From an uncultured bacterium (GTDB lineage: Bacteria > Patescibacteriota > Saccharimonadia > Saccharimonadales > Saccharimonadaceae): a stretch of DNA of 64,000 nucleotides. Location of the stretch: assembly GCA_937863415.1 (NCBI GenBank), contig CALMFC010000005.1, positions 124,001 to 188,000 of the forward strand, given 5' to 3'. Within the stretch, counting starts at the first letter, position 1. Every line of letters begins with the position of its first letter. Positions 1 to 64,000 of this stretch are shown piece by piece. The translations under genes and the position numbers were made by a program. The notes beneath the pieces were generated by a model. The model searched no databases, was not told the DNA's origin, and was given only the letters and a program-made list of their open reading frames with translations.

Positions 1-2
1 TC

Positions 3-491
3 TTAATTTTATTATTGATCGGTCTATTTTTTGTCTTACAGGATAACAATTCTGTTCCACCAAATATTAAGCCTAACGATGACTCAAAACCAATCGATAC
101 GGGCGCAGATAGTAATCAACCGAAATACCACACCATCACTCCAGGTGGTAAGAATATCGGTCAATTAGGTGGATGGACCAGAGTTAGTCCAATTAATAGC
201 AATCCAGTCTTTGCTTACGTTGATTACATAGATAATATTCCAATAAGGGTTAGTCAGCAACCACTCCCAGATGGATTTGATCAAGATACCACCGCGCAAA
301 TAGATCAGCTCGCTATAGGCTACAATGCCAATGAGAAAATTACTGTCGATAATATTTCTGTCCACATTGGTACAAACTCAAAAGGTCCTCAGTCAGTTAT
401 TTTTGTCAAAAATAATCTTTTGATCCTCATAACATCTAGTGCTAAAATTACGAATGATCAATGGGCGAACTACATTAGCTCTTTGCAATAA
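3..491 (+). CDS. membrane-anchored hypothetical protein, 5' end outside window
   Basis: The reading frame is open to the window edge and enters with a hydrophobic run ending in LLIGLFFVLQ, so the visible part starts inside or just after a membrane or signal segment. It continues as a polar, probably extracytoplasmic domain with a Pro/Asn/Asp-rich linker (about residues 10-45) and a C-terminal beta-rich part. A TTG at 15 could be read as a start, but the hydrophobic residues before it argue that the gene continues upstream. It converges on the next gene with a 2-base gap. I do not recognise the family. Confidence 0.6.
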   Translation, partial: LILLLIGLFFVLQDNNSVPPNIKPNDDSKPIDTGADSNQPKYHTITPGGKNIGQLGGWTRVSPINSNPVFAYVDYIDNIPIRVSQQPLPDGFDQDTTAQIDQLAIGYNANEKITVDNISVHIGTNSKGPQSVIFVKNNLLILITSSAKITNDQWANYISSLQ

Positions 492-493
492 AA

Positions 494-985
494 CTACTGC
501 TTAACAACTAAGTCACCGATTACAACACCTGACTTTTTACCGTATGCACACGTCACAGTAACTGGCCATTTACCTACTGGCACCGAACTCTCGACTGTCC
601 ACGTCCAACTGACTGTCCCAAACTCGTCAGCCGTCTTTTTTGATAAACCAGAGTCATCGCTTGGAACTTTATTATAAACAGCCGTTATGGTGCATGTTGC
701 TAGAGCCCTAGTTTTAATAATAATCATTGCATTCGATCCAGGCGCAATTGGGGTCGTCAGTGACTGAATCGATACTCCAACTGGTGTGTTTTCAGACGGC
801 ATAACATGTTCAATAATTTTGGGCTTAGAGTCAATCGGTTTGATATCTTGGACTGGAGCAACCGGCTGAACCATGCCCATTATCCATGTATACAGTACAC
901 CAGCTACAACTGCCAGTACAATCAAAGCTAGTATACTAATCGAAACATTGCGTATAACTTTTTTTAGATTACGCTTTTTAACCAT
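494..985 (-). CDS. membrane-anchored hypothetical protein with Ig-like extracellular domain
   Basis: 163 aa. A Lys/Arg-rich N-terminus is followed by one membrane segment (about residues 13-36), typical of an N-in signal anchor. The rest is extracytoplasmic: a Pro/Lys linker and a beta-sandwich-like domain with two cysteines (in ATCTITAV and VTVTCAYG) that could form a disulfide, as in Ig-like domains. Its stop faces the stop of the preceding plus-strand gene. It lies 18 bases downstream of another single-pass protein on the same strand, so the two are probably co-transcribed. Function unknown. Confidence 0.65.
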   Translation of the reverse strand: MVKKRNLKKVIRNVSISILALIVLAVVAGVLYTWIMGMVQPVAPVQDIKPIDSKPKIIEHVMPSENTPVGVSIQSLTTPIAPGSNAMIIIKTRALATCTITAVYNKVPSDDSGLSKKTADEFGTVSWTWTVESSVPVGKWPVTVTCAYGKKSGVVIGDLVVKQ

Positions 986-1003
986 GACGTGGTTATGTCC
1001 AGC

Positions 1004-1525
1004 CTAGTGGTTGGCTTCTTTGTATTTTGTAATAGACTTTGTAACCGTACCGTCGGTTTTTAGATTTTCAAAGAACAAAATCTGATCTTTGCTAATAATC
1101 ATTTCGTCAGTTGGGCCATGAATTTCACTACCAAGCTTAATTAGTTCGACACCAGGATTAGATTGGGTACCAGCATCCTGTAGTTTCGTAGAATCAGCAG
1201 TTTTCGTCTGTAAATAGAACACGTCTGTTAACTTCATATATCCACCATTTAGTGTGTGTAACTTTCCAAAATAAACCTGACCGTTACTAAAGAAGACCGC
1301 CTGGTATTTACCGCTATCAATACTTGATCCCATAGTTGAGTTATAAAAACTCCAACCACCAAAGACTAAAATAGCCACCAGTAGCAATAGACCGACAACC
1401 ATAGCCGTCGTTTTGTTGCGAATTGCTCGCCCTAAACTAGATTTACTCTTTTTAGGCGCATCATGTCCACCCCTGCGGCCACTACCGGCTGGTACATTAA
1501 CAGTTACATTGTCCATACTTACCAT
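1004..1525 (-). CDS. single-pass membrane hypothetical protein
   Basis: 173 aa. A Gly/Arg/Lys-rich cytoplasmic head (about 1-35), one membrane segment (about 38-60, VVGLLLLVAILVFGGWSFY), then an outside domain with Gln/Tyr/Phe-rich beta strands (YQAVFFSNGQVYFGKL). That pattern suggests a small beta domain seen in several CPR membrane proteins, but I cannot name a family. An AGGGGAA purine run lies directly before the ATG at 1525; a second in-frame ATG at 1516 has better spacing and may be the true start. Confidence 0.65.
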   Translation of the reverse strand: MVSMDNVTVNVPAGSGRRGGHDAPKKSKSSLGRAIRNKTTAMVVGLLLLVAILVFGGWSFYNSTMGSSIDSGKYQAVFFSNGQVYFGKLHTLNGGYMKLTDVFYLQTKTADSTKLQDAGTQSNPGVELIKLGSEIHGPTDEMIISKDQILFFENLKTDGTVTKSITKYKEANH

Positions 1526-1587
1526 TTCCCCTACGTTTAGTTAGACTAATAATAGCATGACAGGTATGGGTTTATCAATCCAAACCA

Positions 1588-2088
1588 CTAACCAATCCAA
1601 GCCTTAACAGCCCCAAGTGACAGCTCCAAACGACGCGGAAATCCTTCGTCGTCTATATGCAGATTTACTAGGTGTCCAAATTCTTCGAGGAATTTATCGT
1701 GCTCAGGTTGTCGTAAATCAAGTTGTGCAAACTCTGTATAGTCTTTCGCTTTATAAATACCACGCAGTAACGACTCGCTAAGATCAAGGCTGATTATAAA
1801 AACCTCATAACCCCTTCCCTCTAACCGCCTATGGTGAGTTTCCCACATTCGGTCAACGCTAGCGTCATAAATAAAAGATTTTCCGCTATCCATCAAGTTA
1901 ATTGCCCGCTCGTCGCGACGCTTCTCATACTCTTTCTGGTCAAATTTTAATAAATCTTCTTTTACCTCTGTCCTTAAGGTATCATTATTAAATATAGGTA
2001 ACCCCAAATTCCAGCTTAAATGATTGGCGATCGGAGATTTAGAACTGCCTGGAACGCCAGCGAACGTAATGCAATACTTTGTTCTCAT
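1588..2088 (-). CDS. P-loop kinase-like protein (AAA_33 / adenylate-kinase-like)
   Basis: 166 aa. The N-terminus contains a Walker A-type loop, AGVPGSSKS (about residues 11-19), followed by an acidic residue after strand 2 (FNNDTLRTEV) and a predicted Asp after strand 3 (FIYDASVDR). This order fits the small AAA_33/zeta-like kinases that phosphorylate small molecules. Length is normal for the fold. The substrate cannot be told from the sequence. A TATACT box at 2095-2100 ends 6 bases before the ATG, suggesting a leaderless message and a separate transcription unit. Confidence 0.65.
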   Translation of the reverse strand: MRTKYCITFAGVPGSSKSPIANHLSWNLGLPIFNNDTLRTEVKEDLLKFDQKEYEKRRDERAINLMDSGKSFIYDASVDRMWETHHRRLEGRGYEVFIISLDLSESLLRGIYKAKDYTEFAQLDLRQPEHDKFLEEFGHLVNLHIDDEGFPRRLELSLGAVKAWIG

Positions 2089-2094
2089 ATGCTC

Positions 2095-2100
2095 AGTATA
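2095..2100 (-). promoter_or_regulatory. -10 box (TATACT) of the P-loop kinase gene
   Basis: TATACT on the minus strand with a 6-base gap to the ATG at 2088. This leaves no room for a Shine-Dalgarno site, so the transcript would be leaderless. No convincing -35 box is seen. Confidence 0.5.
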
Positions 2101-2138
2101 TCAAACGATAAATTAGACTTTTCGCGAAGTAAATAATC

Positions 2139-2927
2139 TTATTCGTTTCTAACCCTTACGGCTCTTTGTAAAGGATACACAACAGCAACTGCAATGGCTA
2201 ATACACCAATTGATGCAATTGGTATAGATAACACCTCAGCAGGCCTGCTTTGAGTGAGTCTAATTGGCCTAGCTATTAAATTAACCTCAATACTGGCTAC
2301 ATTTGGCAATTTCAAATCCGTTAACTCCAAGCTAATATCAGCTAACCGACTGTTGTTTAAGTCTAGTTTAGTTGGTTTTTTAAGCTCTAATTTAATTGGT
2401 TCAGCTAAATCTGAAAACTTCATCAACACTCCGTTGTAATCAATCTTTTGAACGTAGAATGAGTGTAGAATTGTACTAACTGGTGTATAAAAATAACAGG
2501 TCTGGCCCAACTTGGCCTGGACAATAATTCCGCGGTCCACGTCAGGATTATCCGGCAGGTTAATTGGCGCAACCGATTCATCACCTGAACAATTCTGTGC
2601 ATTTGTTAAATTAGAACTTGGTGTCGGTACGTTAAAGTTATTCAGCACCCAACTTGGTTTGTTGGTTTTATCTTGACTAGTATCGTTATTATTTGTTGAG
2701 TCAGTCGAAGCTACAGGTGGTTCAATTACGCCACACTCTTTTGGCGTCAAATATTCGATTGTTCCAGTGCCAGTATCCACCACCATGAATACACAATTAA
2801 TCGGCAAGATAAGTTGCGAGAAGGTAGCTTGTTTGGCACTTACAGCACCAGTCAACCCAACAGCAACGAGCAGTATAGACAGTAAAACTACTATGTATAA
2901 TTTATATATCGTTCTAATTAATTGCAT
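2139..2927 (-). CDS. secreted, C-terminally anchored surface protein of the WxL-like operon
   Basis: 262 aa. N-terminal signal (about 1-31, ending AVSAKQ), a Thr/Asn/Ser-rich linker near 75-110, a beta-rich region with two or three cysteines, then a C-terminal membrane helix (about 230-250) followed by a basic tail RAVRVRNE. This is the plan of a type I surface protein. It lies 2 bases downstream of the 1077-aa glycine-rich protein and 2-base gaps run through that operon, so it is probably its last gene. By position it resembles the small accessory protein of WxL clusters; this is inference only. Confidence 0.6.
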   Translation of the reverse strand: MQLIRTIYKLYIVVLLSILLVAVGLTGAVSAKQATFSQLILPINCVFMVVDTGTGTIEYLTPKECGVIEPPVASTDSTNNNDTSQDKTNKPSWVLNNFNVPTPSSNLTNAQNCSGDESVAPINLPDNPDVDRGIIVQAKLGQTCYFYTPVSTILHSFYVQKIDYNGVLMKFSDLAEPIKLELKKPTKLDLNNSRLADISLELTDLKLPNVASIEVNLIARPIRLTQSRPAEVLSIPIASIGVLAIAVAVVYPLQRAVRVRNE

Positions 2928-2929
2928 GA

Positions 2930-5900
2930 TTAATTTGCCACCAATGTGATAGTTAAGTCCAGTTTATACGAGCCGTTTTGTTGATAAGCGGGAATCTGTT
3001 GTTGCAGACCTATACCAGTTAAATCCCAATAACAACCGTTATCCGCCGAGGAACTTGCCGCACCAAGATTAATAGAGTCAGTTATGCCCTCATTAAAATA
3101 ATTTGATGAGCCTAGTGACACACCGCTCAATGAACAGCCAGTCTGTGGAGTAATTGATGCTCCGCTAAACCCAAAACTAAGTAGCCCCGCATAAGTATCA
3201 GAATCAGCACCAGCCGAACAGCCAGGTGGTGACCCAGTTGGGTCATTGTAGTCGAAGACATTCGAAACACTCGACCATTTTGCCGTGTTGCCATCCGTAG
3301 CCGCAATGCTCAGACTCCATGGGTAACCCGCACTATGATTAGTAACTCGTATTTTTTGACTCGACGTACCCAAAGTTCCAGTTGATGAGGTGCAGGTTAG
3401 ACTGGTCGAAGTGTTGCTCATAGTGACTGACGGACTGGCTACACTAGAACCACCACTATTTACAATATCTACATTAAAGGCGCCGTCGGATGTCGTAACT
3501 TGTGGGTATGAATTGTAATTGTCTAGCAAAACACCACTAGACTTAACAACGCGAAAACAATAGGTAGAATTAGCAGGTGCACTAATATCTGCCAGTGAAA
3601 AATCCCATTCTCCATCATGACCGACGGTAATATTGCCCTGTGTATTTGAGAAATTATTATTCTCATTATATGTCTGAGTCTCGACTGTATTACCCCCATC
3701 AGTTGGGTCGTTAGCATTTGCAATCAATGGGGTTCCGTCAGTCAATCCGCCAGGAATATTATGGAATGCAACCGGCGTGCTAGTTGTGACATCGCTATAC
3801 GAACTGGCGCTGCACGAACCACTAAGACTGGCGTATTGTAATTTAAAAGCTGTGTCCTGTGGCAGAGTCGCTCCACTAACACCAAGAAGTAACCTCAATC
3901 TAAATGCTCGATTCGCCGACGCTAAAGTTGTAGGTGTATTTTGGCTTGTAATTGGAGTTCCAACATCAGGAGGGGGTGGTAAAAATTCAACAACCTGCCA
4001 GTAGTGCGAACCTGCCCCACTCGAACTTCCACGCCAAAATGAGGTCCTGAGGTTGTTTGTGTCTGTCAGCTGACTTATCCATGAATTACGCGGGTATGCG
4101 CTACCGGTACCACTAGTGGTGTTTGTTATATAGCCAAAAGCTTTAGTAATCGAATTTATTGGAGTAATCGGAATATCAATATCATAACGAACACCATCAC
4201 TCGATCCGCCGCCGTCTGCAGCATTGCCTCTTTGAACGCTAACATCCGCACTTGGAAACGTCACTACATACCATCGGACCCTGTTGTTATACGAACCTGA
4301 CTTATATCGATCTAAGGTGATAGTGGTAGAATCGGTTAAATCGCACCCAACTGCTGTTTGACCTAGTCCGTTAGTATCAGCATCATAGCTACAATACAGC
4401 CACGAACTTGCTGTGTTAACTGACGAAATAGAAGCTGTCTGACCAGATGAACCGGAACCTAAATTCGTTTCACCAGTTTGAACAGTCGCTCCAGACCCTG
4501 AAGAAAACGTCACCACTTGCCAATTTATCGTATCGTTAACGGTTGCGCCATCGTTACGCTTCATTAGTACCGTAGTACTGTTTTGCAACTCACCCGTCAC
4601 CAAACCAGTCTGTTGGTTAGAACTGGTTTCGTCATCAAAACTTGACACGATGACCATAGACTTTGACGTGTCGACCGAGTTTATGGTTGCCGTATTCGAA
4701 ACAGAACCCGATGCAATTGTTGTCTGGCCACGCTGTACACTAAATTCATTCAGATAACACTTTACGACAGAGTAACTGACTTGAGCGTCACCACTAGCAG
4801 ATGCGCCACGCTCGAACGTTAAAGTTGTTGTATTTGTAATCATTCCCGATACCATATGTGCATTTCCGCTACTAACGCTATTATCGCCTGATGAATTAAC
4901 TAACAAAAATGTCTGATTAATATCGGTAATCGGTTTAGTTAAGGTGACTGTTGATGAGGATGAACCACTAGGGATTGTCGTTTCACCACCTTCGGTTTGG
5001 CAGCCCTGCCACGGAGTTTTACCAAGTGTAGTTGGATTGTTAAACATTCGATACGAGGACTGCGAAATTGAAGTAGGAACTGACGATGTATACCTAATAA
5101 CAATTATGCCTTGGCCACCAACGCCTCCATTAAACGTGTGGCTACCAGATAATCCAGCGCCACCACCACCGCCGCCAAACGTACCACCAGCGCCACCACT
5201 TTTATCACCCGACGCACTGTTTCCACCAGCGCCACCACCACCGCCGCCGCCACCAGATGGTCCTTGACCTGTGGCCCATAAATCTTCTGGCGCACCTATT
5301 CCACCAGGCACAACACCACTACCCGAACTAGATCCACCACCACCACCGCCAGCTCCATTGACTCCAAATCCAGCATTGTCAGTATTTTTTATACCTCCAC
5401 TTCCTCCGCCAACTCCACTATTGCCGTTGCCACCATCTCCACCAGTAGTGTTAGAACTTAAAACACCAGCCGACGATGAGCCACCGTTACTTCCACCACC
5501 ACCACCTCCACCAGTATTCTTACCGCCAACGCCGTCTGCTCCAGATTTACCTATACCAGATGGTCCAGCAGAGCCACCACCACCTGCACCAGATGCTGGG
5601 TTATTAGTTATACCGCTACCGCCATTACCGCCATTATAATTAGCCGTACTACCTATTCCACCACTACCACCTGCGCCAGCCGTCGCGTTAACGGCATTGC
5701 CACCATTTTTGGCTTCAATAATCTTAGAACCACCATTACTTTTAAGCCACGTACCGTCAGCAGACGACCCCGCACCACCTGCAGAAATGTTAATATCAAT
5801 TGTTGAACCGGGAGTCAAAAAAGCGTTTGTAACTTTGCGGTACTCACCACCTCCACCACCCGCGCCACCACTGGTACTTGCCACACTATCGCCACCATTA

Positions 5901-6163
5901 CCACCTGCACCGATTGCTTCAATGGTATTATCTCCGCTGTCCCAGGCTGGTGGTACACTCCAGGTCGTACCACTAGTCAAGACGATGGTTATACTGGCAG
6001 CGTGTGCTTTTGGTAACAAATTTAACATGGCTGGCCAATCCGACAATTGCCAAACCATGATGGCTATCAGAGATACAAAAATCATACCACTTCGTCTCAG
6101 CGACGCAAAGTTAAATTTGCCCAACAGGCGACGCCTCTGGCTAGGCCGGCGCCATTTAAACAC
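2930..6163 (-). CDS. glycine-rich surface protein with C-terminal WxL-like domain
   Basis: 1077 aa, probably exported and exposed. Order: a long Arg-rich n-region with signal segment (1-56, ending KAHAA); a glycine-rich domain (about 80-350) full of GGxGG runs, similar in type to the glycine-rich domains of phage adhesins and PGRS-like proteins; a middle region of several Ser/Thr-rich beta repeats of about 70 aa, recognisable by QxGxTxxxSGS and SSWxxxSY-like phrases (350-720); another beta domain; and a C-terminal domain (about 907-1077) that matches the 222-aa protein two genes upstream, with WSL at 949-951. It sits 2 bases after the DUF916-like gene. Binding or adhesion is a guess from composition and context. 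Confidence 0.75.
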   Translation of the reverse strand: MFKWRRPSQRRRLLGKFNFASLRRSGMIFVSLIAIMVWQLSDWPAMLNLLPKAHAASITIVLTSGTTWSVPPAWDSGDNTIEAIGAGGNGGDSVASTSGGAGGGGGEYRKVTNAFLTPGSTIDINISAGGAGSSADGTWLKSNGGSKIIEAKNGGNAVNATAGAGGSGGIGSTANYNGGNGGSGITNNPASGAGGGGSAGPSGIGKSGADGVGGKNTGGGGGGGSNGGSSSAGVLSSNTTGGDGGNGNSGVGGGSGGIKNTDNAGFGVNGAGGGGGGSSSGSGVVPGGIGAPEDLWATGQGPSGGGGGGGGAGGNSASGDKSGGAGGTFGGGGGGAGLSGSHTFNGGVGGQGIIVIRYTSSVPTSISQSSYRMFNNPTTLGKTPWQGCQTEGGETTIPSGSSSSTVTLTKPITDINQTFLLVNSSGDNSVSSGNAHMVSGMITNTTTLTFERGASASGDAQVSYSVVKCYLNEFSVQRGQTTIASGSVSNTATINSVDTSKSMVIVSSFDDETSSNQQTGLVTGELQNSTTVLMKRNDGATVNDTINWQVVTFSSGSGATVQTGETNLGSGSSGQTASISSVNTASSWLYCSYDADTNGLGQTAVGCDLTDSTTITLDRYKSGSYNNRVRWYVVTFPSADVSVQRGNAADGGGSSDGVRYDIDIPITPINSITKAFGYITNTTSGTGSAYPRNSWISQLTDTNNLRTSFWRGSSSGAGSHYWQVVEFLPPPPDVGTPITSQNTPTTLASANRAFRLRLLLGVSGATLPQDTAFKLQYASLSGSCSASSYSDVTTSTPVAFHNIPGGLTDGTPLIANANDPTDGGNTVETQTYNENNNFSNTQGNITVGHDGEWDFSLADISAPANSTYCFRVVKSSGVLLDNYNSYPQVTTSDGAFNVDIVNSGGSSVASPSVTMSNTSTSLTCTSSTGTLGTSSQKIRVTNHSAGYPWSLSIAATDGNTAKWSSVSNVFDYNDPTGSPPGCSAGADSDTYAGLLSFGFSGASITPQTGCSLSGVSLGSSNYFNEGITDSINLGAASSSADNGCYWDLTGIGLQQQIPAYQQNGSYKLDLTITLVAN

Positions 6164-6165
6164 GG

Positions 6166-7302
6166 TTACTTCCCTCGTGGGGCTGGTACCCGAAGTTTTT
6201 GACCTGATTTTAGGCTATATGGCGGTTTTAGTCTGTTGGCTCGTGCTAATTTTTTCCACGATACATGATGGTCTTTGGCAAGACTGGTTATTGTATCGTC
6301 TGCCTTAACAGAATAGCTCTGCCAGTTTTTGCGAATTTTCCTAATATCTAATTGTTTTCGTACATAAACGGTAATTCCAGCAACTATTAACGCTAGAATT
6401 AATAGTTCAATTAGTGCTCCACCAAGCGTCGGTGGTGTGAAGATTACTTCGGTCTTTGAATGAACGGTCTGGGAATCGCCCTTCGGTACGCCTAGTTCGG
6501 CAGTAGGATTACTGTTATATGTAGCATCCGTATTAATCTTGTACCAACCACCCCAGAAAGGCTGATTGAAAGTAAAGTTCCAACTAGCGGTGCTTTTTGG
6601 CAATACTGGGTACGTACCAGATTGTTGTTCGACAGTTGTTGCAAAAATTGTTGAAATCTTAGTATTTACCTTAGTATCAAGTGATACATTACCCTCATTG
6701 ACTGCCGATGGTGAGATTGTATAACTGCCATCACTAACCTGTTTAATCTCGGTTGTACCCATTGTTAACTTTTTAATAATCTCACCAGGTATTGTAACCA
6801 CGACTCGCGTTGCCGAACGGAAACTTAGCACTACACCGGCATTATCAGTTGCCTGCGTCATAGAAGCGTCCTGAGTAGTGATACAACCATCATGTTCACC
6901 GACATCTGCTTTTGCTGGCACCGTCAAAGTAAACGGTACAACTTTGCTTCCCCCGGCAGGGATAGTTACTGTCGTTGCATCTAAATTAATCCACTTACCA
7001 ACATCTGTCTTTGCGTCTGCTGCCTGAGCACACGAGAAAGCTCCACCACTGGCAATGACTGAATCAACCGCGTCCAATGTGATCGTTCGTTCTGTATCAG
7101 TGTTATTGAAAACCTGGATTCCGTCTTGTATTGATTGGTTTAAATTCAGTGTATAGATAAAAATTGACTGTGTTCTAGGGTTGCTGGCAACAGGATTCGC
7201 AGGTTTGCCACCAACACCACCATAATCTACCGCACCAACAATACTAGCTGGAACCAGTAGTGCGGTCATAATCAAGGCTGTGAATAAGAATAATTTTTTC
7301 AT
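6166..7302 (-). CDS. DUF916 / WxLIP-like protein with a membrane helix and C-terminal LysM-like domain
   Basis: 378 aa. Signal peptide (1-24, ending IVGA), then a two-domain beta region like the DUF916 and following domain of WxL-interacting proteins: opening SIFIYTLNLN...G.QVFNNT, a PFTLTVP strand, and VVVTIPGE at the domain junction. A membrane helix (about 292-314) and a basic stretch follow, then a LysM-like module (about 331-375: YSVKADDTITSLA ... GQKLRVPAP). In Firmicutes WxLIPs bind peptidoglycan and WxL partners. The LysM comes after a single helix with positive flanks, which would place it in the cytoplasm; this is odd. Operon with the WxL-like proteins. Confidence 0.7.
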   Translation of the reverse strand: MKKLFLFTALIMTALLVPASIVGAVDYGGVGGKPANPVASNPRTQSIFIYTLNLNQSIQDGIQVFNNTDTERTITLDAVDSVIASGGAFSCAQAADAKTDVGKWINLDATTVTIPAGGSKVVPFTLTVPAKADVGEHDGCITTQDASMTQATDNAGVVLSFRSATRVVVTIPGEIIKKLTMGTTEIKQVSDGSYTISPSAVNEGNVSLDTKVNTKISTIFATTVEQQSGTYPVLPKSTASWNFTFNQPFWGGWYKINTDATYNSNPTAELGVPKGDSQTVHSKTEVIFTPPTLGGALIELLILALIVAGITVYVRKQLDIRKIRKNWQSYSVKADDTITSLAKDHHVSWKKLARANRLKPPYSLKSGQKLRVPAPRGK

Positions 7303-7346
7303 CTACTGGTTAAATTTTACCTTACTTAAATTAGGATTAACAGTGT

Positions 7347-8015
7347 TTAGTTAGCTGTGACAGTAATTGTCATTGGCAAACTATAGCTACCTGAAGCTTG
7401 AGCGGCAGGGATTTTTTGACTTAACGAGATACCTGTAAGATAGCCACCCCAGGCACTACCACTACTGTTGGTAGCAAGTGTCGCAACACTTGATCCTGTA
7501 TTGTCTAACGTAGCAGACGAACCTTTTGTAACCGTTGCTGAACTACAGCTTGAATTACAGTCTAGAGTAATTGTCGAAACAGAAGGGTCAACAGTCAGCT
7601 GACCGTTTGTACAACCTGATCCTGCAGGATCATTATATGCATATGTATTGCTACCGTCGGTCCACGTAGCTGAATCGCCACTAGTAGCCGTCATCGTAAG
7701 AGTCCATCCGTTATTAGACGCAAGGTTAGTGACATTTAGCTTATTATTAGAATCACCAAGTGTCGCTGTGTTTGTCTGGCAAGTAAACCCGGCATTTACA
7801 GCTGGAAATGCAACAGTTGGACTTGCTACAGGAGTAGAGTCATCACTTTGCATAATATTAGTTGACAGCGCTCCGGCGTTAATTGTTTGATTAAACGTCG
7901 GAGTCGGCGCGGCTGATGCCATAATTGGTATAAATAATGCGACCAACGCAAAACTTGATACTAAATATGCAATTTTTGTTTTGTAATTTTGAACTTTCGT
8001 TACTATTTTACCCAT
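7347..8015 (-). CDS. secreted WxL-like surface protein
   Basis: 222 aa. Signal peptide 1-35 (cleavage near MASAA). The mature part is one domain aligned by eye over about 165 residues with the C-terminus of the 1077-aa protein: VASPTV, a CQTNTATLG segment, WTL at 104-106, YNDPAGSGC, and a final YSLPMTITVTAN. A WxL motif followed by a distal Y...LT.T strand is the signature of WxL domains, which bind peptidoglycan non-covalently in Gram-positive bacteria. First gene of the operon; AGGGGAG lies before the ATG. Confidence 0.7.
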   Translation of the reverse strand: MGKIVTKVQNYKTKIAYLVSSFALVALFIPIMASAAPTPTFNQTINAGALSTNIMQSDDSTPVASPTVAFPAVNAGFTCQTNTATLGDSNNKLNVTNLASNNGWTLTMTATSGDSATWTDGSNTYAYNDPAGSGCTNGQLTVDPSVSTITLDCNSSCSSATVTKGSSATLDNTGSSVATLATNSSGSAWGGYLTGISLSQKIPAAQASGSYSLPMTITVTAN

Positions 8016-8128
8016 GAACTAACTCCCCTAAATACCTAAATAATTATTTTTAGCCTAACATCATGTTGAATTTCAAGCAATAGCAGTATACAACTATTGG
8101 TATCTATAAAAGCCTAGTTCTATATTCA

Positions 8129-8159
8129 AATAACCCACTATTTTTGGTAGCGGGTTATT
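8129..8159 (-). terminator. hairpin terminator after the amphipathic repeat gene
   Basis: AATAACCC at 8129-8136 pairs with GGGTTATT at 8152-8159; the stem extends inward by three more pairs after one mismatch. It lies 25 bases past the stop of the leftward gene at 8184, where a terminator is expected. The tail is only moderately T-rich. Confidence 0.55.
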
Positions 8160-8183
8160 CAATTTATGCTGCGTGGCTACAAA

Positions 8184-8756
8184 TTATTTTTTGTTGTCTT
8201 CGGACCCTTTAATTGCAGACTCAATCACATCACGTGGCAATGCAGCTGATGATAACAGCGCATTTTTTACTGTTCCAGCAACGTTAGTTCCCGCGCTAGT
8301 GGCAGCATTCAAAGCACCACCAACTGCTGATTTAGCAGCTTCTGCAACGTCCGCACCGACATCACCAGCAGCTTTAATCGCACCTTCAACTGCCGAAACA
8401 GCAGCCTTACCGACATCACCGCCAGTTTCTGCTGTGCCTTTTACAACGCCCTGTGCAGCACCGAATACAGAATGCATAACATCACCCCCTACCGACGAAA
8501 CACCATTCACTACGCCACTCATAGTGCCTGATATTGTCTCAGCCAGTGAAGTTCCGACTGTTCCGGCTGCCTTGGCCGACCCGCTAGCAACTGATGAAGC
8601 TGCCTCGACGGTTGAGTTTGCCACGTCGCCTGTACCACTAATGATATTAACGACCTGGTCTTTGACTGTGGTGGTTACTGCGCCGACGATATCACCCGCG
8701 CCTTTGATTGCAGCACTAACTGCATCAGTTGCTTCTTTGATAATTCGATCTAGCAT
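8184..8756 (-). CDS. Ala/Gly-rich amphipathic-helix repeat protein
   Basis: 190 aa, almost free of aromatic residues and cysteine. It is built from imperfect repeats of 11-20 residues (VGADVAEAAKSAVGGAL, VGKAAVSAVEGAIKAAGD), giving long amphipathic helices as in LEA-like, apolipoprotein-like or perilipin-like proteins. No signal peptide or true membrane segment. I chose the ATG at 8756 because GGGGG lies just upstream and a TATAAT box lies further up; an upstream codon would swallow that site. Membrane- or granule-surface binding or stress protection is possible; I cannot decide. A same-length open frame exists on the other strand but has no start signals. Confidence 0.6.
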   Translation of the reverse strand: MLDRIIKEATDAVSAAIKGAGDIVGAVTTTVKDQVVNIISGTGDVANSTVEAASSVASGSAKAAGTVGTSLAETISGTMSGVVNGVSSVGGDVMHSVFGAAQGVVKGTAETGGDVGKAAVSAVEGAIKAAGDVGADVAEAAKSAVGGALNAATSAGTNVAGTVKNALLSSAALPRDVIESAIKGSEDNKK

Positions 8757-8847
8757 ATTGCCCCCAAACATTTAGTTTATATATCTATTATAACAATCTA
8801 TAGATTGAGAGCCAAACTGAGGGCATGACAACCAAGGTCAAATTTAA

Positions 8848-10326
8848 TTAAATCGATGCTTCCCAATCGAACAAAACGTTGTCTTCGCGGTAACCACCAC
8901 GACCTTCGCCAATTTGTTTGAAATCTTCGACAAATTCAATTGATTTAATGTATTTGACCATCTTGTAACCAAGTTTACGTTCACAGCGAAGCCTTAGTGG
9001 AGCACCGTGCTCTAGCGTTAGCGGTTTCCAGTTCATTTCATACGCCAAAATAGTCTGATCATCCCTCATATCACCTATACGAAGCGCTTCATAATAAGGT
9101 TTGCCTGAAGCGTCGACATCATATGCATGAAAAACGACGTATTTAGCTTTCTTACTAGGCTTTGCCCGTTTGATTATCTCACTAATATGAACACCACCCC
9201 ATTGACCAATGGCACTCCAACCTTGGATGCAAATATGCTTGGTAATTTGACCCTGATAAGGCATCGCTTTTATTTCATCTAGACTTAGGTTTAATTCATT
9301 CTCAACTAACCCACCAACTGATAGACGCCAATCCTTGTAATCACCCTTAGCTAACTTATGAAATTCTTCAGTTTCTGGTGGATAACCGTTAATGCGGAAA
9401 AACTCCGAAACATCTTCTTTCCTATAGGTTTTGCGCGGAACTAGACGTCCGAACAGTCCGTGAATAACTGGATTCATAATCGCCACTAATACACGACGTA
9501 CCCCAACACCGTGTCGTAACGTAACGTATGTCGCAATAACGTTGAAAACCAACAAGAATAATAGTGCCGAGACAAACACAATCAATGCAGCCGTAATGTT
9601 TACATCTGTTGTACCAAAAGTAATTAACTTAACGTTACGACCAAAATAAACGAGTGCTACTAGTACAACGTGGATAATTATAAATATCGAAAAGCCAATC
9701 ATCCCCAAGAAATGGATGCTACGCGCAACTTGTCTGCGTCCACCAAATAGCAACATAAACTTAGGAAAGCGATTAGTAAAAGCCGGTGACATAGCCAAGG
9801 CCGTCAAAATCATAATCGGAGCCAAGATAAACACAACGCCCGCATAGGTTAGTTGTTGCAACGAATCATATGGATTAAAGGCGCTTTCGGGTGGAATGTT
9901 GAGGGTTATGTAGTTAACAAAGTCATTAACCGCATTCGGAAATACACTCCAATCAGTTGGAATTAATCGTCGCCATTCGCCTGTAAAGAACATGTATGTG
10001 TAATAAACTAGCCCTGTAATAATCCAAATAATTGCCGTTGCAAAGTGCCAGTTTCGGCCCGCTCCAAACCTCTCATGACCTCCGCCGGGCATGGCGTAAT
10101 GTCCAATTCGCTCAGCCTCATCATGCGCTGTCCAAATCTTGTCTTTGGGCATTTTTTTCTTGCCAAATTTAATCCAATAATTATCACGACGCGTATGGTC
10201 AGTCCAATAAAGCATCGGATGGTCGTTAAGTATCTGCAACCCACTACGAATTAGCAAAATTATACAAAACAAATTAATGAAATGTGTAATTACAATCCAT
10301 AGTGGCATAGTCGCTGCTGCTTCCAT
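8848..10326 (-). CDS. cytochrome b561-like / sulfite-oxidase-like molybdopterin oxidoreductase fusion
   Basis: 492 aa. N-terminal half: about five membrane helices with histidines placed for heme b (SIHFLGMIGFSIFIIIHV near 215-232, also THF near the start), like b561/YedZ-type membrane electron carriers. C-terminal half (about 300-492): an oxidoreductase molybdopterin-binding domain with the expected Mo-ligand cysteine in ICIQGWS (Cys366) and the HGAPLRLR ... GYKMVKYIK motif. Expected role: two-electron oxidation or reduction linked to membrane electron flow; the substrate is unknown. TATAAT at 10333-10338 lies 6 bases before this ATG, which sets the start. Glutaredoxin, ArsR and CRP-type genes lie upstream on the same strand. 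Confidence 0.8.
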   Translation of the reverse strand: MEAAATMPLWIVITHFINLFCIILLIRSGLQILNDHPMLYWTDHTRRDNYWIKFGKKKMPKDKIWTAHDEAERIGHYAMPGGGHERFGAGRNWHFATAIIWIITGLVYYTYMFFTGEWRRLIPTDWSVFPNAVNDFVNYITLNIPPESAFNPYDSLQQLTYAGVVFILAPIMILTALAMSPAFTNRFPKFMLLFGGRRQVARSIHFLGMIGFSIFIIIHVVLVALVYFGRNVKLITFGTTDVNITAALIVFVSALLFLLVFNVIATYVTLRHGVGVRRVLVAIMNPVIHGLFGRLVPRKTYRKEDVSEFFRINGYPPETEEFHKLAKGDYKDWRLSVGGLVENELNLSLDEIKAMPYQGQITKHICIQGWSAIGQWGGVHISEIIKRAKPSKKAKYVVFHAYDVDASGKPYYEALRIGDMRDDQTILAYEMNWKPLTLEHGAPLRLRCERKLGYKMVKYIKSIEFVEDFKQIGEGRGGYREDNVLFDWEASI

Positions 10327-10332
10327 ACCTGC

Positions 10333-10338
10333 ATTATA
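10333..10338 (-). promoter_or_regulatory. -10 box (TATAAT) of the molybdoenzyme gene
   Basis: Perfect TATAAT on the minus strand, 6 bases upstream of the ATG at 10326. It decides the start codon and suggests a leaderless message. Confidence 0.6.
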
Positions 10339-10375
10339 CAACTTTAAATGTATATAAGTTTAAGAATATGATTGT

Positions 10376-10627
10376 CTAAGCTAGACCAAGCGCCATATCG
10401 ATTTGTAATCTGTCAAAACCAAGTATTTTTTCTTCTGAGCCGTCATCTTTTTCGATAATAGTAAACGGCACACCTAATTGACCACTTTTTTCATACAATT
10501 CTTTGGCTAAATTATGATCCTTGTCTGCGCTTTTCTCGTCGTATGATATATCTTTGCTTTGCAAATAGCTTTTTAGCATCTTGCAATATACACATGTGGC
10601 TGTACTATAGATTGTTATTTTTGGCAT
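10376..10627 (-). CDS. glutaredoxin-like thiol-disulfide protein
   Basis: 83 aa, the usual size of a glutaredoxin or NrdH-redoxin. Active site CVYC at residues 12-15 within ATCVYCKMLK, a cis-proline segment GVPFTII (about 53-59), and LGFDRLQI near the end where glutaredoxins bind glutathione or their reductase. It may reduce enzyme disulfides; the nearby ribonucleotide reductase is a natural client, but that link is inference. It starts 8 bases after the ArsR gene with AGGGGG as ribosome site, so the two are co-transcribed. Confidence 0.8.
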   Translation of the reverse strand: MPKITIYSTATCVYCKMLKSYLQSKDISYDEKSADKDHNLAKELYEKSGQLGVPFTIIEKDDGSEEKILGFDRLQIDMALGLA

Positions 10628-10635
10628 ATATCCCC

Positions 10636-10944
10636 CTAGATTTTATTAATTATAGTTACTAACTTTTCAGTCAATTGGTCGCCTGGTTTTAGCATGTAGC
10701 AAATCTTTTGACCCATACGCTGTCTATCAACCAACCCCACCATCTCGAATTTGCTGAAGTGCTGCGACACAGCCGACACGCTAATGTCAAGCTCGGCTGC
10801 AATATCACTAACGCACATTTTATTATTCAACATCAATAGTTTAAACAGCTTGTACCGTGTTTTATCACCCAAGAGCTGCATTGAATACATTAATCGCTCT
10901 TCGGATGTAGAGATGTCAGATTTTGGCTTACGAGTTAATTTCAT
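10636..10944 (-). CDS. ArsR-family winged-helix regulator
   Basis: 102 aa. Winged HTH spanning about 20-85, with the recognition helix in ISVSAVSQHFSKFEMVGLVD and a basic wing (RQRMGQKICYML), as in ArsR/SmtB repressors. Only one or two cysteines, and no ELCVCDL-type metal site: CVSDIAAEL sits at that helix, so a single Cys could act as a redox sensor. It heads an ArsR-glutaredoxin pair, suggesting redox control. A TAAAAT box lies 6 bases before the ATG and the palindrome AAGTACTT lies just upstream, a candidate self-operator. Confidence 0.8.
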   Translation of the reverse strand: MKLTRKPKSDISTSEERLMYSMQLLGDKTRYKLFKLLMLNNKMCVSDIAAELDISVSAVSQHFSKFEMVGLVDRQRMGQKICYMLKPGDQLTEKLVTIINKI

Positions 10945-10955
10945 ATTAGTATTTT

Positions 10956-10963
10956 AGCAAGTA
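10956..10963. promoter_or_regulatory. palindrome in the arsR promoter, candidate operator
   Basis: AAGTACTT lies about 12 bases upstream of the arsR start, directly next to its TAAAAT -10 box. A repressor bound here would block its own transcription. Short, so chance is not excluded. Confidence 0.3.
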
Positions 10964-10990
10964 CTTAAACATAACGCAACAACAAAATCC

Positions 10991-11641
10991 TCAAACACTC
11001 AGACCAAGACGTGTCTTTAGCTTATCTAACGACAAGATAATGCCCTGTCTGGTTACTGTGATTAATTCATCACAGGCAAGTTTATGTAACTCACGCCCTA
11101 CAGTCTCGCGCGCTAGACCACTTCGTTCCGCTAGATTTACTTGCTTTACATTAATAATTGCATGTGAATCATCCGATATCTGGCCGAACCGATAAGCCTC
11201 GGTTATTAGCTCGAAGATTAATCGCTCTGAGGCCACTCCGCTAGCTGCAAACACCAATCGGCTTTGAATTGCATCTGCCCCGACATACACCCGCCTAAGT
11301 AGGTCAAATAAAACATCGCTATTATCATGTAAGAATTGTACTGCCACACCTACATCAACCGTCCTGACAGTTACGTCTTTAAATGCTGCATAAAAATATA
11401 CGTTTGGCGATTTGGTAATTGCCCAGGACATTGGGAAAAACGCTCCTTGCCTAAACATATTGACCGCCAGCTTGTTGCCTTCGCTCGTTATATCATATTG
11501 TTCAACAATTCCATCCACCAAAAACATAACACCTGGCGGCTCTTCGCCCGCAAAGACGATTGTCTCACCCTGTTTATAAAATTTTGGAGCCCCCTGTGCA
11601 AAGAATTTCTCGATTTTTTCACTAACTGTTTGCTGTTTCAT
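10991..11641 (-). CDS. CRP/FNR-family regulator, CRP type
   Basis: 216 aa. N-terminal cyclic-nucleotide-binding-like beta barrel (about 15-115: PPGVMFLVDGIVEQYDIT, AFFPMSWAI), dimer helix, then a C-terminal HTH (about 160-195) with LARETVGREL. RETVGR is the same recognition sequence as in E. coli CRP, predicting a TGTGA half-site, and a perfect TGTGA-N6-TCACA lies in the divergent intergenic region. There is no N-terminal cysteine cluster, so an FNR iron-sulfur sensor is unlikely. The start is ATG 11641, 7 bases after TATATT; a TTG at 11650 would overlap that box. The effector is unknown. Confidence 0.85.
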   Translation of the reverse strand: MKQQTVSEKIEKFFAQGAPKFYKQGETIVFAGEEPPGVMFLVDGIVEQYDITSEGNKLAVNMFRQGAFFPMSWAITKSPNVYFYAAFKDVTVRTVDVGVAVQFLHDNSDVLFDLLRRVYVGADAIQSRLVFAASGVASERLIFELITEAYRFGQISDDSHAIINVKQVNLAERSGLARETVGRELHKLACDELITVTRQGIILSLDKLKTRLGLSV

Positions 11642-11648
11642 AATTATC

Positions 11649-11654
11649 AATATA
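11649..11654 (-). promoter_or_regulatory. -10 box (TATATT) of the crp-like gene
   Basis: TATATT on the minus strand ends 7 bases before ATG 11641. Two direct copies of GGTGTATAWT (A/T at W) lie in this promoter area, the second overlapping this box. Confidence 0.45.
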
Positions 11655-11719
11655 CACCCTTTTAATTAATTATACACCATATCTAGCGTATGATGTGTTG
11701 TTTATTACACCATATGTAT

Positions 11720-11735
11720 TGTGACGGCTGTCACA
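11720..11735. promoter_or_regulatory. CRP-type operator between crp-like gene and nrdJ
   Basis: TGTGACGGCTGTCACA is a perfect palindrome matching the CRP consensus TGTGA-N6-TCACA. The centre (11727.5) is 41.5 bases upstream of the start site expected from the nrdJ -10 box, which is the class II activator position. It lies about 80 bases from the start of the regulator gene and may also control that gene. Confidence 0.8.
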
Positions 11736-11756
11736 TCATAAAGCACAAGCACGTCC

Positions 11757-11762
11757 TATAGT
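11757..11762 (+). promoter_or_regulatory. -10 box (TATAGT) of nrdJ
   Basis: TATAGT with no good -35 hexamer; the operator occupies that place, as at activator-dependent promoters. An AGGGG ribosome site follows at 11784-11788. Confidence 0.55.
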
Positions 11763-11793
11763 CAGCAATACACATCAACAAATAGGGGAATAT

Positions 11794-13680
11794 ATGAATC
11801 AAACACCATATCAACAATTTATTTTTTATCAATTCTATGCTCGTTGGAACAATGAATTCGGGCGACGTGAAACTTGGGCCGAGGCTGTTACGCGGTTTAT
11901 GGACTATATGAAATTCAAAATGGGTGACAAACTAACTAACGATGAATATATTAACGTCGAATCAGCTATATTGAACCAAGATATTTGTCCGTCAATGAGA
12001 CTACTTTGGTCAGCAGGACAAGCCGCTGACAAATCAAACGTATGTGCTTACAATTGTGCCTACATTGCTCCTTCTAATTGGCAAGATATTTCTGAAATTA
12101 TGTACGTTTCGATGTGTGGTGCAGGTTGTGGCTTTGCCGCCGAAAAAGAAAATGTCCACCAGTTCCCTACCATCAAGAAGCAAACGGGTGTAGTTAAACC
12201 AACAATCGTCGTCAAAGACAGTCGCGAAGGTTGGTGCGATGCGTTTAAAACTGCAGCTGATATTTGGACCAGTGGTAGTGACGTCAAGCTCGACTATTCT
12301 AACGTCAGACCAGCCGGTGCCAAACTTAAAACCATGGGTGGACGTGCCTCGGGTCCACAACCACTAATAGATTTGATGGAATACACTCGTAGCAAAATCT
12401 TATCGCGTCAGGGTAAAAAACTTACAACACTCGACATTCACGATATCATTTGCCAAGTTGGACAAATCGTCGTGGCTGGTGGTGTTCGTCGATCGGCATT
12501 AATATCTCTATCAGACCTAGATGACACCAAGATTCGCGATTCCAAGAAAGGTAAGTTTTGGACCGACAACCCACAGCGCGCTATGGCCAATAACTCTGCT
12601 GTCTATAAATCCAAGCCTTCGATTGGAGAGTTTTTAGAAGAATGGACCGCACTTGTAAACTCGGGTAGTGGCGAACGAGGTATCTTTAACCGCGGCGAAA
12701 TCTTGAACCAGGTACCAGCTCGACGAGCCAAAAAATTAAAGGGTCAACATCAGATTGGCGTAAACCCTTGCGGTGAAATCTATCTGCGCTCCAAGCAATT
12801 TTGTAACCTATCATCGATTGTCGTTAGGCCAAGTGACGACATGCCTAATTTGTTACGAAAAATGCGACTAGCTACCATCGTTGGCACATATCAAGCAACC
12901 TTAACGGACTTCGGATACCTTAGTAAGGATTGGCAACGTAACTGCGAGGAAGAGCAACTACTGGGTATATCAATTACCGGTTACTACGATAACGACATCG
13001 TCCGTAACGATGATAACCTAGAGGCACTTCGAACCGAAGCTATCAAGGCTAATCGTAAATACGCCAAACGATTTGGATCTAACCCCTCAACTGCTATCAC
13101 CTGTGTTAAACCTCACGGGAATTCTGGTCAGCTACTTGGGGTTGGGTCGGGCATGCACCCTTGGTTCTCGAAATACTTTGTCCGACGTGTACGAATTAGC
13201 GCACATGATCCTTTGTATGAATTTGCAGTCGATCAGGGGGTGCCGGTTAATCCCGAAGTTGGAAGCACCACGGAATCTGCTACTACCTTTGTTTTGGAAT
13301 TTCCCGTCAAAGCACCCGATGGCGCTATAACTTCTAGTGAGGTCTCAGCTATTCAAATGTTAACCGAATGGCAGCGACTCAAGAAACACTTCACCGAACA
13401 TAACCCATCCGTAACAATTTACGCCGATAATGATGAGTGGCTGGGCGTAGCTGACTTTGTCTATAAAAACTGGAGTGATGTTGGCGGCTTGTCATTCCTT
13501 CCTCGCAATGATCACGTCTACGAGCTAGCGCCTTACGAAGCAATCACTGAGGATGAATATCTAAAACGTGTCGAAGAGCTTGGAGAAATTGACTTCTCTA
13601 TGCTCAAATTCTACGAATCAAACGATCAAACAACTGGCGCCAAAGAATTAGCTTGTGTCGCTGGAATTTGCGAAGTATAG
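11794..13680 (+). CDS. nrdJ: adenosylcobalamin-dependent ribonucleoside-triphosphate reductase (class II)
   Basis: 628 aa. Makes deoxyribonucleotides with a B12-generated thiyl radical, independent of oxygen. Closest in plan to the monomeric Lactobacillus leichmannii-type enzyme. NPCGE at 324-328 gives the thiyl cysteine (Cys326), with Asn324 and Glu328; Cys337, eleven residues on, and a cysteine in SNVCAYNCAYIA (about 78-82) form the reducing pair; the C-terminus ends CVAGICEV, the swinging Cys621/Cys626 pair. Somewhat shorter than the L. leichmannii enzyme and with no ATP-cone. Its promoter carries a CRP-type operator. Two small genes for possible corrinoid capture follow in the same operon. 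Confidence 0.9.
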   Translation: MNQTPYQQFIFYQFYARWNNEFGRRETWAEAVTRFMDYMKFKMGDKLTNDEYINVESAILNQDICPSMRLLWSAGQAADKSNVCAYNCAYIAPSNWQDISEIMYVSMCGAGCGFAAEKENVHQFPTIKKQTGVVKPTIVVKDSREGWCDAFKTAADIWTSGSDVKLDYSNVRPAGAKLKTMGGRASGPQPLIDLMEYTRSKILSRQGKKLTTLDIHDIICQVGQIVVAGGVRRSALISLSDLDDTKIRDSKKGKFWTDNPQRAMANNSAVYKSKPSIGEFLEEWTALVNSGSGERGIFNRGEILNQVPARRAKKLKGQHQIGVNPCGEIYLRSKQFCNLSSIVVRPSDDMPNLLRKMRLATIVGTYQATLTDFGYLSKDWQRNCEEEQLLGISITGYYDNDIVRNDDNLEALRTEAIKANRKYAKRFGSNPSTAITCVKPHGNSGQLLGVGSGMHPWFSKYFVRRVRISAHDPLYEFAVDQGVPVNPEVGSTTESATTFVLEFPVKAPDGAITSSEVSAIQMLTEWQRLKKHFTEHNPSVTIYADNDEWLGVADFVYKNWSDVGGLSFLPRNDHVYELAPYEAITEDEYLKRVEELGEIDFSMLKFYESNDQTTGAKELACVAGICEV

Positions 13681-13688
13681 AGAGGTAT

Positions 13689-14075
13689 ATGATGAAACGA
13701 ACAAATATATATATCATCTCAATTGTTGCCGCTGTCATACTATTAGTGACTGGAATACTATGGACACTAAACAGACCGAACGAACGGGTCGCTGAACAAC
13801 CGTCAAATTCAATAATAAAATCTCAACGCACCGAAATCATCTATACGGCAAAGCCTGGTGAGACTTCCTTAAAACAACTCAAAGAAGAAGCTAACGACGT
13901 CATTACAAAAACTAGTGATTTCGGCGAATACGTTGACTCGATTGAGGGTCATCAGGGTGGCACTGACGGTAAATACTGGAGTTTTTATATTAATGGAACC
14001 ATGTCAGATGTAGGCGCAGATAGTTATATGCAGAAGGGAGGAGAGGTAATCACATGGAAATTCCAAAAACTCTAA
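13689..14075 (+). CDS. membrane-anchored DUF4430 (transcobalamin C-terminal-like) protein
   Basis: 128 aa. N-terminal anchor helix (about 7-28), then a DUF4430-type domain (about 55-128) with the family phrases TSLKQLKEEA, DSIEGHQGGTDGKYWSFYING and GGEVITWKFQKL. DUF4430 is related to the beta domain of transcobalamin and intrinsic factor and occurs near corrinoid and ECF transport genes. It starts 8 bases after nrdJ and overlaps the next gene by 22 bases, so the three form an operon; a role in holding or passing cobalamin is inferred from that. ATG at 13689 follows AGAGG; 13692 is an alternative. Confidence 0.75.
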   Translation: MMKRTNIYIISIVAAVILLVTGILWTLNRPNERVAEQPSNSIIKSQRTEIIYTAKPGETSLKQLKEEANDVITKTSDFGEYVDSIEGHQGGTDGKYWSFYINGTMSDVGADSYMQKGGEVITWKFQKL

Positions 14076-14608
14076 TTAAATATAGGTTCCATCTGTTAAT
14101 ACTAGGTCTCATACTGTTTGGTATCGGTTGGAGATTAATTCCGCACATCCCCAACTTTGCGCCTATCGGTGCTATTGCTATTACCGCAGGTATGATGCTT
14201 CATTGGCGCAAGGCTGTCTTTATACCACTTGTAATTATGATCATAACCGACATTACAATTGGATTATATAGTGGGTTCATTTGGACATGGCTGAGCGTTG
14301 CTATTATTCCACTAGCAGGTTATCTATTACGACGCTTACCGCAAACTTGGCGCATTTCATTTGGCGCACTTGGAGCTAGCTTGATATTCTTCATCGTTTC
14401 TAACTTTGGTGTTTGGGTGGCTAGCGGCATGTACAGTCATACGCTAACTGGATTAATTGATTGTTACGTCATGGCACTACCATTCCTTCGCGCCACCTTA
14501 GTTTCAGATTTAGTCTTTACAGCGACGTTTATAACAGTATTTGAATATAGTGCAACGTTATTAAAAACAAGAACAACGCATTTGTTGAGTGTCGCTAAAC
14601 ACGCTTAA
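14054..14608 (+). CDS. integral membrane protein, DUF6580-like (ECF S-component-like)
   Basis: 184 aa with about five to six membrane helices. PHIPNFAPIGAIAITAGMM near the N-terminus and a later TDITIGLYSG match the DUF6580 pattern, which resembles substrate-binding S components of ECF vitamin transporters. Strong ribosome site GGAGGAG inside the end of the previous gene, whose last 22 bases it overlaps, so translation is coupled. Behind a B12-dependent enzyme and a DUF4430 protein, corrinoid uptake is the simplest role, but no ECF ATPase or T component is in the window. Confidence 0.7.
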   Translation: MEIPKTLIKYRFHLLILGLILFGIGWRLIPHIPNFAPIGAIAITAGMMLHWRKAVFIPLVIMIITDITIGLYSGFIWTWLSVAIIPLAGYLLRRLPQTWRISFGALGASLIFFIVSNFGVWVASGMYSHTLTGLIDCYVMALPFLRATLVSDLVFTATFITVFEYSATLLKTRTTHLLSVAKHA

Positions 14609-14672
14609 TTAGATGCTTGAAACTTATTCTTAACACCTAGTACGCCGCTGTAGTATTATATAAAGATTAACC

Positions 14673-15857
14673 ATGACTAAATTAAAACACACAAAAACAA
14701 ATCCAAAATACCGAGCGCTAATCCTTGCAATTCTGGCTTTGATTATCAATTTTTGGGCCTGGTCATTACTTAGCCCCCTAGGTACACAATACGGAACCGA
14801 GTTAGCTCTCAGCCCACTACAACTCTCTTTACTTTTAGCTGTGCCAGTAATTATCGGTTCACTCGGACGAATCCCGCTCGGTATGATAACCGACAAGATT
14901 GGTGGTAGATTGGCTTTTATAATTGTTAGCCTGCTAACTTCACTGCCGGTATTCGGACTAGCTATAGTCGACGGATTCGATAGCTTATTAATTGTCGCTG
15001 TTTTATTAGGAATCGGTGGAGCATCATTTGTAATCGGTGTACCATATATCAGCGCTTGGTTTGAGCCCAAACGAAGAGGCCTGGTCATTGGGTTGTATAG
15101 TTTGGGTAATGCTGGTACTGCTCTATCTGGTTTTTTAACGCCTCAACTAACCGAAACTATCGGCAGAGATCTAACTTACGTCATTATTGGAACACTGCTC
15201 GTGATTATAGCGATACTATTTATGACACTAGGCCAAAATGCGCCCAACTGGAAACCCTCGTCTGGCTCATCGCTTGCTAGGCTTAAAAAAGCCATTTTAT
15301 TTCCCGTAACACTAAACATGTCAATTATTTACGCCTTAACTTTTGGTGCAATTGTCGCGTTTGGAGTATACCTACCGGTTATTTTAAAAGAAGCTTACGG
15401 CATAACGTTAATTGATGCCGCCGCGCGAGCAGCTGGCTTCATACTACTAGCTACCTTAGCAAAACCAGTCGGTGGATGGCTTAGTGACAAAATCGGCGGC
15501 AGACATATTATCAAATTATCTTTACTAGCAATAGCTTTACTGGCAGGCTTTATCGCTTTTCAACCAACACTCGCTATTCAAACGACCATCGCCTATCTGT
15601 CGCTTGCCTTTATGCTTGGAGTTGCTAGCGGCGCGGTATTTGCACAGGTTAGCAAATTAACGCCCCCTAATATAATGGGTAGCGTCACCGGAATAGTTGG
15701 GGCAGCTGGTGGACTTGGTGGTTTCTTGCCTCCACTAATACTTGGTTTGACCTATCAATACGCCGAGTCTTATGGGCCAGCGCTAATCATGCTGTCGCTT
15801 AGCGCACTTATCGTCCTGCTCTATGTAAGTTTTCGATTTAAAAAAAATTCTTATTAA
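14673..15857 (+). CDS. MFS transporter, NarK/NNP-like (nitrate/nitrite)
   Basis: 394 aa, 12 predicted helices, the normal length of the family. The loop GRIPLGMITDKIGGR is the MFS motif A. Two glycine-rich segments, YSLGNAGTALSGF (near 145) and VTGIVGAAGGLGGFLPPLILG (near 345), sit where the nitrate/nitrite porter family has its signature sequences. Transport of nitrate or nitrite is therefore likely, though other anions cannot be excluded. Its 3' end overlaps the convergent rhodanese gene by 20 bases. It is separate from the operon before it (64-base gap with TATTAT-like boxes). Confidence 0.75.
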   Translation: MTKLKHTKTNPKYRALILAILALIINFWAWSLLSPLGTQYGTELALSPLQLSLLLAVPVIIGSLGRIPLGMITDKIGGRLAFIIVSLLTSLPVFGLAIVDGFDSLLIVAVLLGIGGASFVIGVPYISAWFEPKRRGLVIGLYSLGNAGTALSGFLTPQLTETIGRDLTYVIIGTLLVIIAILFMTLGQNAPNWKPSSGSSLARLKKAILFPVTLNMSIIYALTFGAIVAFGVYLPVILKEAYGITLIDAAARAAGFILLATLAKPVGGWLSDKIGGRHIIKLSLLAIALLAGFIAFQPTLAIQTTIAYLSLAFMLGVASGAVFAQVSKLTPPNIMGSVTGIVGAAGGLGGFLPPLILGLTYQYAESYGPALIMLSLSALIVLLYVSFRFKKNSY

Positions 15858-16101
15858 CGTGGCCGGCGTTTATGCCGTTGACCAAGTTAGTAAAGCCCAT
15901 TTGTTTTAATATTTGCATTGACGCAGCAGAACGACTACCTGTCTTGCAATATAGAACAAGCTCAGTATCTTTTTTAACATTCTCTAAGCCAGAACTTCCA
16001 GACATCAGAGTCCCTGGAGGAATATTAATCGCCCCGTCAACATGACCCGATTCGTATTCGAACGGTTCACGCACGTCAATGATTATTCTAGATTGATTCA
16101 T
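15838..16101 (-). CDS. single-domain rhodanese-like sulfurtransferase
   Basis: 87 aa, the size of a single GlpE/PspE-like rhodanese. IDVREPFEYESGHVDGAINIP and active-site loop CKTGSR (Cys near residue 51) are diagnostic; the cysteine carries a persulfide in this family. It likely handles sulfane sulfur; no partner lies next to it, but the sulfite-oxidase-like enzyme at 8848 is in the same region. The last codons overlap the convergent transporter gene. Confidence 0.85.
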   Translation of the reverse strand: MNQSRIIIDVREPFEYESGHVDGAINIPPGTLMSGSSGLENVKKDTELVLYCKTGSRSAASMQILKQMGFTNLVNGINAGHVNKNFF

Positions 16102-16125
16102 TTATATAATTATACCAAGAGACTA

Positions 16126-16590
16126 CTATTCGGAGCTGTCGGGTTTATCGGATAATTTATCTAGACCAACTTTAAAATATTCTTCCAAAACTGCGTGTCT
16201 TTTCGGGCCCATACCTTCAAAAATCTTTGACAGATCTACTAACTGCTGAGTTAGATACACCTCGCTTACTTCAGAACTATCGCTTTCATGCCTGTATTGT
16301 CCTTGAAAATTACCTGCGTATTGTGACGCACTTCTCGCTAGTATTTTCCATATATTAGTTCCGATTGATCCATTCACCCCAGCTAAATCACTGTGGCTCG
16401 CAAATTTAACCAAATCGACCTCTGTAGCCGGCACTATGATTCTTTCACTTTTTTCATCTGCATCAGCGGCATAAGCTGCTTCAACCGCAATCCTCAAATT
16501 CTCTTGTGCCACCTTGCGCCATGATTTTTGGGAGTCTTTACTTTCGACTCCAAAATTTGGCTCTTGAAATGGTGTATCGGTTTCATTCAT
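16126..16590 (-). CDS. hypothetical cytosolic protein
   Basis: 154 aa, acidic, rich in Ser, Glu and Ala, with no signal peptide or membrane helix. Disordered ends (first 25 and last 10 residues) flank a mostly helical core. I do not recognise it. It is divergent from the ThrE-like exporter with a 65-base spacer and lies 24 bases upstream of the rhodanese on the same strand. Confidence 0.5.
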   Translation of the reverse strand: MNETDTPFQEPNFGVESKDSQKSWRKVAQENLRIAVEAAYAADADEKSERIIVPATEVDLVKFASHSDLAGVNGSIGTNIWKILARSASQYAGNFQGQYRHESDSSEVSEVYLTQQLVDLSKIFEGMGPKRHAVLEEYFKVGLDKLSDKPDSSE

Positions 16591-16642
16591 CTTACAATAT
16601 TACAACAAAACGTTTGAAATGTCAAGGTATTAGCACTAGTGT

Positions 16643-16648
16643 TATAAT
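16643..16648 (+). promoter_or_regulatory. -10 box (TATAAT) of the ThrE-like gene
   Basis: TATAAT with a 7-base gap to ATG 16656. It rules out the longer in-frame extension upstream and points to a leaderless mRNA. Confidence 0.55.
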
Positions 16649-16655
16649 CATTGTA

Positions 16656-18059
16656 ATGAGTTTATTTTCTGACATGGGTACATTCTACCGAAAAGTGATC
16701 CTGCCCGAGGGTGACTCCAAAGAGGTCATGGCCGAGCGTTTTGGCGAGACGATTACCCCTAATATGCGCGCACTGCGCCTTTCAATGACCGTCGCCGACT
16801 ATTTGGTGGCCATGGGTGTCGCCGCAAGTGACGTAACTGACATTTGTCTCAGCATCACCAACCGCTACTGTGAACGAAAGGTATCGATTGAAATTATCGC
16901 AACCGTTCTGATGTTCTCGCAGGACCGTGGCAATGACCGCGAACCGTTAACGCTGATCCGGTCTATTCACTCGAGGCCAGTCAATAGCGCCCTGATTCAG
17001 GACATCGAAGATATCGTAAATGATATTCACGAAGGCAAACTGGATTTAGATTCAGCCGAAACGCGCCTCGAGAACCTGCTTAAAAAACCTAGCAGATATC
17101 CGCAGTGGCTACTGAGCGCCGGAAGTGCCGCAATTAGCGCAGGTATCGGCGCCTTGCTGTCCGGATCGCCACTGATTATCGCCCTGTCGTTTATCGTCGG
17201 TGGATTCATATCATACATGCTAATATTTTTGACTAAACTGCGCATGCCAGCGTTCTTTATCCAAGTAATCGCAGCCGCTATCGCAACACTAGTCGCCGCC
17301 CTCGTAACCTGGCTCGGTAACCACGGCGTAACGCAACTACAGGGCCTTGATCCAAACCTTATCATCATCGGTGGAATCATCATGTTAGTCGCCGGTCTAG
17401 CCATCGTTAGCGCAGTTGAGGATGCGATCGATGAATTCTATATTACTGCCAACGCTCGAATCTTACGTGTCGTAATGCTAACTGCCGGCATTATCTTTGG
17501 TATCGTCGCCGGATTATTTATTGCTAAAAACTTAGGCGTCAACATGACCATTAACACTGACCGCGCACTATACGATACTGTCGCTTGGCAATACGTCGGC
17601 GCAATCGCGATTGCAGCAGGTTATGCACTGAGTGTAAATACGCGCATCAGTGGAATTATCCTGTCCGGACTCATCGGAGCAGGCGGTTGGGCAATTTATA
17701 GCCTAACCGCACCAGCATTTACACCAATTGTTGGCAGTTTTATCGCTGCAGCTGCTGTCGGCGCAAGTGCCGCGTTGCTGGCACGCTGGCTACGCACACC
17801 AGCCACAACCATGATTACCGCCGGTATCATTTCGTTAGTTCCAGGACTCTCGATCTTTAATGGACTCATGGTATTAATCATTGGCGCCGACAAGGCTGGA
17901 GCAGCTATCGATTCTGGCACCCTTATTTTGCTTAACGCTCTTGTTCTCGCCCTAGCCATCGCCGCTGGTGCAACTTTCGGCAACCTCGTCGCTCGACCCG
18001 TCAGACGTACGTTAATTCGCGCACACAACGCCCTGCCACGGCGCAAACTGAACGACTAG
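16656..18059 (+). CDS. threonine/serine exporter family protein (ThrE)
   Basis: 467 aa. Cytosolic N-terminal part (about 1-145) containing SLSITNRY and RSIHSRPVN, then about ten membrane helices in two blocks of five: the ThrE domain (PF06738) and the ThrE_2 half, fused as in Corynebacterium ThrE, whereas E. coli splits them as YjjP/YjjB. Exports threonine or serine in that family; in this organism dipeptide or organic-acid export is also possible. Base composition is GC-richer and the coding stronger than in its neighbours. It converges on hsp20 with a 5-base gap. Confidence 0.85.
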   Translation: MSLFSDMGTFYRKVILPEGDSKEVMAERFGETITPNMRALRLSMTVADYLVAMGVAASDVTDICLSITNRYCERKVSIEIIATVLMFSQDRGNDREPLTLIRSIHSRPVNSALIQDIEDIVNDIHEGKLDLDSAETRLENLLKKPSRYPQWLLSAGSAAISAGIGALLSGSPLIIALSFIVGGFISYMLIFLTKLRMPAFFIQVIAAAIATLVAALVTWLGNHGVTQLQGLDPNLIIIGGIIMLVAGLAIVSAVEDAIDEFYITANARILRVVMLTAGIIFGIVAGLFIAKNLGVNMTINTDRALYDTVAWQYVGAIAIAAGYALSVNTRISGIILSGLIGAGGWAIYSLTAPAFTPIVGSFIAAAAVGASAALLARWLRTPATTMITAGIISLVPGLSIFNGLMVLIIGADKAGAAIDSGTLILLNALVLALAIAAGATFGNLVARPVRRTLIRAHNALPRRKLND

Positions 18060-18064
18060 AAGTG

Positions 18065-18493
18065 CTATTTCCTCTTGGACGAACCAATGGCAATCTTCCT
18101 GGGTTCAGGTAGTGGTGTTAGTGGAACACTAACTTTTAACACACCGTCGTCTAGGTGCGCCTTAATTTTGTCGGCATCAGCCCTTTTTGGCAAAGCTATA
18201 CGACGATAAAAGCTACTCGAGCTTTCACGTACTACATATTTTTTACTTTTATCTTCTTCTTTTTCGTGACGTTCAGCACTAATAACCAGTGCGCCGTTAT
18301 CTACTTCAATGTTAACGTCTTTTTGCTCAAAGTTTGGCAAATGCGCCTCAACTACCAAATTATCATCTTTGATAAAAACATCGGTGGTTGGGATATTTAC
18401 ACCTTTAAATGGCGACATCCAATCATCACCAAAAAATTGCTTTTGTAGTGTTGATAATTCCGTAAACGGATCCCATCTTACAAGATTACTCAT
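18065..18493 (-). CDS. small heat shock protein, Hsp20/alpha-crystallin
   Basis: 142 aa, normal length. The alpha-crystallin domain (about 38-130) contains VEAHLPNFEQKDVNIEV, FYRRIALP and the closing ALDDGVLKVSVPL-like strand (HLDDGVLKVSVPL); the C-terminus has an IxI-like tail (RKIAIG). ATP-independent holdase for unfolding proteins. AAAGGAG ribosome site 8 bases before the ATG. Its promoter carries a CIRCE element overlapping the -35 box, so it is probably repressed by HrcA, which is not in this window. Confidence 0.9.
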   Translation of the reverse strand: MSNLVRWDPFTELSTLQKQFFGDDWMSPFKGVNIPTTDVFIKDDNLVVEAHLPNFEQKDVNIEVDNGALVISAERHEKEEDKSKKYVVRESSSSFYRRIALPKRADADKIKAHLDDGVLKVSVPLTPLPEPRKIAIGSSKRK

Positions 18494-18556
18494 ATTTTTC
18501 TCCTTTCGTCATTAATATTAATGGTTTCCAGAAGAAGCATATTAGCTTCTGTATAT

Positions 18557-18585
18557 ATTGTAAGAAACTGGCACTCTCATGTCAA
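18557..18585 (-). promoter_or_regulatory. hsp20 promoter, full -35/-10
   Basis: On the minus strand, TTGACA (18580-18585) and TACAAT (18557-18562) with a 17-base spacer: a near-consensus housekeeping sigma promoter. The -35 box lies inside the CIRCE element. Confidence 0.75.
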
Positions 18586-18594
18586 GAGTGCTAA
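18568..18594. promoter_or_regulatory. CIRCE element (HrcA operator)
   Basis: On the plus strand CTGGCACTC, a 9-base spacer, GAGTGCTAA; consensus TTAGCACTC-N9-GAGTGCTAA. One arm is perfect, the other differs at two bases near its outer end. It overlaps the -35 of hsp20, as at HrcA-repressed operons. Confidence 0.85.
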
Positions 18595-18603
18595 TTTATA
18601 ATT

Positions 18604-19299
18604 TTAATTATTCCTAAAACCTTCTTTGACGGAGGCTAGTAAGTTCGGAATATTAGCATCTAGAATAATCTGTTTATTATAGCCGAGCTTAACTAGTGAT
18701 TGATATGCGTCCACTAACTCGGATGAAAATTCTTGTTTAGAAATTATACTATGTTCACTAAATATCATAAGTCTTTGTGTATCTCCAACAAGCATGTTTA
18801 TCAAAAGTTCCACAGAAATTAAATCGTTCGGATAACTATCAAAGTCCAAATCGGGTGACGACACGACAATATGCGCATCGGGCAAAACGGCAAGCGCAGT
18901 CGTCAGTGCTCGCCTTTCCATGTACGGCTTTGTTACAATCAAAAGGCTTTTGGGATTTAGGCCCTTTTCGTCCAGAAGCTTTTTGGTAAATCTAATATTA
19001 TCAAAAGTATTTGTAGATTTGTCTTCGATAATTATCTTTTCACTCGGCACACCTAGCCTCATCGCTTCCTCTGCAAATATATGAGCCTCGGGTTTGGTAA
19101 ATGCGTCTTTGGTTAATCTTCCAAACCCACCTGTGGTTGCTAAAACATCACCGTAGCCTTTATTAAACAGCTCTGCTGCGGCATGTGCGGTACGGACATC
19201 ACTATTCCCCAAAGCAACAATACAATCAGCCTTTTCGGGTTCTTGACCCAAGACGTTGAAATCCCACAGAACTTTAGCAAGTTTTAATGCTTCATCCAT
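18604..19299 (-). CDS. YdcF/SanA-like DUF218 protein
   Basis: 231 aa. DUF218 fold: opening DCIVALGNSDVRTAHAAAEL, then TTGGFGRLTKDAFTKPEAHIFAEEA with the conserved Thr/Gly/Glu, and EDKSTNTFDNIRFTKKLL, the family signature. No membrane helix, unlike SanA/ElyC, so it resembles cytosolic YdcF. Function in cell-envelope or nucleotide chemistry is unproven. I start at ATG 19299, 6-7 bases from a TATACT box at 19307-19312; a longer frame to 19437 runs through the duplicated tRNA fragment and encodes unrelated sequence. Confidence 0.75.
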   Translation of the reverse strand: MDEALKLAKVLWDFNVLGQEPEKADCIVALGNSDVRTAHAAAELFNKGYGDVLATTGGFGRLTKDAFTKPEAHIFAEEAMRLGVPSEKIIIEDKSTNTFDNIRFTKKLLDEKGLNPKSLLIVTKPYMERRALTTALAVLPDAHIVVSSPDLDFDSYPNDLISVELLINMLVGDTQRLMIFSEHSIISKQEFSSELVDAYQSLVKLGYNKQIILDANIPNLLASVKEGFRNN

Positions 19300-19306
19300 T
19301 AGTCTA

Positions 19307-19312
19307 AGTATA
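19307..19312 (-). promoter_or_regulatory. -10 box (TATACT) of the ydcF-like gene
   Basis: TATACT on the minus strand, 7 bases before ATG 19299. Supports the short start. Confidence 0.45.
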
Positions 19313-19351
19313 GCAAACAAAAACACCATGACCTGGATCACAGTGCTTATG

Positions 19352-19371
19352 CTTGGCTCAGGCGGCTGGAT
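19352..19371. repeat. distal att-like copy of the tRNA-Asn 3' end
   Basis: CTTGGCTCAGGCGGCTGGAT; it differs from the tRNA copy only at the ninth base. No cloverleaf can be formed around it, so it is a fragment and not a second tRNA. Confidence 0.65.
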
Positions 19372-19397
19372 AGCGGCTGCGCCTTTTCCGCTCGTTC

Positions 19398-19428
19398 GTA
19401 AAAGAAAATACATTGTGCTTTCTTTTAC
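19398..19428. repeat. inverted repeat in the island edge
   Basis: GTAAAAGAAA and TTTCTTTTAC (10 bp, perfect) around an 11-base loop. Near the distal att copy; possibly a terminator or recombinase arm site. Confidence 0.4.
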
Positions 19429-19491
19429 TTCACTCACTACACCGAACCACTTTTTCTACGCAAAAGCCTGGTTCTCATGCCATGGCGCTGT

Positions 19492-19534
19492 AGCCAAGCA
19501 AAAAAGAGCCTCAAAGACTCTTCTTTGCTTGGCT
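19492..19534. terminator. long hairpin downstream of the membrane/HNH operon
   Basis: 17-bp stem with one mismatch (arms 19492-19508 and 19518-19534, starting AGCCAAGCAAA) and a 9-base loop. It lies 45 bases past the stop of the leftward gene at 19579 and probably ends that operon, although no long T run follows. Confidence 0.5.
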
Positions 19535-19578
19535 CCCCGTAATAGAGGAAGTCATTACTTTAATAAAGAGCGAATCAT

Positions 19579-19890
19579 CTACAGGAACGCCGCTATTAAT
19601 GTAACTATAAAACCGACTGCCTGTATTCTATTCCCCCAAACCCAAAGTATAGACTCCCTAGCATTAAAGCGTGTAGTAGCATGTGCCACAAAACTATTAC
19701 CAATCACCGCCATAAGTGCACCAATGATTAGTAACGTGATAGTAAAAGGACTGGCCGTAACCTCATAGCTAAAGATGCCTATAAGAGCCAGTACAAGGAT
19801 AACTACGCCAACTGCAATCGCTGCTGTCTGCACTGCCGTACGCAACATTATTCTCTTCATCTCATCAGTAACATGCTTAGGTATTGCCAT
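19579..19890 (-). CDS. small membrane protein, hypothetical
   Basis: 103 aa with three predicted helices (about 17-40, 47-66, 82-102) and no known motif. It starts 9 bases after the HNH gene with TAGGAGA as ribosome site, so it is the second gene of that operon. Small membrane partners of nucleases occur in defence systems (for example as effectors), but nothing in the sequence proves this. Confidence 0.6.
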   Translation of the reverse strand: MAIPKHVTDEMKRIMLRTAVQTAAIAVGVVILVLALIGIFSYEVTASPFTITLLIIGALMAVIGNSFVAHATTRFNARESILWVWGNRIQAVGFIVTLIAAFL

Positions 19891-19899
19891 ATCAGTCTC

Positions 19900-20679
19900 C
19901 TAACTTGGTGTGACATCACCATACATACCCTTACGTACCGCCACAAGTCCACCAACGGCCTCTATCGGCCACTCAGTAGGCCACGAAAGGTCTTTGTCGT
20001 AGGGATGAATATGTGGAAGTATCCGTGAATCAATACCTCCAACCGTTACTTCACCACCATCTAAGTTGCTGCCTATTACTTGAAAAATTACATTACCCAA
20101 CACCAGCGAGGAAGCCCATATCAGGCCTCCGTTCTCAACTTGCTTCTTAGCAATCGCTACAGAGCCCTTATCGACTATTGCGTTAGCTACTTGCTTTATC
20201 TCAAAGCTTGCCAATGGTTGAGTCTGTAAGTTAGTGAGCGGTAACCGCCAGCCCATTGTAACCAAAATGCTCTTTAATGGTTGTTTTTGTTTATATAACT
20301 GCTCGTAGAAGCTACGTGGGATATCGAACTTACCACCCGTTGCCTTGCTAATTACAAGGGTTGTCTTCTGTGCCCACAGTGCCAGCTTACGCTGGTCTTC
20401 TGACCCTAAGTCGTAAGCATCGTACGTAAAAGCGAGCTTGGTTAATATAGGCTTAACGTCCGATTCGATGTCGGACATCCAGCCGTTGTTACACACCCTG
20501 CATATAGCTTTTGTTTTGTCTTGAAACAGTGATGACTGCCACGTACGATTGAGATTGTCACCTCGTACTTCATTGACACCTTTAATCTTCTTGTCAAACA
20601 AAGAAGAAAGCCAGTCGGGAAAAACATGCTCGCGTGTCAATTCATTATCACTACCACAGAATATACAGGCTCTCTTCAT
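19900..20679 (-). CDS. HNH-type endonuclease-like protein
   Basis: 259 aa. N-terminal zinc ribbon CIFCGS (Cys5/Cys8), then LTREHVFPDWL with the HNH His, and CRVCNNGWMSDIE (about 60-72) giving the second Cys pair and the Asn. The order CxxC-EH-CxxCNN.W is typical of a widespread HNH-like family found in mobile islands. The long C-terminal part (80-259) has no motif I recognise and may bind a target. TATAAT at 20689-20694, 9 bases before the ATG. First gene of an operon with the small membrane protein. Confidence 0.75.
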   Translation of the reverse strand: MKRACIFCGSDNELTREHVFPDWLSSLFDKKIKGVNEVRGDNLNRTWQSSLFQDKTKAICRVCNNGWMSDIESDVKPILTKLAFTYDAYDLGSEDQRKLALWAQKTTLVISKATGGKFDIPRSFYEQLYKQKQPLKSILVTMGWRLPLTNLQTQPLASFEIKQVANAIVDKGSVAIAKKQVENGGLIWASSLVLGNVIFQVIGSNLDGGEVTVGGIDSRILPHIHPYDKDLSWPTEWPIEAVGGLVAVRKGMYGDVTPS

Positions 20680-20688
20680 TTAATATGT

Positions 20689-20694
20689 ATTATA
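20689..20694 (-). promoter_or_regulatory. -10 box (TATAAT) of the HNH gene
   Basis: TATAAT on the minus strand, 9 bases from the ATG. Confidence 0.45.
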
Positions 20695-20794
20695 GCTACT
20701 TTTATCAAAACCATGGATAATCAAGTGAAAGGCCAGTGTAAGATTTGCTTATGCTTAGAATATATAGCCTCAAGGGTTATACTTGTATGTAACC

Positions 20795-21955
20795 ATGTCA
20801 TACATTCCTATTGTAAAAGACTCTGTGTTTCTCGATTATGGGATAGACACCCCTAGCGTTATTATTCATGCGAGTCATATACTGTGGCGACCGAACGTAC
20901 TACCTGCTGTTGCTGAGAGGTTCCCTGTTATTATAGATATTGAGACAAACCGACTTGTTACAAACGATGCAAACAGGTCCGATAGCTTCAAGAAGCTACC
21001 TTATGCTATTAATGAAGCTGAATTCCCCAAGATATTTAGCGACTCAACCTTTCGCCTTCAACAACTTGTAGAGCCAGTTGTAAAATTTCAAACCGACAAC
21101 AACTCAAGCCTAATACTAGCACCGTACCTCATGGTAAGCGACTGGAGAAGCAGGGCTTTCTCCGTAAACCTTGAGCTAATTGCGGATGTAGTTAACCACA
21201 CTGAACGCCACCCGGTAGAGGTCCCTCTGTTTGGTGTTATTAATATATCCTGTGACATCTTTAGGTCAGCCGAGGGAACCACCTACGTTAAGGATCGCTA
21301 TCTTGAATTTGCAGACCACTTAGATGGCTATGTCATCATCGCAGATGACTTCAGCGAACGGGAGGCAGACAGCAATAATCTTATAAACTTCGCTCGATTA
21401 GTGCACGGTCTCGTGACAGCAGGGAAAAAGGTATACGTCTTTCCAGTGGGCGGATTCGGCTTAGTGCTTAGTGCAATCGGTGCAGAACACTACGGAAGTG
21501 GTATATTTGGCAAAGAGACTAGCTCGGTTGCAATGTTCGACAATGGGGGTGGTCGTAGTCGTAGTGACCGCTGGATTTATGAGCCTAATATATTTACCTA
21601 CGTGAACGCAGTCGCCTTAAAGCGTTCGGGTTATACTTGCAGCTGTGATGCATGCGGGGGAGATATTGCTAGCACTTTACCATTAAAGAAGAGACATGAT
21701 GCATTAATCCGGAAACAACTTGCTGACGAAATCGCAAGCCTAAACCCCGAAGACAGACTTCCGTTCGTAAAAGAAAAGCTTGAAACGGGGATTAAATTAG
21801 TAAGGGAATATGAGCGTTTAGATTTTGGGCCTAAATCTGCATACTATCTCGAGAAGTGGCTCGCGGTAGTAGATGCAGCCATGAATTGGCCAAAAAGCGA
21901 GGAAGAAGACGACGAACTTCTCGATGCCCTATTGAATGAGATTGATGAAGAATAA
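20795..21955 (+). CDS. TGT-like (tRNA-guanine transglycosylase-related) zinc protein, function unknown
   Basis: 386 aa. An alternating alpha/beta core (about 25-270) with strand segments such as LILAPYLMVSD, PLFGVINIS, GYVIIADDF and KKVYVFPVGGFG suggests a TIM barrel. It is followed by CSCDAC (Cys282, Cys284, Cys287) and a His at 301, the C-x-C-x2-C...H zinc site of tRNA-guanine transglycosylases and DpdA DNA-modifying relatives. I do not find the usual catalytic Asp motif with confidence, so activity is uncertain. The last 90 residues are helical and very acidic. TATACT at 20778-20783; ATG 20795 preferred. The stop overlaps the PIN gene start by one base. Confidence 0.55.
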   Translation: MSYIPIVKDSVFLDYGIDTPSVIIHASHILWRPNVLPAVAERFPVIIDIETNRLVTNDANRSDSFKKLPYAINEAEFPKIFSDSTFRLQQLVEPVVKFQTDNNSSLILAPYLMVSDWRSRAFSVNLELIADVVNHTERHPVEVPLFGVINISCDIFRSAEGTTYVKDRYLEFADHLDGYVIIADDFSEREADSNNLINFARLVHGLVTAGKKVYVFPVGGFGLVLSAIGAEHYGSGIFGKETSSVAMFDNGGGRSRSDRWIYEPNIFTYVNAVALKRSGYTCSCDACGGDIASTLPLKKRHDALIRKQLADEIASLNPEDRLPFVKEKLETGIKLVREYERLDFGPKSAYYLEKWLAVVDAAMNWPKSEEEDDELLDALLNEIDEE

Positions 21956-22392
21956 TGATTTGGGTTGTTGTTGATACTAATGTTCTGCTAAAGGGCCTCC
22001 TTAGCAACATAAACCCGTCCCGAAAGGTCATAAACCTTGCCCTAGCTGGAAAAATTGTTATCGCTGGCAGTCAATCAACAATGGAAGAATTTCATAAAAA
22101 AATTGTTATGGAAAAGTTCAATGATTTTTATGAGAAGCAGAAGTTTAGTGCAGAGATGCTAGCCAATACATACTCAAATATAGTTACGCTTGTTACTATT
22201 AGCGACGAAGTTCGACAGCTCACAGTCTGTAGAGACCCTGACGATGATGAATTTATTAGGGTTGCCATTGAGAAACATGCGAAAATTATCATAACAGAAG
22301 ATAAAGACCTACTAGACTTAGGACGCTATGATGATATCCGTATTCTGAAGCCAAAACGCTTTATTGAGTTGTATGAAAAACTTACCCCCTAA
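21955..22392 (+). CDS. PIN-domain ribonuclease (COG1569-type putative toxin)
   Basis: 145 aa, one PIN domain. Acidic residues for metal binding: Asp7 in VVVDTNVLLKGL, a Glu in STMEEFHKKI, and RDPDDDEFI with TEDKDLL near the end. The family cuts RNA and is often a toxin. Its ATG overlaps the stop of the TGT-like gene (TAATG), so the two are translated together; a classic small antitoxin is not seen. It converges with the next gene, overlapping 11 bases. Confidence 0.8.
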   Translation: MIWVVVDTNVLLKGLLSNINPSRKVINLALAGKIVIAGSQSTMEEFHKKIVMEKFNDFYEKQKFSAEMLANTYSNIVTLVTISDEVRQLTVCRDPDDDEFIRVAIEKHAKIIITEDKDLLDLGRYDDIRILKPKRFIELYEKLTP

Positions 22393-23110
22393 GTAGGGCA
22401 TGCTCATCAAGAAACAATTCTGTTACATAATTCCTCACAGGCCTGTCTTGAGGTACTTGTTTGCTAGGTTTAACCAACACCTTGTGTTTGCTAGTCAGAG
22501 GGTCGAAGGATATTAGCCCAACACCCTTTCTCTTACACTCATCTATATCAACTCGATGAATATATTCCGGAGGCATGGCAAGGTACACCTTATCGGCGAC
22601 GTTACTATATCTATTGGCTTGCCATATACCCCTTTTCCAATCAGACAACTTCGCCTCAATCGCAGTAACGGTCTTAGCAATTGGCACCCAACCATTTACT
22701 TTTACATAGCCACCATCAATTTGTTTAACAAATCCGCCACTCTTTAACTCACTCAATATAGAAGAGCGGACGTATGACTGCGATATACCGGATCTTTCAG
22801 ATATTTCTCTCAAGCCTATAGGCGTGGCACTCCTATCATCTATGTCGGGCATAATAGACAGAACCTCGAAAAACTTCCTATTTAACAATGTACTGAATTG
22901 CTCCCGCTTCTCTCGAAGTTTAAATTTATCCCTATCAACATCAAGAATAACTAGGTCGGGCCGACCATAAGAAAAGTTTACTTCGCGGAGTGTTAGTTTA
23001 TTTTTGTTTTCGTAAAAGCGTTGCAGCTTTTCAACGAAGTCAGCTTCGTTCATGAGATAACCTCTAAAATCATCATACCGCTTATGCTGATGTTCGTAAA
23101 GCCACGACAT
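22382..23110 (-). CDS. PD-(D/E)XK nuclease-like protein with inserted winged HTH
   Basis: 242 aa. Asp52 in GRPDLVILD and Glu152/Lys154 in IEAKLSDWKRGIWQAN form the D...ExK core of restriction-type nucleases, with VYLAMPPEY as the next strand. A winged helix-turn-helix (about 75-140, ISERSGISQSYVRSSIL and a KQIDGGYVKVNG wing) is inserted between the two halves. DNA-targeting nuclease or a regulator with a dead nuclease fold are both possible. Ribosome site GGGAGAGGGG; TATACT further upstream. Convergent with the PIN gene. Confidence 0.6.
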   Translation of the reverse strand: MSWLYEHQHKRYDDFRGYLMNEADFVEKLQRFYENKNKLTLREVNFSYGRPDLVILDVDRDKFKLREKREQFSTLLNRKFFEVLSIMPDIDDRSATPIGLREISERSGISQSYVRSSILSELKSGGFVKQIDGGYVKVNGWVPIAKTVTAIEAKLSDWKRGIWQANRYSNVADKVYLAMPPEYIHRVDIDECKRKGVGLISFDPLTSKHKVLVKPSKQVPQDRPVRNYVTELFLDEHALLRG

Positions 23111-23454
23111 ACCCCTCTCCCTATCAATACCTCTAGTATAGCATGCCCTAATGCCTTAAGAATTTGCTACCAGTTTATGCTGTTTCAATCTTTTTTTATT
23201 ACTAATTAAGATAGCTTGCCTCTGTAAGCATCCCGACCGACCCGTTTATGTTCGGAGGGCAAGCTCTGCCTATGGCGTGTTATTATTTTAAGGAAGTACT
23301 CGGAGGCAAATAGAGTCAACAAGTTCTACCATATGAGTCCGTTCCCACCCCCACCCCAAAATTCTCAAAAGATACTATAGTAGTATTACCTTGTGTGCGT
23401 GGGTATGTGAATCCTGGGAGCACGCCTTTGAGGTTATATCTATATAATAGAAGC
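23111..23454. other. island intergenic region with a hairpin
   Basis: 344 bases without a supported gene. It holds an 8-bp stem (AGCTTGCC at 23213-23220 with GGCAAGCT at 23258-23265), a C-rich stretch near 23342-23358, and a TATAAT box at 23443-23448 for the next gene. A small RNA here is conceivable; nothing proves it. Confidence 0.35.
23443..23448 (+). promoter_or_regulatory. -10 box (TATAAT) of the 238-aa gene
   Basis: TATAAT, 6 bases before ATG 23455; decides the start against a longer frame beginning at 23395. Confidence 0.5.
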
Positions 23455-24171
23455 ATGAATCCTTCAGACAAGAACCTCCTTAAACGCTCAGCATATGAAT
23501 TAGCTGATTCCATAGCCACCAGTATTCCCGGTGTTGCTCAGGCATGGGCTTTAGGGAAGGCTCTTTACGGGAATGCTCTAGAGCTTAGGCAACAGCGTGC
23601 CCTTGAATGGGTTGAGGCAATTCAAAACGACCAGTCAGCTTTTAATGAACAAGTCGTTAACTCAGAGGAATTCCAGGATGGCTTCATAGCTGGACTCGAA
23701 GACTATATTAAGCTTAGGAGTTACCTAAAACGTAGAACTGCCTTAAAAGTATTCAAAGAATTTGCTAGCACAGCCGATAAGATAGAGTTCCCACTCGAAC
23801 GCTACAACGACACGCTGAAGAAGATATCACCAGCTAGTATTAGGACGCTTGCATTTATAAAGCATGAAATACTACCCATCATGGAAAGACGCTTAGAGGT
23901 TTATAACGGTGGAGAGCCCGGTATAAAAATGCCTACGAATCCTCACGCATTCTCGACATATGATGAAACTGGAAAGTTAAAGAGTATGACGGATCAGCTT
24001 GCTGAACTCGAATACTTAGGACTGATAAGGCAGGTATCAAGCTATCCAAGTGGCTTGGCGTTTAGCTCGAGCGGGATGATTAGTGGCTGGGCATTTACTA
24101 ATTTCGCAGAGGAGTTCATAAGGTTCATAGAGGAAGATACACAACTTGAAGATAATTCTTTGATGCATTAA
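23455..24171 (+). CDS. hypothetical island protein, helical
   Basis: 238 aa, mainly helical, no signal peptide. It contains a weakly hydrophobic N-terminal helix (IATSIPGVAQAWALGKALYG), a central QQRALEWVEAIQND...F.DGFIAGLEDYIKLRSYLKRR stretch, and a C-terminal part with a DQLAELEYLGLIRQVSSYPSG...SGWAFTNFAEEFIRFI pattern that looks like a winged helix or DUF4393/Abi-type end. This resembles small abortive-infection-like proteins, but I cannot assign a family. Confidence 0.5.
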   Translation: MNPSDKNLLKRSAYELADSIATSIPGVAQAWALGKALYGNALELRQQRALEWVEAIQNDQSAFNEQVVNSEEFQDGFIAGLEDYIKLRSYLKRRTALKVFKEFASTADKIEFPLERYNDTLKKISPASIRTLAFIKHEILPIMERRLEVYNGGEPGIKMPTNPHAFSTYDETGKLKSMTDQLAELEYLGLIRQVSSYPSGLAFSSSGMISGWAFTNFAEEFIRFIEEDTQLEDNSLMH

Positions 24172-24195
24172 GCCCCGAGCTATATTACTCGAAAA

Positions 24196-24748
24196 CTATT
24201 GAGCAACAATGAAACTATGCTCAGGAAAGTCGTCGGTATCGGGTACACCCAAGTAGAGTCTCGTTTTACTGTCCGCCTGACGCCCAATAAGTGCCACGTC
24301 AAATGCCTCTCTAAGCTGTCTAGAGGTCGTCTGAGACGTGATAACCGACGTAGAGTATAAGAGCTTCATGTTGGCAGATTCGGCGAATAAATTTATCTCT
24401 GAAATCAGCTTTTCATATCTGTTCTGGTCGAGTCTTGCCATATTGCACTCCTCTATAAAAATAAAAAGCTGAGACTTTTTGCCTTTGCGTCCTTCTCTTG
24501 CAATGATTGCGTACTTTTCAAGTACTTTAAAAGCCTTCTCCGCATCGAACTCCACAAGCTCTTCTATATACTCGGGGTGTTTATCTCTAAGTATCTCTGC
24601 ATCCACGCCAGTCATATCGAGAATGACAAAGCGAAGCTCGTCGGGACTCTTTGCCTGTATGTATCGCTTGAATAATGTCTCGCAAATCGTCCATGATAGT
24701 CGTCTTACCGACACCTCGTGGACCTGAAAAAGTAAAAATCTGTCCCAT
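24196..24748 (-). pseudogene. P-loop ATPase split by a frameshift
   Basis: Translating from ATG 24748 gives MGQIFTFSGPRGVGKTT, a perfect Walker A, and stops soon after. The sequence that should follow continues in another frame from about 24685 to the stop at 24196 (172 aa), with a Walker B-like LFIFIEECN. One base gained or lost near 24680-24690 joins them into a protein of about 184 aa. TATAAT at 24758-24763, 9 bases before 24748, supports the upstream start. Either a decayed gene, a sequencing error, or a programmed frameshift. Confidence 0.65.
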
Positions 24749-24757
24749 AGTAGGTTG

Positions 24758-24763
24758 ATTATA
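24758..24763 (-). promoter_or_regulatory. -10 box (TATAAT) of the split ATPase
   Basis: TATAAT on the minus strand, 9 bases before ATG 24748. Confidence 0.4.
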
Positions 24764-24801
24764 TAATATATTTTTCTAGAAGTAAATTAGATTTTTCTAT
24801 T

Positions 24802-25221
24802 TTATATTTTAAGGGTATCTATGCAAAAATCTTTGATAATTTTATCGACATCCAGCATGAGATTCGGCAATTCAAGCGCCTCACTTGGACGTATCCATTT
24901 GCAGTCAACGTGTTCATTTGGATCGAGTGTGATACTAGGTGCTTGATCGAACTTTTTATGAAATATCGGAAACTCCACAATAACTGCTTCGTACTCAATA
25001 TCGAGTTTTCCGACATAGCTAATTTCAGATTCATCTAAACGTATACCCGTTTCCTCGGACAGTTCACGGATTACAGCTTCAGAATCCGTTTCAGCACCCT
25101 CTGGCTTACCAGCAGGGACCCCCCATAGGGATGGATCAGTTTCTTTTTCAGAACGGTGTAACAATAAAATAGAGTCTTCGTACTGCGCAATAAACCCTAC
25201 GACTCGAATAGTTTTCTTCAT
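24802..25221 (-). CDS. Nudix hydrolase, MutT-like
   Basis: 139 aa. Complete Nudix box Gx5Ex7RELxEExGI in residues about 38-60 (GKPEGAE ... RELSEETGI), with normal strands around it. Hydrolyses nucleoside diphosphates linked to another group; the substrate is open. It lies at the tRNA side of the island. TATTAT box 7 bases before the ATG. Confidence 0.85.
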   Translation of the reverse strand: MKKTIRVVGFIAQYEDSILLLHRSEKETDPSLWGVPAGKPEGAETDSEAVIRELSEETGIRLDESEISYVGKLDIEYEAVIVEFPIFHKKFDQAPSITLDPNEHVDCKWIRPSEALELPNLMLDVDKIIKDFCIDTLKI

Positions 25222-25338
25222 GACCTAATAATATCAAATCTTTGCACCTGATGATACCACCAAGAAGTCTTGAAGTCACCCGCGCAGAAATGACACAATT
25301 GCTTCGTCTTGTATGAAATCTCAATAAAGGAGACTTCT

Positions 25339-25695
25339 ATGCAAACTAATAGAAGAAATGTGACTAGTGAGGATTTAAAAAACGAGGTTCTCGCAAAAAT
25401 TAAACAATACGAAGATAAAGGATTCCCAGAAGCAAGCAGAATCCACGACCTTATTATGAAAGCCAATCCGGCACTATGTCCGCGCCTATGGTACGGCATA
25501 CCTGGTTATGCAAAAACAAAAGACAGTGCAGTATTATGCTTCTTCAGAAAAGACACGCTCATATCCTTTGGCCTAACTGAATCTGTAAAGCTAGAGAACG
25601 AGAATCCTATGACTCCTAGTGCATGGTATATCACAAGGCTAACGAAAGACGCTGAACAAAAAATAAGTCAGATCGTAAAACAGGCGACCATATAG
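25339..25695 (+). CDS. DUF1801-family protein
   Basis: 118 aa. LIMKANPALCPRLWYGIPGYAKTKDSAVLCFFR and FGLTESVKLE match the DUF1801/YdhG pattern, whose members include putative iron chaperones and small stress proteins; the function is poorly defined. AAAGGAG lies 8 bases before ATG 25339, which I prefer to an upstream codon. A strong hairpin follows the stop. Confidence 0.7.
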   Translation: MQTNRRNVTSEDLKNEVLAKIKQYEDKGFPEASRIHDLIMKANPALCPRLWYGIPGYAKTKDSAVLCFFRKDTLISFGLTESVKLENENPMTPSAWYITRLTKDAEQKISQIVKQATI

Positions 25696-25704
25696 TATTA
25701 AGAG

Positions 25705-25735
25705 AAGTCCAGTAGCGTAAATGCTTACTGGACTT
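25705..25735. terminator. bidirectional hairpin terminator
   Basis: 10-bp perfect stem, AAGTCCAGTA with TACTGGACTT, loop of 11. It sits between the stop of the DUF1801 gene and the 3' end of tRNA-Asn, which face each other, and can serve both. Confidence 0.6.
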
Positions 25736-25753
25736 GTTGTCACTTAATATACT

Positions 25754-25773
25754 CTTGGCTCCGGCGGCTGGAT
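25754..25773. repeat. proximal att-like site in the tRNA-Asn 3' end
   Basis: CTTGGCTCCGGCGGCTGGAT on the plus strand: two bases beyond the CCA, the acceptor arm and the 3' side of the T-arm of tRNA-Asn. Partner of the copy at 19352. Confidence 0.65.
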
Positions 25774-25830
25774 TCGAACCAGCAACCTCGAAGTTAACAG
25801 CTTCTTGCTCCACCATTGAGCTACGCCGGA
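25756..25830 (-). tRNA. tRNA-Asn(GTT)
   Basis: Cloverleaf by eye on the minus strand: acceptor TCCGGCG with CGCCGGA, D-arm GCTC...GGAGC, anticodon loop CTGTTAA (anticodon GTT), T-arm GCTGG-TTCGAAT-CCAGC, discriminator G and an encoded CCA. The outermost anticodon-stem pair is an A-G mismatch. Its 3' half is duplicated at 19352. Confidence 0.93.
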
Positions 25831-25877
25831 GTATTGGTGTGAACAGATGGTATTATACCTTTACCTCTGATATTTAG

Positions 25878-26324
25878 TCAAGATTGATTCTTTTTTATCA
25901 AGTCACCTAAACGTGATTTCATCGCGACATGTGCGTCGTCTAGTCCCAATATCTTGAGGGCACCAATTAGCACATACAGTTCGTCCAGCACCGAGTCGTC
26001 GTGTTTTTGTTCTAAACTATCAAACCGTTCAGTAACGGCATTTATAATCCACTTTTCCTGAGTTGCGGTCGGTGCTTTGCGGGCCGTCGCATCGTCCAGG
26101 TGTGTCGTTACTACCTCTAGTGACCGAGCGGAATTATCGCGTTTGCGTAGATAACCTTTGGCGATTAATCCATCAATATGAATAGCAACTGTCGAAACCG
26201 ACTTGTAACCTAGCGCTCGCATAATTTCGCGGTAACTAGGACCAAAGCCGTGCCCCTGAATAAATCCATCGACAAAGTTAAGTAGCTCACGCTGACGCTT
26301 GCTGGATCGTTGTTGTTCAACCAT
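25878..26324 (-). CDS. LexA-like DNA-binding protein without peptidase domain
   Basis: 148 aa. Residues about 8-70 match the LexA N-terminal winged helix: KRQRELLNFVDGFIQ, GPSYREIMRALGYKSVSTVA and KGYLRKRDNSARSL. The C-terminal half is helical (EKWIINAVTERFDSLEQ...LYVLIGALKIL) and has neither the Ala-Gly cleavage site nor the Ser/Lys dyad of S24 peptidases. It cannot self-cleave as LexA does, so it would need another way to be inactivated. It is 24 bases upstream of the serine hydrolase stop but reads the same way and follows that gene start. Confidence 0.8.
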   Translation of the reverse strand: MVEQQRSSKRQRELLNFVDGFIQGHGFGPSYREIMRALGYKSVSTVAIHIDGLIAKGYLRKRDNSARSLEVVTTHLDDATARKAPTATQEKWIINAVTERFDSLEQKHDDSVLDELYVLIGALKILGLDDAHVAMKSRLGDLIKKNQS

Positions 26325-26348
26325 ACACTTATCTTACCACCCCCGCGG

Positions 26349-28082
26349 TTATTGATTGCGTAATGCTTCAATTTGACTAGTTAACTCGGCAATATTACCC
26401 CAACTCGAGCCGTCAGTCATGATAATCAACACGTACGTACCAGTTGGACTATAAACAATCGCCGCATCGTGAAGTAGCGCGTCGAGGAACCCGACTTTAT
26501 CGGCCACAACCGCATTAATCCCAGCTGGAATACCCTGACGATAAACATTTCGTTTCATGGCATTAATCCATGTATCACGACTAGATTGCAGATTTAATAT
26601 CTGTCCATTCTGCAACTGTCCCAAAACTACCGCCAAATCTGCCGGTGTTGTTTTGATGCCGTCATTACCCATAAACGAAGTGTGCGTTGCACCGATTTCG
26701 TGCGCTTCATTAGTGATAGTTTGGAATCCAATTTTCAGCAGCAACGCCTTGGCGCAATTATTATCTGATTTCACAATCATATCGTCAAAACATTTAGTCA
26801 AATCACGTCCATCGCTAATTTGATCGGTCCAATGCCACGCTCCAGACTCGATTCGCTTCAGGGTACTATAGGCTACAAACAACTTATATGTACTAGCCGT
26901 TGTAAATACGCGAGTGTCGTTATAGGCCGCTCGTCGGTTTTGGCCACCGAGTTCAATCATCGATACGCCGTAAGCCCCAGGATGAGACTCAGCATACTGT
27001 TGAATCAAAGCGTTCAAGCCAACATCGGTCGAACTGTAACTTCGGTTATAAACAATGTTGGGCGCAACTGGAACCGTCATAACATTTGCCTTCGCGATTG
27101 AACCATCCAAATACGCTTTGATACTAGCTAGTGTCTCGGTAACACCTAATGCCTGACCACTGGGCCCATCGACTCGTGATGTCTCAGTAAAGTTATAGGT
27201 ACTGATGGTTGTCGTACCAGCCGGAACAGCAACCTTGACTGCCAAGTTATCATTCAGATATTTTGACGCTCGATCACTACTGAAACTATAGTCAATTTTG
27301 CCATCAACGGTCGCAAAGTCCATCCAGCCTAGTATTTCTTTGGCAGGAATTCTGACGGTTTCGATATTAACGGTCACTGGTACACTATTGCCAACTCTTT
27401 TGGTAATATAATCCGCAAAATTCAGTGCGTCTTCGTCGCTTACAGCTGGCGGTATCTCATTCATTGGAATCTTGACCTGATTACCCTGGTCTAGCCTTGG
27501 CGTGACATTTGATAAAACCTGTTTAACAGTACTAATATCACAAGTTCCACCCATGACTGATTTAACTAGTTCTAGACCGTTATCACCCATTTTTAAACTA
27601 GCATCCTGTGGCTTTACATCACACGATTGACCAAGTTGTTTGTTTATATATTCATCTAGTTTATTACTGTCACGATCAACTTTTGGACCACCCGACTTAT
27701 CGGTTATGAAATGTGCCCACAATATCGATGATGGCACAATCCGCAAATACCACGGGTACTTCATGCTATTGATTCGATCCGTATTCGTAACTGCAATGCC
27801 AATATCTGCCAGTTTTGGCGAATGGTAAGGTGTTTTGTTGCTGCCAAAATAAATAGGCACCATTAAGTTTGTATAGTCAGCATCTAACTGCCTGGCAGCA
27901 TCTGTCTTTTCCCATCCACCCAACTGTACACTGTCTAATTCCGCAAACGGTAGCATCCTATCACTCGGATATATTAGCTGCGAACCAATCGACACAACCA
28001 ACAGCCCACCTATGCTAATAAGTAGAACTTTTAACCAGTCCCGTCTCAGTGCCCCAATCTGCCTAATCACCCACTGTTTCAT
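26349..28082 (-). CDS. class A beta-lactamase-like serine hydrolase with N-terminal PG-binding-like domain
   Basis: 577 aa. Signal anchor (about 17-38), then a region (about 50-300) like the PG_binding_4 modules of VanW/YkuD-type proteins, present about twice, then a class A beta-lactamase domain (about 345-577): STYK (Ser-x-x-Lys), SDN within MIVKSDNNC, and ADKVG in place of KTG. Acts outside the membrane, probably on peptidoglycan or as a DD-peptidase-like enzyme; true lactamase action is not implied. TATAAT at 28091-28096. Confidence 0.8.
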   Translation of the reverse strand: MKQWVIRQIGALRRDWLKVLLISIGGLLVVSIGSQLIYPSDRMLPFAELDSVQLGGWEKTDAARQLDADYTNLMVPIYFGSNKTPYHSPKLADIGIAVTNTDRINSMKYPWYLRIVPSSILWAHFITDKSGGPKVDRDSNKLDEYINKQLGQSCDVKPQDASLKMGDNGLELVKSVMGGTCDISTVKQVLSNVTPRLDQGNQVKIPMNEIPPAVSDEDALNFADYITKRVGNSVPVTVNIETVRIPAKEILGWMDFATVDGKIDYSFSSDRASKYLNDNLAVKVAVPAGTTTISTYNFTETSRVDGPSGQALGVTETLASIKAYLDGSIAKANVMTVPVAPNIVYNRSYSSTDVGLNALIQQYAESHPGAYGVSMIELGGQNRRAAYNDTRVFTTASTYKLFVAYSTLKRIESGAWHWTDQISDGRDLTKCFDDMIVKSDNNCAKALLLKIGFQTITNEAHEIGATHTSFMGNDGIKTTPADLAVVLGQLQNGQILNLQSSRDTWINAMKRNVYRQGIPAGINAVVADKVGFLDALLHDAAIVYSPTGTYVLIIMTDGSSWGNIAELTSQIEALRNQ

Positions 28083-28090
28083 TTATGACT

Positions 28091-28096
28091 ATTATA
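28091..28096 (-). promoter_or_regulatory. -10 box (TATAAT) of the serine hydrolase
   Basis: TATAAT on the minus strand, 8 bases from ATG 28082. Confidence 0.5.
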
Positions 28097-28135
28097 GCCT
28101 GAATTACAGTTTTACGGATAAATGGGCATGGGTCA

Positions 28136-28190
28136 GCGGGTGGTGTTCGGTGGGGCGAACCGTTCGCTGTATAGCGAAGACAGGACCCGC
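28136..28190. ncRNA. predicted three-way-junction RNA element
   Basis: Outer stem GCGGGT (28136-28141) with ACCCGC (28185-28190); inside, hairpin GTTCG/CGAAC (28145-28160) and hairpin TTCGCT/AGCGAA with a 4-base loop (28163-28178). The stems fill almost the whole segment, which is GC-rich against AT-rich surroundings. It lies between two leftward genes, 15 bases after the stop of one and just upstream of the promoter of the other. It could be a terminator, a regulatory leader or a small RNA; strand uncertain. Confidence 0.4.
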
Positions 28191-28205
28191 CAATCCTTAG
28201 TTGCA

Positions 28206-29507
28206 CTATCTCTTCATTCCTAGCGCTACTGCGGCTAATCCCCACCAAATAATCGCCGTTGTATCATCTACCCAAACTGGCAGTAATAATCCAATTAACG
28301 CTAGTCCAATACCGGACGCGAATACACCCAGTGCCAAATAGTTTCTGCGCTTGTCCCAAAGTTTCATCAGTATCGCTACAAAAATAGAAACAAATAATAT
28401 TAACCCCAACCAGCCAACTTCATGCGCGATAAACAAATATTGATTCTCAATAATAAGTGGTTTATCACCCAACAGCGACGCCGATCCAGCGCTACCAACT
28501 CCAGCCCCTAACGGTTGAGTAACCAACAGTTCTGTGCCGGTTTGCAGTGAATCAATGTGTCCATCGTTCGAGGTATGAGCGCTACCACCGTCTTGGTTAA
28601 CATGTAGTATTACGTTCGAAACAAACGGAGTTTCGCGCGCTGCTACTAACCCGCCCGCTAGCCCAAATATAACAATCGTTCCAATAATCCAGACCTTCCT
28701 AGGTAAACGTCTGGCAATCGTTGCAGCCAAAACGACCCCAACTGCAACCACCGCAGCGACTAGTGCGCTTCGTGAATAACTAAACCACAGTGCCACTAAC
28801 CCGCCAATACCCAAAATACTGGCGACAACAATTGGCCATCTGGATCTACTAATCTTGTTTTTAAATATTGCTGCCACTAGCACCGCCAGCACAATAACTG
28901 CATAGGCCCCAACCGGATTTGGCCCCCTGAGCGTACTATTAATCCTTATAAAGTCAGGGTTTAAATCTACAGTCAGATAGGGGACAATCGTGTTCAAATT
29001 GTAGCCCAGGTACTTCAATATATCCTTAGGTAAAACAAACACCTGTAAAATTGCAAAAACAACCACAACCAGCGCACCCGCGATACCTACTTTGATAAAT
29101 ATTTTGGCATAACCAGGATAGAGTTTGATAGCTAAATAGACCAAAACAAAGAACAAAATGTAGCGCAAATCTATCATCAACCCCGCTACAACTGATTCGA
29201 CAGTACCACCAAAAACTGGAATTAACACCAGATGTAGCGCCGCATATGCCACGCACGCTAGAACTAGCGGCTCTTTTAACAGTTTAAACATGCGCCTTTG
29301 GCGCAACAGCAACAGCAAAATAACACCGGCCACCAGCATCAAAATCTCTTTCCAGGCCTTGATTGCCAAGCTGTAGTCTGACCAAACAGTTCCCAGGGCC
29401 ACAGTCAGCGGCGCGTGCAACACAATCCCACCAAAGATAACCAGCAAGATGCCGATATATGCTTTACCCAGTCTATCTGACTTAACTAGAGCTTTACCGA
29501 CCGCCAT
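28206..29507 (-). CDS. O-antigen ligase/polymerase-like membrane protein
   Basis: 433 aa with about 11-12 membrane helices and a large outside loop (about 290-360) near VTQPLGAGVGSAGSASL and IENQYLFIAHEVGWLGL, a pattern of the Wzy/WaaL family. Joins or polymerises lipid-linked glycans on the outer face of the membrane. It is divergent from the initiating sugar transferase at 29636, with which it likely forms the first block of the polysaccharide locus. Confidence 0.75.
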   Translation of the reverse strand: MAVGKALVKSDRLGKAYIGILLVIFGGIVLHAPLTVALGTVWSDYSLAIKAWKEILMLVAGVILLLLLRQRRMFKLLKEPLVLACVAYAALHLVLIPVFGGTVESVVAGLMIDLRYILFFVLVYLAIKLYPGYAKIFIKVGIAGALVVVVFAILQVFVLPKDILKYLGYNLNTIVPYLTVDLNPDFIRINSTLRGPNPVGAYAVIVLAVLVAAIFKNKISRSRWPIVVASILGIGGLVALWFSYSRSALVAAVVAVGVVLAATIARRLPRKVWIIGTIVIFGLAGGLVAARETPFVSNVILHVNQDGGSAHTSNDGHIDSLQTGTELLVTQPLGAGVGSAGSASLLGDKPLIIENQYLFIAHEVGWLGLILFVSIFVAILMKLWDKRRNYLALGVFASGIGLALIGLLLPVWVDDTTAIIWWGLAAVALGMKR

Positions 29508-29520
29508 TATACTAGTTCTA

Positions 29521-29620
29521 ACCCCCTACTTTCCATTTCCTAACCCCTAATGTCATACCATCTACTATATACCAGTTGCTTCCCCCATTTCCTATTTCCC
29601 AACCCCCAACCCCCAATGGT
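29521..29620. repeat. C-rich dispersed repeat, two imperfect copies
   Basis: Two pyrimidine-rich blocks about 60 bases apart, each with runs such as CCATTTCCT and AACCCC, followed by AATGnnATACnATC. Relatives of the block occur at 35258-35297 and, inverted, at 55655-55682 and 57185-57212. The opposite strand is rich in GGG runs and might fold as a quadruplex. Confidence 0.5.
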
Positions 29621-29625
29621 ATACT
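29620..29625 (+). promoter_or_regulatory. -10 box (TATACT) of the sugar transferase gene
   Basis: TATACT, 10 bases before ATG 29636, formed at the end of the C-rich repeat. Confidence 0.45.
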
Positions 29626-29635
29626 ATCCCTAACA

Positions 29636-31072
29636 ATGCTAATCAAAAACACCAAGTTTTACAGCCTGATACTGATCATTATCGACACCTTCGTATTGCT
29701 CGGTGCCTTTACACTCGCCTATGTCGCCCGCGTCCAATACGACCCACGTCCACTACTGGCTAACGTTCATGCCTACGACTACTTGTACGCATTCTTACTT
29801 ATAATCCCGTTTTGGATTCTCATTTTCGCTAGCCTCGGCCTTTATCAACCCGGTACATATAATCGTCGCCTGGTTGAATGGAGCAAAATCGCCATCGGTG
29901 CATTCGTCGGCATATTAATTGTCATCGGCTGGCAGTATGCTAGTGATCAAGAAATTCTGCCAGCTAGGTTAGTGGCTGTCTACGGATTAGTAGCATCGTT
30001 TGTCTTGATTGTAGTTGAGCGCGAGATACTACGCTTCATCAGGTCAATGATGTTCAAATACGGCAAAGGCACTAGCCGAGTATTGCTAGTCGGGTCATCT
30101 AGCGCCACAACCGACATAGCCCGTAACCTCGCCAACACCGCCAAAAGCGGTTATGAAATTGTTGCCATTGCTGGTCCCAAAAAGATTGTCCCCGCAGACC
30201 TACGCGTTCACCACTATTCACTAGTCGAAACAGCTCTCAATAATATCGAAATAGATAATATAACGACTATTATCCAGACCGACCTGTATGATTCTACTGA
30301 ACGAAACCAAAAGGTCCTAGGCGCCGCTCAATCTCACCACATAGGTTATAGTTTCATCCCCGGCGAGGCCGAGTTCTATTCTGGCAAGAACACCGTTGAC
30401 GTCTTCCTGGGTTATCCAATGATTTCGGTCTACCAAACACCGCTTGTCGGATGGGGTGCGATTTTGAAGCGTATTTTTGACTTCATAGTCAGCTTAATCC
30501 TACTGATCATATTCTCACCTGTCCTAGTAATTTTATTCGTAATAAAGCGGCTAGCTGACCCAGGACCAGCTTTTTATATTAGCAAACGCCTCAGTCAATT
30601 CTCGATACCGATTGATTTAATTAAGTTTCGAAGCATGGGCGCCCAGTACGGAGCGCGTGATGCGGCGGTTGAGTTTCGCGAAATGGGGCTCGAAAACCTT
30701 GCTCTAGAATACGAAAAGAACCGCAAAGTCGACAATGACCCTCGCATAACTAAATTCGGCAAATTCCTACGCGCCACCTCACTGGATGAATTACCGCAAA
30801 TTATTAACGTGTTACGTGGCGACCTTAGTCTAGTCGGACCGCGCCCTATCCTGCCACAAGAAATGAAGATGGCGCCCAGCCGAAACGGCCTACTACACAG
30901 CGTCAAATCGGGTGTAACCGGCATCTGGCAAGTGTCGGGTCGCAGCGAACTAAGCTTTGAAGAGCGCATCGACCTAGAACTGTTCTACGCCCAAAACTGG
31001 ACCTTCTGGCTGGACATTAAAATCTTGTTCAAGACCGTAGCCGTCGTCCTATTTCGCCGAGGGGCGAAGTAG
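29636..31072 (+). CDS. polyprenyl-phosphate sugar phosphotransferase (initiating enzyme)
   Basis: 478 aa. Four N-terminal membrane helices, a soluble nucleotide-binding-like domain (about 140-270), then a fifth helix and the bacterial sugar transferase domain (about 285-478): KRIFDFIVSLILLIIFSP, DLIKFRSM, RATSLDELPQIINVLRGDLSLVGPRP and SGVTGIWQVSGRSEL. Transfers a sugar phosphate from a nucleotide sugar to undecaprenyl phosphate and so starts the glycan. Start 29636 is set by the promoter spacing; the longer frame runs into the repeat. Confidence 0.9.
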   Translation: MLIKNTKFYSLILIIIDTFVLLGAFTLAYVARVQYDPRPLLANVHAYDYLYAFLLIIPFWILIFASLGLYQPGTYNRRLVEWSKIAIGAFVGILIVIGWQYASDQEILPARLVAVYGLVASFVLIVVEREILRFIRSMMFKYGKGTSRVLLVGSSSATTDIARNLANTAKSGYEIVAIAGPKKIVPADLRVHHYSLVETALNNIEIDNITTIIQTDLYDSTERNQKVLGAAQSHHIGYSFIPGEAEFYSGKNTVDVFLGYPMISVYQTPLVGWGAILKRIFDFIVSLILLIIFSPVLVILFVIKRLADPGPAFYISKRLSQFSIPIDLIKFRSMGAQYGARDAAVEFREMGLENLALEYEKNRKVDNDPRITKFGKFLRATSLDELPQIINVLRGDLSLVGPRPILPQEMKMAPSRNGLLHSVKSGVTGIWQVSGRSELSFEERIDLELFYAQNWTFWLDIKILFKTVAVVLFRRGAK

Positions 31073-31073
31073 G

Positions 31074-31106
31074 TGGAATATGGAAGGTGGCTATTAGAAT
31101 ATGGCA
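31074..31106. repeat. 33-bp terminal inverted repeat, left copy
   Basis: Begins TGGAATATGGAAGG and ends TTAGAATATGGCA. It differs at only two of 33 positions from the copy at 60688-60720 and is the imperfect reverse complement of 31467-31500. The start codon of the four-helix-bundle gene lies inside it. Confidence 0.65.
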
Positions 31107-31463
31107 GATAATATCAAGTCATTCGAGGACCTGACGGTTTGGCAGGAAAGCCAGTCATTCGCCGTTGAAGTTTACAAGGTCACTAAACAATTCCCCAAGG
31201 ACGAAATCTTCGCAATGACCAGTCAATTACGACGAGCTGTCAGTTCAGTATCGGCTAATATTGCTGAAGGATTTGGCCGTGCATCTGTAAATGATAAACT
31301 ACACTTTTACACAATGGCTTACGGCTCGCTTTTAGAGGTAAAAAACTTCCTTTATCTGGCTGAGAAACTTGGTTATATTGATAAATCTGAATTAGATAAA
31401 CTTATTATTCATAGCGTTAGTTGCCAAAAATTAATAAACGCTTTCAAAGCGGGGCTAAGGTAA
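31101..31463 (+). CDS. four-helix-bundle protein (S23/IVP family)
   Basis: 120 aa. FEDLTVWQESQSFAVEVYKVT, LRRAVSSVSANIAEGFGRAS and the LEVKNFLYLAEKLGY segment are diagnostic of the four-helix-bundle proteins first found in intervening sequences of 23S rRNA and related to Avd of diversity-generating retroelements. Biochemical role unknown. The gene fills the space between two inverted copies of a 33-bp repeat: its ATG lies in the left copy and its stop is 3 bases before the right one. It interrupts a polysaccharide operon to which it has no obvious relation. Confidence 0.85.
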   Translation: MADNIKSFEDLTVWQESQSFAVEVYKVTKQFPKDEIFAMTSQLRRAVSSVSANIAEGFGRASVNDKLHFYTMAYGSLLEVKNFLYLAEKLGYIDKSELDKLIIHSVSCQKLINAFKAGLR

Positions 31464-31465
31464 TT

Positions 31466-32609
31466 ATGCCATCTTCCAATAGCCAAATTCCAATAGCCAA
31501 ACAATCGCCTCGCATAGCGATTGTAACCGACTGGTTAACCTCCATGGGCGGCCAAGAGCGTGTAACTCTTGAACTTCACAAAATCTTTCCAGAGGCTGCG
31601 ATTTATACGTCCGTATTCGACAAGGCTAATATGCCAGAATTCGATGGTATCGATGTCCGTACAACCTATCTGCAACGAATCTTGCCTAAATCGCTTCGTT
31701 ATAAACATGTATTATGGCCAGTGTTGCGTGCCTTTGCCTTTCGTAAACTAGACCTGTCAGAATTCGACATCATCATCAGCAACACTACCGCCGAGGCCAA
31801 AGCTGTTCGTAAACGCCCCGGTGCAGTCCATATCTGTAACTGCAACACGCCAATCCGTTATTACTGGAGTCACTACCAAGAGTTCAAACGTGATTTCAAT
31901 TTCGGCGCACTTAATTTCATTATTCGTCCCCTTATTCCATTCTTTGTCCGCTGGATGCGTAAACTCGACCTACAATCAGTCGAAGGCGTCGATGTATGGC
32001 TAGCTAACAGCACTGCTGTTCAAGCTCGAATCAAAAAGTACTATAACCGCAGTTCAACCGTCGTTCACCCACCTGTCGACATCGACAGGTTCGAACCAGC
32101 CCGCGTACGTAGCGATTATTATGTCGCCCTAGGCCGCCAGGTGCCCTACAAACGCATTGACCTGGCCGTTGCAGCAGCAACCGAGCTTGGACTACCACTA
32201 CGTGTTTACGGCAGTGGTGGCCAACACCAACAGCTAGTCGATATGGCAGGTCCATCAGTCCAGTTCTTTACTGATCGTTTTGGCGATGCATCAGACGCTG
32301 CTGTGGCTAGCGCACTTAACCAAGCCAAGGGGTATATATTTCCGGCCGAAGAAGATTTTGGCATCGTCCAAGTCGAAGCCCTAGCCGCTGGTGCACCCGT
32401 AATCGCCTACGGTAAAGGCGGCGCACTCGACATCGTCCAAGACGGCGAAAGTGGCGTTCTGTTTGACGAACAGACCGTCGAATCGGTCGTTAATGCCATC
32501 AAACGCGCCGAACAAATTGACTTTTTGCCAGCCACACTCCGCCGCAAATCCAAACGCTTCGACAGCAGCCTATTCAGGACCAAAATCCGCAAAATTGTTA
32601 GCGATCAAA

Positions 32610-32617
<8 letters not shown>
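31466..32617 (+). CDS. family 4 glycosyltransferase
   Basis: 383 aa. GT-B fold: N-terminal DWLTSMGGQERVTLELHKIFP, C-terminal YVALGRQVPYKRIDLAVAAA and the donor-site EEDFGIVQVEALAAGAPVIAYGKGGALD motif (E-x7-E). Similar to mannosyl/rhamnosyl transferases of the WbaZ type. Retaining enzyme at the inner face of the membrane. The first dozen codons consist of the repeat copy at 31467-31500, so the N-terminus (SSNSQIPIAKQ) may have been replaced when the cassette was inserted. Overlaps the next, opposite gene by 8 bases. Confidence 0.85.
31467..31500. repeat. 33-bp terminal inverted repeat, right copy
   Basis: Begins TGCCATCTTCCAATAGCCAA; internal direct doubling of TTCCAATAGCCAA. Inverted relative to the copy at 31074. 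It supplies the first codons of the following glycosyltransferase. Confidence 0.6.
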
Positions 32618-34103
<1,486 letters not shown>

Positions 34104-34105
34104 TT

Positions 34106-35548
34106 ATGTCAGAAAAATCGCATGAACTAAAATTTAGTAAAGAACTGGCCATCAACACAACACCAATACCTGGCTTGCTAATACTTGATCTACCAGTCCA
34201 TGGTGACAATCGAGGGTGGTTCAAAGAGAACTGGAATAACGCCAAAATGTCAGCTCTCGGATTACCCGAATTTAATCCAGTTCAAAATAATATCTCTTTT
34301 AACGCCGATGCGGGAGTCACGCGTGGCATACATGCCGAACCATGGGATAAATTTATATCTGTTGGGTCGGGTAAAATATTCGGTGCTTGGGTAGACCTGC
34401 GTGAAGGTGACAGCTTTGGCAGTATTTTTACAGCTGAATTAGACCCGACCAAAGCCATATTCGTACCGCGTGGCGTCGGCAATTCTTTCCAGGCACTTGA
34501 GGACGACACTGTCTATTCTTACCTGGTTAACGACCATTGGAGTGCTGAGGCACAGAGTCAATATACATTCCTAAATCTAGCTGACGAAACCGCAGACATT
34601 GATTGGCCAATTCCACTAACCCAAGCGTCATTATCTGACAAGGACCTGGCTCATCCACGCCTGCAGGACGTCACGCCAATGAAACCAAAACGAACGCTAA
34701 TCACAGGTAGCGACGGTCAACTGGGCAAAGCTTTGCGAGTTGTATTTCCAGATGCTGAATTTACCACACGCGCCGATCTAGATATAACTGATAAAAACAT
34801 CTACACTGCTCGTAACTGGCGTCAATACGACACAATTATTAATGCGGCTGCGTATACGGATGTTGACGGTGCCGAAACACCAGAGGGACGAAGATTGTCC
34901 TGGGAGATTAATGCTCGAGCTGTTGCAAACTTGGGAAAAATTGCAACCCAATATGATATCAAACTCGTTCAACCATCTAGTGAATATGTCTTTGACGGCA
35001 GTACATCACCACACAGTGAAGATGAGCCATCTAGCCCAATTAGTGTATACGGTCAAACCAAGGCCGCCGGTGATATTGCCGCTAGCGCTGTTCCAAAACA
35101 CTACATAGTCCGCACTAGTTGGGTTGTGGGTGAAGGCAAAAACTTTGTCAACACTATGAAGTCTCGTGCCGAAAGTGGTGCCAAATCGTCAGTAGTAAAT
35201 GACCAAATTGGTCGACTAACGTTTGCGTCCGACCTAGCTCGAGCCATTAAACATTTACTAACCCCTATTTCCCATTCCCCAACCCCCATTTCCCATCCAT
35301 ATGGAACCTATAACGTGTCGAGCGACGGCGACAACGTTAGCTGGGCTGATGTTGCAGCGGATGTATATGAATTAACTGGCCACAACCGAGACGACGTAAC
35401 GGGCATTACAACCGATGAATACTATGCCAGCAAAATCGGTACTGCCCAACGACCATTACAAAGCACACTAAACCTTGATAAAATAAAGGCAACGGGTTTT
35501 GTGCCACGTGACTGGCGCGAAGCTTTAGCTGAATACTTAGATAAATAG
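34106..35548 (+). CDS. fused dTDP-4-dehydrorhamnose 3,5-epimerase / reductase
   Basis: 480 aa, two enzymes in one chain. Residues about 10-190: RmlC-type cupin (DNRGWFKENW, VTRGIHAEPW with the catalytic His, VDLREGDSFG). Residues about 198-480: RmlD-type reductase (LITGSDGQLGKAL, NAAAYTDVDGAE, YVFDGS, SVYGQTK with the Y-x3-K pair). Together they finish dTDP-L-rhamnose. The reductase contains a short extra loop LTPISHSPTPISHP, encoded by a copy of the C-rich repeat at 35258-35297, before the GTYNVSS strand. No frameshift. Confidence 0.92.
   Translation: MSEKSHELKFSKELAINTTPIPGLLILDLPVHGDNRGWFKENWNNAKMSALGLPEFNPVQNNISFNADAGVTRGIHAEPWDKFISVGSGKIFGAWVDLREGDSFGSIFTAELDPTKAIFVPRGVGNSFQALEDDTVYSYLVNDHWSAEAQSQYTFLNLADETADIDWPIPLTQASLSDKDLAHPRLQDVTPMKPKRTLITGSDGQLGKALRVVFPDAEFTTRADLDITDKNIYTARNWRQYDTIINAAAYTDVDGAETPEGRRLSWEINARAVANLGKIATQYDIKLVQPSSEYVFDGSTSPHSEDEPSSPISVYGQTKAAGDIAASAVPKHYIVRTSWVVGEGKNFVNTMKSRAESGAKSSVVNDQIGRLTFASDLARAIKHLLTPISHSPTPISHPYGTYNVSSDGDNVSWADVAADVYELTGHNRDDVTGITTDEYYASKIGTAQRPLQSTLNLDKIKATGFVPRDWREALAEYLDK
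35258..35297. repeat. C-rich dispersed repeat inside the reductase gene
   Basis: TAACCCCTATTTCCCATTCC followed by AACCCCCATTTCCCAT; same family as 29521-29620. It stays in frame and adds a Pro/Ser/His loop. Confidence 0.55.
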
Positions 35549-35564
35549 GAACTGCGAGGATTAA

Positions 35565-36425
35565 ATGAAAGGAATTATATTAGCTGGTGGATCAGGTAGT
35601 CGCCTATGGCCAATTACCAAAGGTATTAGTAAGCAATTGATGCCAATTTACGACAAGCCGATGATCTACTATCCACTAACTACACTTATGTTAGCGGGAA
35701 TTCGGGATATTTTAATTATCACTACTCCCGAGGATCAGTCACAGTTCACTCGCCTACTTGGCGATGGATCACAGTGGGGAATCAACCTAAGTTACGAGGT
35801 GCAACCCTCACCCGACGGCCTAGCACAGGCGTTTATAATCGGCGAAGATTTCATTGGTAATGACAAAGTGGCGCTAGTATTAGGCGACAACATATTTCAC
35901 GGCAGCGACCTTGGCAAATCGCTCAAAGGCTGCGTCGACCCCGACGGTGGAACGGTCTTCGCCTACCGTGTATCAGACCCCGAACGCTATGGGGTTGTCG
36001 AATTTGACGATAACAAGGTTGCTGTATCGATCGAGGAAAAGCCAACCAGCCCCAAATCTGACTTCGCAGTGGTTGGACTATACTTTTATGACAATGACGT
36101 CGTTGAAATTGCCAAAAACGTCAAACCCAGTGAACGCGGTGAATTAGAAATAACTTCAATCAACGAAGAGTACCTACATCGCGGTAAATTAACTGTCACT
36201 ACACTCGATCGCGGTGATGTATGGCTAGATACCGGCACAATCGACAGCATGACGGATGCCGCCGATTATATCCGCGTAATTCAAACGCGAACTGGACTAA
36301 TAATCGGTAGTCCCGAAGAAGTCGCCTATCGTGAAGGTTTCGTCGATAAAAGCCAGCTTTCCACCCTAGCCGAACCACTTAAAAAATCAGGCTATGGCGA
36401 GTATCTCGTAAAGCTGGTAGAATAA
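35565..36425 (+). CDS. rfbA: glucose-1-phosphate thymidylyltransferase
   Basis: 286 aa, normal length. [22 protein letters not shown] is the nucleotide-binding signature; later [11 protein letters not shown] with metal Asp, and [20 protein letters not shown]. Makes dTDP-glucose for the two genes before it. 16 bases after the fused gene; GCGAGG ribosome site. Confidence 0.93.
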
Positions 36426-36432
36426 GCCTATT

Positions 36433-37149
36433 ATGGGGTCAGCTAAGACACCTTTGCGAGTTTGCGTAGTTATCCCTGCTTACAATGAGGGAAGTGTTAT
36501 TGGAGATGTTGTTGCGGCTATAACAAAAACCTTTAAGCAAACTCCCTATTATACAGAGGTGGTAGTAATAAATGATGGCTCTAAGGATAACACTGGTATT
36601 GTCGCTAGAAAACACGGTGCTACTGTAATTAATCATATTTTAAATAGTGGTGCTGGTGGTGCGACAGCTACAGGTCTTAGCTATGCACAACAAAATGACT
36701 TTGACATAGCGGTAACGATGGATGGTGACGGACAGCACGATCCAAATGATGTCGTTAGAGGGGTGAAAGAAATTATTTCAAATAATAGCGACTTACTAAT
36801 TGGTAGTCGTCTGATCGACAGCAAGGGCATGTCTCGAGTAAAAGTGCTCGGCAACAAAGGTCTAAGTCTTATTACGTTTATAATTTTTGGCATAAGCTCA
36901 ACTGACTCCCAATCTGGTTTGAGGATTTTCTCCCGTGAAGCTCTTGAGAACCTCAAGTGGCAGACGAGTGGTTATGAATTTTGCAGTGAAATGCTTTGGC
37001 GTGCAAAACAACAGGGCTTAACTATTAATGAATATCCAATCAAAGCTATCTATACCGATTACTCAATTAAAAAAGGTCAAAACAACTGGAATGCAATTAA
37101 CATTATTAAAAGTTTACTTAAGCGACGTATTGCGGAGCTACTAGGATGA
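36433..37149 (+). CDS. family 2 glycosyltransferase (polyprenyl-phosphate sugar synthase type)
   Basis: 238 aa. VVIPAYNEGSVIGDVV, DGSKDNTG and TMDGDGQHDPND (DxD metal site) define a GT-A enzyme of the dolichol-phosphate sugar synthase group. C-terminal membrane helices are missing; a separate DUF2304 protein overlapping by 4 bases follows, and these two are commonly paired. Likely makes a lipid-phosphate sugar used outside the membrane. Confidence 0.88.
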   Translation: MGSAKTPLRVCVVIPAYNEGSVIGDVVAAITKTFKQTPYYTEVVVINDGSKDNTGIVARKHGATVINHILNSGAGGATATGLSYAQQNDFDIAVTMDGDGQHDPNDVVRGVKEIISNNSDLLIGSRLIDSKGMSRVKVLGNKGLSLITFIIFGISSTDSQSGLRIFSREALENLKWQTSGYEFCSEMLWRAKQQGLTINEYPIKAIYTDYSIKKGQNNWNAINIIKSLLKRRIAELLG

Positions 37150-37502
37150 GTCGGTATTTACTCCTCTTTTTGCTAAACCTACCATTTATATTGATGGCAA
37201 TACTTGGAGCTATAACTCAATACAAGTTAGGTAGGTCAACTAAGCAAAAATCAATTATCAGAATATCCCTTTGGATACTCATAGCTATCGGTCTCGCCCT
37301 CTCACAGACAATTTACGAGTGGATGTTTAGCCACAGCTTAACTCAAACTGAACCATTAAGTCTATTTGATGTTGTGCAAATAACAGCTATTGTAGTAGTA
37401 TTCTATATTGCTAATCGAACTCGATCAAAGATCGATATTCTTGAAAAGAGAGTTCAAGATTTACATCAGGAGCTATCTGTCAGACTGTCAGATATTAAAT
37501 AG
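37146..37502 (+). CDS. DUF2304 small membrane protein
   Basis: 118 aa, three membrane helices and a C-terminal coiled segment (RSKIDILEKRVQDLHQEL). Matches the DUF2304 proteins encoded directly after GT2 enzymes; probably a membrane partner of the preceding transferase, whose last codon it overlaps (ATGA). Confidence 0.8.
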   Translation: MSRYLLLFLLNLPFILMAILGAITQYKLGRSTKQKSIIRISLWILIAIGLALSQTIYEWMFSHSLTQTEPLSLFDVVQITAIVVVFYIANRTRSKIDILEKRVQDLHQELSVRLSDIK

Positions 37503-37503
37503 G

Positions 37504-38034
37504 ATGGACCAGAAGCCAACCTATCCCACCCCACGGGTAACTGACATACAAGAAATTAAACGTAAGGGCCCGTGGGACACCAAGTCAGGTGGTAGCCTAA
37601 ATGTGCTTTTTAGTATTGGGTATGACTCAATACAGGGGCGATTCTTGCGATATGAGAGATCGGAGCTAGAAATGATAGGTATGGACATTCGTGGATTGCG
37701 CTCCTACACTGTCACAGGACTCAAAAAGGGATCTGTAGGAGCACACGAATGGCACCGTTTGCGCAATGAATTAGTTTTTACAGTTAGAGGTAGCGTTAAG
37801 TGGACCTGCGAAGACACCTATGGTGAAATAGTAACTTTCTCGAAAAGTACTTCATTTGGGCTATGGATACCACCTTTCACACTTCACACATACGAGTCAC
37901 TCGAGGATAATTCTGAAATATTAGTTTTTGCGAATACCCTATTTCTACCAGATGACCCTACAACGCATGATACGTTTGATGCCACGTTATTCCAAAAGCT
38001 ACAAAATCAATATATTACAAAAAATAATAGTTAA
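37504..38034 (+). CDS. FdtA/WxcM-like cupin, sugar 3,4-ketoisomerase family
   Basis: 176 aa. A cupin barrel with GAHEWHRLRNELVFTVRGSVKW and FGLWIPPFTLHTYESL, as in FdtA/QdtA and the WxcM C-terminal domain, which isomerise dTDP-4-keto-6-deoxyglucose. The rfbB product would be the substrate, giving a second deoxysugar, but no aminotransferase follows and the active-site His pair is altered, so this is tentative. I use ATG 37504, one base after the previous stop codon. Confidence 0.65.
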   Translation: MDQKPTYPTPRVTDIQEIKRKGPWDTKSGGSLNVLFSIGYDSIQGRFLRYERSELEMIGMDIRGLRSYTVTGLKKGSVGAHEWHRLRNELVFTVRGSVKWTCEDTYGEIVTFSKSTSFGLWIPPFTLHTYESLEDNSEILVFANTLFLPDDPTTHDTFDATLFQKLQNQYITKNNS

Positions 38035-38101
38035 CTAACCCCTTCGGACCTTAGTCTATTTGTGGTAATATAAGTACCAGTTAACTAATCTCTGGAGTAT
38101 T

Positions 38102-39130
38102 ATGTTTAAAGGTAAAACACTTCTCATAACTGGTGGAACAGGATCATTTGGAAACGCGGTTCTAAATCGATTTTTAGATACCGATATTAAAGAAATCCGC
38201 ATATTTTCTCGTGATGAAAAAAAGCAAGATGATATGCGAAAACTATACAACAACGACAAGATTAAATTTTATATTGGCGATGTACGCAATCCTGACAGTA
38301 TACGCGATGCTATCAAGCGCGTTGATTATATATTCCACGCTGCTGCGCTTAAGCAGGTACCATCGTGCGAATTCTTCCCAATGGAGGCTGTACGAACAAA
38401 CGTACTCGGAACCGATAATGTTCTAACAGCAGCCATTGAGGAGGGTGTGAAGAAAATAATCTGTTTATCAACAGATAAAGCTGCGTATCCTATTAATGCT
38501 ATGGGTACATCGAAAGCTATGATGGAAAAAGTAATCATAGCTAAATCTCGAAACATAGACCCAACAGACACGACAATTGCCTGCACTCGATATGGAAATG
38601 TCATGGCGTCACGCGGATCAGTAATTCCGCTGTTTGTTGATCAAATTAAAGCCGGGAAACCAATTACGATTACCGACCCAAGTATGACAAGGTTCTTAAT
38701 GAATCTCGATGAAGCCGTAGACCTGGTTCTATTCGCTTTCGAACATGCTAAACAAGGCGACCTTTTTGTGCAGAAAGCACCAGCCAGTACGGTGGGCGAC
38801 CTTGCCCAGGCCCTCAAAGAACTCTTTGATTCAAAATCTGAAATAAAAACCATAGGAACTAGACATGGAGAAAAAGTTCACGAAACACTCATGACAAAGG
38901 AGGAGAAGGCAAAATCTGAAGATATGGGTGACTATTTTCGAATACCAGCTGATAACCGTGATTTAAATTATGACAAATACCTTGAGGACGGATCGAAGAA
39001 AATCACAGAGTCAGAGGAATATACATCGCACAACACAACCCAGCTTGACGTAAAAGGTACCGTTGAAAAACTACTCACAGTTGATTATATAAATCAAGAA
39101 CTTAGAGATATCCTAGGAAATAAATTATGA
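38102..39130 (+). CDS. UDP-sugar 4,6-dehydratase/5-epimerase-like (FnlA/CapE type)
   Basis: 342 aa. TLLITGGTGSFGNAVLNRFL, HAAALKQVPSCEFFPMEA and STDKAAYPINAMGTSK (the M-x3-K variant of Y-x3-K) are diagnostic of the FnlA/CapE/FlaA1 group acting on UDP-GlcNAc. First step to UDP-L-FucNAc or relatives. Ribosome site CTGGAG before ATG. Overlaps the following reductase by 4 bases. Confidence 0.85.
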   Translation: MFKGKTLLITGGTGSFGNAVLNRFLDTDIKEIRIFSRDEKKQDDMRKLYNNDKIKFYIGDVRNPDSIRDAIKRVDYIFHAAALKQVPSCEFFPMEAVRTNVLGTDNVLTAAIEEGVKKIICLSTDKAAYPINAMGTSKAMMEKVIIAKSRNIDPTDTTIACTRYGNVMASRGSVIPLFVDQIKAGKPITITDPSMTRFLMNLDEAVDLVLFAFEHAKQGDLFVQKAPASTVGDLAQALKELFDSKSEIKTIGTRHGEKVHETLMTKEEKAKSEDMGDYFRIPADNRDLNYDKYLEDGSKKITESEEYTSHNTTQLDVKGTVEKLLTVDYINQELRDILGNKL

Positions 39131-39978
39131 AAATACTCGTCCTTGGTGCTGGAGGAATGGCGGGCCATGTCGTAGCCACCTATCTGGCAAATAAAAGACA
39201 CGATGTACATACTTTATCCGCAAAGAATAAGCTAAACGATTCAACGACCCTACTAGATGTAACTAATCAGGCTAAACTTGAATTATTTTTAGTCAATAAT
39301 ACATTTGATATAGTAATTAACTGTGTTGGACTGTTAGTTAAGCAAAGCGATGAGAGAAAAGACCTAGCTTCATACCTAAATGGATTTCTGCCTCATTATC
39401 TAGAGAATTTTTATAAAGATATGTCCACAAAGATTATACACTTGAGTACAGATTGTGTATTTTCAGGAAGAAATGCACCTTACTATGAAAATTCACCTTA
39501 TGATGGTGAATTGTTTTACGACCGATCAAAAGCTCTTGGGGAAATTGTAAACAGTAAAGACCTTACCTTTAGAATGTCTATCATAGGACCAGACATACAT
39601 CCAAACGGAATCGGACTCTTCAACTGGTTCTATGCGCAAAAAGGGCAGATCAATGGATACACAGATGCAATTTGGAATGGTATAACCACAATAGAGCTTG
39701 CTAAGGGTATAAATGCCGCAATTGCACAAAATCTAGTCGGCTTATATCATCTTGTACCAAATGTTAACATATCAAAATATGATCTGTTAAAATTATTTAA
39801 GCAAACTTTTAACAAAAATGATCTAATAATCAACCCAGACCCGACTGTCTCATTTGATAAAACGTTGGTTAATACAAGAAATGACTTCGACTTTGATGTC
39901 TCTACCTATGAGGATATGATAGAGGAGATGCAGGAATGGATAAATAACCATAAAACACTCTATGGTCACTATAAATAA
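39127..39978 (+). CDS. RmlD-like sugar nucleotide reductase
   Basis: 283 aa. Rossmann start VLGAGGMAGHVVATYL, VINCVGLLVKQSD, HLSTDCVFSG, YDRSKALGE (Y-x3-K). This matches the reductase (CapF N-terminal/WbjC-like) that follows FnlA/CapE enzymes, but the cupin half of CapF is missing. Probably reduces the 4-keto sugar. Overlaps the next gene by 17 bases. Confidence 0.75.
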   Translation: MKILVLGAGGMAGHVVATYLANKRHDVHTLSAKNKLNDSTTLLDVTNQAKLELFLVNNTFDIVINCVGLLVKQSDERKDLASYLNGFLPHYLENFYKDMSTKIIHLSTDCVFSGRNAPYYENSPYDGELFYDRSKALGEIVNSKDLTFRMSIIGPDIHPNGIGLFNWFYAQKGQINGYTDAIWNGITTIELAKGINAAIAQNLVGLYHLVPNVNISKYDLLKLFKQTFNKNDLIINPDPTVSFDKTLVNTRNDFDFDVSTYEDMIEEMQEWINNHKTLYGHYK

Positions 39979-41245
39979 TAAAGACAAACCTAAAAAGGCT
40001 CTCATAGTGGGGCAGCACTACTGGCCAGAAACTTTTCGAATCACAGATATAGCGGAAGGCCTTGTAGAGAATGGTTATGATGTAACGGTTTTATGCGGAA
40101 CACCAAACTATCCAACTGGAAAATTCTTTAAGGGCTATCGTTTTCTACAATTCAAAAAAGAAACGCATAATGGAGTAAAGATTATTCGCGTCCCTGAAAT
40201 ACCCAGGGGAAACAATTCAAACGTGCGCATATTCATTAACTATATTTCTTTTCCGTTATTTTCATTGTTTTATATTCCATTTTTATTGTTCAGGAGATAT
40301 GACCGAGTAATTGCATACCAACTATCGCCCGTATTCATGTCGTTGCCTGCAATAATTCTTGCAAAGTTAAAACGGAAACCGTTATATTTTTACGTGTGTG
40401 ATTTTTGGCCACATAGCCTCCTCTCTATCCTCGACATAAAGAATAGCTTAGTGCGTAAATTTATAACAAGTGTGTCCTATTGGCACTACAGAAGATCAGA
40501 CGGAATCATAGGTGTGTTCAAGGGTATGCAAGAACGTTTTATAAGCGAAGTCGGTATTCTAAGAGACAAAACCCTATATATACCACAGGCCCCAGAGAAA
40601 ATATATGAGCTACAGGTAAATGATAAAGACCTTCAGAAAAGATTTTCTAATACGTTTAACGTATTATTTGCTGGTAATATAAATCCTGCACAGTGTTTTG
40701 ATGTAATTACAAAAGCAGCAAAAATCGTGAAAGATAAAGGTCATACAAATATTCGCTACGTGATATTGGGTGACGGTATGTCTCGAAAATGGCTGGAGAA
40801 CGAGGTCAAAAGATTGAATATCGACGATCAGTTTGTTTTTGAAGGATTCAAACCTGTAGAGGATGTACCAAAATACCAGACAATAGCCGATGCAACAATA
40901 GTTGCGCTTTCTAAAAGTCCGCTTTTTGAATATGGAATACCAGCAAAGGTATATTCATACATGGCGTCTGGCAAGCCTATACTTGGCGCCATGGACGGAG
41001 AAGGAAAAAGGTTAATAAACGAGTATAGTAGTTGTGGTTTTTGCGTTGACTCTGGTGACTCAAAGGGTCTGGCTAAATCAATAGCTAAGCTAGTTAATAT
41101 GCCTAAAACAGATCGTAAGAAAATGGGCAGAAATGGGCAGAAATACCATTTCGAACATTTCGAAAGAGAAATTAACTTAAATCGTTTCATAGAATTCGTA
41201 TTCAACAATAATCGCATTATAGATAATGAATACCCTGATTATTAA
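39962..41245 (+). CDS. family 4 glycosyltransferase, WbuB-like
   Basis: 427 aa. ALIVGQHYWPETFRITDIAEGL is the typical opening of WbuB/WcaI-like enzymes; SPLFEYGIPAKVYSYMASGKPILG is the donor site. WbuB adds L-FucNAc in E. coli, which fits the two sugar enzymes before it. Overlaps the reductase by 17 bases, so tightly coupled. Confidence 0.85.
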   Translation: MVTINNKDKPKKALIVGQHYWPETFRITDIAEGLVENGYDVTVLCGTPNYPTGKFFKGYRFLQFKKETHNGVKIIRVPEIPRGNNSNVRIFINYISFPLFSLFYIPFLLFRRYDRVIAYQLSPVFMSLPAIILAKLKRKPLYFYVCDFWPHSLLSILDIKNSLVRKFITSVSYWHYRRSDGIIGVFKGMQERFISEVGILRDKTLYIPQAPEKIYELQVNDKDLQKRFSNTFNVLFAGNINPAQCFDVITKAAKIVKDKGHTNIRYVILGDGMSRKWLENEVKRLNIDDQFVFEGFKPVEDVPKYQTIADATIVALSKSPLFEYGIPAKVYSYMASGKPILGAMDGEGKRLINEYSSCGFCVDSGDSKGLAKSIAKLVNMPKTDRKKMGRNGQKYHFEHFEREINLNRFIEFVFNNNRIIDNEYPDY

Positions 41246-41259
41246 ATCATAAAATAGGT

Positions 41260-41265
41260 TATAAT
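41260..41265 (+). promoter_or_regulatory. -10 box (TATAAT) of the small transporter gene
   Basis: TATAAT, 7 bases before ATG 41273; favours ATG over the TTG three bases earlier. Confidence 0.5.
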
Positions 41266-41272
41266 TAATTTG

Positions 41273-41632
41273 ATGTCAAAACTAATAATTCTTGCGTACG
41301 TAATCGCCACAGCACTAGGTCTTGTAATTTTAAAACTTGGAACTGGCGGGGGAAGTCCTGTTGAGTTAATAGCTGGAAAACTACATTTTAACATCAACCC
41401 ACTAGTCTTAACAGGAATTGTACTGTATGGAGTAAGCTTCTTTTTATATATATTTTTAATATCAAAATTTAACCTAGGCTACATTATTCCCCTCACTACG
41501 GCATTGGTGTATATTCTTATCTTCTTTGCTTCATTTATTATTTTCAAAGAAGTCTTCACGGTCGTAAAAATCCTTGGTATCGTGCTTATTTTGGGTGGTG
41601 TTATATTGTTAAATATTGGAAAGACAAGCTAG
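41273..41632 (+). CDS. SMR/EamA-like four-helix small membrane protein
   Basis: 119 aa, four helices. YIIPLTTALVYILIFFASFIIFKEVFTVVKILGIVLILGGV matches the end of small multidrug-resistance or ArnE/ArnF-like proteins. In polysaccharide loci such pairs flip undecaprenyl-phosphate sugars; only one subunit is present here. Own promoter. Confidence 0.7.
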   Translation: MSKLIILAYVIATALGLVILKLGTGGGSPVELIAGKLHFNINPLVLTGIVLYGVSFFLYIFLISKFNLGYIIPLTTALVYILIFFASFIIFKEVFTVVKILGIVLILGGVILLNIGKTS

Positions 41633-42187
41633 ATATTGTACTCCTTGTAATAACTCTCCCGTCATTCTAAAACCAATTGGACACCATACCTATAATTTAG
41701 ACTTGCTACATATAATAGGACCTGTTGATTAATTTTATTATATGTATCAGTGTTACGTAGCATCAATTGATGTAATGTTCACTATCGCCTATTATTCAAC
41801 AATCAAAACACATACCGTCATACAAAAAACAGTTAACTCAGTCCTTAATAAAAGCTCATTATCTGGAGCGAAGTCGCAATATCTATCTACTGACACGTTA
41901 TAATCTAAACAGTATTAACTGCAGAGTACTACGCTAATTTGCCTCTAATGTATCCGACTACTCCACACATAATTTATCTGTGTTCCGAAGTTTGGTCATT
42001 TATTAATAAAGTGCAGCTTTCATTAGGCTTTGAGCGTATCTAGTAAAAACCAACTTGCATTAATCTTTATTTATGATTTTGTATTAGTAATTACCAATGA
42101 CATCATCTCAAACTAAGCTTGACTAGGATATACATAACCGTTATAGTTATACTCAATATCCACCATAATCTTTAAAATTTAAATACC
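41633..42187. other. AT-rich intergenic stretch without a supported gene
   Basis: 555 bases of low GC. No conserved coding signal, RNA fold or long repeat seen. The only frame of note is 53 codons (41742-41903), with no ribosome site and ordinary composition. It may be the remains of a deleted gene. Confidence 0.5.
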
Positions 42188-42772
42188 ATGCAAATCAAAA
42201 AAACGTTACATAAAAAATCTAGTCGCAAATTATTATATGTCACCGCCATAGTAGTCGGCATAATATTGCTTGGCTATGGTATATTCGCTTACGCAACCAA
42301 TAGCTGGCCATTTAATTCTATACAAAAAACTATTATACAAAACAAATCTCAATCCGATGAAGCTGGTGACGTAAAACAAACCCCAGATAACAGCACGGGA
42401 CAACCCACTGGTACCGATAAGTCGCCGACTAACAAAACACCAACTCAATATGATACACCCCAAGGTGAAAAGATCCAGCCAAACACACTTACGGGTATTA
42501 TAAACTACAAAAATATATCTGATGGTATTTTAACCATTCGTAATACGATTGATCAAAAAATCACAGATGGTAACTGCAAGCTTGTCTTAACCAACAAATC
42601 AACCGGTAAAACAATAACTCAAACCGCTGATATTCTTGCCAACCCCTCTTCTTCAACCTGCAAGGGCTTTAGCGTATCAACTACTAAACTTTCGAGTGGT
42701 ATTTGGGACATAACAATCACAATCACAAGCGGCGATCAGAAGGGTGTCCTAAGGAGTAGCGTCAACATATGA
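42188..42772 (+). CDS. membrane-anchored secreted hypothetical protein
   Basis: 194 aa. Basic N-terminus, one helix (about 15-34), a Thr/Pro/Asn/Lys-rich linker (55-100), and a beta domain with two cysteines (DGNCKLVL and SSTCKGF), probably disulfide-bonded. Similar in plan to the 494-985 protein. Overlaps the cell-wall-hydrolase-like gene by 4 bases, so they act together or are at least co-expressed. Confidence 0.65.
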   Translation: MQIKKTLHKKSSRKLLYVTAIVVGIILLGYGIFAYATNSWPFNSIQKTIIQNKSQSDEAGDVKQTPDNSTGQPTGTDKSPTNKTPTQYDTPQGEKIQPNTLTGIINYKNISDGILTIRNTIDQKITDGNCKLVLTNKSTGKTITQTADILANPSSSTCKGFSVSTTKLSSGIWDITITITSGDQKGVLRSSVNI

Positions 42773-44553
42773 ACCAACTCAGAATTTCATCAACACTAAG
42801 TAGTAAGCGTATTGCTATTTTTACTTTTTTTGCCACCATTTCGGTGTTTACATCTATAGTATTAATACTACTTACCCCCCAACAGACGGCCAATGCCGTT
42901 AGTCTCGATAGCTTTAAACCCGGTAGAATTATTGACGACGCTGTTATGAGTAACAAAAATACCATGACAGAAACTGCCATACAAACCTTTTTAAAAAGTA
43001 AAGTGAGCTCATGTACTAGCAAGGGTAATAATAATTATATTAATCAACTAACAATTGTAGATAATGGTACGCGTGGCTATGTTACTGGAACAATGTTAGT
43101 TAACGGCGAGAGAGTTCCAGCCACTTGGTGGTGGAACCTTAAAGATGGCCATTTTGTATGTATGGCGGACGATACGTTTGATGGCGAAACTGCCGCACAT
43201 ATAATATGGCAAGCAGCACAAGACTATTCGATCAACCCGCAAGTGTTAATCGTGCTATTAGAGAAAGAGCAAGGACTTATATCTGACGGCTATCCCAATA
43301 ATCATCAATACGCGGCTGCAACGGGCTTCGACTGTCCCGACAACGGTAATGGATGCAGCAGTGCAAACGCTGGCTTTAAAATGCAGATTCGTAAAGCTGC
43401 AGCATTATTTCGCGAAGTGCTTGATGGTGGATGGTCTAATTACCCAGTTGGATCAAATGATATCCAATATAACCCAAACAAAAGCTGCGGCAGTAGTATT
43501 GTTACAATCGAAAACCGTGCTACGTCTGCGCTGTACCGATACACACCTTATCAACCCAATAACGAAGCGTTAGCAGCTGGTTATGGCTCTGCACTTCCAT
43601 GTGGTGCTTATGGAAACAGAAACTTCTACCTATATTTTAATGACTGGTTTGGGTCAACTTTTGCATTCATATATAGCGGCGTAGACTTCTCGACTATATT
43701 CGATGCAGACTATTACCTAAACCGATATCCAGACGTTAGAGGTGCGGTGTCATCAAGTCCAATCGACGCGTTTGACCATTTTATTAAGCACGGCATGAGC
43801 GAGGGCCGACAAGCCAGTGAACGTTTTAACGCCATATCATATAAAGATCGATACCCAGACCTACGTGCTGCTTTCGGTAACGACATAGTTAAATACGCTA
43901 TTCACTATATACTTCATGGTATGGCGGAGGGGCGTACAGCTACCGGTAATAAATTCGTGGGTGTGTCTAGCTATAAAGGTGTTGACTACTCACTCGTATA
44001 TGACTTTAACTATTACATAAATACTTACTCTGACTTGAAAGCAGCCTTCGGTACAAAGGGAGACTTACGGGCAATCGAGCATTTCGTTCAAGACGGCATG
44101 GCGGAAGGAAGGTCTGGCCGCGAGAGTTTTAACGTCATATCATATAAAGATCGATACCCAGACCTACGTGCTGCTTTCGGTAACTATTTACCCGCTTATT
44201 ACTTGCATTATATACAGTACGGTTATAAAGAGGGGCGTACAGCTACCGGTAATAAATTCGTGGGTGTGTCTAGCTATAAAGGTGTTGACTACTCACTCGT
44301 ATATGACTTTAACTATTACATAAATACTTACTCTGACTTGAAAGCAGCCTTCGGTACAAAGGGAGACTTACGGGCAATCGAGCATTTCGTTCAAGACGGC
44401 ATGGCGGAAGGAAGGTCTGGCCGCGAGAGTTTTAACGTCATATCATATAAAGATCGATACCCAGACCTACGTGCTGCTTTCGGTAACTATTTACCCGCTT
44501 ATTACTTGCATTATATACAGTACGGTTATAAAGAGGGGCGTACAGCGAACTAG
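42769..44553 (+). CDS. secreted lysozyme-like protein with ~50-aa repeats
   Basis: 594 aa. Signal peptide (1-43, QQTANA). A domain at about 45-300 with FKPGRIIDDAVMSNKNTMTETAIQTFL, the catalytic-type NPQVLIVLLEKEQGL and CPDNGNGC is like glucosaminidase/lysozyme-fold proteins of Actinobacteria. From about 305 come six repeats of about 50 aa with the phrase YPDLRAAFG ... H(F/Y)xxxGxxEGR; repeats 3-4 and 5-6 are identical because of a 303-bp DNA duplication. Probably binds or remodels a cell wall, its own or that of a host. Confidence 0.75.
   Translation: MNQLRISSTLSSKRIAIFTFFATISVFTSIVLILLTPQQTANAVSLDSFKPGRIIDDAVMSNKNTMTETAIQTFLKSKVSSCTSKGNNNYINQLTIVDNGTRGYVTGTMLVNGERVPATWWWNLKDGHFVCMADDTFDGETAAHIIWQAAQDYSINPQVLIVLLEKEQGLISDGYPNNHQYAAATGFDCPDNGNGCSSANAGFKMQIRKAAALFREVLDGGWSNYPVGSNDIQYNPNKSCGSSIVTIENRATSALYRYTPYQPNNEALAAGYGSALPCGAYGNRNFYLYFNDWFGSTFAFIYSGVDFSTIFDADYYLNRYPDVRGAVSSSPIDAFDHFIKHGMSEGRQASERFNAISYKDRYPDLRAAFGNDIVKYAIHYILHGMAEGRTATGNKFVGVSSYKGVDYSLVYDFNYYINTYSDLKAAFGTKGDLRAIEHFVQDGMAEGRSGRESFNVISYKDRYPDLRAAFGNYLPAYYLHYIQYGYKEGRTATGNKFVGVSSYKGVDYSLVYDFNYYINTYSDLKAAFGTKGDLRAIEHFVQDGMAEGRSGRESFNVISYKDRYPDLRAAFGNYLPAYYLHYIQYGYKEGRTAN
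43927..44532. repeat. exact 303-bp tandem duplication
   Basis: Copies at 43927-44229 and 44230-44532 look identical base for base; each encodes 101 aa (two 50-aa repeats). A further 14 bases repeat at the end. Length is a multiple of three, so copy number could change without loss of frame. Confidence 0.85.
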
Positions 44554-46445
44554 AAATCAGTATCGATATTTATTAGGTCTTTCGTGCCACTATAGCGTCG
44601 CACCTCTTGTACGGTATCGTTTGATACTATTATTTTTACCTTATGTCCACAGTACTCAGACTTTACAGATTCCAGACGAACCATATTATTACCGTAGAAT
44701 CCGCCGTTGCCATAATATGGCGGTAGACAAGATTCGGTTTCCGAGTTATCGCTAATAGACCGTGACATCAATTGATACACCATTTGATCGAGAGTATAAT
44801 TTCCGGACGTGACAAATATGTACCTGTCAGCTACATCAGAGTTAAAATGATTATTCTTAAACAAGACCTCAAGAGGTTTATCGATATTACTATTCTGTGT
44901 CTTGTGTAAGAAATTCTGATTACCTATAACTCTCAGTGACAAGTCGAATGATGAATGCCCTAATACAAAAGGTGCAAGTAGTATTATTAATAACACGATG
45001 ATGGTGTATACCACTACAACATGCTTAACAAGTTCGCCTAATTTCTGGGCCGCTAAAACAACCAGTACCGTAACAGCGACAGGCAGCAATGGGAATAGCA
45101 TTTTTTGCCAGTAATATGACATCTGGTCGCCACCGTATCCACGTAGTGTCGTCACGACAAACACCATTCCAACAACTACGAAGAAACTTATCAAACCCGT
45201 TCTGAATTGAAGAGAGAGCTTGCTTTTTGAGTTAAGTAGACCGCACGACACTAACAACAAAAGTAAAACAGGATAGGTAATAAGGTTGTACCCCTCTACC
45301 CAACCTCCCGGGTGTTCTAAAGTATCAATAGCGTGACCCACTATACCGCTTGGCAGCGATATCAAGAAAACACCAAGCAATAGAACGCCTAAAATAACGA
45401 GTTGCGAAGTACCGACTAACAAGCGATCCCTTATTTGTATTTTCGCCAATGCTGGCGTCAGCATCGACACAAGGACAATGCCAAACAACATTAGACCACT
45501 TATTATCCACGATATGAAGCCTCCGATTATAAATACCACCAATATCGGCAAGACTATTTTCACGTTATCCCTTACGTAAAGTAACATCAAAAATGTTAGT
45601 AAGAAATAAGCATACTGAGGTACGAAATTATAAAATCCATTAATTTCGCTATTTGGAATAATGAGTGCTAAGCATAGGAAGAAAGTTGTCAGAGCGAAGA
45701 GGAGGTAATAGTATACATGGCCCTTTAGAATCAGCCGAGACACAGCTATAATCAGTATCATAATAGATGCAGTCGCCAGAAATACGCCCAGTAACTTCAT
45801 GATATAATAAGCCGCCACTATATTTATAAATGGCTTATCCGAAAGATCGACAAAACTAGATACCGTAACTGCGGTTGCAACATGCCATCCACTCGGATAA
45901 GACGTAGGGCTAATTTTCATATCACCGCCAGCAACAATGCTCTGTGCAAATACATTGATATGATTACTTTCATCACTGGTGGTTGTAATTTTATGTATAA
46001 TCGCGCCCTCAATGTCTGTATTATCTTTCGCAGTAAGTGTAAACATACTAAAAAGCAAACCGCCAACCACCAATAGTGGTACCGCAAAGACCCACACGTC
46101 ATCAAGTGTCCATCTGATCTTATCAGACCTAGGAACAAAAATTGCCAAACAAGCAATCAATAAGGCGTTTGTAGTACCGTATATAAACGGGTTTAGGTCA
46201 AATCCAAGTATATAACCTATCAATGCTTCTAGCTGGATGATTGATAGGAGCAATAGGACCGATAGCATCACTCGCAGGGATGAGCTGGTAGATAACTTTT
46301 TAGGTAGCGGAATGTATAAAACTAATGTAAATGCACTAAACAATAAAAGCGGCCATGCATGACGAAATAGTAACGATAATAATACTGCGCTAGCAAACCC
46401 AACACCGAGCCGTATGGTTGATTTTCTCAAAAACTTTTTCACCAT
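44550..46445 (-). CDS. large multi-pass membrane protein, possible GT-C-like
   Basis: 631 aa. About 14 membrane helices followed by a C-terminal extracytoplasmic domain (about 500-631) with several cysteines (ETESCLPPYYGNGGFYGNN, VKSEYCGHKV). First outside loop holds acidic residues (DNTDIEGAIIHK and TSDESNHINVF), as GT-C transferases have. A membrane glycosyltransferase is likely but unproven. Start 46445 has AAGGA just upstream; a longer TTG frame has no such site. Overlaps the convergent repeat protein by 4 bases. Confidence 0.65.
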   Translation of the reverse strand: MVKKFLRKSTIRLGVGFASAVLLSLLFRHAWPLLLFSAFTLVLYIPLPKKLSTSSSLRVMLSVLLLLSIIQLEALIGYILGFDLNPFIYGTTNALLIACLAIFVPRSDKIRWTLDDVWVFAVPLLVVGGLLFSMFTLTAKDNTDIEGAIIHKITTTSDESNHINVFAQSIVAGGDMKISPTSYPSGWHVATAVTVSSFVDLSDKPFINIVAAYYIMKLLGVFLATASIMILIIAVSRLILKGHVYYYLLFALTTFFLCLALIIPNSEINGFYNFVPQYAYFLLTFLMLLYVRDNVKIVLPILVVFIIGGFISWIISGLMLFGIVLVSMLTPALAKIQIRDRLLVGTSQLVILGVLLLGVFLISLPSGIVGHAIDTLEHPGGWVEGYNLITYPVLLLLLVSCGLLNSKSKLSLQFRTGLISFFVVVGMVFVVTTLRGYGGDQMSYYWQKMLFPLLPVAVTVLVVLAAQKLGELVKHVVVVYTIIVLLIILLAPFVLGHSSFDLSLRVIGNQNFLHKTQNSNIDKPLEVLFKNNHFNSDVADRYIFVTSGNYTLDQMVYQLMSRSISDNSETESCLPPYYGNGGFYGNNMVRLESVKSEYCGHKVKIIVSNDTVQEVRRYSGTKDLINIDTDF

Positions 46446-46505
46446 TTCCTTGTGCTTTTCGCTTTCAACTACAACACAGTGCAACCTGAGTTAGTTATTT
46501 GTTAC

Positions 46506-48605
46506 TTAGTTATGTTCACGATAATCTTTGATGAATCTATAAGGAGTATTGTACGCCTTCTCAGCAATATTGATAGACTCCTGCGACATTTGTTGAAGCT
46601 TATCATTGGATGTCTTCGTCTTATTTAGTACCTCCTCGATTGCCTCAACCAACTTCCACCAATCCGTTGTTGGTGCCAACCAGCCATTCTTCCCCACCTT
46701 CAACTGCTCTTGTAACCCAGGCACCTCTGAGCGAATTATTGGATGACCAAACGACATACCCTCTATAGTGACAATCGAGTACGTCTCATCAACAGAATAA
46801 GTTATCGTGAAGTTACATTTGCTAAATAGGTCATATACCCCTCGAAAATCTTCCTGGCGAGGAGGGAGATTGATTTTATCAGCGAAAGACTTTGAGGACT
46901 GCTTAATGAAATCGTTATAGAAATACTCGTCATCACCAACACCAAGAATGGTAAGTGTAAAATCTCGATATTTCTGTTTATCTTTTGTGTAGAAACTGTT
47001 ATAGAAGCCATTGATTGCATATACAACACTTAGAGCTCCCTTGCGCGGAATGCTACTGCCAGATAATATGAAATTAATTTTGTTAAAGTCTTTTGAAGTT
47101 CTTTGTTTGAACATACGACTGTCAAGATTATTAATCTTTCCAGACATTACGTACATGTTCTTTGTAGTTCCTATAGCCTTCTTCCACCCATCGGTTGTCA
47201 TAACACTGGGTGAATACAGTGTCATCTTTCCACCCGATATAAGCTTGTTCATTCTTGGAAACAAAGTGTGGAGATGCCGTACCAAGAACATATCGTTATT
47301 TTCATGCATGTATATATACGCATGCGAAATAGTACCGTTTTCTGAAGCGGCAATAACTTTCTCGTACAGCCAGTGAGGCAGAGCCGAGTTAAGCAACACA
47401 ACATCACCTTTTACAAAGTTTACCTCTAGCTCACTGACAGATCTTGGATTAAACCCATCTTGAACAAGATTCAATACTGAAGCGCTATCAACCCTTGAAC
47501 CGGCTGGGTAGACATATTCAATGTTGCTTGGAAAGCTGACATCACCCCTCCATTCATGTAGTAAAGTTTTTAGAACCAGAGGAGCGCCTGTCTCAGTCAC
47601 CTCATGAGACCACACCTGGACCATCGGACGACGATGCACAGAGCTGCGTCCCAACAGTTTCACAGCACCCATCTTAATAGACTTCTTTATCGTTGATTTA
47701 AGCCCATAATTATGTATGTGTAATAGCAATTTGGCACCAGCACCGGAAATACGATTAACAATCGTCTTCTTATTGATGTTAACATTTGCAATGAGTACGT
47801 CAGGGAATTTGTTTACATGTTCCGTAAAATCTGGATATCGAGTAAGGAATATCTTTTTATTAATCTCACTTTGATGAATTCGATAAATATCAGAGAAGCT
47901 TTTTGATCCAAAATGTGTAACGAAAGCTCGATTTGATACAACACAACGATATCCGTGTTGGTATACTCTCATTGACATGTCGTTATCGTCGAAATATCCT
48001 TTATCATATGCTTCGTCTAGCAGCCCTATTTTATCGATAACTTTCCGTCGAATGAGGGCACAAAATCCACTATACACAGGAATGTCCGTATACTCAGATG
48101 TACTTTTCGTAGTTCTTTTAAATAATCGGTATGACTTTTCGGGATTGTGTCTTAGGCTGCTGTCGAGAGGCACACAAATGCTGACACTAATATCATCCCC
48201 GCCATACATCGTGGCGCCATTTGTCTTTGGATTCACGACTGCAATTTTATCATTTGATAAAAGGACCTTATTCATCGCCTCAATCGCCCCACGCTTCACC
48301 TCGGTGTCACTATTAAGTAAGAGTACGTCAGCTTTTTTGTCCTTTACGACATTAAAGGTCGCATTATTTACGTTCTTAACAAATCCTAGGTTTTCACTAT
48401 TACGATGGTACTGAAAATTAGAAGTATCACTAATCAGATTTAGAATCAACTTCTCTAACGTATCGGCCTCGGGACCGACGTCATTGACAAAATAGATGTC
48501 CAGCCATTTTTTTTGTTTGTAGTGCTTCTTTAATGATAGTAAACATATCTCTAGAGACCTCTTATCACCATAGACAGGCACGATAACATTAATCCTATTT
48601 TTCAT
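46506..48605 (-). CDS. two-domain glycosyltransferase (GT2 + GT4-like)
   Basis: 699 aa. N-terminal GT2 domain (1-270): VIVPVYGDKRSLEICLLSL, LLNSDTEV (metal site), DNDMSMRVYQHGYR. C-terminal GT-B domain (about 320-690): FILSGSSIPRKGALSVVYA, YSVDETYSIVTIEGMSFGHPIIRSEVPG. Two linkages of the repeat unit could be made by this one protein. Starts next to the RgpF-like gene with no gap. Confidence 0.85.
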   Translation of the reverse strand: MKNRINVIVPVYGDKRSLEICLLSLKKHYKQKKWLDIYFVNDVGPEADTLEKLILNLISDTSNFQYHRNSENLGFVKNVNNATFNVVKDKKADVLLLNSDTEVKRGAIEAMNKVLLSNDKIAVVNPKTNGATMYGGDDISVSICVPLDSSLRHNPEKSYRLFKRTTKSTSEYTDIPVYSGFCALIRRKVIDKIGLLDEAYDKGYFDDNDMSMRVYQHGYRCVVSNRAFVTHFGSKSFSDIYRIHQSEINKKIFLTRYPDFTEHVNKFPDVLIANVNINKKTIVNRISGAGAKLLLHIHNYGLKSTIKKSIKMGAVKLLGRSSVHRRPMVQVWSHEVTETGAPLVLKTLLHEWRGDVSFPSNIEYVYPAGSRVDSASVLNLVQDGFNPRSVSELEVNFVKGDVVLLNSALPHWLYEKVIAASENGTISHAYIYMHENNDMFLVRHLHTLFPRMNKLISGGKMTLYSPSVMTTDGWKKAIGTTKNMYVMSGKINNLDSRMFKQRTSKDFNKINFILSGSSIPRKGALSVVYAINGFYNSFYTKDKQKYRDFTLTILGVGDDEYFYNDFIKQSSKSFADKINLPPRQEDFRGVYDLFSKCNFTITYSVDETYSIVTIEGMSFGHPIIRSEVPGLQEQLKVGKNGWLAPTTDWWKLVEAIEEVLNKTKTSNDKLQQMSQESINIAEKAYNTPYRFIKDYREHN

Positions 48606-49469
48606 TTATACTCCGTTGTCCATAACTCTTTTAATAGCCAGTTTAATACGAAATCTAAACCGGCGGGCAACCGACCGAAATCTCCTCTTGGTATTATACA
48701 GTGAGCGAATATGTTTCGTCACTATTGCTATTGGCATATCAGTATGTAGTCCAAGATAATTTATAAGCCCTTGAGGAGTAAGGGTGTCATTGCTCGATAA
48801 GAAAGCCTTTACTTTTATAAAAGGGAGTTTATTTTGTATCAGAGTCTTAGGATTAGTGTAGGTAATATCTGGCATCTCATTATTGTATTGAATAATCGAG
48901 TCATACTTACCCTTAATTATTTGCGTTAGCTGGGTTTCGTAATTTTGTATTACTAGGTTGACATCGCGGTAATTCTTAACGTTATTCCAAAAACCCTGAA
49001 ACTCCTTAGACTTAACTACCTGTTTATTGAAAACCATAAAGTAACTCTGTAGGTGCCTTGGAACCGGACCGTCAGTTCCCGGCATTCCTTTTGACCCACC
49101 GCTGTGTATTGTAGCTCCCCAAAAGTCCAGTTTCGACCCCTCCATCTTTCTATATACTGGCTCAATTGGGTAGATAGGCCCAAAACATGTGTCATTCATA
49201 AGCGTCACCGAGTCGTACGCACTCAACTCTGACCATCCAATTTTTTTGATGCCATCTTTCCATGCTCCAAAATCAAATCCTTCATTTCTTCTCTGTATAA
49301 AATTATCGTATAACCCCGCAAGTCTTTCTTTATCCTTTTTAAGAAGTTGGCTATTAGTTATAAAAACAACTTTAGAAAATAAAGGACCCATCTCTCTTAG
49401 CTGGTAGATAACGTACTCAGAAAGTTCATTATTCTTATTAAAATGAACGTATAATAAAGCTCTCTTCAT
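48606..49469 (-). CDS. RgpF-like rhamnan synthesis protein
   Basis: 287 aa. ALLYVHFNKNNELSEYVIYQL, RRNEGFDFGAWKDGI and LMNDTCFGPIYPI, and HLQSYFMVFNK are the hallmark of the RgpF family of rhamnose-polymer enzymes. Rhamnose from the rfb genes in this locus is the expected substrate. One base from the next gene upstream. Confidence 0.85.
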   Translation of the reverse strand: MKRALLYVHFNKNNELSEYVIYQLREMGPLFSKVVFITNSQLLKKDKERLAGLYDNFIQRRNEGFDFGAWKDGIKKIGWSELSAYDSVTLMNDTCFGPIYPIEPVYRKMEGSKLDFWGATIHSGGSKGMPGTDGPVPRHLQSYFMVFNKQVVKSKEFQGFWNNVKNYRDVNLVIQNYETQLTQIIKGKYDSIIQYNNEMPDITYTNPKTLIQNKLPFIKVKAFLSSNDTLTPQGLINYLGLHTDMPIAIVTKHIRSLYNTKRRFRSVARRFRFRIKLAIKRVMDNGV

Positions 49470-49471
49470 CT

Positions 49472-51454
49472 CTACCTATGATACCAGAATCGAAACTTAC
49501 CAATACTTCTGACGGCCTTGCTAATATATCTCAGAGGTGAAGTAATCTTCCAGGATTTCGCGTTACTTAAGTTTTGTATGTTTAGTTTCAATTCTTCTAT
49601 GTGTCGTTTTAGATCTGCGTTTTCGGAAACAAACAAATCTATCTTCTCCTGAAGATCATAACCATGAGCCCTCTCTTCATTTATCCGCTTCTGAAAAACT
49701 TGCCCACTAGGTCTTATTACTCTTTTCCCTAAGCGAGCTTCTAGCTTTTTCGTCATGGAATCATGTGTGTTTATATCTCTTTCCAGAATTATTTTAGCTA
49801 TTTCCATAAAGGAATGTGCGTCATCCCACTCGTATAACCCAAAAGAAAGCTCTTCGCCCAAGAGGCGAATATTCTCTATGTCATCTTTTACATAGTCATA
49901 TTCTTCGTAATTATTAAATTCAACTGCCCAGTAAAAATCAATTAGAACTAGATTTCCACTATCGGAAACCATGAAGTTACGTAGGATTAGGTCTCGGTGT
50001 ACTATTTTATTTTTCCACAATACATCCGATATACTCAATAAGTCATTCAAAAGCGATTTCCTTTGCTTGGTAGAGATCTTGTTGTTGTTTAAAAAAACAT
50101 CAAGTTGAACCCCATCAACCCATTTTGATATGAACGTATTAACGTCGCCCTCGATATATTCGACCGGTTCAGCAAAAAACCTACTATCGGTATCGAATGC
50201 TTTTTTAGATAAATTAAACTCTCTCTCATGACTAACACTACTCGTTTTTACAAAGAACGATTGATCATCCTTGATCGCCTTATAGAAATGTCTCACGCCA
50301 CTTTGTAATGACTCAAAGCTTGATAGGCTGTCGAAGCCGTATGAGTCTTTTAAAAATGTATTATTCTTTTGTTCGCGATAGACACTAATACACTTATTTA
50401 TTCTATCGACATGATCATTATTAAAAAACACAGAGGACTCTGGCTTAGATATTTCATAATTATTATCCACCATAAACACACCTAGTTTCTTGCACAGTAG
50501 TCTTATAAATTTATTTGAATCCGATTCATGACTAAACGTACTGTCCATATCAACAAGCCTGCTTTTGTAGTCGTCTGTTAGGTCGGGCTTGTGAATGATG
50601 GCGTGATACGCAAGACTATAGAAATGATTATATTTATCGACAATATAAAACCCCCTGTCTTTATCGAATTTGCGAAAACTCAGGATATTATTTTGCCACA
50701 ACTCATCGTAATACCCATCTCCTGTAAACCGAAAATCAAACAGTATTTCCTCTTTGCCAATCCTAACTTTGCAATGAACACGATTATTTTCATGAAAAAC
50801 CTTTTCTGCATTTGCTATTAATCGCATATTTTCAAAGTTATCAGTTAGTATATCGATGTCACCATGCAGGTCTGCATAATAATCATCCGGTAACTGATCC
50901 CAATTCCTCAATACAACGTATTCGGTCGAAAGATTTAGAACATTAAAGAACTGTCTGATATCGCGCCATCCATTTGAGCCGATTAGGTCATGATTGTAGT
51001 TTATGGTTCTGGGGTAGCGTTTAGTGTATTTTTTTTCAAAATCATCAATAGAACATCCGAACAACAATGCAAAATCGTGAGAGAACTCTTCTGATGTATT
51101 TGTAGCGTGCACCTTATGCCCACCATCTGTTAAGTCGCGGTATTTAGTTTTTGCCAAAAATGTACGTGAGTTTATATATTTCTTGCCTTTTGATGTGTCG
51201 TGGTGCCCATAGGCAGGTTCTACGTCTCTAACCACGACTACCAAAAAATCACCCGTTCCTATGTGTGTCTCCTTTGATGAACCCTCGGGCAAGTTAACGC
51301 CATAAAATCGTGTTAAGTTGTTCGAGAAACTTTTCTTGCTCCACCTCACGTTTATTTTATATATTATTTCAAAGTCACTATTAATATCATTTAGGATCTC
51401 GTCTTCTTTATGTCTGGCATTTTCCCAAATAATGAATAGGTGATATTCCGACAT
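49472..51454 (-). CDS. kinase-like protein with nucleotidyltransferase-like region and coiled coil
   Basis: 660 aa. Residues about 180-330 include HGDIDILTDN, like the GDxDxx site of nucleotidyltransferases. A protein-kinase-like domain follows (about 370-560): VHRDLILRNF (His476-Asp478) and LIDFYWA (Asp near 496), as in lipopolysaccharide kinases. Residues about 585-625 form a coiled coil, then SWKITSPLRYI, a tail seen in glycan enzymes. Next to Wzm/Wzt this resembles WbdD, the kinase that caps O-antigen chains and measures length by a coiled coil; no methyltransferase domain is seen. AAGGAG before ATG 51454. Confidence 0.65.
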   Translation of the reverse strand: MSEYHLFIIWENARHKEDEILNDINSDFEIIYKINVRWSKKSFSNNLTRFYGVNLPEGSSKETHIGTGDFLVVVVRDVEPAYGHHDTSKGKKYINSRTFLAKTKYRDLTDGGHKVHATNTSEEFSHDFALLFGCSIDDFEKKYTKRYPRTINYNHDLIGSNGWRDIRQFFNVLNLSTEYVVLRNWDQLPDDYYADLHGDIDILTDNFENMRLIANAEKVFHENNRVHCKVRIGKEEILFDFRFTGDGYYDELWQNNILSFRKFDKDRGFYIVDKYNHFYSLAYHAIIHKPDLTDDYKSRLVDMDSTFSHESDSNKFIRLLCKKLGVFMVDNNYEISKPESSVFFNNDHVDRINKCISVYREQKNNTFLKDSYGFDSLSSFESLQSGVRHFYKAIKDDQSFFVKTSSVSHEREFNLSKKAFDTDSRFFAEPVEYIEGDVNTFISKWVDGVQLDVFLNNNKISTKQRKSLLNDLLSISDVLWKNKIVHRDLILRNFMVSDSGNLVLIDFYWAVEFNNYEEYDYVKDDIENIRLLGEELSFGLYEWDDAHSFMEIAKIILERDINTHDSMTKKLEARLGKRVIRPSGQVFQKRINEERAHGYDLQEKIDLFVSENADLKRHIEELKLNIQNLSNAKSWKITSPLRYISKAVRSIGKFRFWYHR

Positions 51455-51458
51455 CCGA

Positions 51459-52688
51459 CTACTCCTTAATGAGTGTGATTTTGTTATCTGGCCGTAAGGA
51501 GAAGCCGTTTGTACCGAGACCGGCAACAGTAAACTTAGCGTGGTCCTCTGATTCTACATAAGATTCGGCCCTATCTACGCTTTTCAGCGATAAGGCAATA
51601 TAATAGCTCCCCTCACCGAATATATTTTGGATACTAGATTTAATTTTTATCTTATCGCCCCTCTTTAAATAACCGATTCTTTCAGTTTCGCCTTGTATGT
51701 CTTCTGTCGCAATTCTAGTTATTACTTCACCGTTAATATTTTTTATCAAAAGAGATATAAACACTTTTTTGCTAATATCCTTTTTAATGACAAGTTCAGT
51801 GTCTATATTTATAATTCTATCTTCTATACCGTCATAGAATGCCTCTGTAATCTTATTGTTACCATTTTTTAGTACCAACTTGATGTCAGCGAAATCGTTG
51901 GTTTTAGAAGATTTTTTACCTTTTAGTGCTTTCGGATCGGAAGCCTGTGCATTTTGTCTAGTGTACTCTTCCGTGACACGCTTTACCGAGCCCATGGTCA
52001 CAACCTTTCCGTTATCTAAAATCAAGGCTCGATCACAGAACCTAGTAACGTTTTCCATTGAATGGGTCACTAGGATGACTGTCTTATTGTTATTTTTTAG
52101 TTGAGCAAAGTACTCATAGCATTTCTTTTGAAAAGCCTCGTCACCGACAGCAAGGATTTCATCTAATATCAATATGTCACTATTCGCTCGTACCGCTACA
52201 GAGAAAGCTAAACGTACCTGCATGCCGCTTGAGTAGTTCTTGAGTTTCTGATCTATAAACTTGCCCAGCTCTGCAAATTCTACTATATCGTCATACATCT
52301 CATCGACTTGTTTCTTCGAAAAGCCAAGCAACGCACTATTTAGATATACGTTCTCTCGTCCACTTAGCTCTGGATTAAAGCCAACACCTAGCTCTATAAA
52401 AGGAACAAGACTACCATTTACCAACACCGTACCGCTGTCTGGTTTATAAATGCTTGAGATTATTTTCAATAACGTGCTTTTGCCGCTACCATTTCGCCCA
52501 ACAATACCGAAGAATTCACCCTTTTTAATATCGAAAGATACGTTTTTCAAAGCATACTGAACTTCTAAATTTTTATTCTTTTTCCGAAACACATTAACAA
52601 TACCAGATTTTATTGACGTTATCCTCTCTTGAGGTAGACTAAAATTCTTACTAACTCCCTTTACTGATACTGCAATACTGTTATTCAT
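51459..52688 (-). CDS. wzt: polysaccharide ABC exporter ATPase with C-terminal glycan-binding-like domain
   Basis: 409 aa. ATPase part (1-250): Walker A GRNGSGKST, signature SSGMQVRLAF, Walker B DILILDEILAVGDEA, switch His in VTHSME. Residues about 265-409 form an extra beta domain as in Wzt proteins that recognise the capped chain end. Pairs with the permease before it; no gap between them. Confidence 0.9.
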   Translation of the reverse strand: MNNSIAVSVKGVSKNFSLPQERITSIKSGIVNVFRKKNKNLEVQYALKNVSFDIKKGEFFGIVGRNGSGKSTLLKIISSIYKPDSGTVLVNGSLVPFIELGVGFNPELSGRENVYLNSALLGFSKKQVDEMYDDIVEFAELGKFIDQKLKNYSSGMQVRLAFSVAVRANSDILILDEILAVGDEAFQKKCYEYFAQLKNNNKTVILVTHSMENVTRFCDRALILDNGKVVTMGSVKRVTEEYTRQNAQASDPKALKGKKSSKTNDFADIKLVLKNGNNKITEAFYDGIEDRIINIDTELVIKKDISKKVFISLLIKNINGEVITRIATEDIQGETERIGYLKRGDKIKIKSSIQNIFGEGSYYIALSLKSVDRAESYVESEDHAKFTVAGLGTNGFSLRPDNKITLIKE

Positions 52689-53498
52689 TTATATATTCTC
52701 CGCAAAGTTCGGTGAATGCTTCTTGAATAGCCACGCACCGAAAATAAACGTCACCACCACTATACCCGCAGGCACTAACATCCACCATACACTGGTTAAC
52801 TGTGTTAGTGTTAGGTTCACATCGCTTATTAGCACATGGCGAACGTCCTGTATGCTTTGAGCAACTGGATTTAATAGCAATACCTTGGCGAGGAAAGCAC
52901 TTTGATCTATAACTACCGACACCGGGTATATAACTGCCGATCCATAAAACAGTGCTTGTGATATAATCTCCCAAATATACGCGGTGTCACGAAAATACAC
53001 CTGAAGCACCGATAGCAAGAATGCCAGTCCAATTCCGAAAATGAGTAGCTCAAGCACATAAAAAGGCGCAATCAATGCAACTGGATGCAGATCAACACCG
53101 CTCACCCACATAAATACAGCGATGACAATCAAATTAAATAATAGGTTAATAAGTGCCGACGCACTACTTGCTAGAATAATTACATACTTTGGAAAATTAA
53201 TCTTACGTATAACGTCGCCGCGCGACACAATGGCATTCATGCCATTGCTTGTCACTTCAGAAAAGAACCCCCACAGCACCATACCAAGAAGCATTGCGAC
53301 CGGCCAATACTCAACACCAGCACCAATACGCAAAAAGTGTACAAATACAAAATATAGTATACCGAACATAAATAGTGGCCGTAGTAATGACCATAAGTAA
53401 CCAAGCGCCGAACCCTGGTAGCGAATCTTGAAATCGGTAATGACCAACTCACGAAACAATATCAATGAGTAGCGATATTTAGATTTAAAATTATCCAT
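52689..53498 (-). CDS. wzm: polysaccharide ABC exporter permease
   Basis: 269 aa, six helices, ABC-2 type. ELVITDFKIRYQGSALGYLWSLLRPLFMFGILYFVF is the family opening. With Wzt it carries lipid-linked glycan across the membrane. First gene of the leftward block wzm-wzt-kinase-RgpF-GT; a TATAAT box lies about 11 bases before the ATG. Confidence 0.9.
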   Translation of the reverse strand: MDNFKSKYRYSLILFRELVITDFKIRYQGSALGYLWSLLRPLFMFGILYFVFVHFLRIGAGVEYWPVAMLLGMVLWGFFSEVTSNGMNAIVSRGDVIRKINFPKYVIILASSASALINLLFNLIVIAVFMWVSGVDLHPVALIAPFYVLELLIFGIGLAFLLSVLQVYFRDTAYIWEIISQALFYGSAVIYPVSVVIDQSAFLAKVLLLNPVAQSIQDVRHVLISDVNLTLTQLTSVWWMLVPAGIVVVTFIFGAWLFKKHSPNFAENI

Positions 53499-53548
53499 GA
53501 ATACTCATTATTATAGCAATCTTTTCACATTTATCTTACTAACCACGA

Positions 53549-53554
53549 TATAAT
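53549..53554 (+). promoter_or_regulatory. -10 box (TATAAT) of the GT2 gene
   Basis: TATAAT, 8 bases before ATG 53563; divergent from the wzm promoter. Confidence 0.5.
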
Positions 53555-53562
53555 GATAACTG

Positions 53563-54564
53563 ATGAATAATGTTGCTGTAGTTATCCCAAATTGGAATGG
53601 CGAAGATTTTATACGAGATTGTTTAAATTCACTAAGAGAACAGACCGTTAAGCATACCGTGATAGTTGTTGAAAATGGCTCCGTTGATGCATCTGTAGAC
53701 ATAATCGAGGTTGAATACCCAGAAGTTATACTACTAAAGCAGTCGAAGAACCTTGGTTTCGCGGGTGGCATCAATATAGGCATACGACGCGCCATCAGTG
53801 AAGGTCTTGGTTTTGTTGCGCTGTTAAATAACGACGCTGTCGCAGAGAAAGAGTGGTTAAAAGAGCTTTTAAGAACAGCTCAGAGCGGCAAACGTATAGG
53901 TTCAGTAATGAGTAAAATAAAAAGCTTAGATGGTAAAACTATTGATGGAACTGGTGAAATATTTACTATGTGGGGCATTCATTTTCCTAGAGGTCGAAAA
54001 GAAAAAGACGTCGGTCAATACGACAAAAGTCTCGATATCTTTGGAGCCAGCGGTGGAGCAAGCCTTTTCGCTACAAAAACTCTAAAAGAAGTCGGCATAT
54101 TTGATGAAGATTTTTTTGCATACTACGAAGATGTCGATCTTGCATGGCGTATTCAGTTAGCTGGTTGGAAAACTGTCTATGCACCAGAGGCAATTGTCTA
54201 CCATCGAATCAATGCATCGAGCTCTCGAATAAAAGGTTTTGTAACCTACCAAAGTATCAAAAACTTACCCTGGGTCATATGGAAAAATATCCCCACATCA
54301 CTACTATGGAAGATTCTTCCTAGATTTCTTCTTATTTATGTGATGTTTATAGGTAGCGCTCTTGCCAGAGGTCAGTTTATTCCTGTGGCAAAAGGCGTAT
54401 TTATGTCAACCGTCAAGTTTCCCAAGAAGCTTTGGCAAAGGCATAAAATCCAAAAAAACAGAAAGGTATCTATCCAATATATATTGTCTATGCTATGGCA
54501 GGATCTGCCGCCAGATCAAATAAGAATGCGTAAATTAAGAAAATTTTTCACAGGTAAGGTCTAG
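53563..54564 (+). CDS. family 2 glycosyltransferase, rhamnosyltransferase-like
   Basis: 333 aa. VVIPNWNGEDFIRDCLNSLREQ, NLGFAGGINIGIRRA, ALLNNDAVAE and FAYYEDVDLAWRIQLAGWKTVYAPEAIVYH are typical of WbbL/RfbF-like rhamnosyltransferases. Uses dTDP-rhamnose in that family. A short hydrophobic C-terminal stretch may touch the membrane. Confidence 0.85.
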   Translation: MNNVAVVIPNWNGEDFIRDCLNSLREQTVKHTVIVVENGSVDASVDIIEVEYPEVILLKQSKNLGFAGGINIGIRRAISEGLGFVALLNNDAVAEKEWLKELLRTAQSGKRIGSVMSKIKSLDGKTIDGTGEIFTMWGIHFPRGRKEKDVGQYDKSLDIFGASGGASLFATKTLKEVGIFDEDFFAYYEDVDLAWRIQLAGWKTVYAPEAIVYHRINASSSRIKGFVTYQSIKNLPWVIWKNIPTSLLWKILPRFLLIYVMFIGSALARGQFIPVAKGVFMSTVKFPKKLWQRHKIQKNRKVSIQYILSMLWQDLPPDQIRMRKLRKFFTGKV

Positions 54565-54609
54565 ATAATAAAACTCAATGATTAAGAAATGAATGAACCG
54601 TTTAGCATC

Positions 54610-55161
54610 TTAATCTCTGCTGTAATCATCCTGCAGGCGTACTATATCGTTTTCGTTTGATGGATTGTCTGGGTCTGTGTGTTGCCAAATTTCTGCGACA
54701 ATAGCGTAGGCGCCAACGCGACCCACGAGGCGATGGCGCTCTGATTCTATGAACTGAACAATTTCGCCTGCAGTCGCAGTCTTTAATTCACCTTCGTCGT
54801 CGGTCATACTTTTGTTATATCCGCCTGCGGTCAAGAACACCCAGCGTTCTGCACGACGGTCATGGTACTGCCAGCTAAGTCGCTGATTCGGAGACACTAG
54901 TAGTATTTTGGGGCTTAATTCAGCGGCTACATTACCCAACCTGGCATCTACCGGGTCGAGTCCCGGAAAAAACTCATTTACGAAACTGTCGGCATCTGAA
55001 TTATCGAGGCGTAGGTATGCGCCCCATGGCTTCTGGTCATTGCGTTCAACAATAGTATATCCGTCGCTCTTCATGAGCGCACTTACTTGGTCAACTATTT
55101 GTTGCTTACTGACCGAATGGTTCATTTCGATTTGCGATAGTTGGTTTTGTAATTCTGACAT
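54610..55161 (-). CDS. cupin, type II phosphomannose isomerase-like
   Basis: 183 aa. PWGAYLRL, LSWQYHDRRAERWVFLTAG and ESERHRLVGRVGAYAIVAEIWQHT with NENDIVRLQDDYSR match the cupin isomerase domain found alone or at the end of GDP-mannose pyrophosphorylases. Interconverts hexose phosphates if active. It lies at the end of the polysaccharide locus and may supply mannose-6-phosphate. SD AGAGGGA, TATAAT further upstream. Confidence 0.75.
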   Translation of the reverse strand: MSELQNQLSQIEMNHSVSKQQIVDQVSALMKSDGYTIVERNDQKPWGAYLRLDNSDADSFVNEFFPGLDPVDARLGNVAAELSPKILLVSPNQRLSWQYHDRRAERWVFLTAGGYNKSMTDDEGELKTATAGEIVQFIESERHRLVGRVGAYAIVAEIWQHTDPDNPSNENDIVRLQDDYSRD

Positions 55162-55239
55162 AATCCCTCTTATTTTTAACTATTATACCCAATCTTTCTC
55201 GGCACCTTTGGTAATATGAGCAGATTATATTATGTCGTC

Positions 55240-55245
55240 TATAAT
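55240..55245 (+). promoter_or_regulatory. -10 box (TATAAT) of sucCD
   Basis: TATAAT, 8 bases before the sucC ATG. Confidence 0.5.
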
Positions 55246-55253
55246 AGATCGTA

Positions 55254-56339
55254 ATGAAGTTACTAGAACACGAGGCTAAAACAATTCTGTCACTGTTCAA
55301 AATTGCTGTGCCGAGTTCGGTTTTAGTGCATAAGGGCAAAACAACCGAACTCGACTTGCCTGTTGTTTTAAAATCTCAGGTTCCGATTGGCGGACGCGGC
55401 AAAGCTGGTGGAATCAAGGTCGTTAAATCGGACAAAAAGTTAAACAAAACTATTGATGATCTATTCAAATTAGATATCAAAGGCTTTATTCCACAGACAC
55501 TGTTGGCCGAAGAGTTGCTGGACATCAAACACGAATATTATGTTTCGATGATTATTGACCGAGCGACTGCGGCCATTCAGGTTGTAGCGGGGCGAGATGG
55601 TGGTGTTGAAGTGGAAAGCAACGATGCAGATAGCTATCTGACTGTCGGGTTTGGGGATTTGGAAATAGGAAATGGGAAAGCTAATTTTGATTCGGTTGGG
55701 CAGGCGCTGGCAGATTATTATGATCTGCAAGGTCAAGCATTCGTTTTGCAGGATTTGGTTGAGAATTTATATAGATGTTTTATTAAAAACGACGCTATGC
55801 TAATCGAGATTAATCCCCTAGTCTTAACTACTGACGACAAGTTGGTGGCGGGTGATTGCAAGATGGAACTGGATGACAGTGCTAGTTTTCGTCACGACTG
55901 GAAGTTCGAACAAACCGAAGCCGAGGTTAACTTTGTAACACTAGACGAACACGGCACGGTCGCAACCATAGCTAACGGCGCAGGACTAGCTATGGCGACA
56001 GTTGATGCTGTCGCAAATGCCGGTATGAAACCGGCTAACTTCCTAGACATCGGCGGCGGCGCCAATACCGAATCGGTTATGGCCGCCTTTGCACAGATCA
56101 TGGAGTATTCGCACGTCAAAACAATTGTTATTAATATATTCGCCGGTATCACGCGGTGTGATGAAGTTGCGAAAGCCATCATTGCCGCTCGCGACCAAAT
56201 GCCTGGGTTACCTAAACTATGTATTCGACTGGCTGGAACTAACTATGACGTAGCCAAAGTTTTGCTGGATAAAAATAATATCAAGCTATTACCTACCCTC
56301 GAGGCATGTATCGACCAGGCGCTGGAGTATACATCATGA
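55254..56339 (+). CDS. sucC: succinyl-CoA ligase (ADP/GDP-forming) beta subunit
   Basis: 361 aa. ATP-grasp part (1-230) with KSQVPIGGRGKAGGIKVV and LIEINPLVLTTDDKLVAGDCKMELDD, then the ligase domain with NGAGLAMATVDAV, NFLDIGGGA and INIFAGITRCDEVA. Makes ATP from succinyl-CoA or a similar acyl-CoA. An extra loop (GFGDLEIGNGKANFD) is encoded by an inverted C-rich repeat copy. Its stop overlaps sucD. Confidence 0.9.
   Translation: MKLLEHEAKTILSLFKIAVPSSVLVHKGKTTELDLPVVLKSQVPIGGRGKAGGIKVVKSDKKLNKTIDDLFKLDIKGFIPQTLLAEELLDIKHEYYVSMIIDRATAAIQVVAGRDGGVEVESNDADSYLTVGFGDLEIGNGKANFDSVGQALADYYDLQGQAFVLQDLVENLYRCFIKNDAMLIEINPLVLTTDDKLVAGDCKMELDDSASFRHDWKFEQTEAEVNFVTLDEHGTVATIANGAGLAMATVDAVANAGMKPANFLDIGGGANTESVMAAFAQIMEYSHVKTIVINIFAGITRCDEVAKAIIAARDQMPGLPKLCIRLAGTNYDVAKVLLDKNNIKLLPTLEACIDQALEYTS
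55655..55682. repeat. C-rich repeat family, inverted copy inside sucC
   Basis: GGGGATTTGGAAATAGGAAA followed by TGGGAAAG; the reverse complement matches the CCCATTTCCTATTTCC core at 29581. In frame. Confidence 0.45.
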
Positions 56340-57196
56340 GCCCAGAGTTATTTAATGCTAGGAACGTCATCGTCCAGGGTATCACCGGATCGCACGGTAC
56401 GTTCCATGCCCGCGCCATGGTTGCCGCCGGTACAAACATCATTGCTGGAACTTCGCCGAACAAAGCGGGCGAGTCGGTCGACGGTATTCCGGTCTATAAA
56501 TCCGTTGCCGATATTCAGGCAGATCATGTGGTCGATATATCAGTAATATTTGTACCAGCAAGGTTTGCTAAATCTGCCATTTTAGAAGCAGTTGACTCGA
56601 AAGTACCACTAATAGTATGTATTACAGAAGGTATTCCAATTCATGATATGTTGCATATTCGACAACATCTAATAGGGAAGTCCTCGACGCTAATTGGACC
56701 TAACTCCCCCGGTGTTTTAATGCCCGGTGTTAATAAATTGGGTATTATTCCAGCTAAATTAGGCCTGCCTGGCAAGGCCGCAATCGTCAGCCGTTCGGGT
56801 ACACTCACCTACGAAGCCGTTGCAGGTCTAACCGGTCGTGGAATTGGTCAGAAATACGTGATTGGCATCGGTGGCGACCAAGTACGCGGCACTGGATTCA
56901 TCGAATGTCTGGATCTGTTCCAAAACGACCCTGATGTTGATCAAATTATTATGGTCGGTGAGATTGGCGGAACCGACGAGCAAGCGGCTGCCGAACATAT
57001 TGCTGAGAACATTACCAAACCAGTCTACGCTTACATAGCCGGTCATCACGCCCCTGTTGGCGTCCAGCTAGGCCATGCTGGCGCAATTCTAGGCAGCGCC
57101 GATGAATCTGCCAGCGCCAAGACTAAAGCGCTACGTGATGCTGGTGTAACCGTCAGCGGTAGTATTACGGAGTTAATAACTAGCGTTAGGGATTAG
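56336..57196 (+). CDS. sucD: succinyl-CoA ligase alpha subunit
   Basis: 286 aa, normal length. VQGITGSHGTFHARAMVAAGTN (CoA-binding Rossmann part), IGPNSPGVL, and the phosphohistidine loop LGHAGAIL. ATGA overlap with sucC. No other citric-acid-cycle gene is in the window. Confidence 0.92.
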   Translation: MSPELFNARNVIVQGITGSHGTFHARAMVAAGTNIIAGTSPNKAGESVDGIPVYKSVADIQADHVVDISVIFVPARFAKSAILEAVDSKVPLIVCITEGIPIHDMLHIRQHLIGKSSTLIGPNSPGVLMPGVNKLGIIPAKLGLPGKAAIVSRSGTLTYEAVAGLTGRGIGQKYVIGIGGDQVRGTGFIECLDLFQNDPDVDQIIMVGEIGGTDEQAAAEHIAENITKPVYAYIAGHHAPVGVQLGHAGAILGSADESASAKTKALRDAGVTVSGSITELITSVRD

Positions 57197-57212
57197 GGTT
57201 TGGGAAATAGGT
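57185..57212. repeat. C-rich repeat family, inverted copy after sucD
   Basis: TTAGGGATTAGGGTTTGGGA and AATAGG cover the sucD stop codon and the spacer. Reverse complement resembles CCTATTTCCCAAACCC of the family. Confidence 0.4.
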
Positions 57213-57631
57213 TATTTTATTTTAATTAAATGACTTTTAATTTCTTTTTTAAGACTAAGTATTACTGTTTCCCTATCTTGGGCTGAACTTTTTGCCACAT
57301 CCTTCGCCAGAACATAAAGATCGTCGGCGCTAATGGTGATCCATTTTTTATTTACAAATAGAAAGACTAGTAATATCATCACAGCCATCCGTTTATTACC
57401 GTTCTCGAACGGATGGTTCTTTATTATCGAATAAAAGTATACAGCCGCACGATGAGGCAAAGTCCAATAGACATATTTTCCGCTAATATAGGTGAATGAC
57501 GCCTCCAAAGAGGCCTCGAGTTTTCCTGGATATCGCGTCTCAAAGTCAGGCATCGGCTCACCGTAATCCATCAGCGCTGTCGCTGACTTGTAGGCTACGT
57601 ATTCCGCATCCTGAATTGTTACTTTTTTCAT
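57212..57631 (-). CDS. Doc/Fic-family toxin
   Basis: 139 aa. Active-site HPFENGNKRMA starts at His73; the NKR ending is that of Doc, which phosphorylates EF-Tu, rather than the GNGR of AMPylating Fic enzymes. The fold is otherwise complete. It overlaps a 38-aa basic ORF at its 5' end by 4 bases, the usual antitoxin-toxin arrangement. Confidence 0.85.
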   Translation of the reverse strand: MKKVTIQDAEYVAYKSATALMDYGEPMPDFETRYPGKLEASLEASFTYISGKYVYWTLPHRAAVYFYSIIKNHPFENGNKRMAVMILLVFLFVNKKWITISADDLYVLAKDVAKSSAQDRETVILSLKKEIKSHLIKIK

Positions 57632-57744
57632 GTTTTGGCGAGAAGCTGTAGCGTTTTGTGATAATTCTTGACAGCCTTATTAACAGCTTTGTCTAGAACT
57701 TTCTTTTTTTGTGGTGTTAATTGTTTAGTCTGTGACTTGTTCAT
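57628..57744 (-). CDS. 38-aa putative antitoxin of the Doc toxin
   Basis: Short ORF, Lys-rich and helical: MNKSQTKQLTPQKKKVLDKA and then VNKAVKNYHKTLQLLAKT. The stop overlaps the Doc start (ATGA). TATAAT at 57751-57756 is 6 bases from its ATG, so it begins the transcript. Too short for a DNA-binding domain plus a neutralising tail, unlike Phd; it may only cover the toxin site. Family unknown to me. Confidence 0.7.
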   Translation of the reverse strand: MNKSQTKQLTPQKKKVLDKAVNKAVKNYHKTLQLLAKT

Positions 57745-57750
57745 GTATTA

Positions 57751-57756
57751 ATTATA
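57751..57756 (-). promoter_or_regulatory. -10 box (TATAAT) of the toxin-antitoxin pair
   Basis: TATAAT on the minus strand, 6 bases before ATG 57744. Confidence 0.5.
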
Positions 57757-57829
57757 CCACCTCCAGCAGTTTTGCTTCTTTTGATGCCAAAAGAAGTCCG
57801 TTTGTTACTTGCCGGATGGAAAGTAAGGA

Positions 57830-58078
57830 TTAAGCTTTGATTTTATCTAGATCTATACCCACTTTTCCTGCGATTGCATGGGTATATCGTTCCAACCGAC
57901 CAGTTTTATGATCAATGGCTGCTATTTCAGTTCGAAAATCGTCAAGCTGACCAACAACACCATCCATTCTGTTGTCAATGTTATCAAAACGCCTATCGAC
58001 AGCTTCAAAACGTTCGTCTACGGCATTAAAGCGTCGTTCCATATAGTTAAACAATTTGGCGAATTGATCTTGTGTCAT
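57830..58078 (-). CDS. small coiled-coil protein
   Basis: 82 aa. A heptad-like, 7-residue pattern with RRFDNIDNRMD and ERFEAVD repeats through residues 8-60, a common plan of small CPR and phage coiled-coil proteins. Ends GKVGIDLDKIKA. Possibly an oligomer; function unknown. TATAAT at 58085-58090, 6 bases before ATG. Confidence 0.65.
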   Translation of the reverse strand: MTQDQFAKLFNYMERRFNAVDERFEAVDRRFDNIDNRMDGVVGQLDDFRTEIAAIDHKTGRLERYTHAIAGKVGIDLDKIKA

Positions 58079-58084
58079 GTCTAA

Positions 58085-58090
58085 ATTATA
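58085..58090 (-). promoter_or_regulatory. -10 box (TATAAT) of the coiled-coil gene
   Basis: TATAAT on the minus strand, 6 bases before ATG 58078. Confidence 0.5.
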
Positions 58091-58150
58091 CCACTTTCTA
58101 TATTACAAATACTTAGAGTTAACTTAGAGTAATTATACGTTTATATACCA

Positions 58151-58198
58151 TTGCTGGCAATCATTTTTTGGCTCACTAGTATTATGTGGCGCCAGCAA
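58151..58198. repeat. inverted repeat between divergent genes
   Basis: TTGCTGGC and GCCAGCAA, 8 bp perfect, 32 bases apart, in the spacer between the coiled-coil gene and the GT2 operon. Could be an operator or hairpin. Confidence 0.3.
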
Positions 58199-58262
58199 CG
58201 CCATATACCACTTCGTCGTTCGGATGAGCATGCTAGCACGTTCATCTCTCACCTCCTAGTGT

Positions 58263-58268
58263 TATACT
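58263..58268 (+). promoter_or_regulatory. -10 box (TATACT) of the GT2-GtrA-GT4 operon
   Basis: TATACT, 7 bases before ATG 58276. Confidence 0.5.
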
Positions 58269-58275
58269 AATATCA

Positions 58276-59229
58276 ATGAAAAAGATCAGTATTTTAATTC
58301 CGGCTTATAACGAGCAAGAGGTTTTGGAACCTCTGTACCAACGTTTGGGTAAATTAGCTAACGACAATAAATCCTACAAATTTGAATTCATGTTCGTAAA
58401 TGACGGCAGTCGCGATAATACGATGGAAATGATCAAGGAATACGCCGAACAAGACGACCGCGTCGCCTATATTGATTTGTCGCGTAATTTTGGCAAAGAA
58501 ATCGCTATGATTGCTGGCCTGGACCATGTTACTGGCGACGCCACGGTGATTATTGACGCTGATTTGCAGGATCCGCCAGAATTAATTCCGCAAATGATTG
58601 AGTTTTGGGAGCAAGGTTACGACGATGTCTATGCCAAGCGCAACAGCCGCAACGGTGAAAGCTGGTTCAAAAAGGCTAGCTCACGATGGTTCTATAAAAT
58701 CTTGCAAAAGTCGACGCACATCGAAGTCCAGATGGACACTGGCGACTTTCGCTTGCTGGACAAGCGCTGCGTCGAGGCGCTAAGACAAATTCGTGAATCA
58801 CAGCGTTACACCAAGGGCATGTTTAGTTGGATTGGGTTCAAGAAAAAAGAAATTCGTTACGACCGCGACCCTCGACTTGCTGGCACAACTGGGTGGAACT
58901 ATCCAAAACTAATTAATTTTGCAATTGACGGCATCACGTCATTTACCACTGCCCCTCTACGAATTGCATCGATTATGGGATTCTTGATTTCGTTCATAGC
59001 TTTTGTCTACATCGTCTTTTTGATCATTCGAACAATATTCTTCTATAACGACCTAGCCGGTTACCCGTCAATGATGGCGGTTATTTTGTTCCTGGGTGGT
59101 GTACAATTAATTTCAATCGGTATTATAGGTGAATACATCGGCCGAATATTTAACGAAACCAAGAGGCGACCATTATATTTTATAGAGGAGCACCACGATG
59201 CACGAGCAAATAAAAAAACACGCCGATAA
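58276..59229 (+). CDS. family 2 glycosyltransferase with two C-terminal helices (GtrB/Dpm-like)
   Basis: 317 aa. ILIPAYNEQEVLEPLYQRL, VNDGSRDNT, IIDADLQDPPELIPQMIE (metal site) and SQRYTKGMFSWIGFKK, then two membrane helices (about 235-300). Makes an undecaprenyl-phosphate sugar on the inner face. Followed by GtrA, its normal flippase partner, overlapping 32 bases. Confidence 0.9.
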   Translation: MKKISILIPAYNEQEVLEPLYQRLGKLANDNKSYKFEFMFVNDGSRDNTMEMIKEYAEQDDRVAYIDLSRNFGKEIAMIAGLDHVTGDATVIIDADLQDPPELIPQMIEFWEQGYDDVYAKRNSRNGESWFKKASSRWFYKILQKSTHIEVQMDTGDFRLLDKRCVEALRQIRESQRYTKGMFSWIGFKKKEIRYDRDPRLAGTTGWNYPKLINFAIDGITSFTTAPLRIASIMGFLISFIAFVYIVFLIIRTIFFYNDLAGYPSMMAVILFLGGVQLISIGIIGEYIGRIFNETKRRPLYFIEEHHDARANKKTRR

Positions 59230-59617
59230 ATTACGTTTCGCAATCATTGGCGGCCTAAACACCGCGATTGATTTCGTAATATTGTTCGTTTTGGTTGCAC
59301 TGGGACTACCGACAATTCCAAGCAACATCGCGTCGACATCGACTGCGTTAGTATTCAGCTTTTTCGCTAACAAAACCTTTACATTCAAGGACGGCAACAA
59401 AAGTACACGCAAACAATTCGGCTTGTTCCTACTAATTACATTGACGGGTCTATGGATACTGCAGCCAATTGTTATCGAAGGCACCAGGTTCATCACTGAC
59501 AGTTTCATAACCAACTCGTTTATCGTTCTGTTCATCGGTAAAGTCCTAGCTACAATGGTAACGCTGGTCTGGAATTACCTGCTATATAAAAAATACGTAT
59601 TCAAAAAGACGGCCTAG
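59198..59617 (+). CDS. GtrA-family membrane protein
   Basis: 139 aa, four helices. LRFAIIGGLNTAIDFVILFVLV and FFANKTFTFKDG are the family signature. Thought to flip the lipid-linked sugar made by the preceding enzyme. The start lies in the end of that gene. Confidence 0.88.
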   Translation: MHEQIKKHADKLRFAIIGGLNTAIDFVILFVLVALGLPTIPSNIASTSTALVFSFFANKTFTFKDGNKSTRKQFGLFLLITLTGLWILQPIVIEGTRFITDSFITNSFIVLFIGKVLATMVTLVWNYLLYKKYVFKKTA

Positions 59618-59618
59618 T

Positions 59619-60704
59619 ATGCACATAGCAATCGACGCTCGAATTATAAATAGCTCAACTGGACGCTACATCGAACGTCTGCTACATTATTTGCAAAAGA
59701 TAGACAAAACTAATAAATATACGGTTTTAGTCACCAAAAAGGATGAAAAGTTTTGGAAACCGACCAATAAAAACTTCAAGACCAAAGTGGCTGACTTTGC
59801 GCAGTATTCATTTGCCGAACAAATTGGGTTCAAAAAACTACTTGACGACCTAAAGCCTGATTTGGTACATTTTTGCATGCCACAACAACCAGTCATGTAT
59901 AGAGGCAAACGAGTAACAACTTTTCATGACATGACGTTAGTCAAGGTCGTTATGCCTGACAAAAACCCGGTTGTATATAGGGTTAAGCAGTTTGTTGGTA
60001 ATTTCGTTTTCAGGCGAGTTGCCCGTACATCTAGCCACATTATCGTTCCAACTCAGTTCACCAAAGACGAGTTAGTTGCCTTTACGGGTACACCTGCCGA
60101 TAAAATTACGATTACATACGAAGCCGCCGATAAAACCGATGGCTCACTGAAAAAATACGATCACCCATTCAAACAATTTATCATGTACGTTGGCCAGCAG
60201 GCTGATTACAAAAATATCAAACGCCTGGGTGACGCTCATCAACAACTGCTAGCTAAATATCCCGACCTAGGATTAATATTGGTTGGACGCAAAGACAAAA
60301 CTGCCACCATGAACGAAAAATATTTTAATGACAATAATTACAAAAATATTTTGTTCACTGATTTCATACCTGATTCGCAGCGTGACTGGCTGTACAAAAA
60401 CACAGACGCGTATATATTTCCGTCTCTGATGGAAGGTTTTGGTCTGCCGGGCCTGGAGGCTATGACATACGGCGCGCCGGTTGTTAGCAGTAGCGCCACT
60501 TGCCTGCCTGAAGTTTATGGCAAAGCCGCCAATTACTTTGACCCTAGCGACGTCGACGACATCGCCCGCGCTATCGATGAAGTCTTGTCGAACAAAACTC
60601 GTCGAAATGAATTAATTAAATTAGGCTACGAACAAATCAAAAAATACTCGTGGGAACGCATGGCCAAACAGACACACGCTATATATATGGAATATGGAAG
60701 TTAG
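59619..60704 (+). CDS. family 4 glycosyltransferase, mannosyltransferase-like
   Basis: 361 aa. IAIDARIINSSTGRYIERLLHYL, FHDMTLVKVV, YVGQQADYKNIKRL and SLMEGFGLPGLEAMTYGAPVVSS (donor site E-x7-E). One base after GtrA. The last codons and stop are formed by the left repeat at 60688-60720, suggesting that the true end was replaced by the insertion. Confidence 0.87.
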   Translation: MHIAIDARIINSSTGRYIERLLHYLQKIDKTNKYTVLVTKKDEKFWKPTNKNFKTKVADFAQYSFAEQIGFKKLLDDLKPDLVHFCMPQQPVMYRGKRVTTFHDMTLVKVVMPDKNPVVYRVKQFVGNFVFRRVARTSSHIIVPTQFTKDELVAFTGTPADKITITYEAADKTDGSLKKYDHPFKQFIMYVGQQADYKNIKRLGDAHQQLLAKYPDLGLILVGRKDKTATMNEKYFNDNNYKNILFTDFIPDSQRDWLYKNTDAYIFPSLMEGFGLPGLEAMTYGAPVVSSSATCLPEVYGKAANYFDPSDVDDIARAIDEVLSNKTRRNELIKLGYEQIKKYSWERMAKQTHAIYMEYGS

Positions 60705-60777
60705 CTATTAGAATATGGCAAATTACTGAAAGCTAAACGTACTCTGCCACCTTCCAAATTCCAAATTCTATATTCCA
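60688..60777. repeat. pair of 33-bp inverted repeats without a gene between
   Basis: Left arm 60688-60720 (31 of 33 bases as at 31074-31106), right arm 60745-60777 inverted (24 of 33 paired), 24 bases between. It looks like an empty or miniature version of the cassette around the four-helix-bundle gene. It might also work as a terminator of the glycosyltransferase operon. Confidence 0.6.
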
Positions 60778-60782
60778 TCCTA

Positions 60783-60788
60783 TATACT
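60783..60788 (+). promoter_or_regulatory. -10 box (TATACT) of rnpA
   Basis: TATACT, 7 bases before ATG 60796. Confidence 0.5.
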
Positions 60789-60795
60789 AGTACTA

Positions 60796-61155
60796 ATGAT
60801 TCCATTTGCTAATCGATTTCATGGTCACAATAGTCTGAGTTTTGTTTATAAAAACGGCCGGGCTGTTCGGTCACGCCATGCAACTATCAAATTTACGTCT
60901 AACCCACATCGCGACCAAACACGTATTGCAGTTGTGATTAGCAAGAAGGTTTTGAAAAGCGCTGTCAAACGCAATCGCGTTCGTAGACGAATTTATGAAT
61001 ATATGCGTAGTCAACTACCCAAAATTCAAGGTGTGCATGATATTGTGGTCGTTGTTTCATCCGCTGAGTTATTTAGCATACCAAGTGCTGAGCTGACGGC
61101 AGAGTTTGACGACCTAATGACGCAAGCTAACCTGTATAAAACCTCCAAAAACTGA
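60796..61155 (+). CDS. rnpA: ribonuclease P protein component
   Basis: 119 aa, normal. FVYKNGRAVRSRHATIKF, RIAVVISKKVLKSAVKRNRVRRRIYEYMR contains the RNR signature of the RNase P protein, which helps the RNA subunit cut pre-tRNA 5' ends. rpmH, its usual upstream neighbour, is absent; a repeat pair and a glycosyltransferase precede it. Confidence 0.93.
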   Translation: MIPFANRFHGHNSLSFVYKNGRAVRSRHATIKFTSNPHRDQTRIAVVISKKVLKSAVKRNRVRRRIYEYMRSQLPKIQGVHDIVVVVSSAELFSIPSAELTAEFDDLMTQANLYKTSKN

Positions 61156-61161
61156 TATAAT
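61156..61161 (+). promoter_or_regulatory. -10 box (TATAAT) of yidC-jag
   Basis: TATAAT directly after the rnpA stop codon, 37 bases before the yidC GTG, with TTGGAG as a later ribosome site. Confidence 0.45.
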
Positions 61162-61198
61162 CACTGTTAGTAACGAAATTTTGGAGTAACTACACCTA

Positions 61199-62161
61199 GT
61201 GAATATTTTTGATGTTATTGTTGTTCAGCCTATTTTTAACCTGCTGATTGGACTGTATAGTTTGATTCCAGGCGGTGATTTTGGTATCGCGTTAATTATA
61301 TTTACAATCCTAATTCGCTTTGCTCTGTGGCCACTGGTCAAAAAACAACTGCATCAGGTAAAGGCAATGCGCAAACTGCAGCCCGAGCTGAACAAGATAA
61401 AAAAGAATAACAAGGGCAACCGTCAGGCGCAGAGCATGCAAATGATGGAGCTGTACAAAAAGCATAACGTCAGCCCTTTCCGTTCAATCGGAATCCTGCT
61501 GATTCAGTTGCCGATATTTATTGCCCTGTACCAAGTTATTCAAATCTTTACATTGCACCGCGATAGAGTTGATGCATTCACCTACCCATTCATGAAAGGC
61601 ATCGAACCAATCAAGGATCTGATTGCTCATCCCGAAAGCTTTAACGAAAACTTGTTTGGATTCGTTAATTTAACTCAACACGCGCTGTCGACTAACCCAC
61701 TGGCGATTAACGTATTCTTGGTTATTATTGCCGCTGGTGCTGCCGTTACGCAGTACTTTATGTCTAAACAGACAACTCCTCAACAGCCTAGCAAAAAGCG
61801 CTTCCGCGACATCATGCGTGAAGCCGCCGAAGGTAAACAAGCCGACCAAAGCGAAATGAACACTGTTGTAATGGGCAAAATGATCAAATTTTTACCATTT
61901 ATGATGTTCTTTATTATGATTAACCTACCTGGTGCGCTGGCGCTATATTACATGGTGTCTAACCTAGTCGCGGTTGTTCAACAACACCGAATTCTGAAAC
62001 AAGATACCGAAGAGCTAACCGAAATCGCTAACGAAACACCACCAAAACAACACAAAAAAGCTACCGCCAAAGCGCGCGAAAAGGTAGCCCGCGAAGGAAA
62101 CATTACACGCATCGTTGCCAAGGACACGTCTCCAAAGAAATCTAACAAGGAGAAATCATGA
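61199..62161 (+). CDS. yidC: membrane protein insertase YidC/Oxa1
   Basis: 320 aa, GTG start. Five predicted helices; IIFTILIRFALWPLVKKQL carries the conserved Arg of the hydrophilic groove; long basic loop QVKAMRKLQPELNKIKK; basic C-terminal tail that could touch ribosomes. The short form without a large periplasmic domain, as in Gram-positive bacteria. Overlaps jag by 4 bases. Confidence 0.93.
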   Translation: MNIFDVIVVQPIFNLLIGLYSLIPGGDFGIALIIFTILIRFALWPLVKKQLHQVKAMRKLQPELNKIKKNNKGNRQAQSMQMMELYKKHNVSPFRSIGILLIQLPIFIALYQVIQIFTLHRDRVDAFTYPFMKGIEPIKDLIAHPESFNENLFGFVNLTQHALSTNPLAINVFLVIIAAGAAVTQYFMSKQTTPQQPSKKRFRDIMREAAEGKQADQSEMNTVVMGKMIKFLPFMMFFIMINLPGALALYYMVSNLVAVVQQHRILKQDTEELTEIANETPPKQHKKATAKAREKVAREGNITRIVAKDTSPKKSNKEKS

Positions 62162-62619
62162 ACCGAGAAGAATCAATTGTATTTGCGCAAAAATATTTAG
62201 AAGATTTGTTGTCGTTCTTTGGTGCTAACCTAACCGTATCATCAACCTGCGAAGATGACGTGATTGAATTGTCTGTGCCATCTAACGAGCTAAACAGTTT
62301 GCTGATTGGTCGTAATGCCGAAACCCTGCGCAGTATGCAATACATTGTATCGACAGTTCTGCGCAACAAAGATGCCACGTTAACTCGCGTTAATATTGAT
62401 ATTGCTGACTACAAAAAGCAGCGTGCAGAACGCGTTGCAGCTGAAGCCCGCGAATGGATCGAGGAAGTTCGTCGAACTGGTGATTCGTATGTCGCCAACC
62501 TGAACGCAGCTGATCGACGTATCGTCCATCACGTTGCTAGCGAATACAGCGATATCCGCACTTTTTCTGAAGGCGAAGGCCGTGAACGTCGTATTACGAT
62601 TGCCCAAGCAAGCAGTTAA
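62158..62619 (+). CDS. jag: Jag/KhpB-like RNA-binding protein (KH-R3H)
   Basis: 153 aa. A KH domain (about 55-100: LLIGRNAETLRSMQYIVS) and an R3H domain (about 110-150: AADRRIVHHVASEYSDIRTFSEGEG). The N-terminal Jag_N part is short (residues 1-30). RNA-binding regulator normally encoded after yidC. ATGA overlap. Confidence 0.9.
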   Translation: MNREESIVFAQKYLEDLLSFFGANLTVSSTCEDDVIELSVPSNELNSLLIGRNAETLRSMQYIVSTVLRNKDATLTRVNIDIADYKKQRAERVAAEAREWIEEVRRTGDSYVANLNAADRRIVHHVASEYSDIRTFSEGEGRERRITIAQASS

Positions 62620-62652
62620 ATAAATTCTATTATTGACAGCTTTTTTTCATGA

Positions 62653-62658
62653 TATACT
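62653..62658 (+). promoter_or_regulatory. -10 box (TATACT) of the 203-aa gene
   Basis: TATACT, 6 bases before ATG 62665. A TTGACA at 62633 is only 14 bases away, too close for a normal -35. Confidence 0.45.
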
Positions 62659-62664
62659 CAGATT

Positions 62665-63276
62665 ATGAAAAAATTATCCAAAACAAAAATAGTCGCACTA
62701 TCAATCATCGTACTACTGTTATTAGTAGCAGCCATATTCATTATTTCGATACCAATTATCAGCAATCTTGAACATACACGGTTTACAGAATTAGATACTA
62801 GCCAGCGTAGTATATACGACGAAATCGTGAAGGCTTCGGATAATGCAGAAAAATGGGATTACACAGCAGGCTGTACGCAAATATATACAGGTCCATGGCC
62901 AACTGGTGAATATACATGCTCTACAGTTATCTCTACATCAAAAGAAACTACATCTGTTGATCAATTAAACGCCTTGCAGACTAAATATTACCCAGTAGTT
63001 AACAATAGTGATAAACTTCGTCAAACTTCCGAACTAGACATACAAAGTCCAGAAGATTTTGGTAAGAAATTTGTAACTAGCGGTGTTCAACGCAACTATA
63101 CCGACAAATCTAGTGGAGTTGATTGTATATTCCGATTAATCTTGGGGCAAACCAAACCTAGTTTAGACAATAGTATCGAAGGTTCAACAATTAAGGATGG
63201 TATCGGCATCACTCGAATAAGTTTATCTTGCGAAAATAAATCTAGTGAGGCTTGGTTTAATCTAATCGAACGTTAG
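62665..63276 (+). CDS. single-pass membrane hypothetical protein
   Basis: 203 aa. N-terminal helix (about 10-32), then an outside domain with cysteines in YTAGCTQIYTG, EYTCSTVI, GVDCIFRL and SLSCENK, probably two disulfides. The domain WDYTAGCTQIYTGPWPTGEYTC is distinctive, but I know no family. Its stop overlaps the stop of the convergent last gene by 4 bases. Confidence 0.65.
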   Translation: MKKLSKTKIVALSIIVLLLLVAAIFIISIPIISNLEHTRFTELDTSQRSIYDEIVKASDNAEKWDYTAGCTQIYTGPWPTGEYTCSTVISTSKETTSVDQLNALQTKYYPVVNNSDKLRQTSELDIQSPEDFGKKFVTSGVQRNYTDKSSGVDCIFRLILGQTKPSLDNSIEGSTIKDGIGITRISLSCENKSSEAWFNLIER

Positions 63277-63998
63277 TTTTGACGTTTCTTTAGTAAAATT
63301 ATCATTATACCGATTAAAACTAATACACTCGATAAAATAACCGGAAAAATATTCCATTCTTTATCAGAATTGGACTTCGCCTGAATAGTGTCCTGATCAC
63401 CAAGCACTTCTGTTTTATTTGTAGGACTTGTAGTGTGGTTGTCATCCGAGCTTATCTTATTTTGCTCTTGGGCTGTGGTATGGCTAGATGTTAAAGTGGT
63501 TTTATTATTTGAGCTTAAGTTATTCGCAGGGTCAGGTTCAATATCAGTCTCTGGTTCTGGCATATCGTAAGCAAAAACTTGATACAAATCAATTGATTCA
63601 TTAGAAAATGATGTGCCATATAGGTTAAATGTGTGAAAGCCTGGTTCTAAATCGATTGACAAATTAATCGACTGGTTAAATGACCCGTCATCGTTAGCTT
63701 GATATGTACCAACTGTCTGCTCGGTAGAGGCAACCGTTACTACAACGTCTGAATCCGGAGCAAACGTATGCTCGGGTAGAGATAGAACTTTGTGAGCCTC
63801 GTCAGCATCGTCATCTGCGACAAAGGTTGTGCTTATTTGTCGTGGATAGTTATGGTAAACGTCCGGTACCCAATATTCACTAGGCTCTGGCGGTAATGTC
63901 GACACTGGGCATATTATTAAATTATCTGAACAATAGTTATAGTTTGCTAAATTCGAGACAAAATTCGATATTGTCGATGCAATCCTAGCATGGCCCAG
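63273..63998 (-). CDS. C-terminally anchored surface protein, 5' end outside window
   Basis: The frame is open to the right edge, so at least 241 aa are encoded and the start is missing; a GTG at 63905 is not a convincing start because sequence before it (SNLANYNYCSDN) stays coding-like. A beta domain (about 30-140, VVVTVASTEQTVGTYQANDDGSF), a Thr/Asn/Asp-rich spacer and a C-terminal helix (about 215-235) ending in KKRQN, the plan of a cell-surface protein. Similar in layout to the 2139-2927 protein. Confidence 0.6.
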   Translation of the reverse strand: MGHARIASTISNFVSNLANYNYCSDNLIICPVSTLPPEPSEYWVPDVYHNYPRQISTTFVADDDADEAHKVLSLPEHTFAPDSDVVVTVASTEQTVGTYQANDDGSFNQSINLSIDLEPGFHTFNLYGTSFSNESIDLYQVFAYDMPEPETDIEPDPANNLSSNNKTTLTSSHTTAQEQNKISSDDNHTTSPTNKTEVLGDQDTIQAKSNSDKEWNIFPVILSSVLVLIGIMIILLKKRQN

Positions 63999-64000
63999 TG

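What the first reader, a model, noticed from the sequence alone, without database searches (positions are those of the whole stretch)
31074..31500. Four-helix-bundle gene framed by 33-bp inverted repeats: a possible mini mobile cassette
The gene (31101-31463) fits exactly between two inverted repeats; its ATG is inside the left one and its stop is 3 bases before the right one. The left repeat matches another locus at 31 of 33 positions. Proteins of this family were first found in intervening sequences of 23S rRNA, which also have complementary ends. Here the unit sits between protein-coding genes and even supplies the N-terminus of the next glycosyltransferase. No transposase or reverse transcriptase is near, so the way it spreads would be new.
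Basis: partly seen in the sequence, partly recalled or inferred. Interest (0 to 1): 0.78.

Follow-up and report, generated by a model that had tools for sequence, protein, structure and literature searches.

The report
Self-spreading gene framed by seven-letter repeats
A tiny gene in this genome sits between mirrored runs of a seven-letter DNA word; the same arrangement, with a different word at nearly every place, occurs in at least 15 phyla of bacteria and archaea and behaves like an overlooked kind of mobile DNA with no known transposition enzyme.

Summary
The gene at 31101-31463 is a 23S_rRNA_IVP (S23) four-helix protein. Its "33-bp inverted repeats" are short tandem arrays with a 7-nt period. 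Across 157 S23 loci from Patescibacteria, Bacteroidota, Bacillota, Pseudomonadota, Planctomycetota, Chloroflexota, archaea and others (cyanobacterial plasmids checked separately), most genes are bracketed by inverted tandem arrays of period 7 (sometimes 8 or 9), about 4-5 units long. The unit differs from locus to locus but matches on both sides. Its sequence and period track the protein's phylogeny. DGR Avd genes, which share the fold, lack such arrays. Gene-less copies are scattered through host genomes, as single arrays or inverted pairs; one congener has 61 matches to this unit. Four occupied/empty plasmid pairs and the window's own site show that array-gene-array is what is inserted. No site duplication is evident; 13-32 bp of target are lost at the two clean sites. 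The window genome has no RVT_1 reverse transcriptase. Unexplained heptamer repeats of Xanthomonas, Nostoc, Beggiatoaceae and the Coxiella 23S IVS appear to belong here. Dispersal is well supported. That the S23 pentamer binds the heptads and drives the spread is my best inference, unproven.

The parts
31074..31106 (+). Left heptad array (TGGAATA TGGAAGG TGGCTAT TAGAATA TGGCA); contains the start codon of the S23 gene
   Evidence: period 7 shown across the family
31101..31463 (+). S23 / 23S_rRNA_IVP four-helix-bundle gene (120 aa)
   Evidence: Pfam PF05635 E=1.2e-35; AlphaFold model pLDDT 95.8; Foldseek 2GSC TM 0.92
31467..31499 (-). Right heptad array, inverted relative to the left; also encodes the N-terminus of the downstream glycosyltransferase (ATG at 31466)
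31502..31523 (.). Palindrome CAATCGCctcgcataGCGATTG directly outside the right arm, made of the start of the glycosyltransferase gene; perfect palindromes at the same place in G014, G019, G024, absent from empty sites
60688..60777 (.). Gene-less mini-element: left arm 60688-60720, 24-nt spacer, right arm 60745-60777; folds as a hairpin (z -4.2)
29578..29621 (.). Second heptad family (type B, CCCATTT/CCCAACC) before and within the start of the sugar-transferase ORF
35262..35298 (.). Type B array inserted in frame in the RmlD part of ORF 34106-35548; other species carry type A, type D or B+D arrays, or nothing, at this same loop
55642..55682 (.). Type B array in frame inside the sucC-like ORF 55254-56339
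57181..57211 (.). Type B array remnant at the end of the sucD-like ORF

Best explanation
The gene and its two arms are one copy of a widespread minimal mobile element: an S23 (IVP) gene bracketed by inverted tandem arrays of a 7-nt unit (8 or 9 nt in some lineages). Gene-less inverted pairs and single arrays are its non-autonomous offspring. Proposed mechanism, in steps. (1) Shown: each element has its own unit, the same on both sides, and unit and period track the protein's phylogeny. (2) Inferred: the S23 protein, a pentameric ring in its solved relatives, grips a single-stranded array, roughly one unit per subunit and 4-5 units per ring, in DNA or RNA. (3) Inferred: holding both arms of a folded-back copy, it helps place that copy at junctions between genes by host replication or repair with template switching, because no site duplication is evident and short target stretches are lost. 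(4) Shown: surviving sites lie between cistrons or in frame in permissive loops; the arms then serve as start, stop or N-terminal codons. (5) Inferred: folded arms around the start codon may also let the protein regulate its own translation.
For: Period: an array of lag 7 (>=15/21) in 55% of upstream and 57% of downstream flanks of 157 loci versus 8.5% of 754 control flanks in the same loci, 0.4% of random windows of the own genome and 0 of 9 DGR Avd loci. Left and right periods agree in 92.7% versus 74.9% shuffled, p=2e-4. Inverted match score median 14 versus 7 for shuffled partners and 7 for direct orientation. Own partner array ranks in the top 5% in 76% of loci with clear arrays on both sides. 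Covariation: Mantel r=0.205, p=5e-4, unchanged after GC; period changes on the protein tree 16 versus 21.0 shuffled, p=0.004; sister pairs share units. Dispersal: type A unit has 61 matches in G024, 10 in G000, 3 in G014, 0-3 in most others, reversed control 0-1; gene-less inverted pairs; 34 period-7 arrays in the own genome versus 0-1 at periods 5, 8, 10, 11 and 13; TAGGCAR arrays 75, 15 and 10 matches in the three genomes whose gene has that unit versus 3 in total in 15 others. Empty sites: window junction; four plasmid pairs including Picosynechococcus 7003/7002 and Anabaena 90/Dolichospermum. Purifying selection, dN/dS about 0.03-0.16 where estimable. Pentamer: 2GSC and 2RLD each have five chains; 2GSC described as a homopentameric toroid. 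No RVT_1 match in the genome.
Against: Nothing shows that S23 binds heptads or moves anything. Covariation is real but weak (r 0.2). Some genomes have many arrays without a matching gene: types B, C and D in G000, G095 with 34 matches of TAGTKKG although its one strong S23 gene carries a TAGTAAC-type unit (a prediction of mine that failed), and G023 with 20 type A matches and no gene found. Arrays could spread by another route with S23 as a passenger or regulator. No clear target-site duplication, so the ends of the moving unit are not exactly fixed.
Confidence: 0.66

Rival explanations
1. S23 is a ring-shaped regulator that binds heptad arrays in RNA or DNA (as TRAP binds its triplets) and is not a mobility factor; arrays spread by other means and are kept as its binding sites.
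For: Arrays sit at starts and ends of genes and the S23 start codon lies in the left arm. Covariation and pentameric relatives fit binding. An arm-like solo array supplies the start codon of a grpE-like gene. The TAACTGA paper suggested a translational role for its repeats (PMC4679880).
Against: Occupied/empty sites show gene plus both arrays entering as a unit. Gene-less pairs with convergent arms and unrelated interiors, many copies in one species and few in congeners, look like spread rather than kept regulation.
Confidence: 0.2
2. The arrays are ordinary simple-sequence repeats made by polymerase slippage (or G-quadruplex sequences), and S23 genes merely lie near them.
For: Heptamers are known to be over-represented in some genomes, and some units are G-rich and form quadruplexes in vitro (PMC4692102).
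Against: Slippage does not explain inversion, equal units and periods on both sides, covariation with the protein, periods of 8 and 9, absence at Avd loci, or restriction of a unit to carriers. Many units are not G-rich.
Confidence: 0.03
3. The element is moved in trans by an unlinked transposase, RAYT or reverse transcriptase, so it is a MITE-like passenger of a known machine.
For: MITE-like look of the gene-less pairs; REPINs are moved by RAYTs (PMC3116915); Avd, of the same fold, works with a reverse transcriptase.
Against: No RVT_1 match in the 99.99% complete own genome. Units differ at nearly every locus and follow the S23 protein, not a shared enzyme. No clear target-site duplication. 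Other transposase families in the genome were not searched.
Confidence: 0.1

Closest known systems
23S rRNA intervening sequences (IVS) with S23p ORF (Leptospira, Coxiella)
   Same: Same protein family; complementary ends; in Coxiella three to four tandem heptamers (GACAGAT) stand directly before the ORF (PMC4990558).
   Different: Here between protein genes, not in an rRNA helix; gene-less copies are dispersed; units differ by locus.
REPIN-RAYT system
   Same: A gene flanked by the repeats it is linked to, plus dispersed inverted doublets without the gene (PMC3116915).
   Different: The protein is a four-helix S23 protein, not an HUH tyrosine transposase; the repeats are tandem 7-mers, not imperfect palindromes.
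Heptanucleotide repeats: STRR of Calothrix, GGGGA(C/T)T of Nostoc, GGGAATC of Xanthomonas, TAACTGA of Beggiatoaceae
   Same: Same period and intergenic placing; 70-75 convergent pairs in Xanthomonas (PMC4692102); S23 genes with GGGAATC/GGGATTC arms found here in Xanthomonas relatives and with GGGAGTA arms in Nostoc.
   Different: The papers left origin and function open and did not mention S23 genes in the passages searched.
Avd of diversity-generating retroelements
   Same: Same fold, TM about 0.78.
   Different: No RT, template repeat or variable repeat here; Avd loci of congeners have no heptad arrays.
'23S_rRNA_IVP' listed as CRISPR-associated (PMC3936711, PMC10910872)
   Same: Same family in cas operons.
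   Different: The cases examined are insertions into cas operons: Picosynechococcus 7003 and Anabaena 90 have it, relatives at the same junction do not.

Membership tests
23S_rRNA_IVP / S23 protein family (PF05635) | Sequence match to the family model | tested here: met
   E=1.2e-35, 122 bits versus cut-off 33.8
23S_rRNA_IVP / S23 protein family (PF05635) | Four-helix bundle fold | tested here: met
   pLDDT 95.8, four helices; 2GSC TM 0.92
23S_rRNA_IVP / S23 protein family (PF05635) | Homopentamer | not testable with these tools
   Solved relatives have five chains; assembly of this protein not modelled
23S rRNA intervening sequence | Located inside a 23S rRNA gene | tested here: not met
   Lies between a sugar transferase and a glycosyltransferase
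23S rRNA intervening sequence | Complementary ends around an S23 ORF | tested here: met
REPIN-RAYT | Linked HUH tyrosine transposase (RAYT) | tested here: not met
   The only gene between the arms is S23; the rest of the genome was not searched for RAYTs
REPIN-RAYT | Dispersed inverted doublets of the repeat | tested here: met
REPIN-RAYT | Repeat is a single imperfect palindrome | tested here: not met
   Repeat is a tandem array of 7-9 nt units
Classical IS/transposon or MITE | Target-site duplication | tested here: not met
   Four occupied/empty pairs: no evident duplication, 13 and 32 bp of target lost at the two clean sites; the pairs are not identical strains
Classical IS/transposon or MITE | Transposase gene between the ends | tested here: not met
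   Only the S23 gene
Diversity-generating retroelement Avd | Linked reverse transcriptase | tested here: not met
   No RVT_1 match in the genome
Heptanucleotide repeats (STRR and similar) | Tandem 7-nt units, dispersed, mostly intergenic | tested here: met
   34 arrays in the own genome; several lie inside ORFs; the intergenic share was not counted

The most novel reading that the evidence does not exclude
A domain-wide class of minimal mobile DNA whose only protein is a non-enzymatic S23 ring that recognises its own tandem heptads, one unit per subunit, and drives their spread without any transposase, recombinase or reverse transcriptase; each element lineage evolves a private seven-letter code. 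It would account for the scattered heptamer repeats of bacteria and for the 23S rRNA intervening sequences.
Probability: 0.5. Interest if true: 0.95.

Novelty: categorically new. Interest (0 to 1): 0.88.

Why it matters
It gives a genomic role to a protein family (PF05635) that is widespread in bacteria, has solved structures and has no known function. It offers one explanation for several unexplained observations: 23S rRNA intervening sequences with S23 ORFs, STRR and GGGAATC/GGGGATT/TAACTGA heptamers, and 'CRISPR-associated' IVP genes. If S23 drives the spread, it is mobility without a known enzyme. If it only binds, it is a sequence-specific ring with a freely evolving 7-nt code, useful as a nucleic-acid binder. 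Either way the question can be tested with one small protein and one oligonucleotide.

Tried and rejected
Hairpins next to the arrays as a target signal: perfect stems are no commoner outside arrays than at control sites; the palindrome at the window's own site is therefore reported as an oddity only. A blind prediction that G095's S23 gene would carry TAGTTKG arms failed. Phage origin: no match in 50,697 phage records. Terminator reading: rejected, arms are period-7 arrays. Orthologous empty sites for G024 mini-elements against G000: genomes too rearranged for clean junctions. Two plasmid copies in Calothrix NIES-22 share their flanks, so they say nothing on mobility. The window's own locus is among the weaker ones by simple period score (joint 24) because its unit alternates between two forms.

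Full report
1. What was checked. The ORF at 31101-31463 is a 23S_rRNA_IVP (S23) protein (E=1.2e-35). It stands between inverted arms at 31074-31106 and 31467-31499, its ATG inside the left arm, its stop 3 bases before the right arm. The left arm recurs at 60688-60720 (31/33), where a matching right arm follows at 60745-60777 with no gene between: a gene-less mini-element that folds as a hairpin (z -4.2). The own genome holds one S23 gene, four near copies of the left arm and ten matches to the array unit.

2. The arms are heptad arrays. Read in sevens, the left arm is TGGAATA TGGAAGG TGGCTAT TAGAATA TGGCA. To see whether this is general, S23 loci were gathered by protein similarity only, so without selecting on the DNA around them: 28 congeners, 240 genomes of the phylum, 80 named genome contigs from many phyla, further stretches and, as an independent set, 200 genomes of one proteobacterial order.

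3. Statistics. In 157 loci, a lag-7 array is found in 55% of upstream and 57% of downstream flanks against 8.5% of 754 control flanks of other ORFs in the same loci; lag 8 is next, other lags are near zero. The joint best period is 7 in 123, 8 in 23 and 9 in 6 loci. Where both sides have an array (96 loci) their periods agree in 92.7% against 74.9% when shuffled (p=2e-4). The two sides match as inverted repeats (median score 14) and not as direct repeats (7) or with other loci's partners (7). Unit similarity is 0.72 within and 0.49 between loci. There are more than 60 different heptamers; TAG is in 49% of them against 22% expected from composition. Arrays are mostly 4-5 units long (median 4.4). 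In the independent proteobacterial set period 7 was best in 21 of 29 loci. Negative controls: 9 DGR Avd loci, same fold, none with arrays; random windows of the own genome 0.4%.

4. The unit follows the protein. Unit similarity rises with protein identity (Mantel r=0.205, p=5e-4, n=117, unchanged after correction for GC). The period changes 16 times on the protein tree against 21.0 for shuffled labels (p=0.004), and sister pairs share units (0.56 against 0.48 for random pairs). Different S23 genes in one genome can carry different units (e.g. G049: TAGTTGG, TAGTTTG, CAGTAAT, CGAATCA). The protein is under purifying selection (dN/dS about 0.03-0.16 where dS could be estimated).

5. Dispersal. 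The own genome (847,504 bp, read in stretches) has 34 period-7 arrays, falling into about four families, against 0-1 at periods 5, 8, 10, 11 and 13; only one family has a gene there now. The type A unit has 61 matches in G024, 20 in G023, 10 in G000, 3 in G014, and few or none elsewhere in the genus; the reversed pattern has 0-1. Many G024 copies are gene-less inverted pairs with unrelated interiors. TAGGCAR arrays: 75, 15 and 10 matches in the Mesorhizobium, Bosea and Rhizobium genomes whose S23 genes carry that unit, 3 in total in 15 others. At one loop of rmlD four congeners carry four different in-frame inserts (types B, A, D, and B plus D), six carry none.

6. Empty and occupied sites. 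At the window's junction G000, G014 and G024 have the type A element, G019 a different S23 gene with type B arms at the same point, and G001, G002, G009, G022 and G025 a clean junction. On plasmids, array-gene-array units are present in one and absent in the other of Picosynechococcus 7003/7002 (cmr2|cmr3), Anabaena 90/Dolichospermum UHCC 0315A (cas6|cas4, flanks 98-99.5% identical), Calothrix 7716/NIES-4105 and Nostoc edaphicum/Calothrix NIES-4105 (nrdB|nrdA). The difference starts and ends at or within a few bases of the arrays in the clearest cases; 32 and 13 bp of spacer are replaced in two of them; no duplication is evident. In the other two pairs the empty spacer also differs, so they fix the boundary less well.

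7. Protein. The model (pLDDT 95.8) matches XCC0516 of X. campestris (2GSC, TM 0.92) and BT_0352 (2RLD), both five-chain entries, and more remotely Avd (TM about 0.78). In Xanthomonas relatives the S23 gene lies between accB-like and accC-like genes with GGGATTC/GGGAATC arms; the N-terminus of XCC0516 (NRESAQRPHERL) reads like such an array (AAT CGG GAA TCG), so it very probably sits in the GGGAATC repeats described without explanation in that species. This last step is inference; the X. campestris locus itself was not read.

8. Mechanism. Shown: architecture, matching of both sides, tracking with the protein, dispersal, empty sites, no RVT_1 reverse transcriptase in the genome. Inferred: the ring binds one unit per subunit (period 7-9 nt, 4-5 units, pentamer), brings both arms together, and a folded-back copy is placed by host replication or repair. 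The main rival is a pure regulator whose binding sites spread otherwise.

9. Known or new. The literature searched (open PMC only) has the pieces apart: Coxiella IVS heptamers (PMC4990558), Xanthomonas/Nostoc heptamers (PMC4692102), TAACTGA repeats (PMC4679880), IVP genes in cas loci (PMC3936711, PMC10910872), REPINs (PMC3116915). No paper found links S23 genes to heptad arrays as a general element. Subscription journals were not searchable, so prior description there cannot be excluded.

10. Limits. No binding or movement was observed. Covariation is modest and host phylogeny was controlled only through GC and the protein tree. Some genomes have many arrays and no matching gene, and one prediction failed (G095).

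Noticed in passing
window 31502-31523; L059, L061, L052, L058: A (near-)perfect palindrome built from the first codons of the glycosyltransferase stands outside the right arm in all four occupied genomes, with species-specific matching halves, and is absent from empty sites; G023 has it without an element. Looks like an inverted copy of the target.
   Followed up: partly
L006-L014 (G005, G010, G018, G019, G020, G024): Weak PF05635 hits in congeners look like Avd genes next to reverse-transcriptase-like genes and near-duplicate variable-repeat-like stretches: probably diversity-generating retroelements.
   Followed up: partly
G000:C5, C6, C13, C14: Two further heptad families (GTGAATT/GAAAATT and GGTAGGT/TAGATGG) are scattered through the genome with no gene of their own left.
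   Followed up: partly
G000:C5:52848-52880: A solo left arm supplies the start codon of a grpE-like gene.
   Followed up: no
window 43774-44546: Three tandem copies of a 303-nt unit (80-96% alike), probably a protein repeat.
   Followed up: no
L027 and L045: Two elements in different families of host sit directly before prepilin-like genes (GF[ST][LM]VE), their right arm reading into the leader region.
   Followed up: no
L269, L272: S23 genes inside cas6-cas4 and cmr2-cmr3; relatives lack them, so listing IVP as CRISPR-associated may reflect insertion only.
   Followed up: yes
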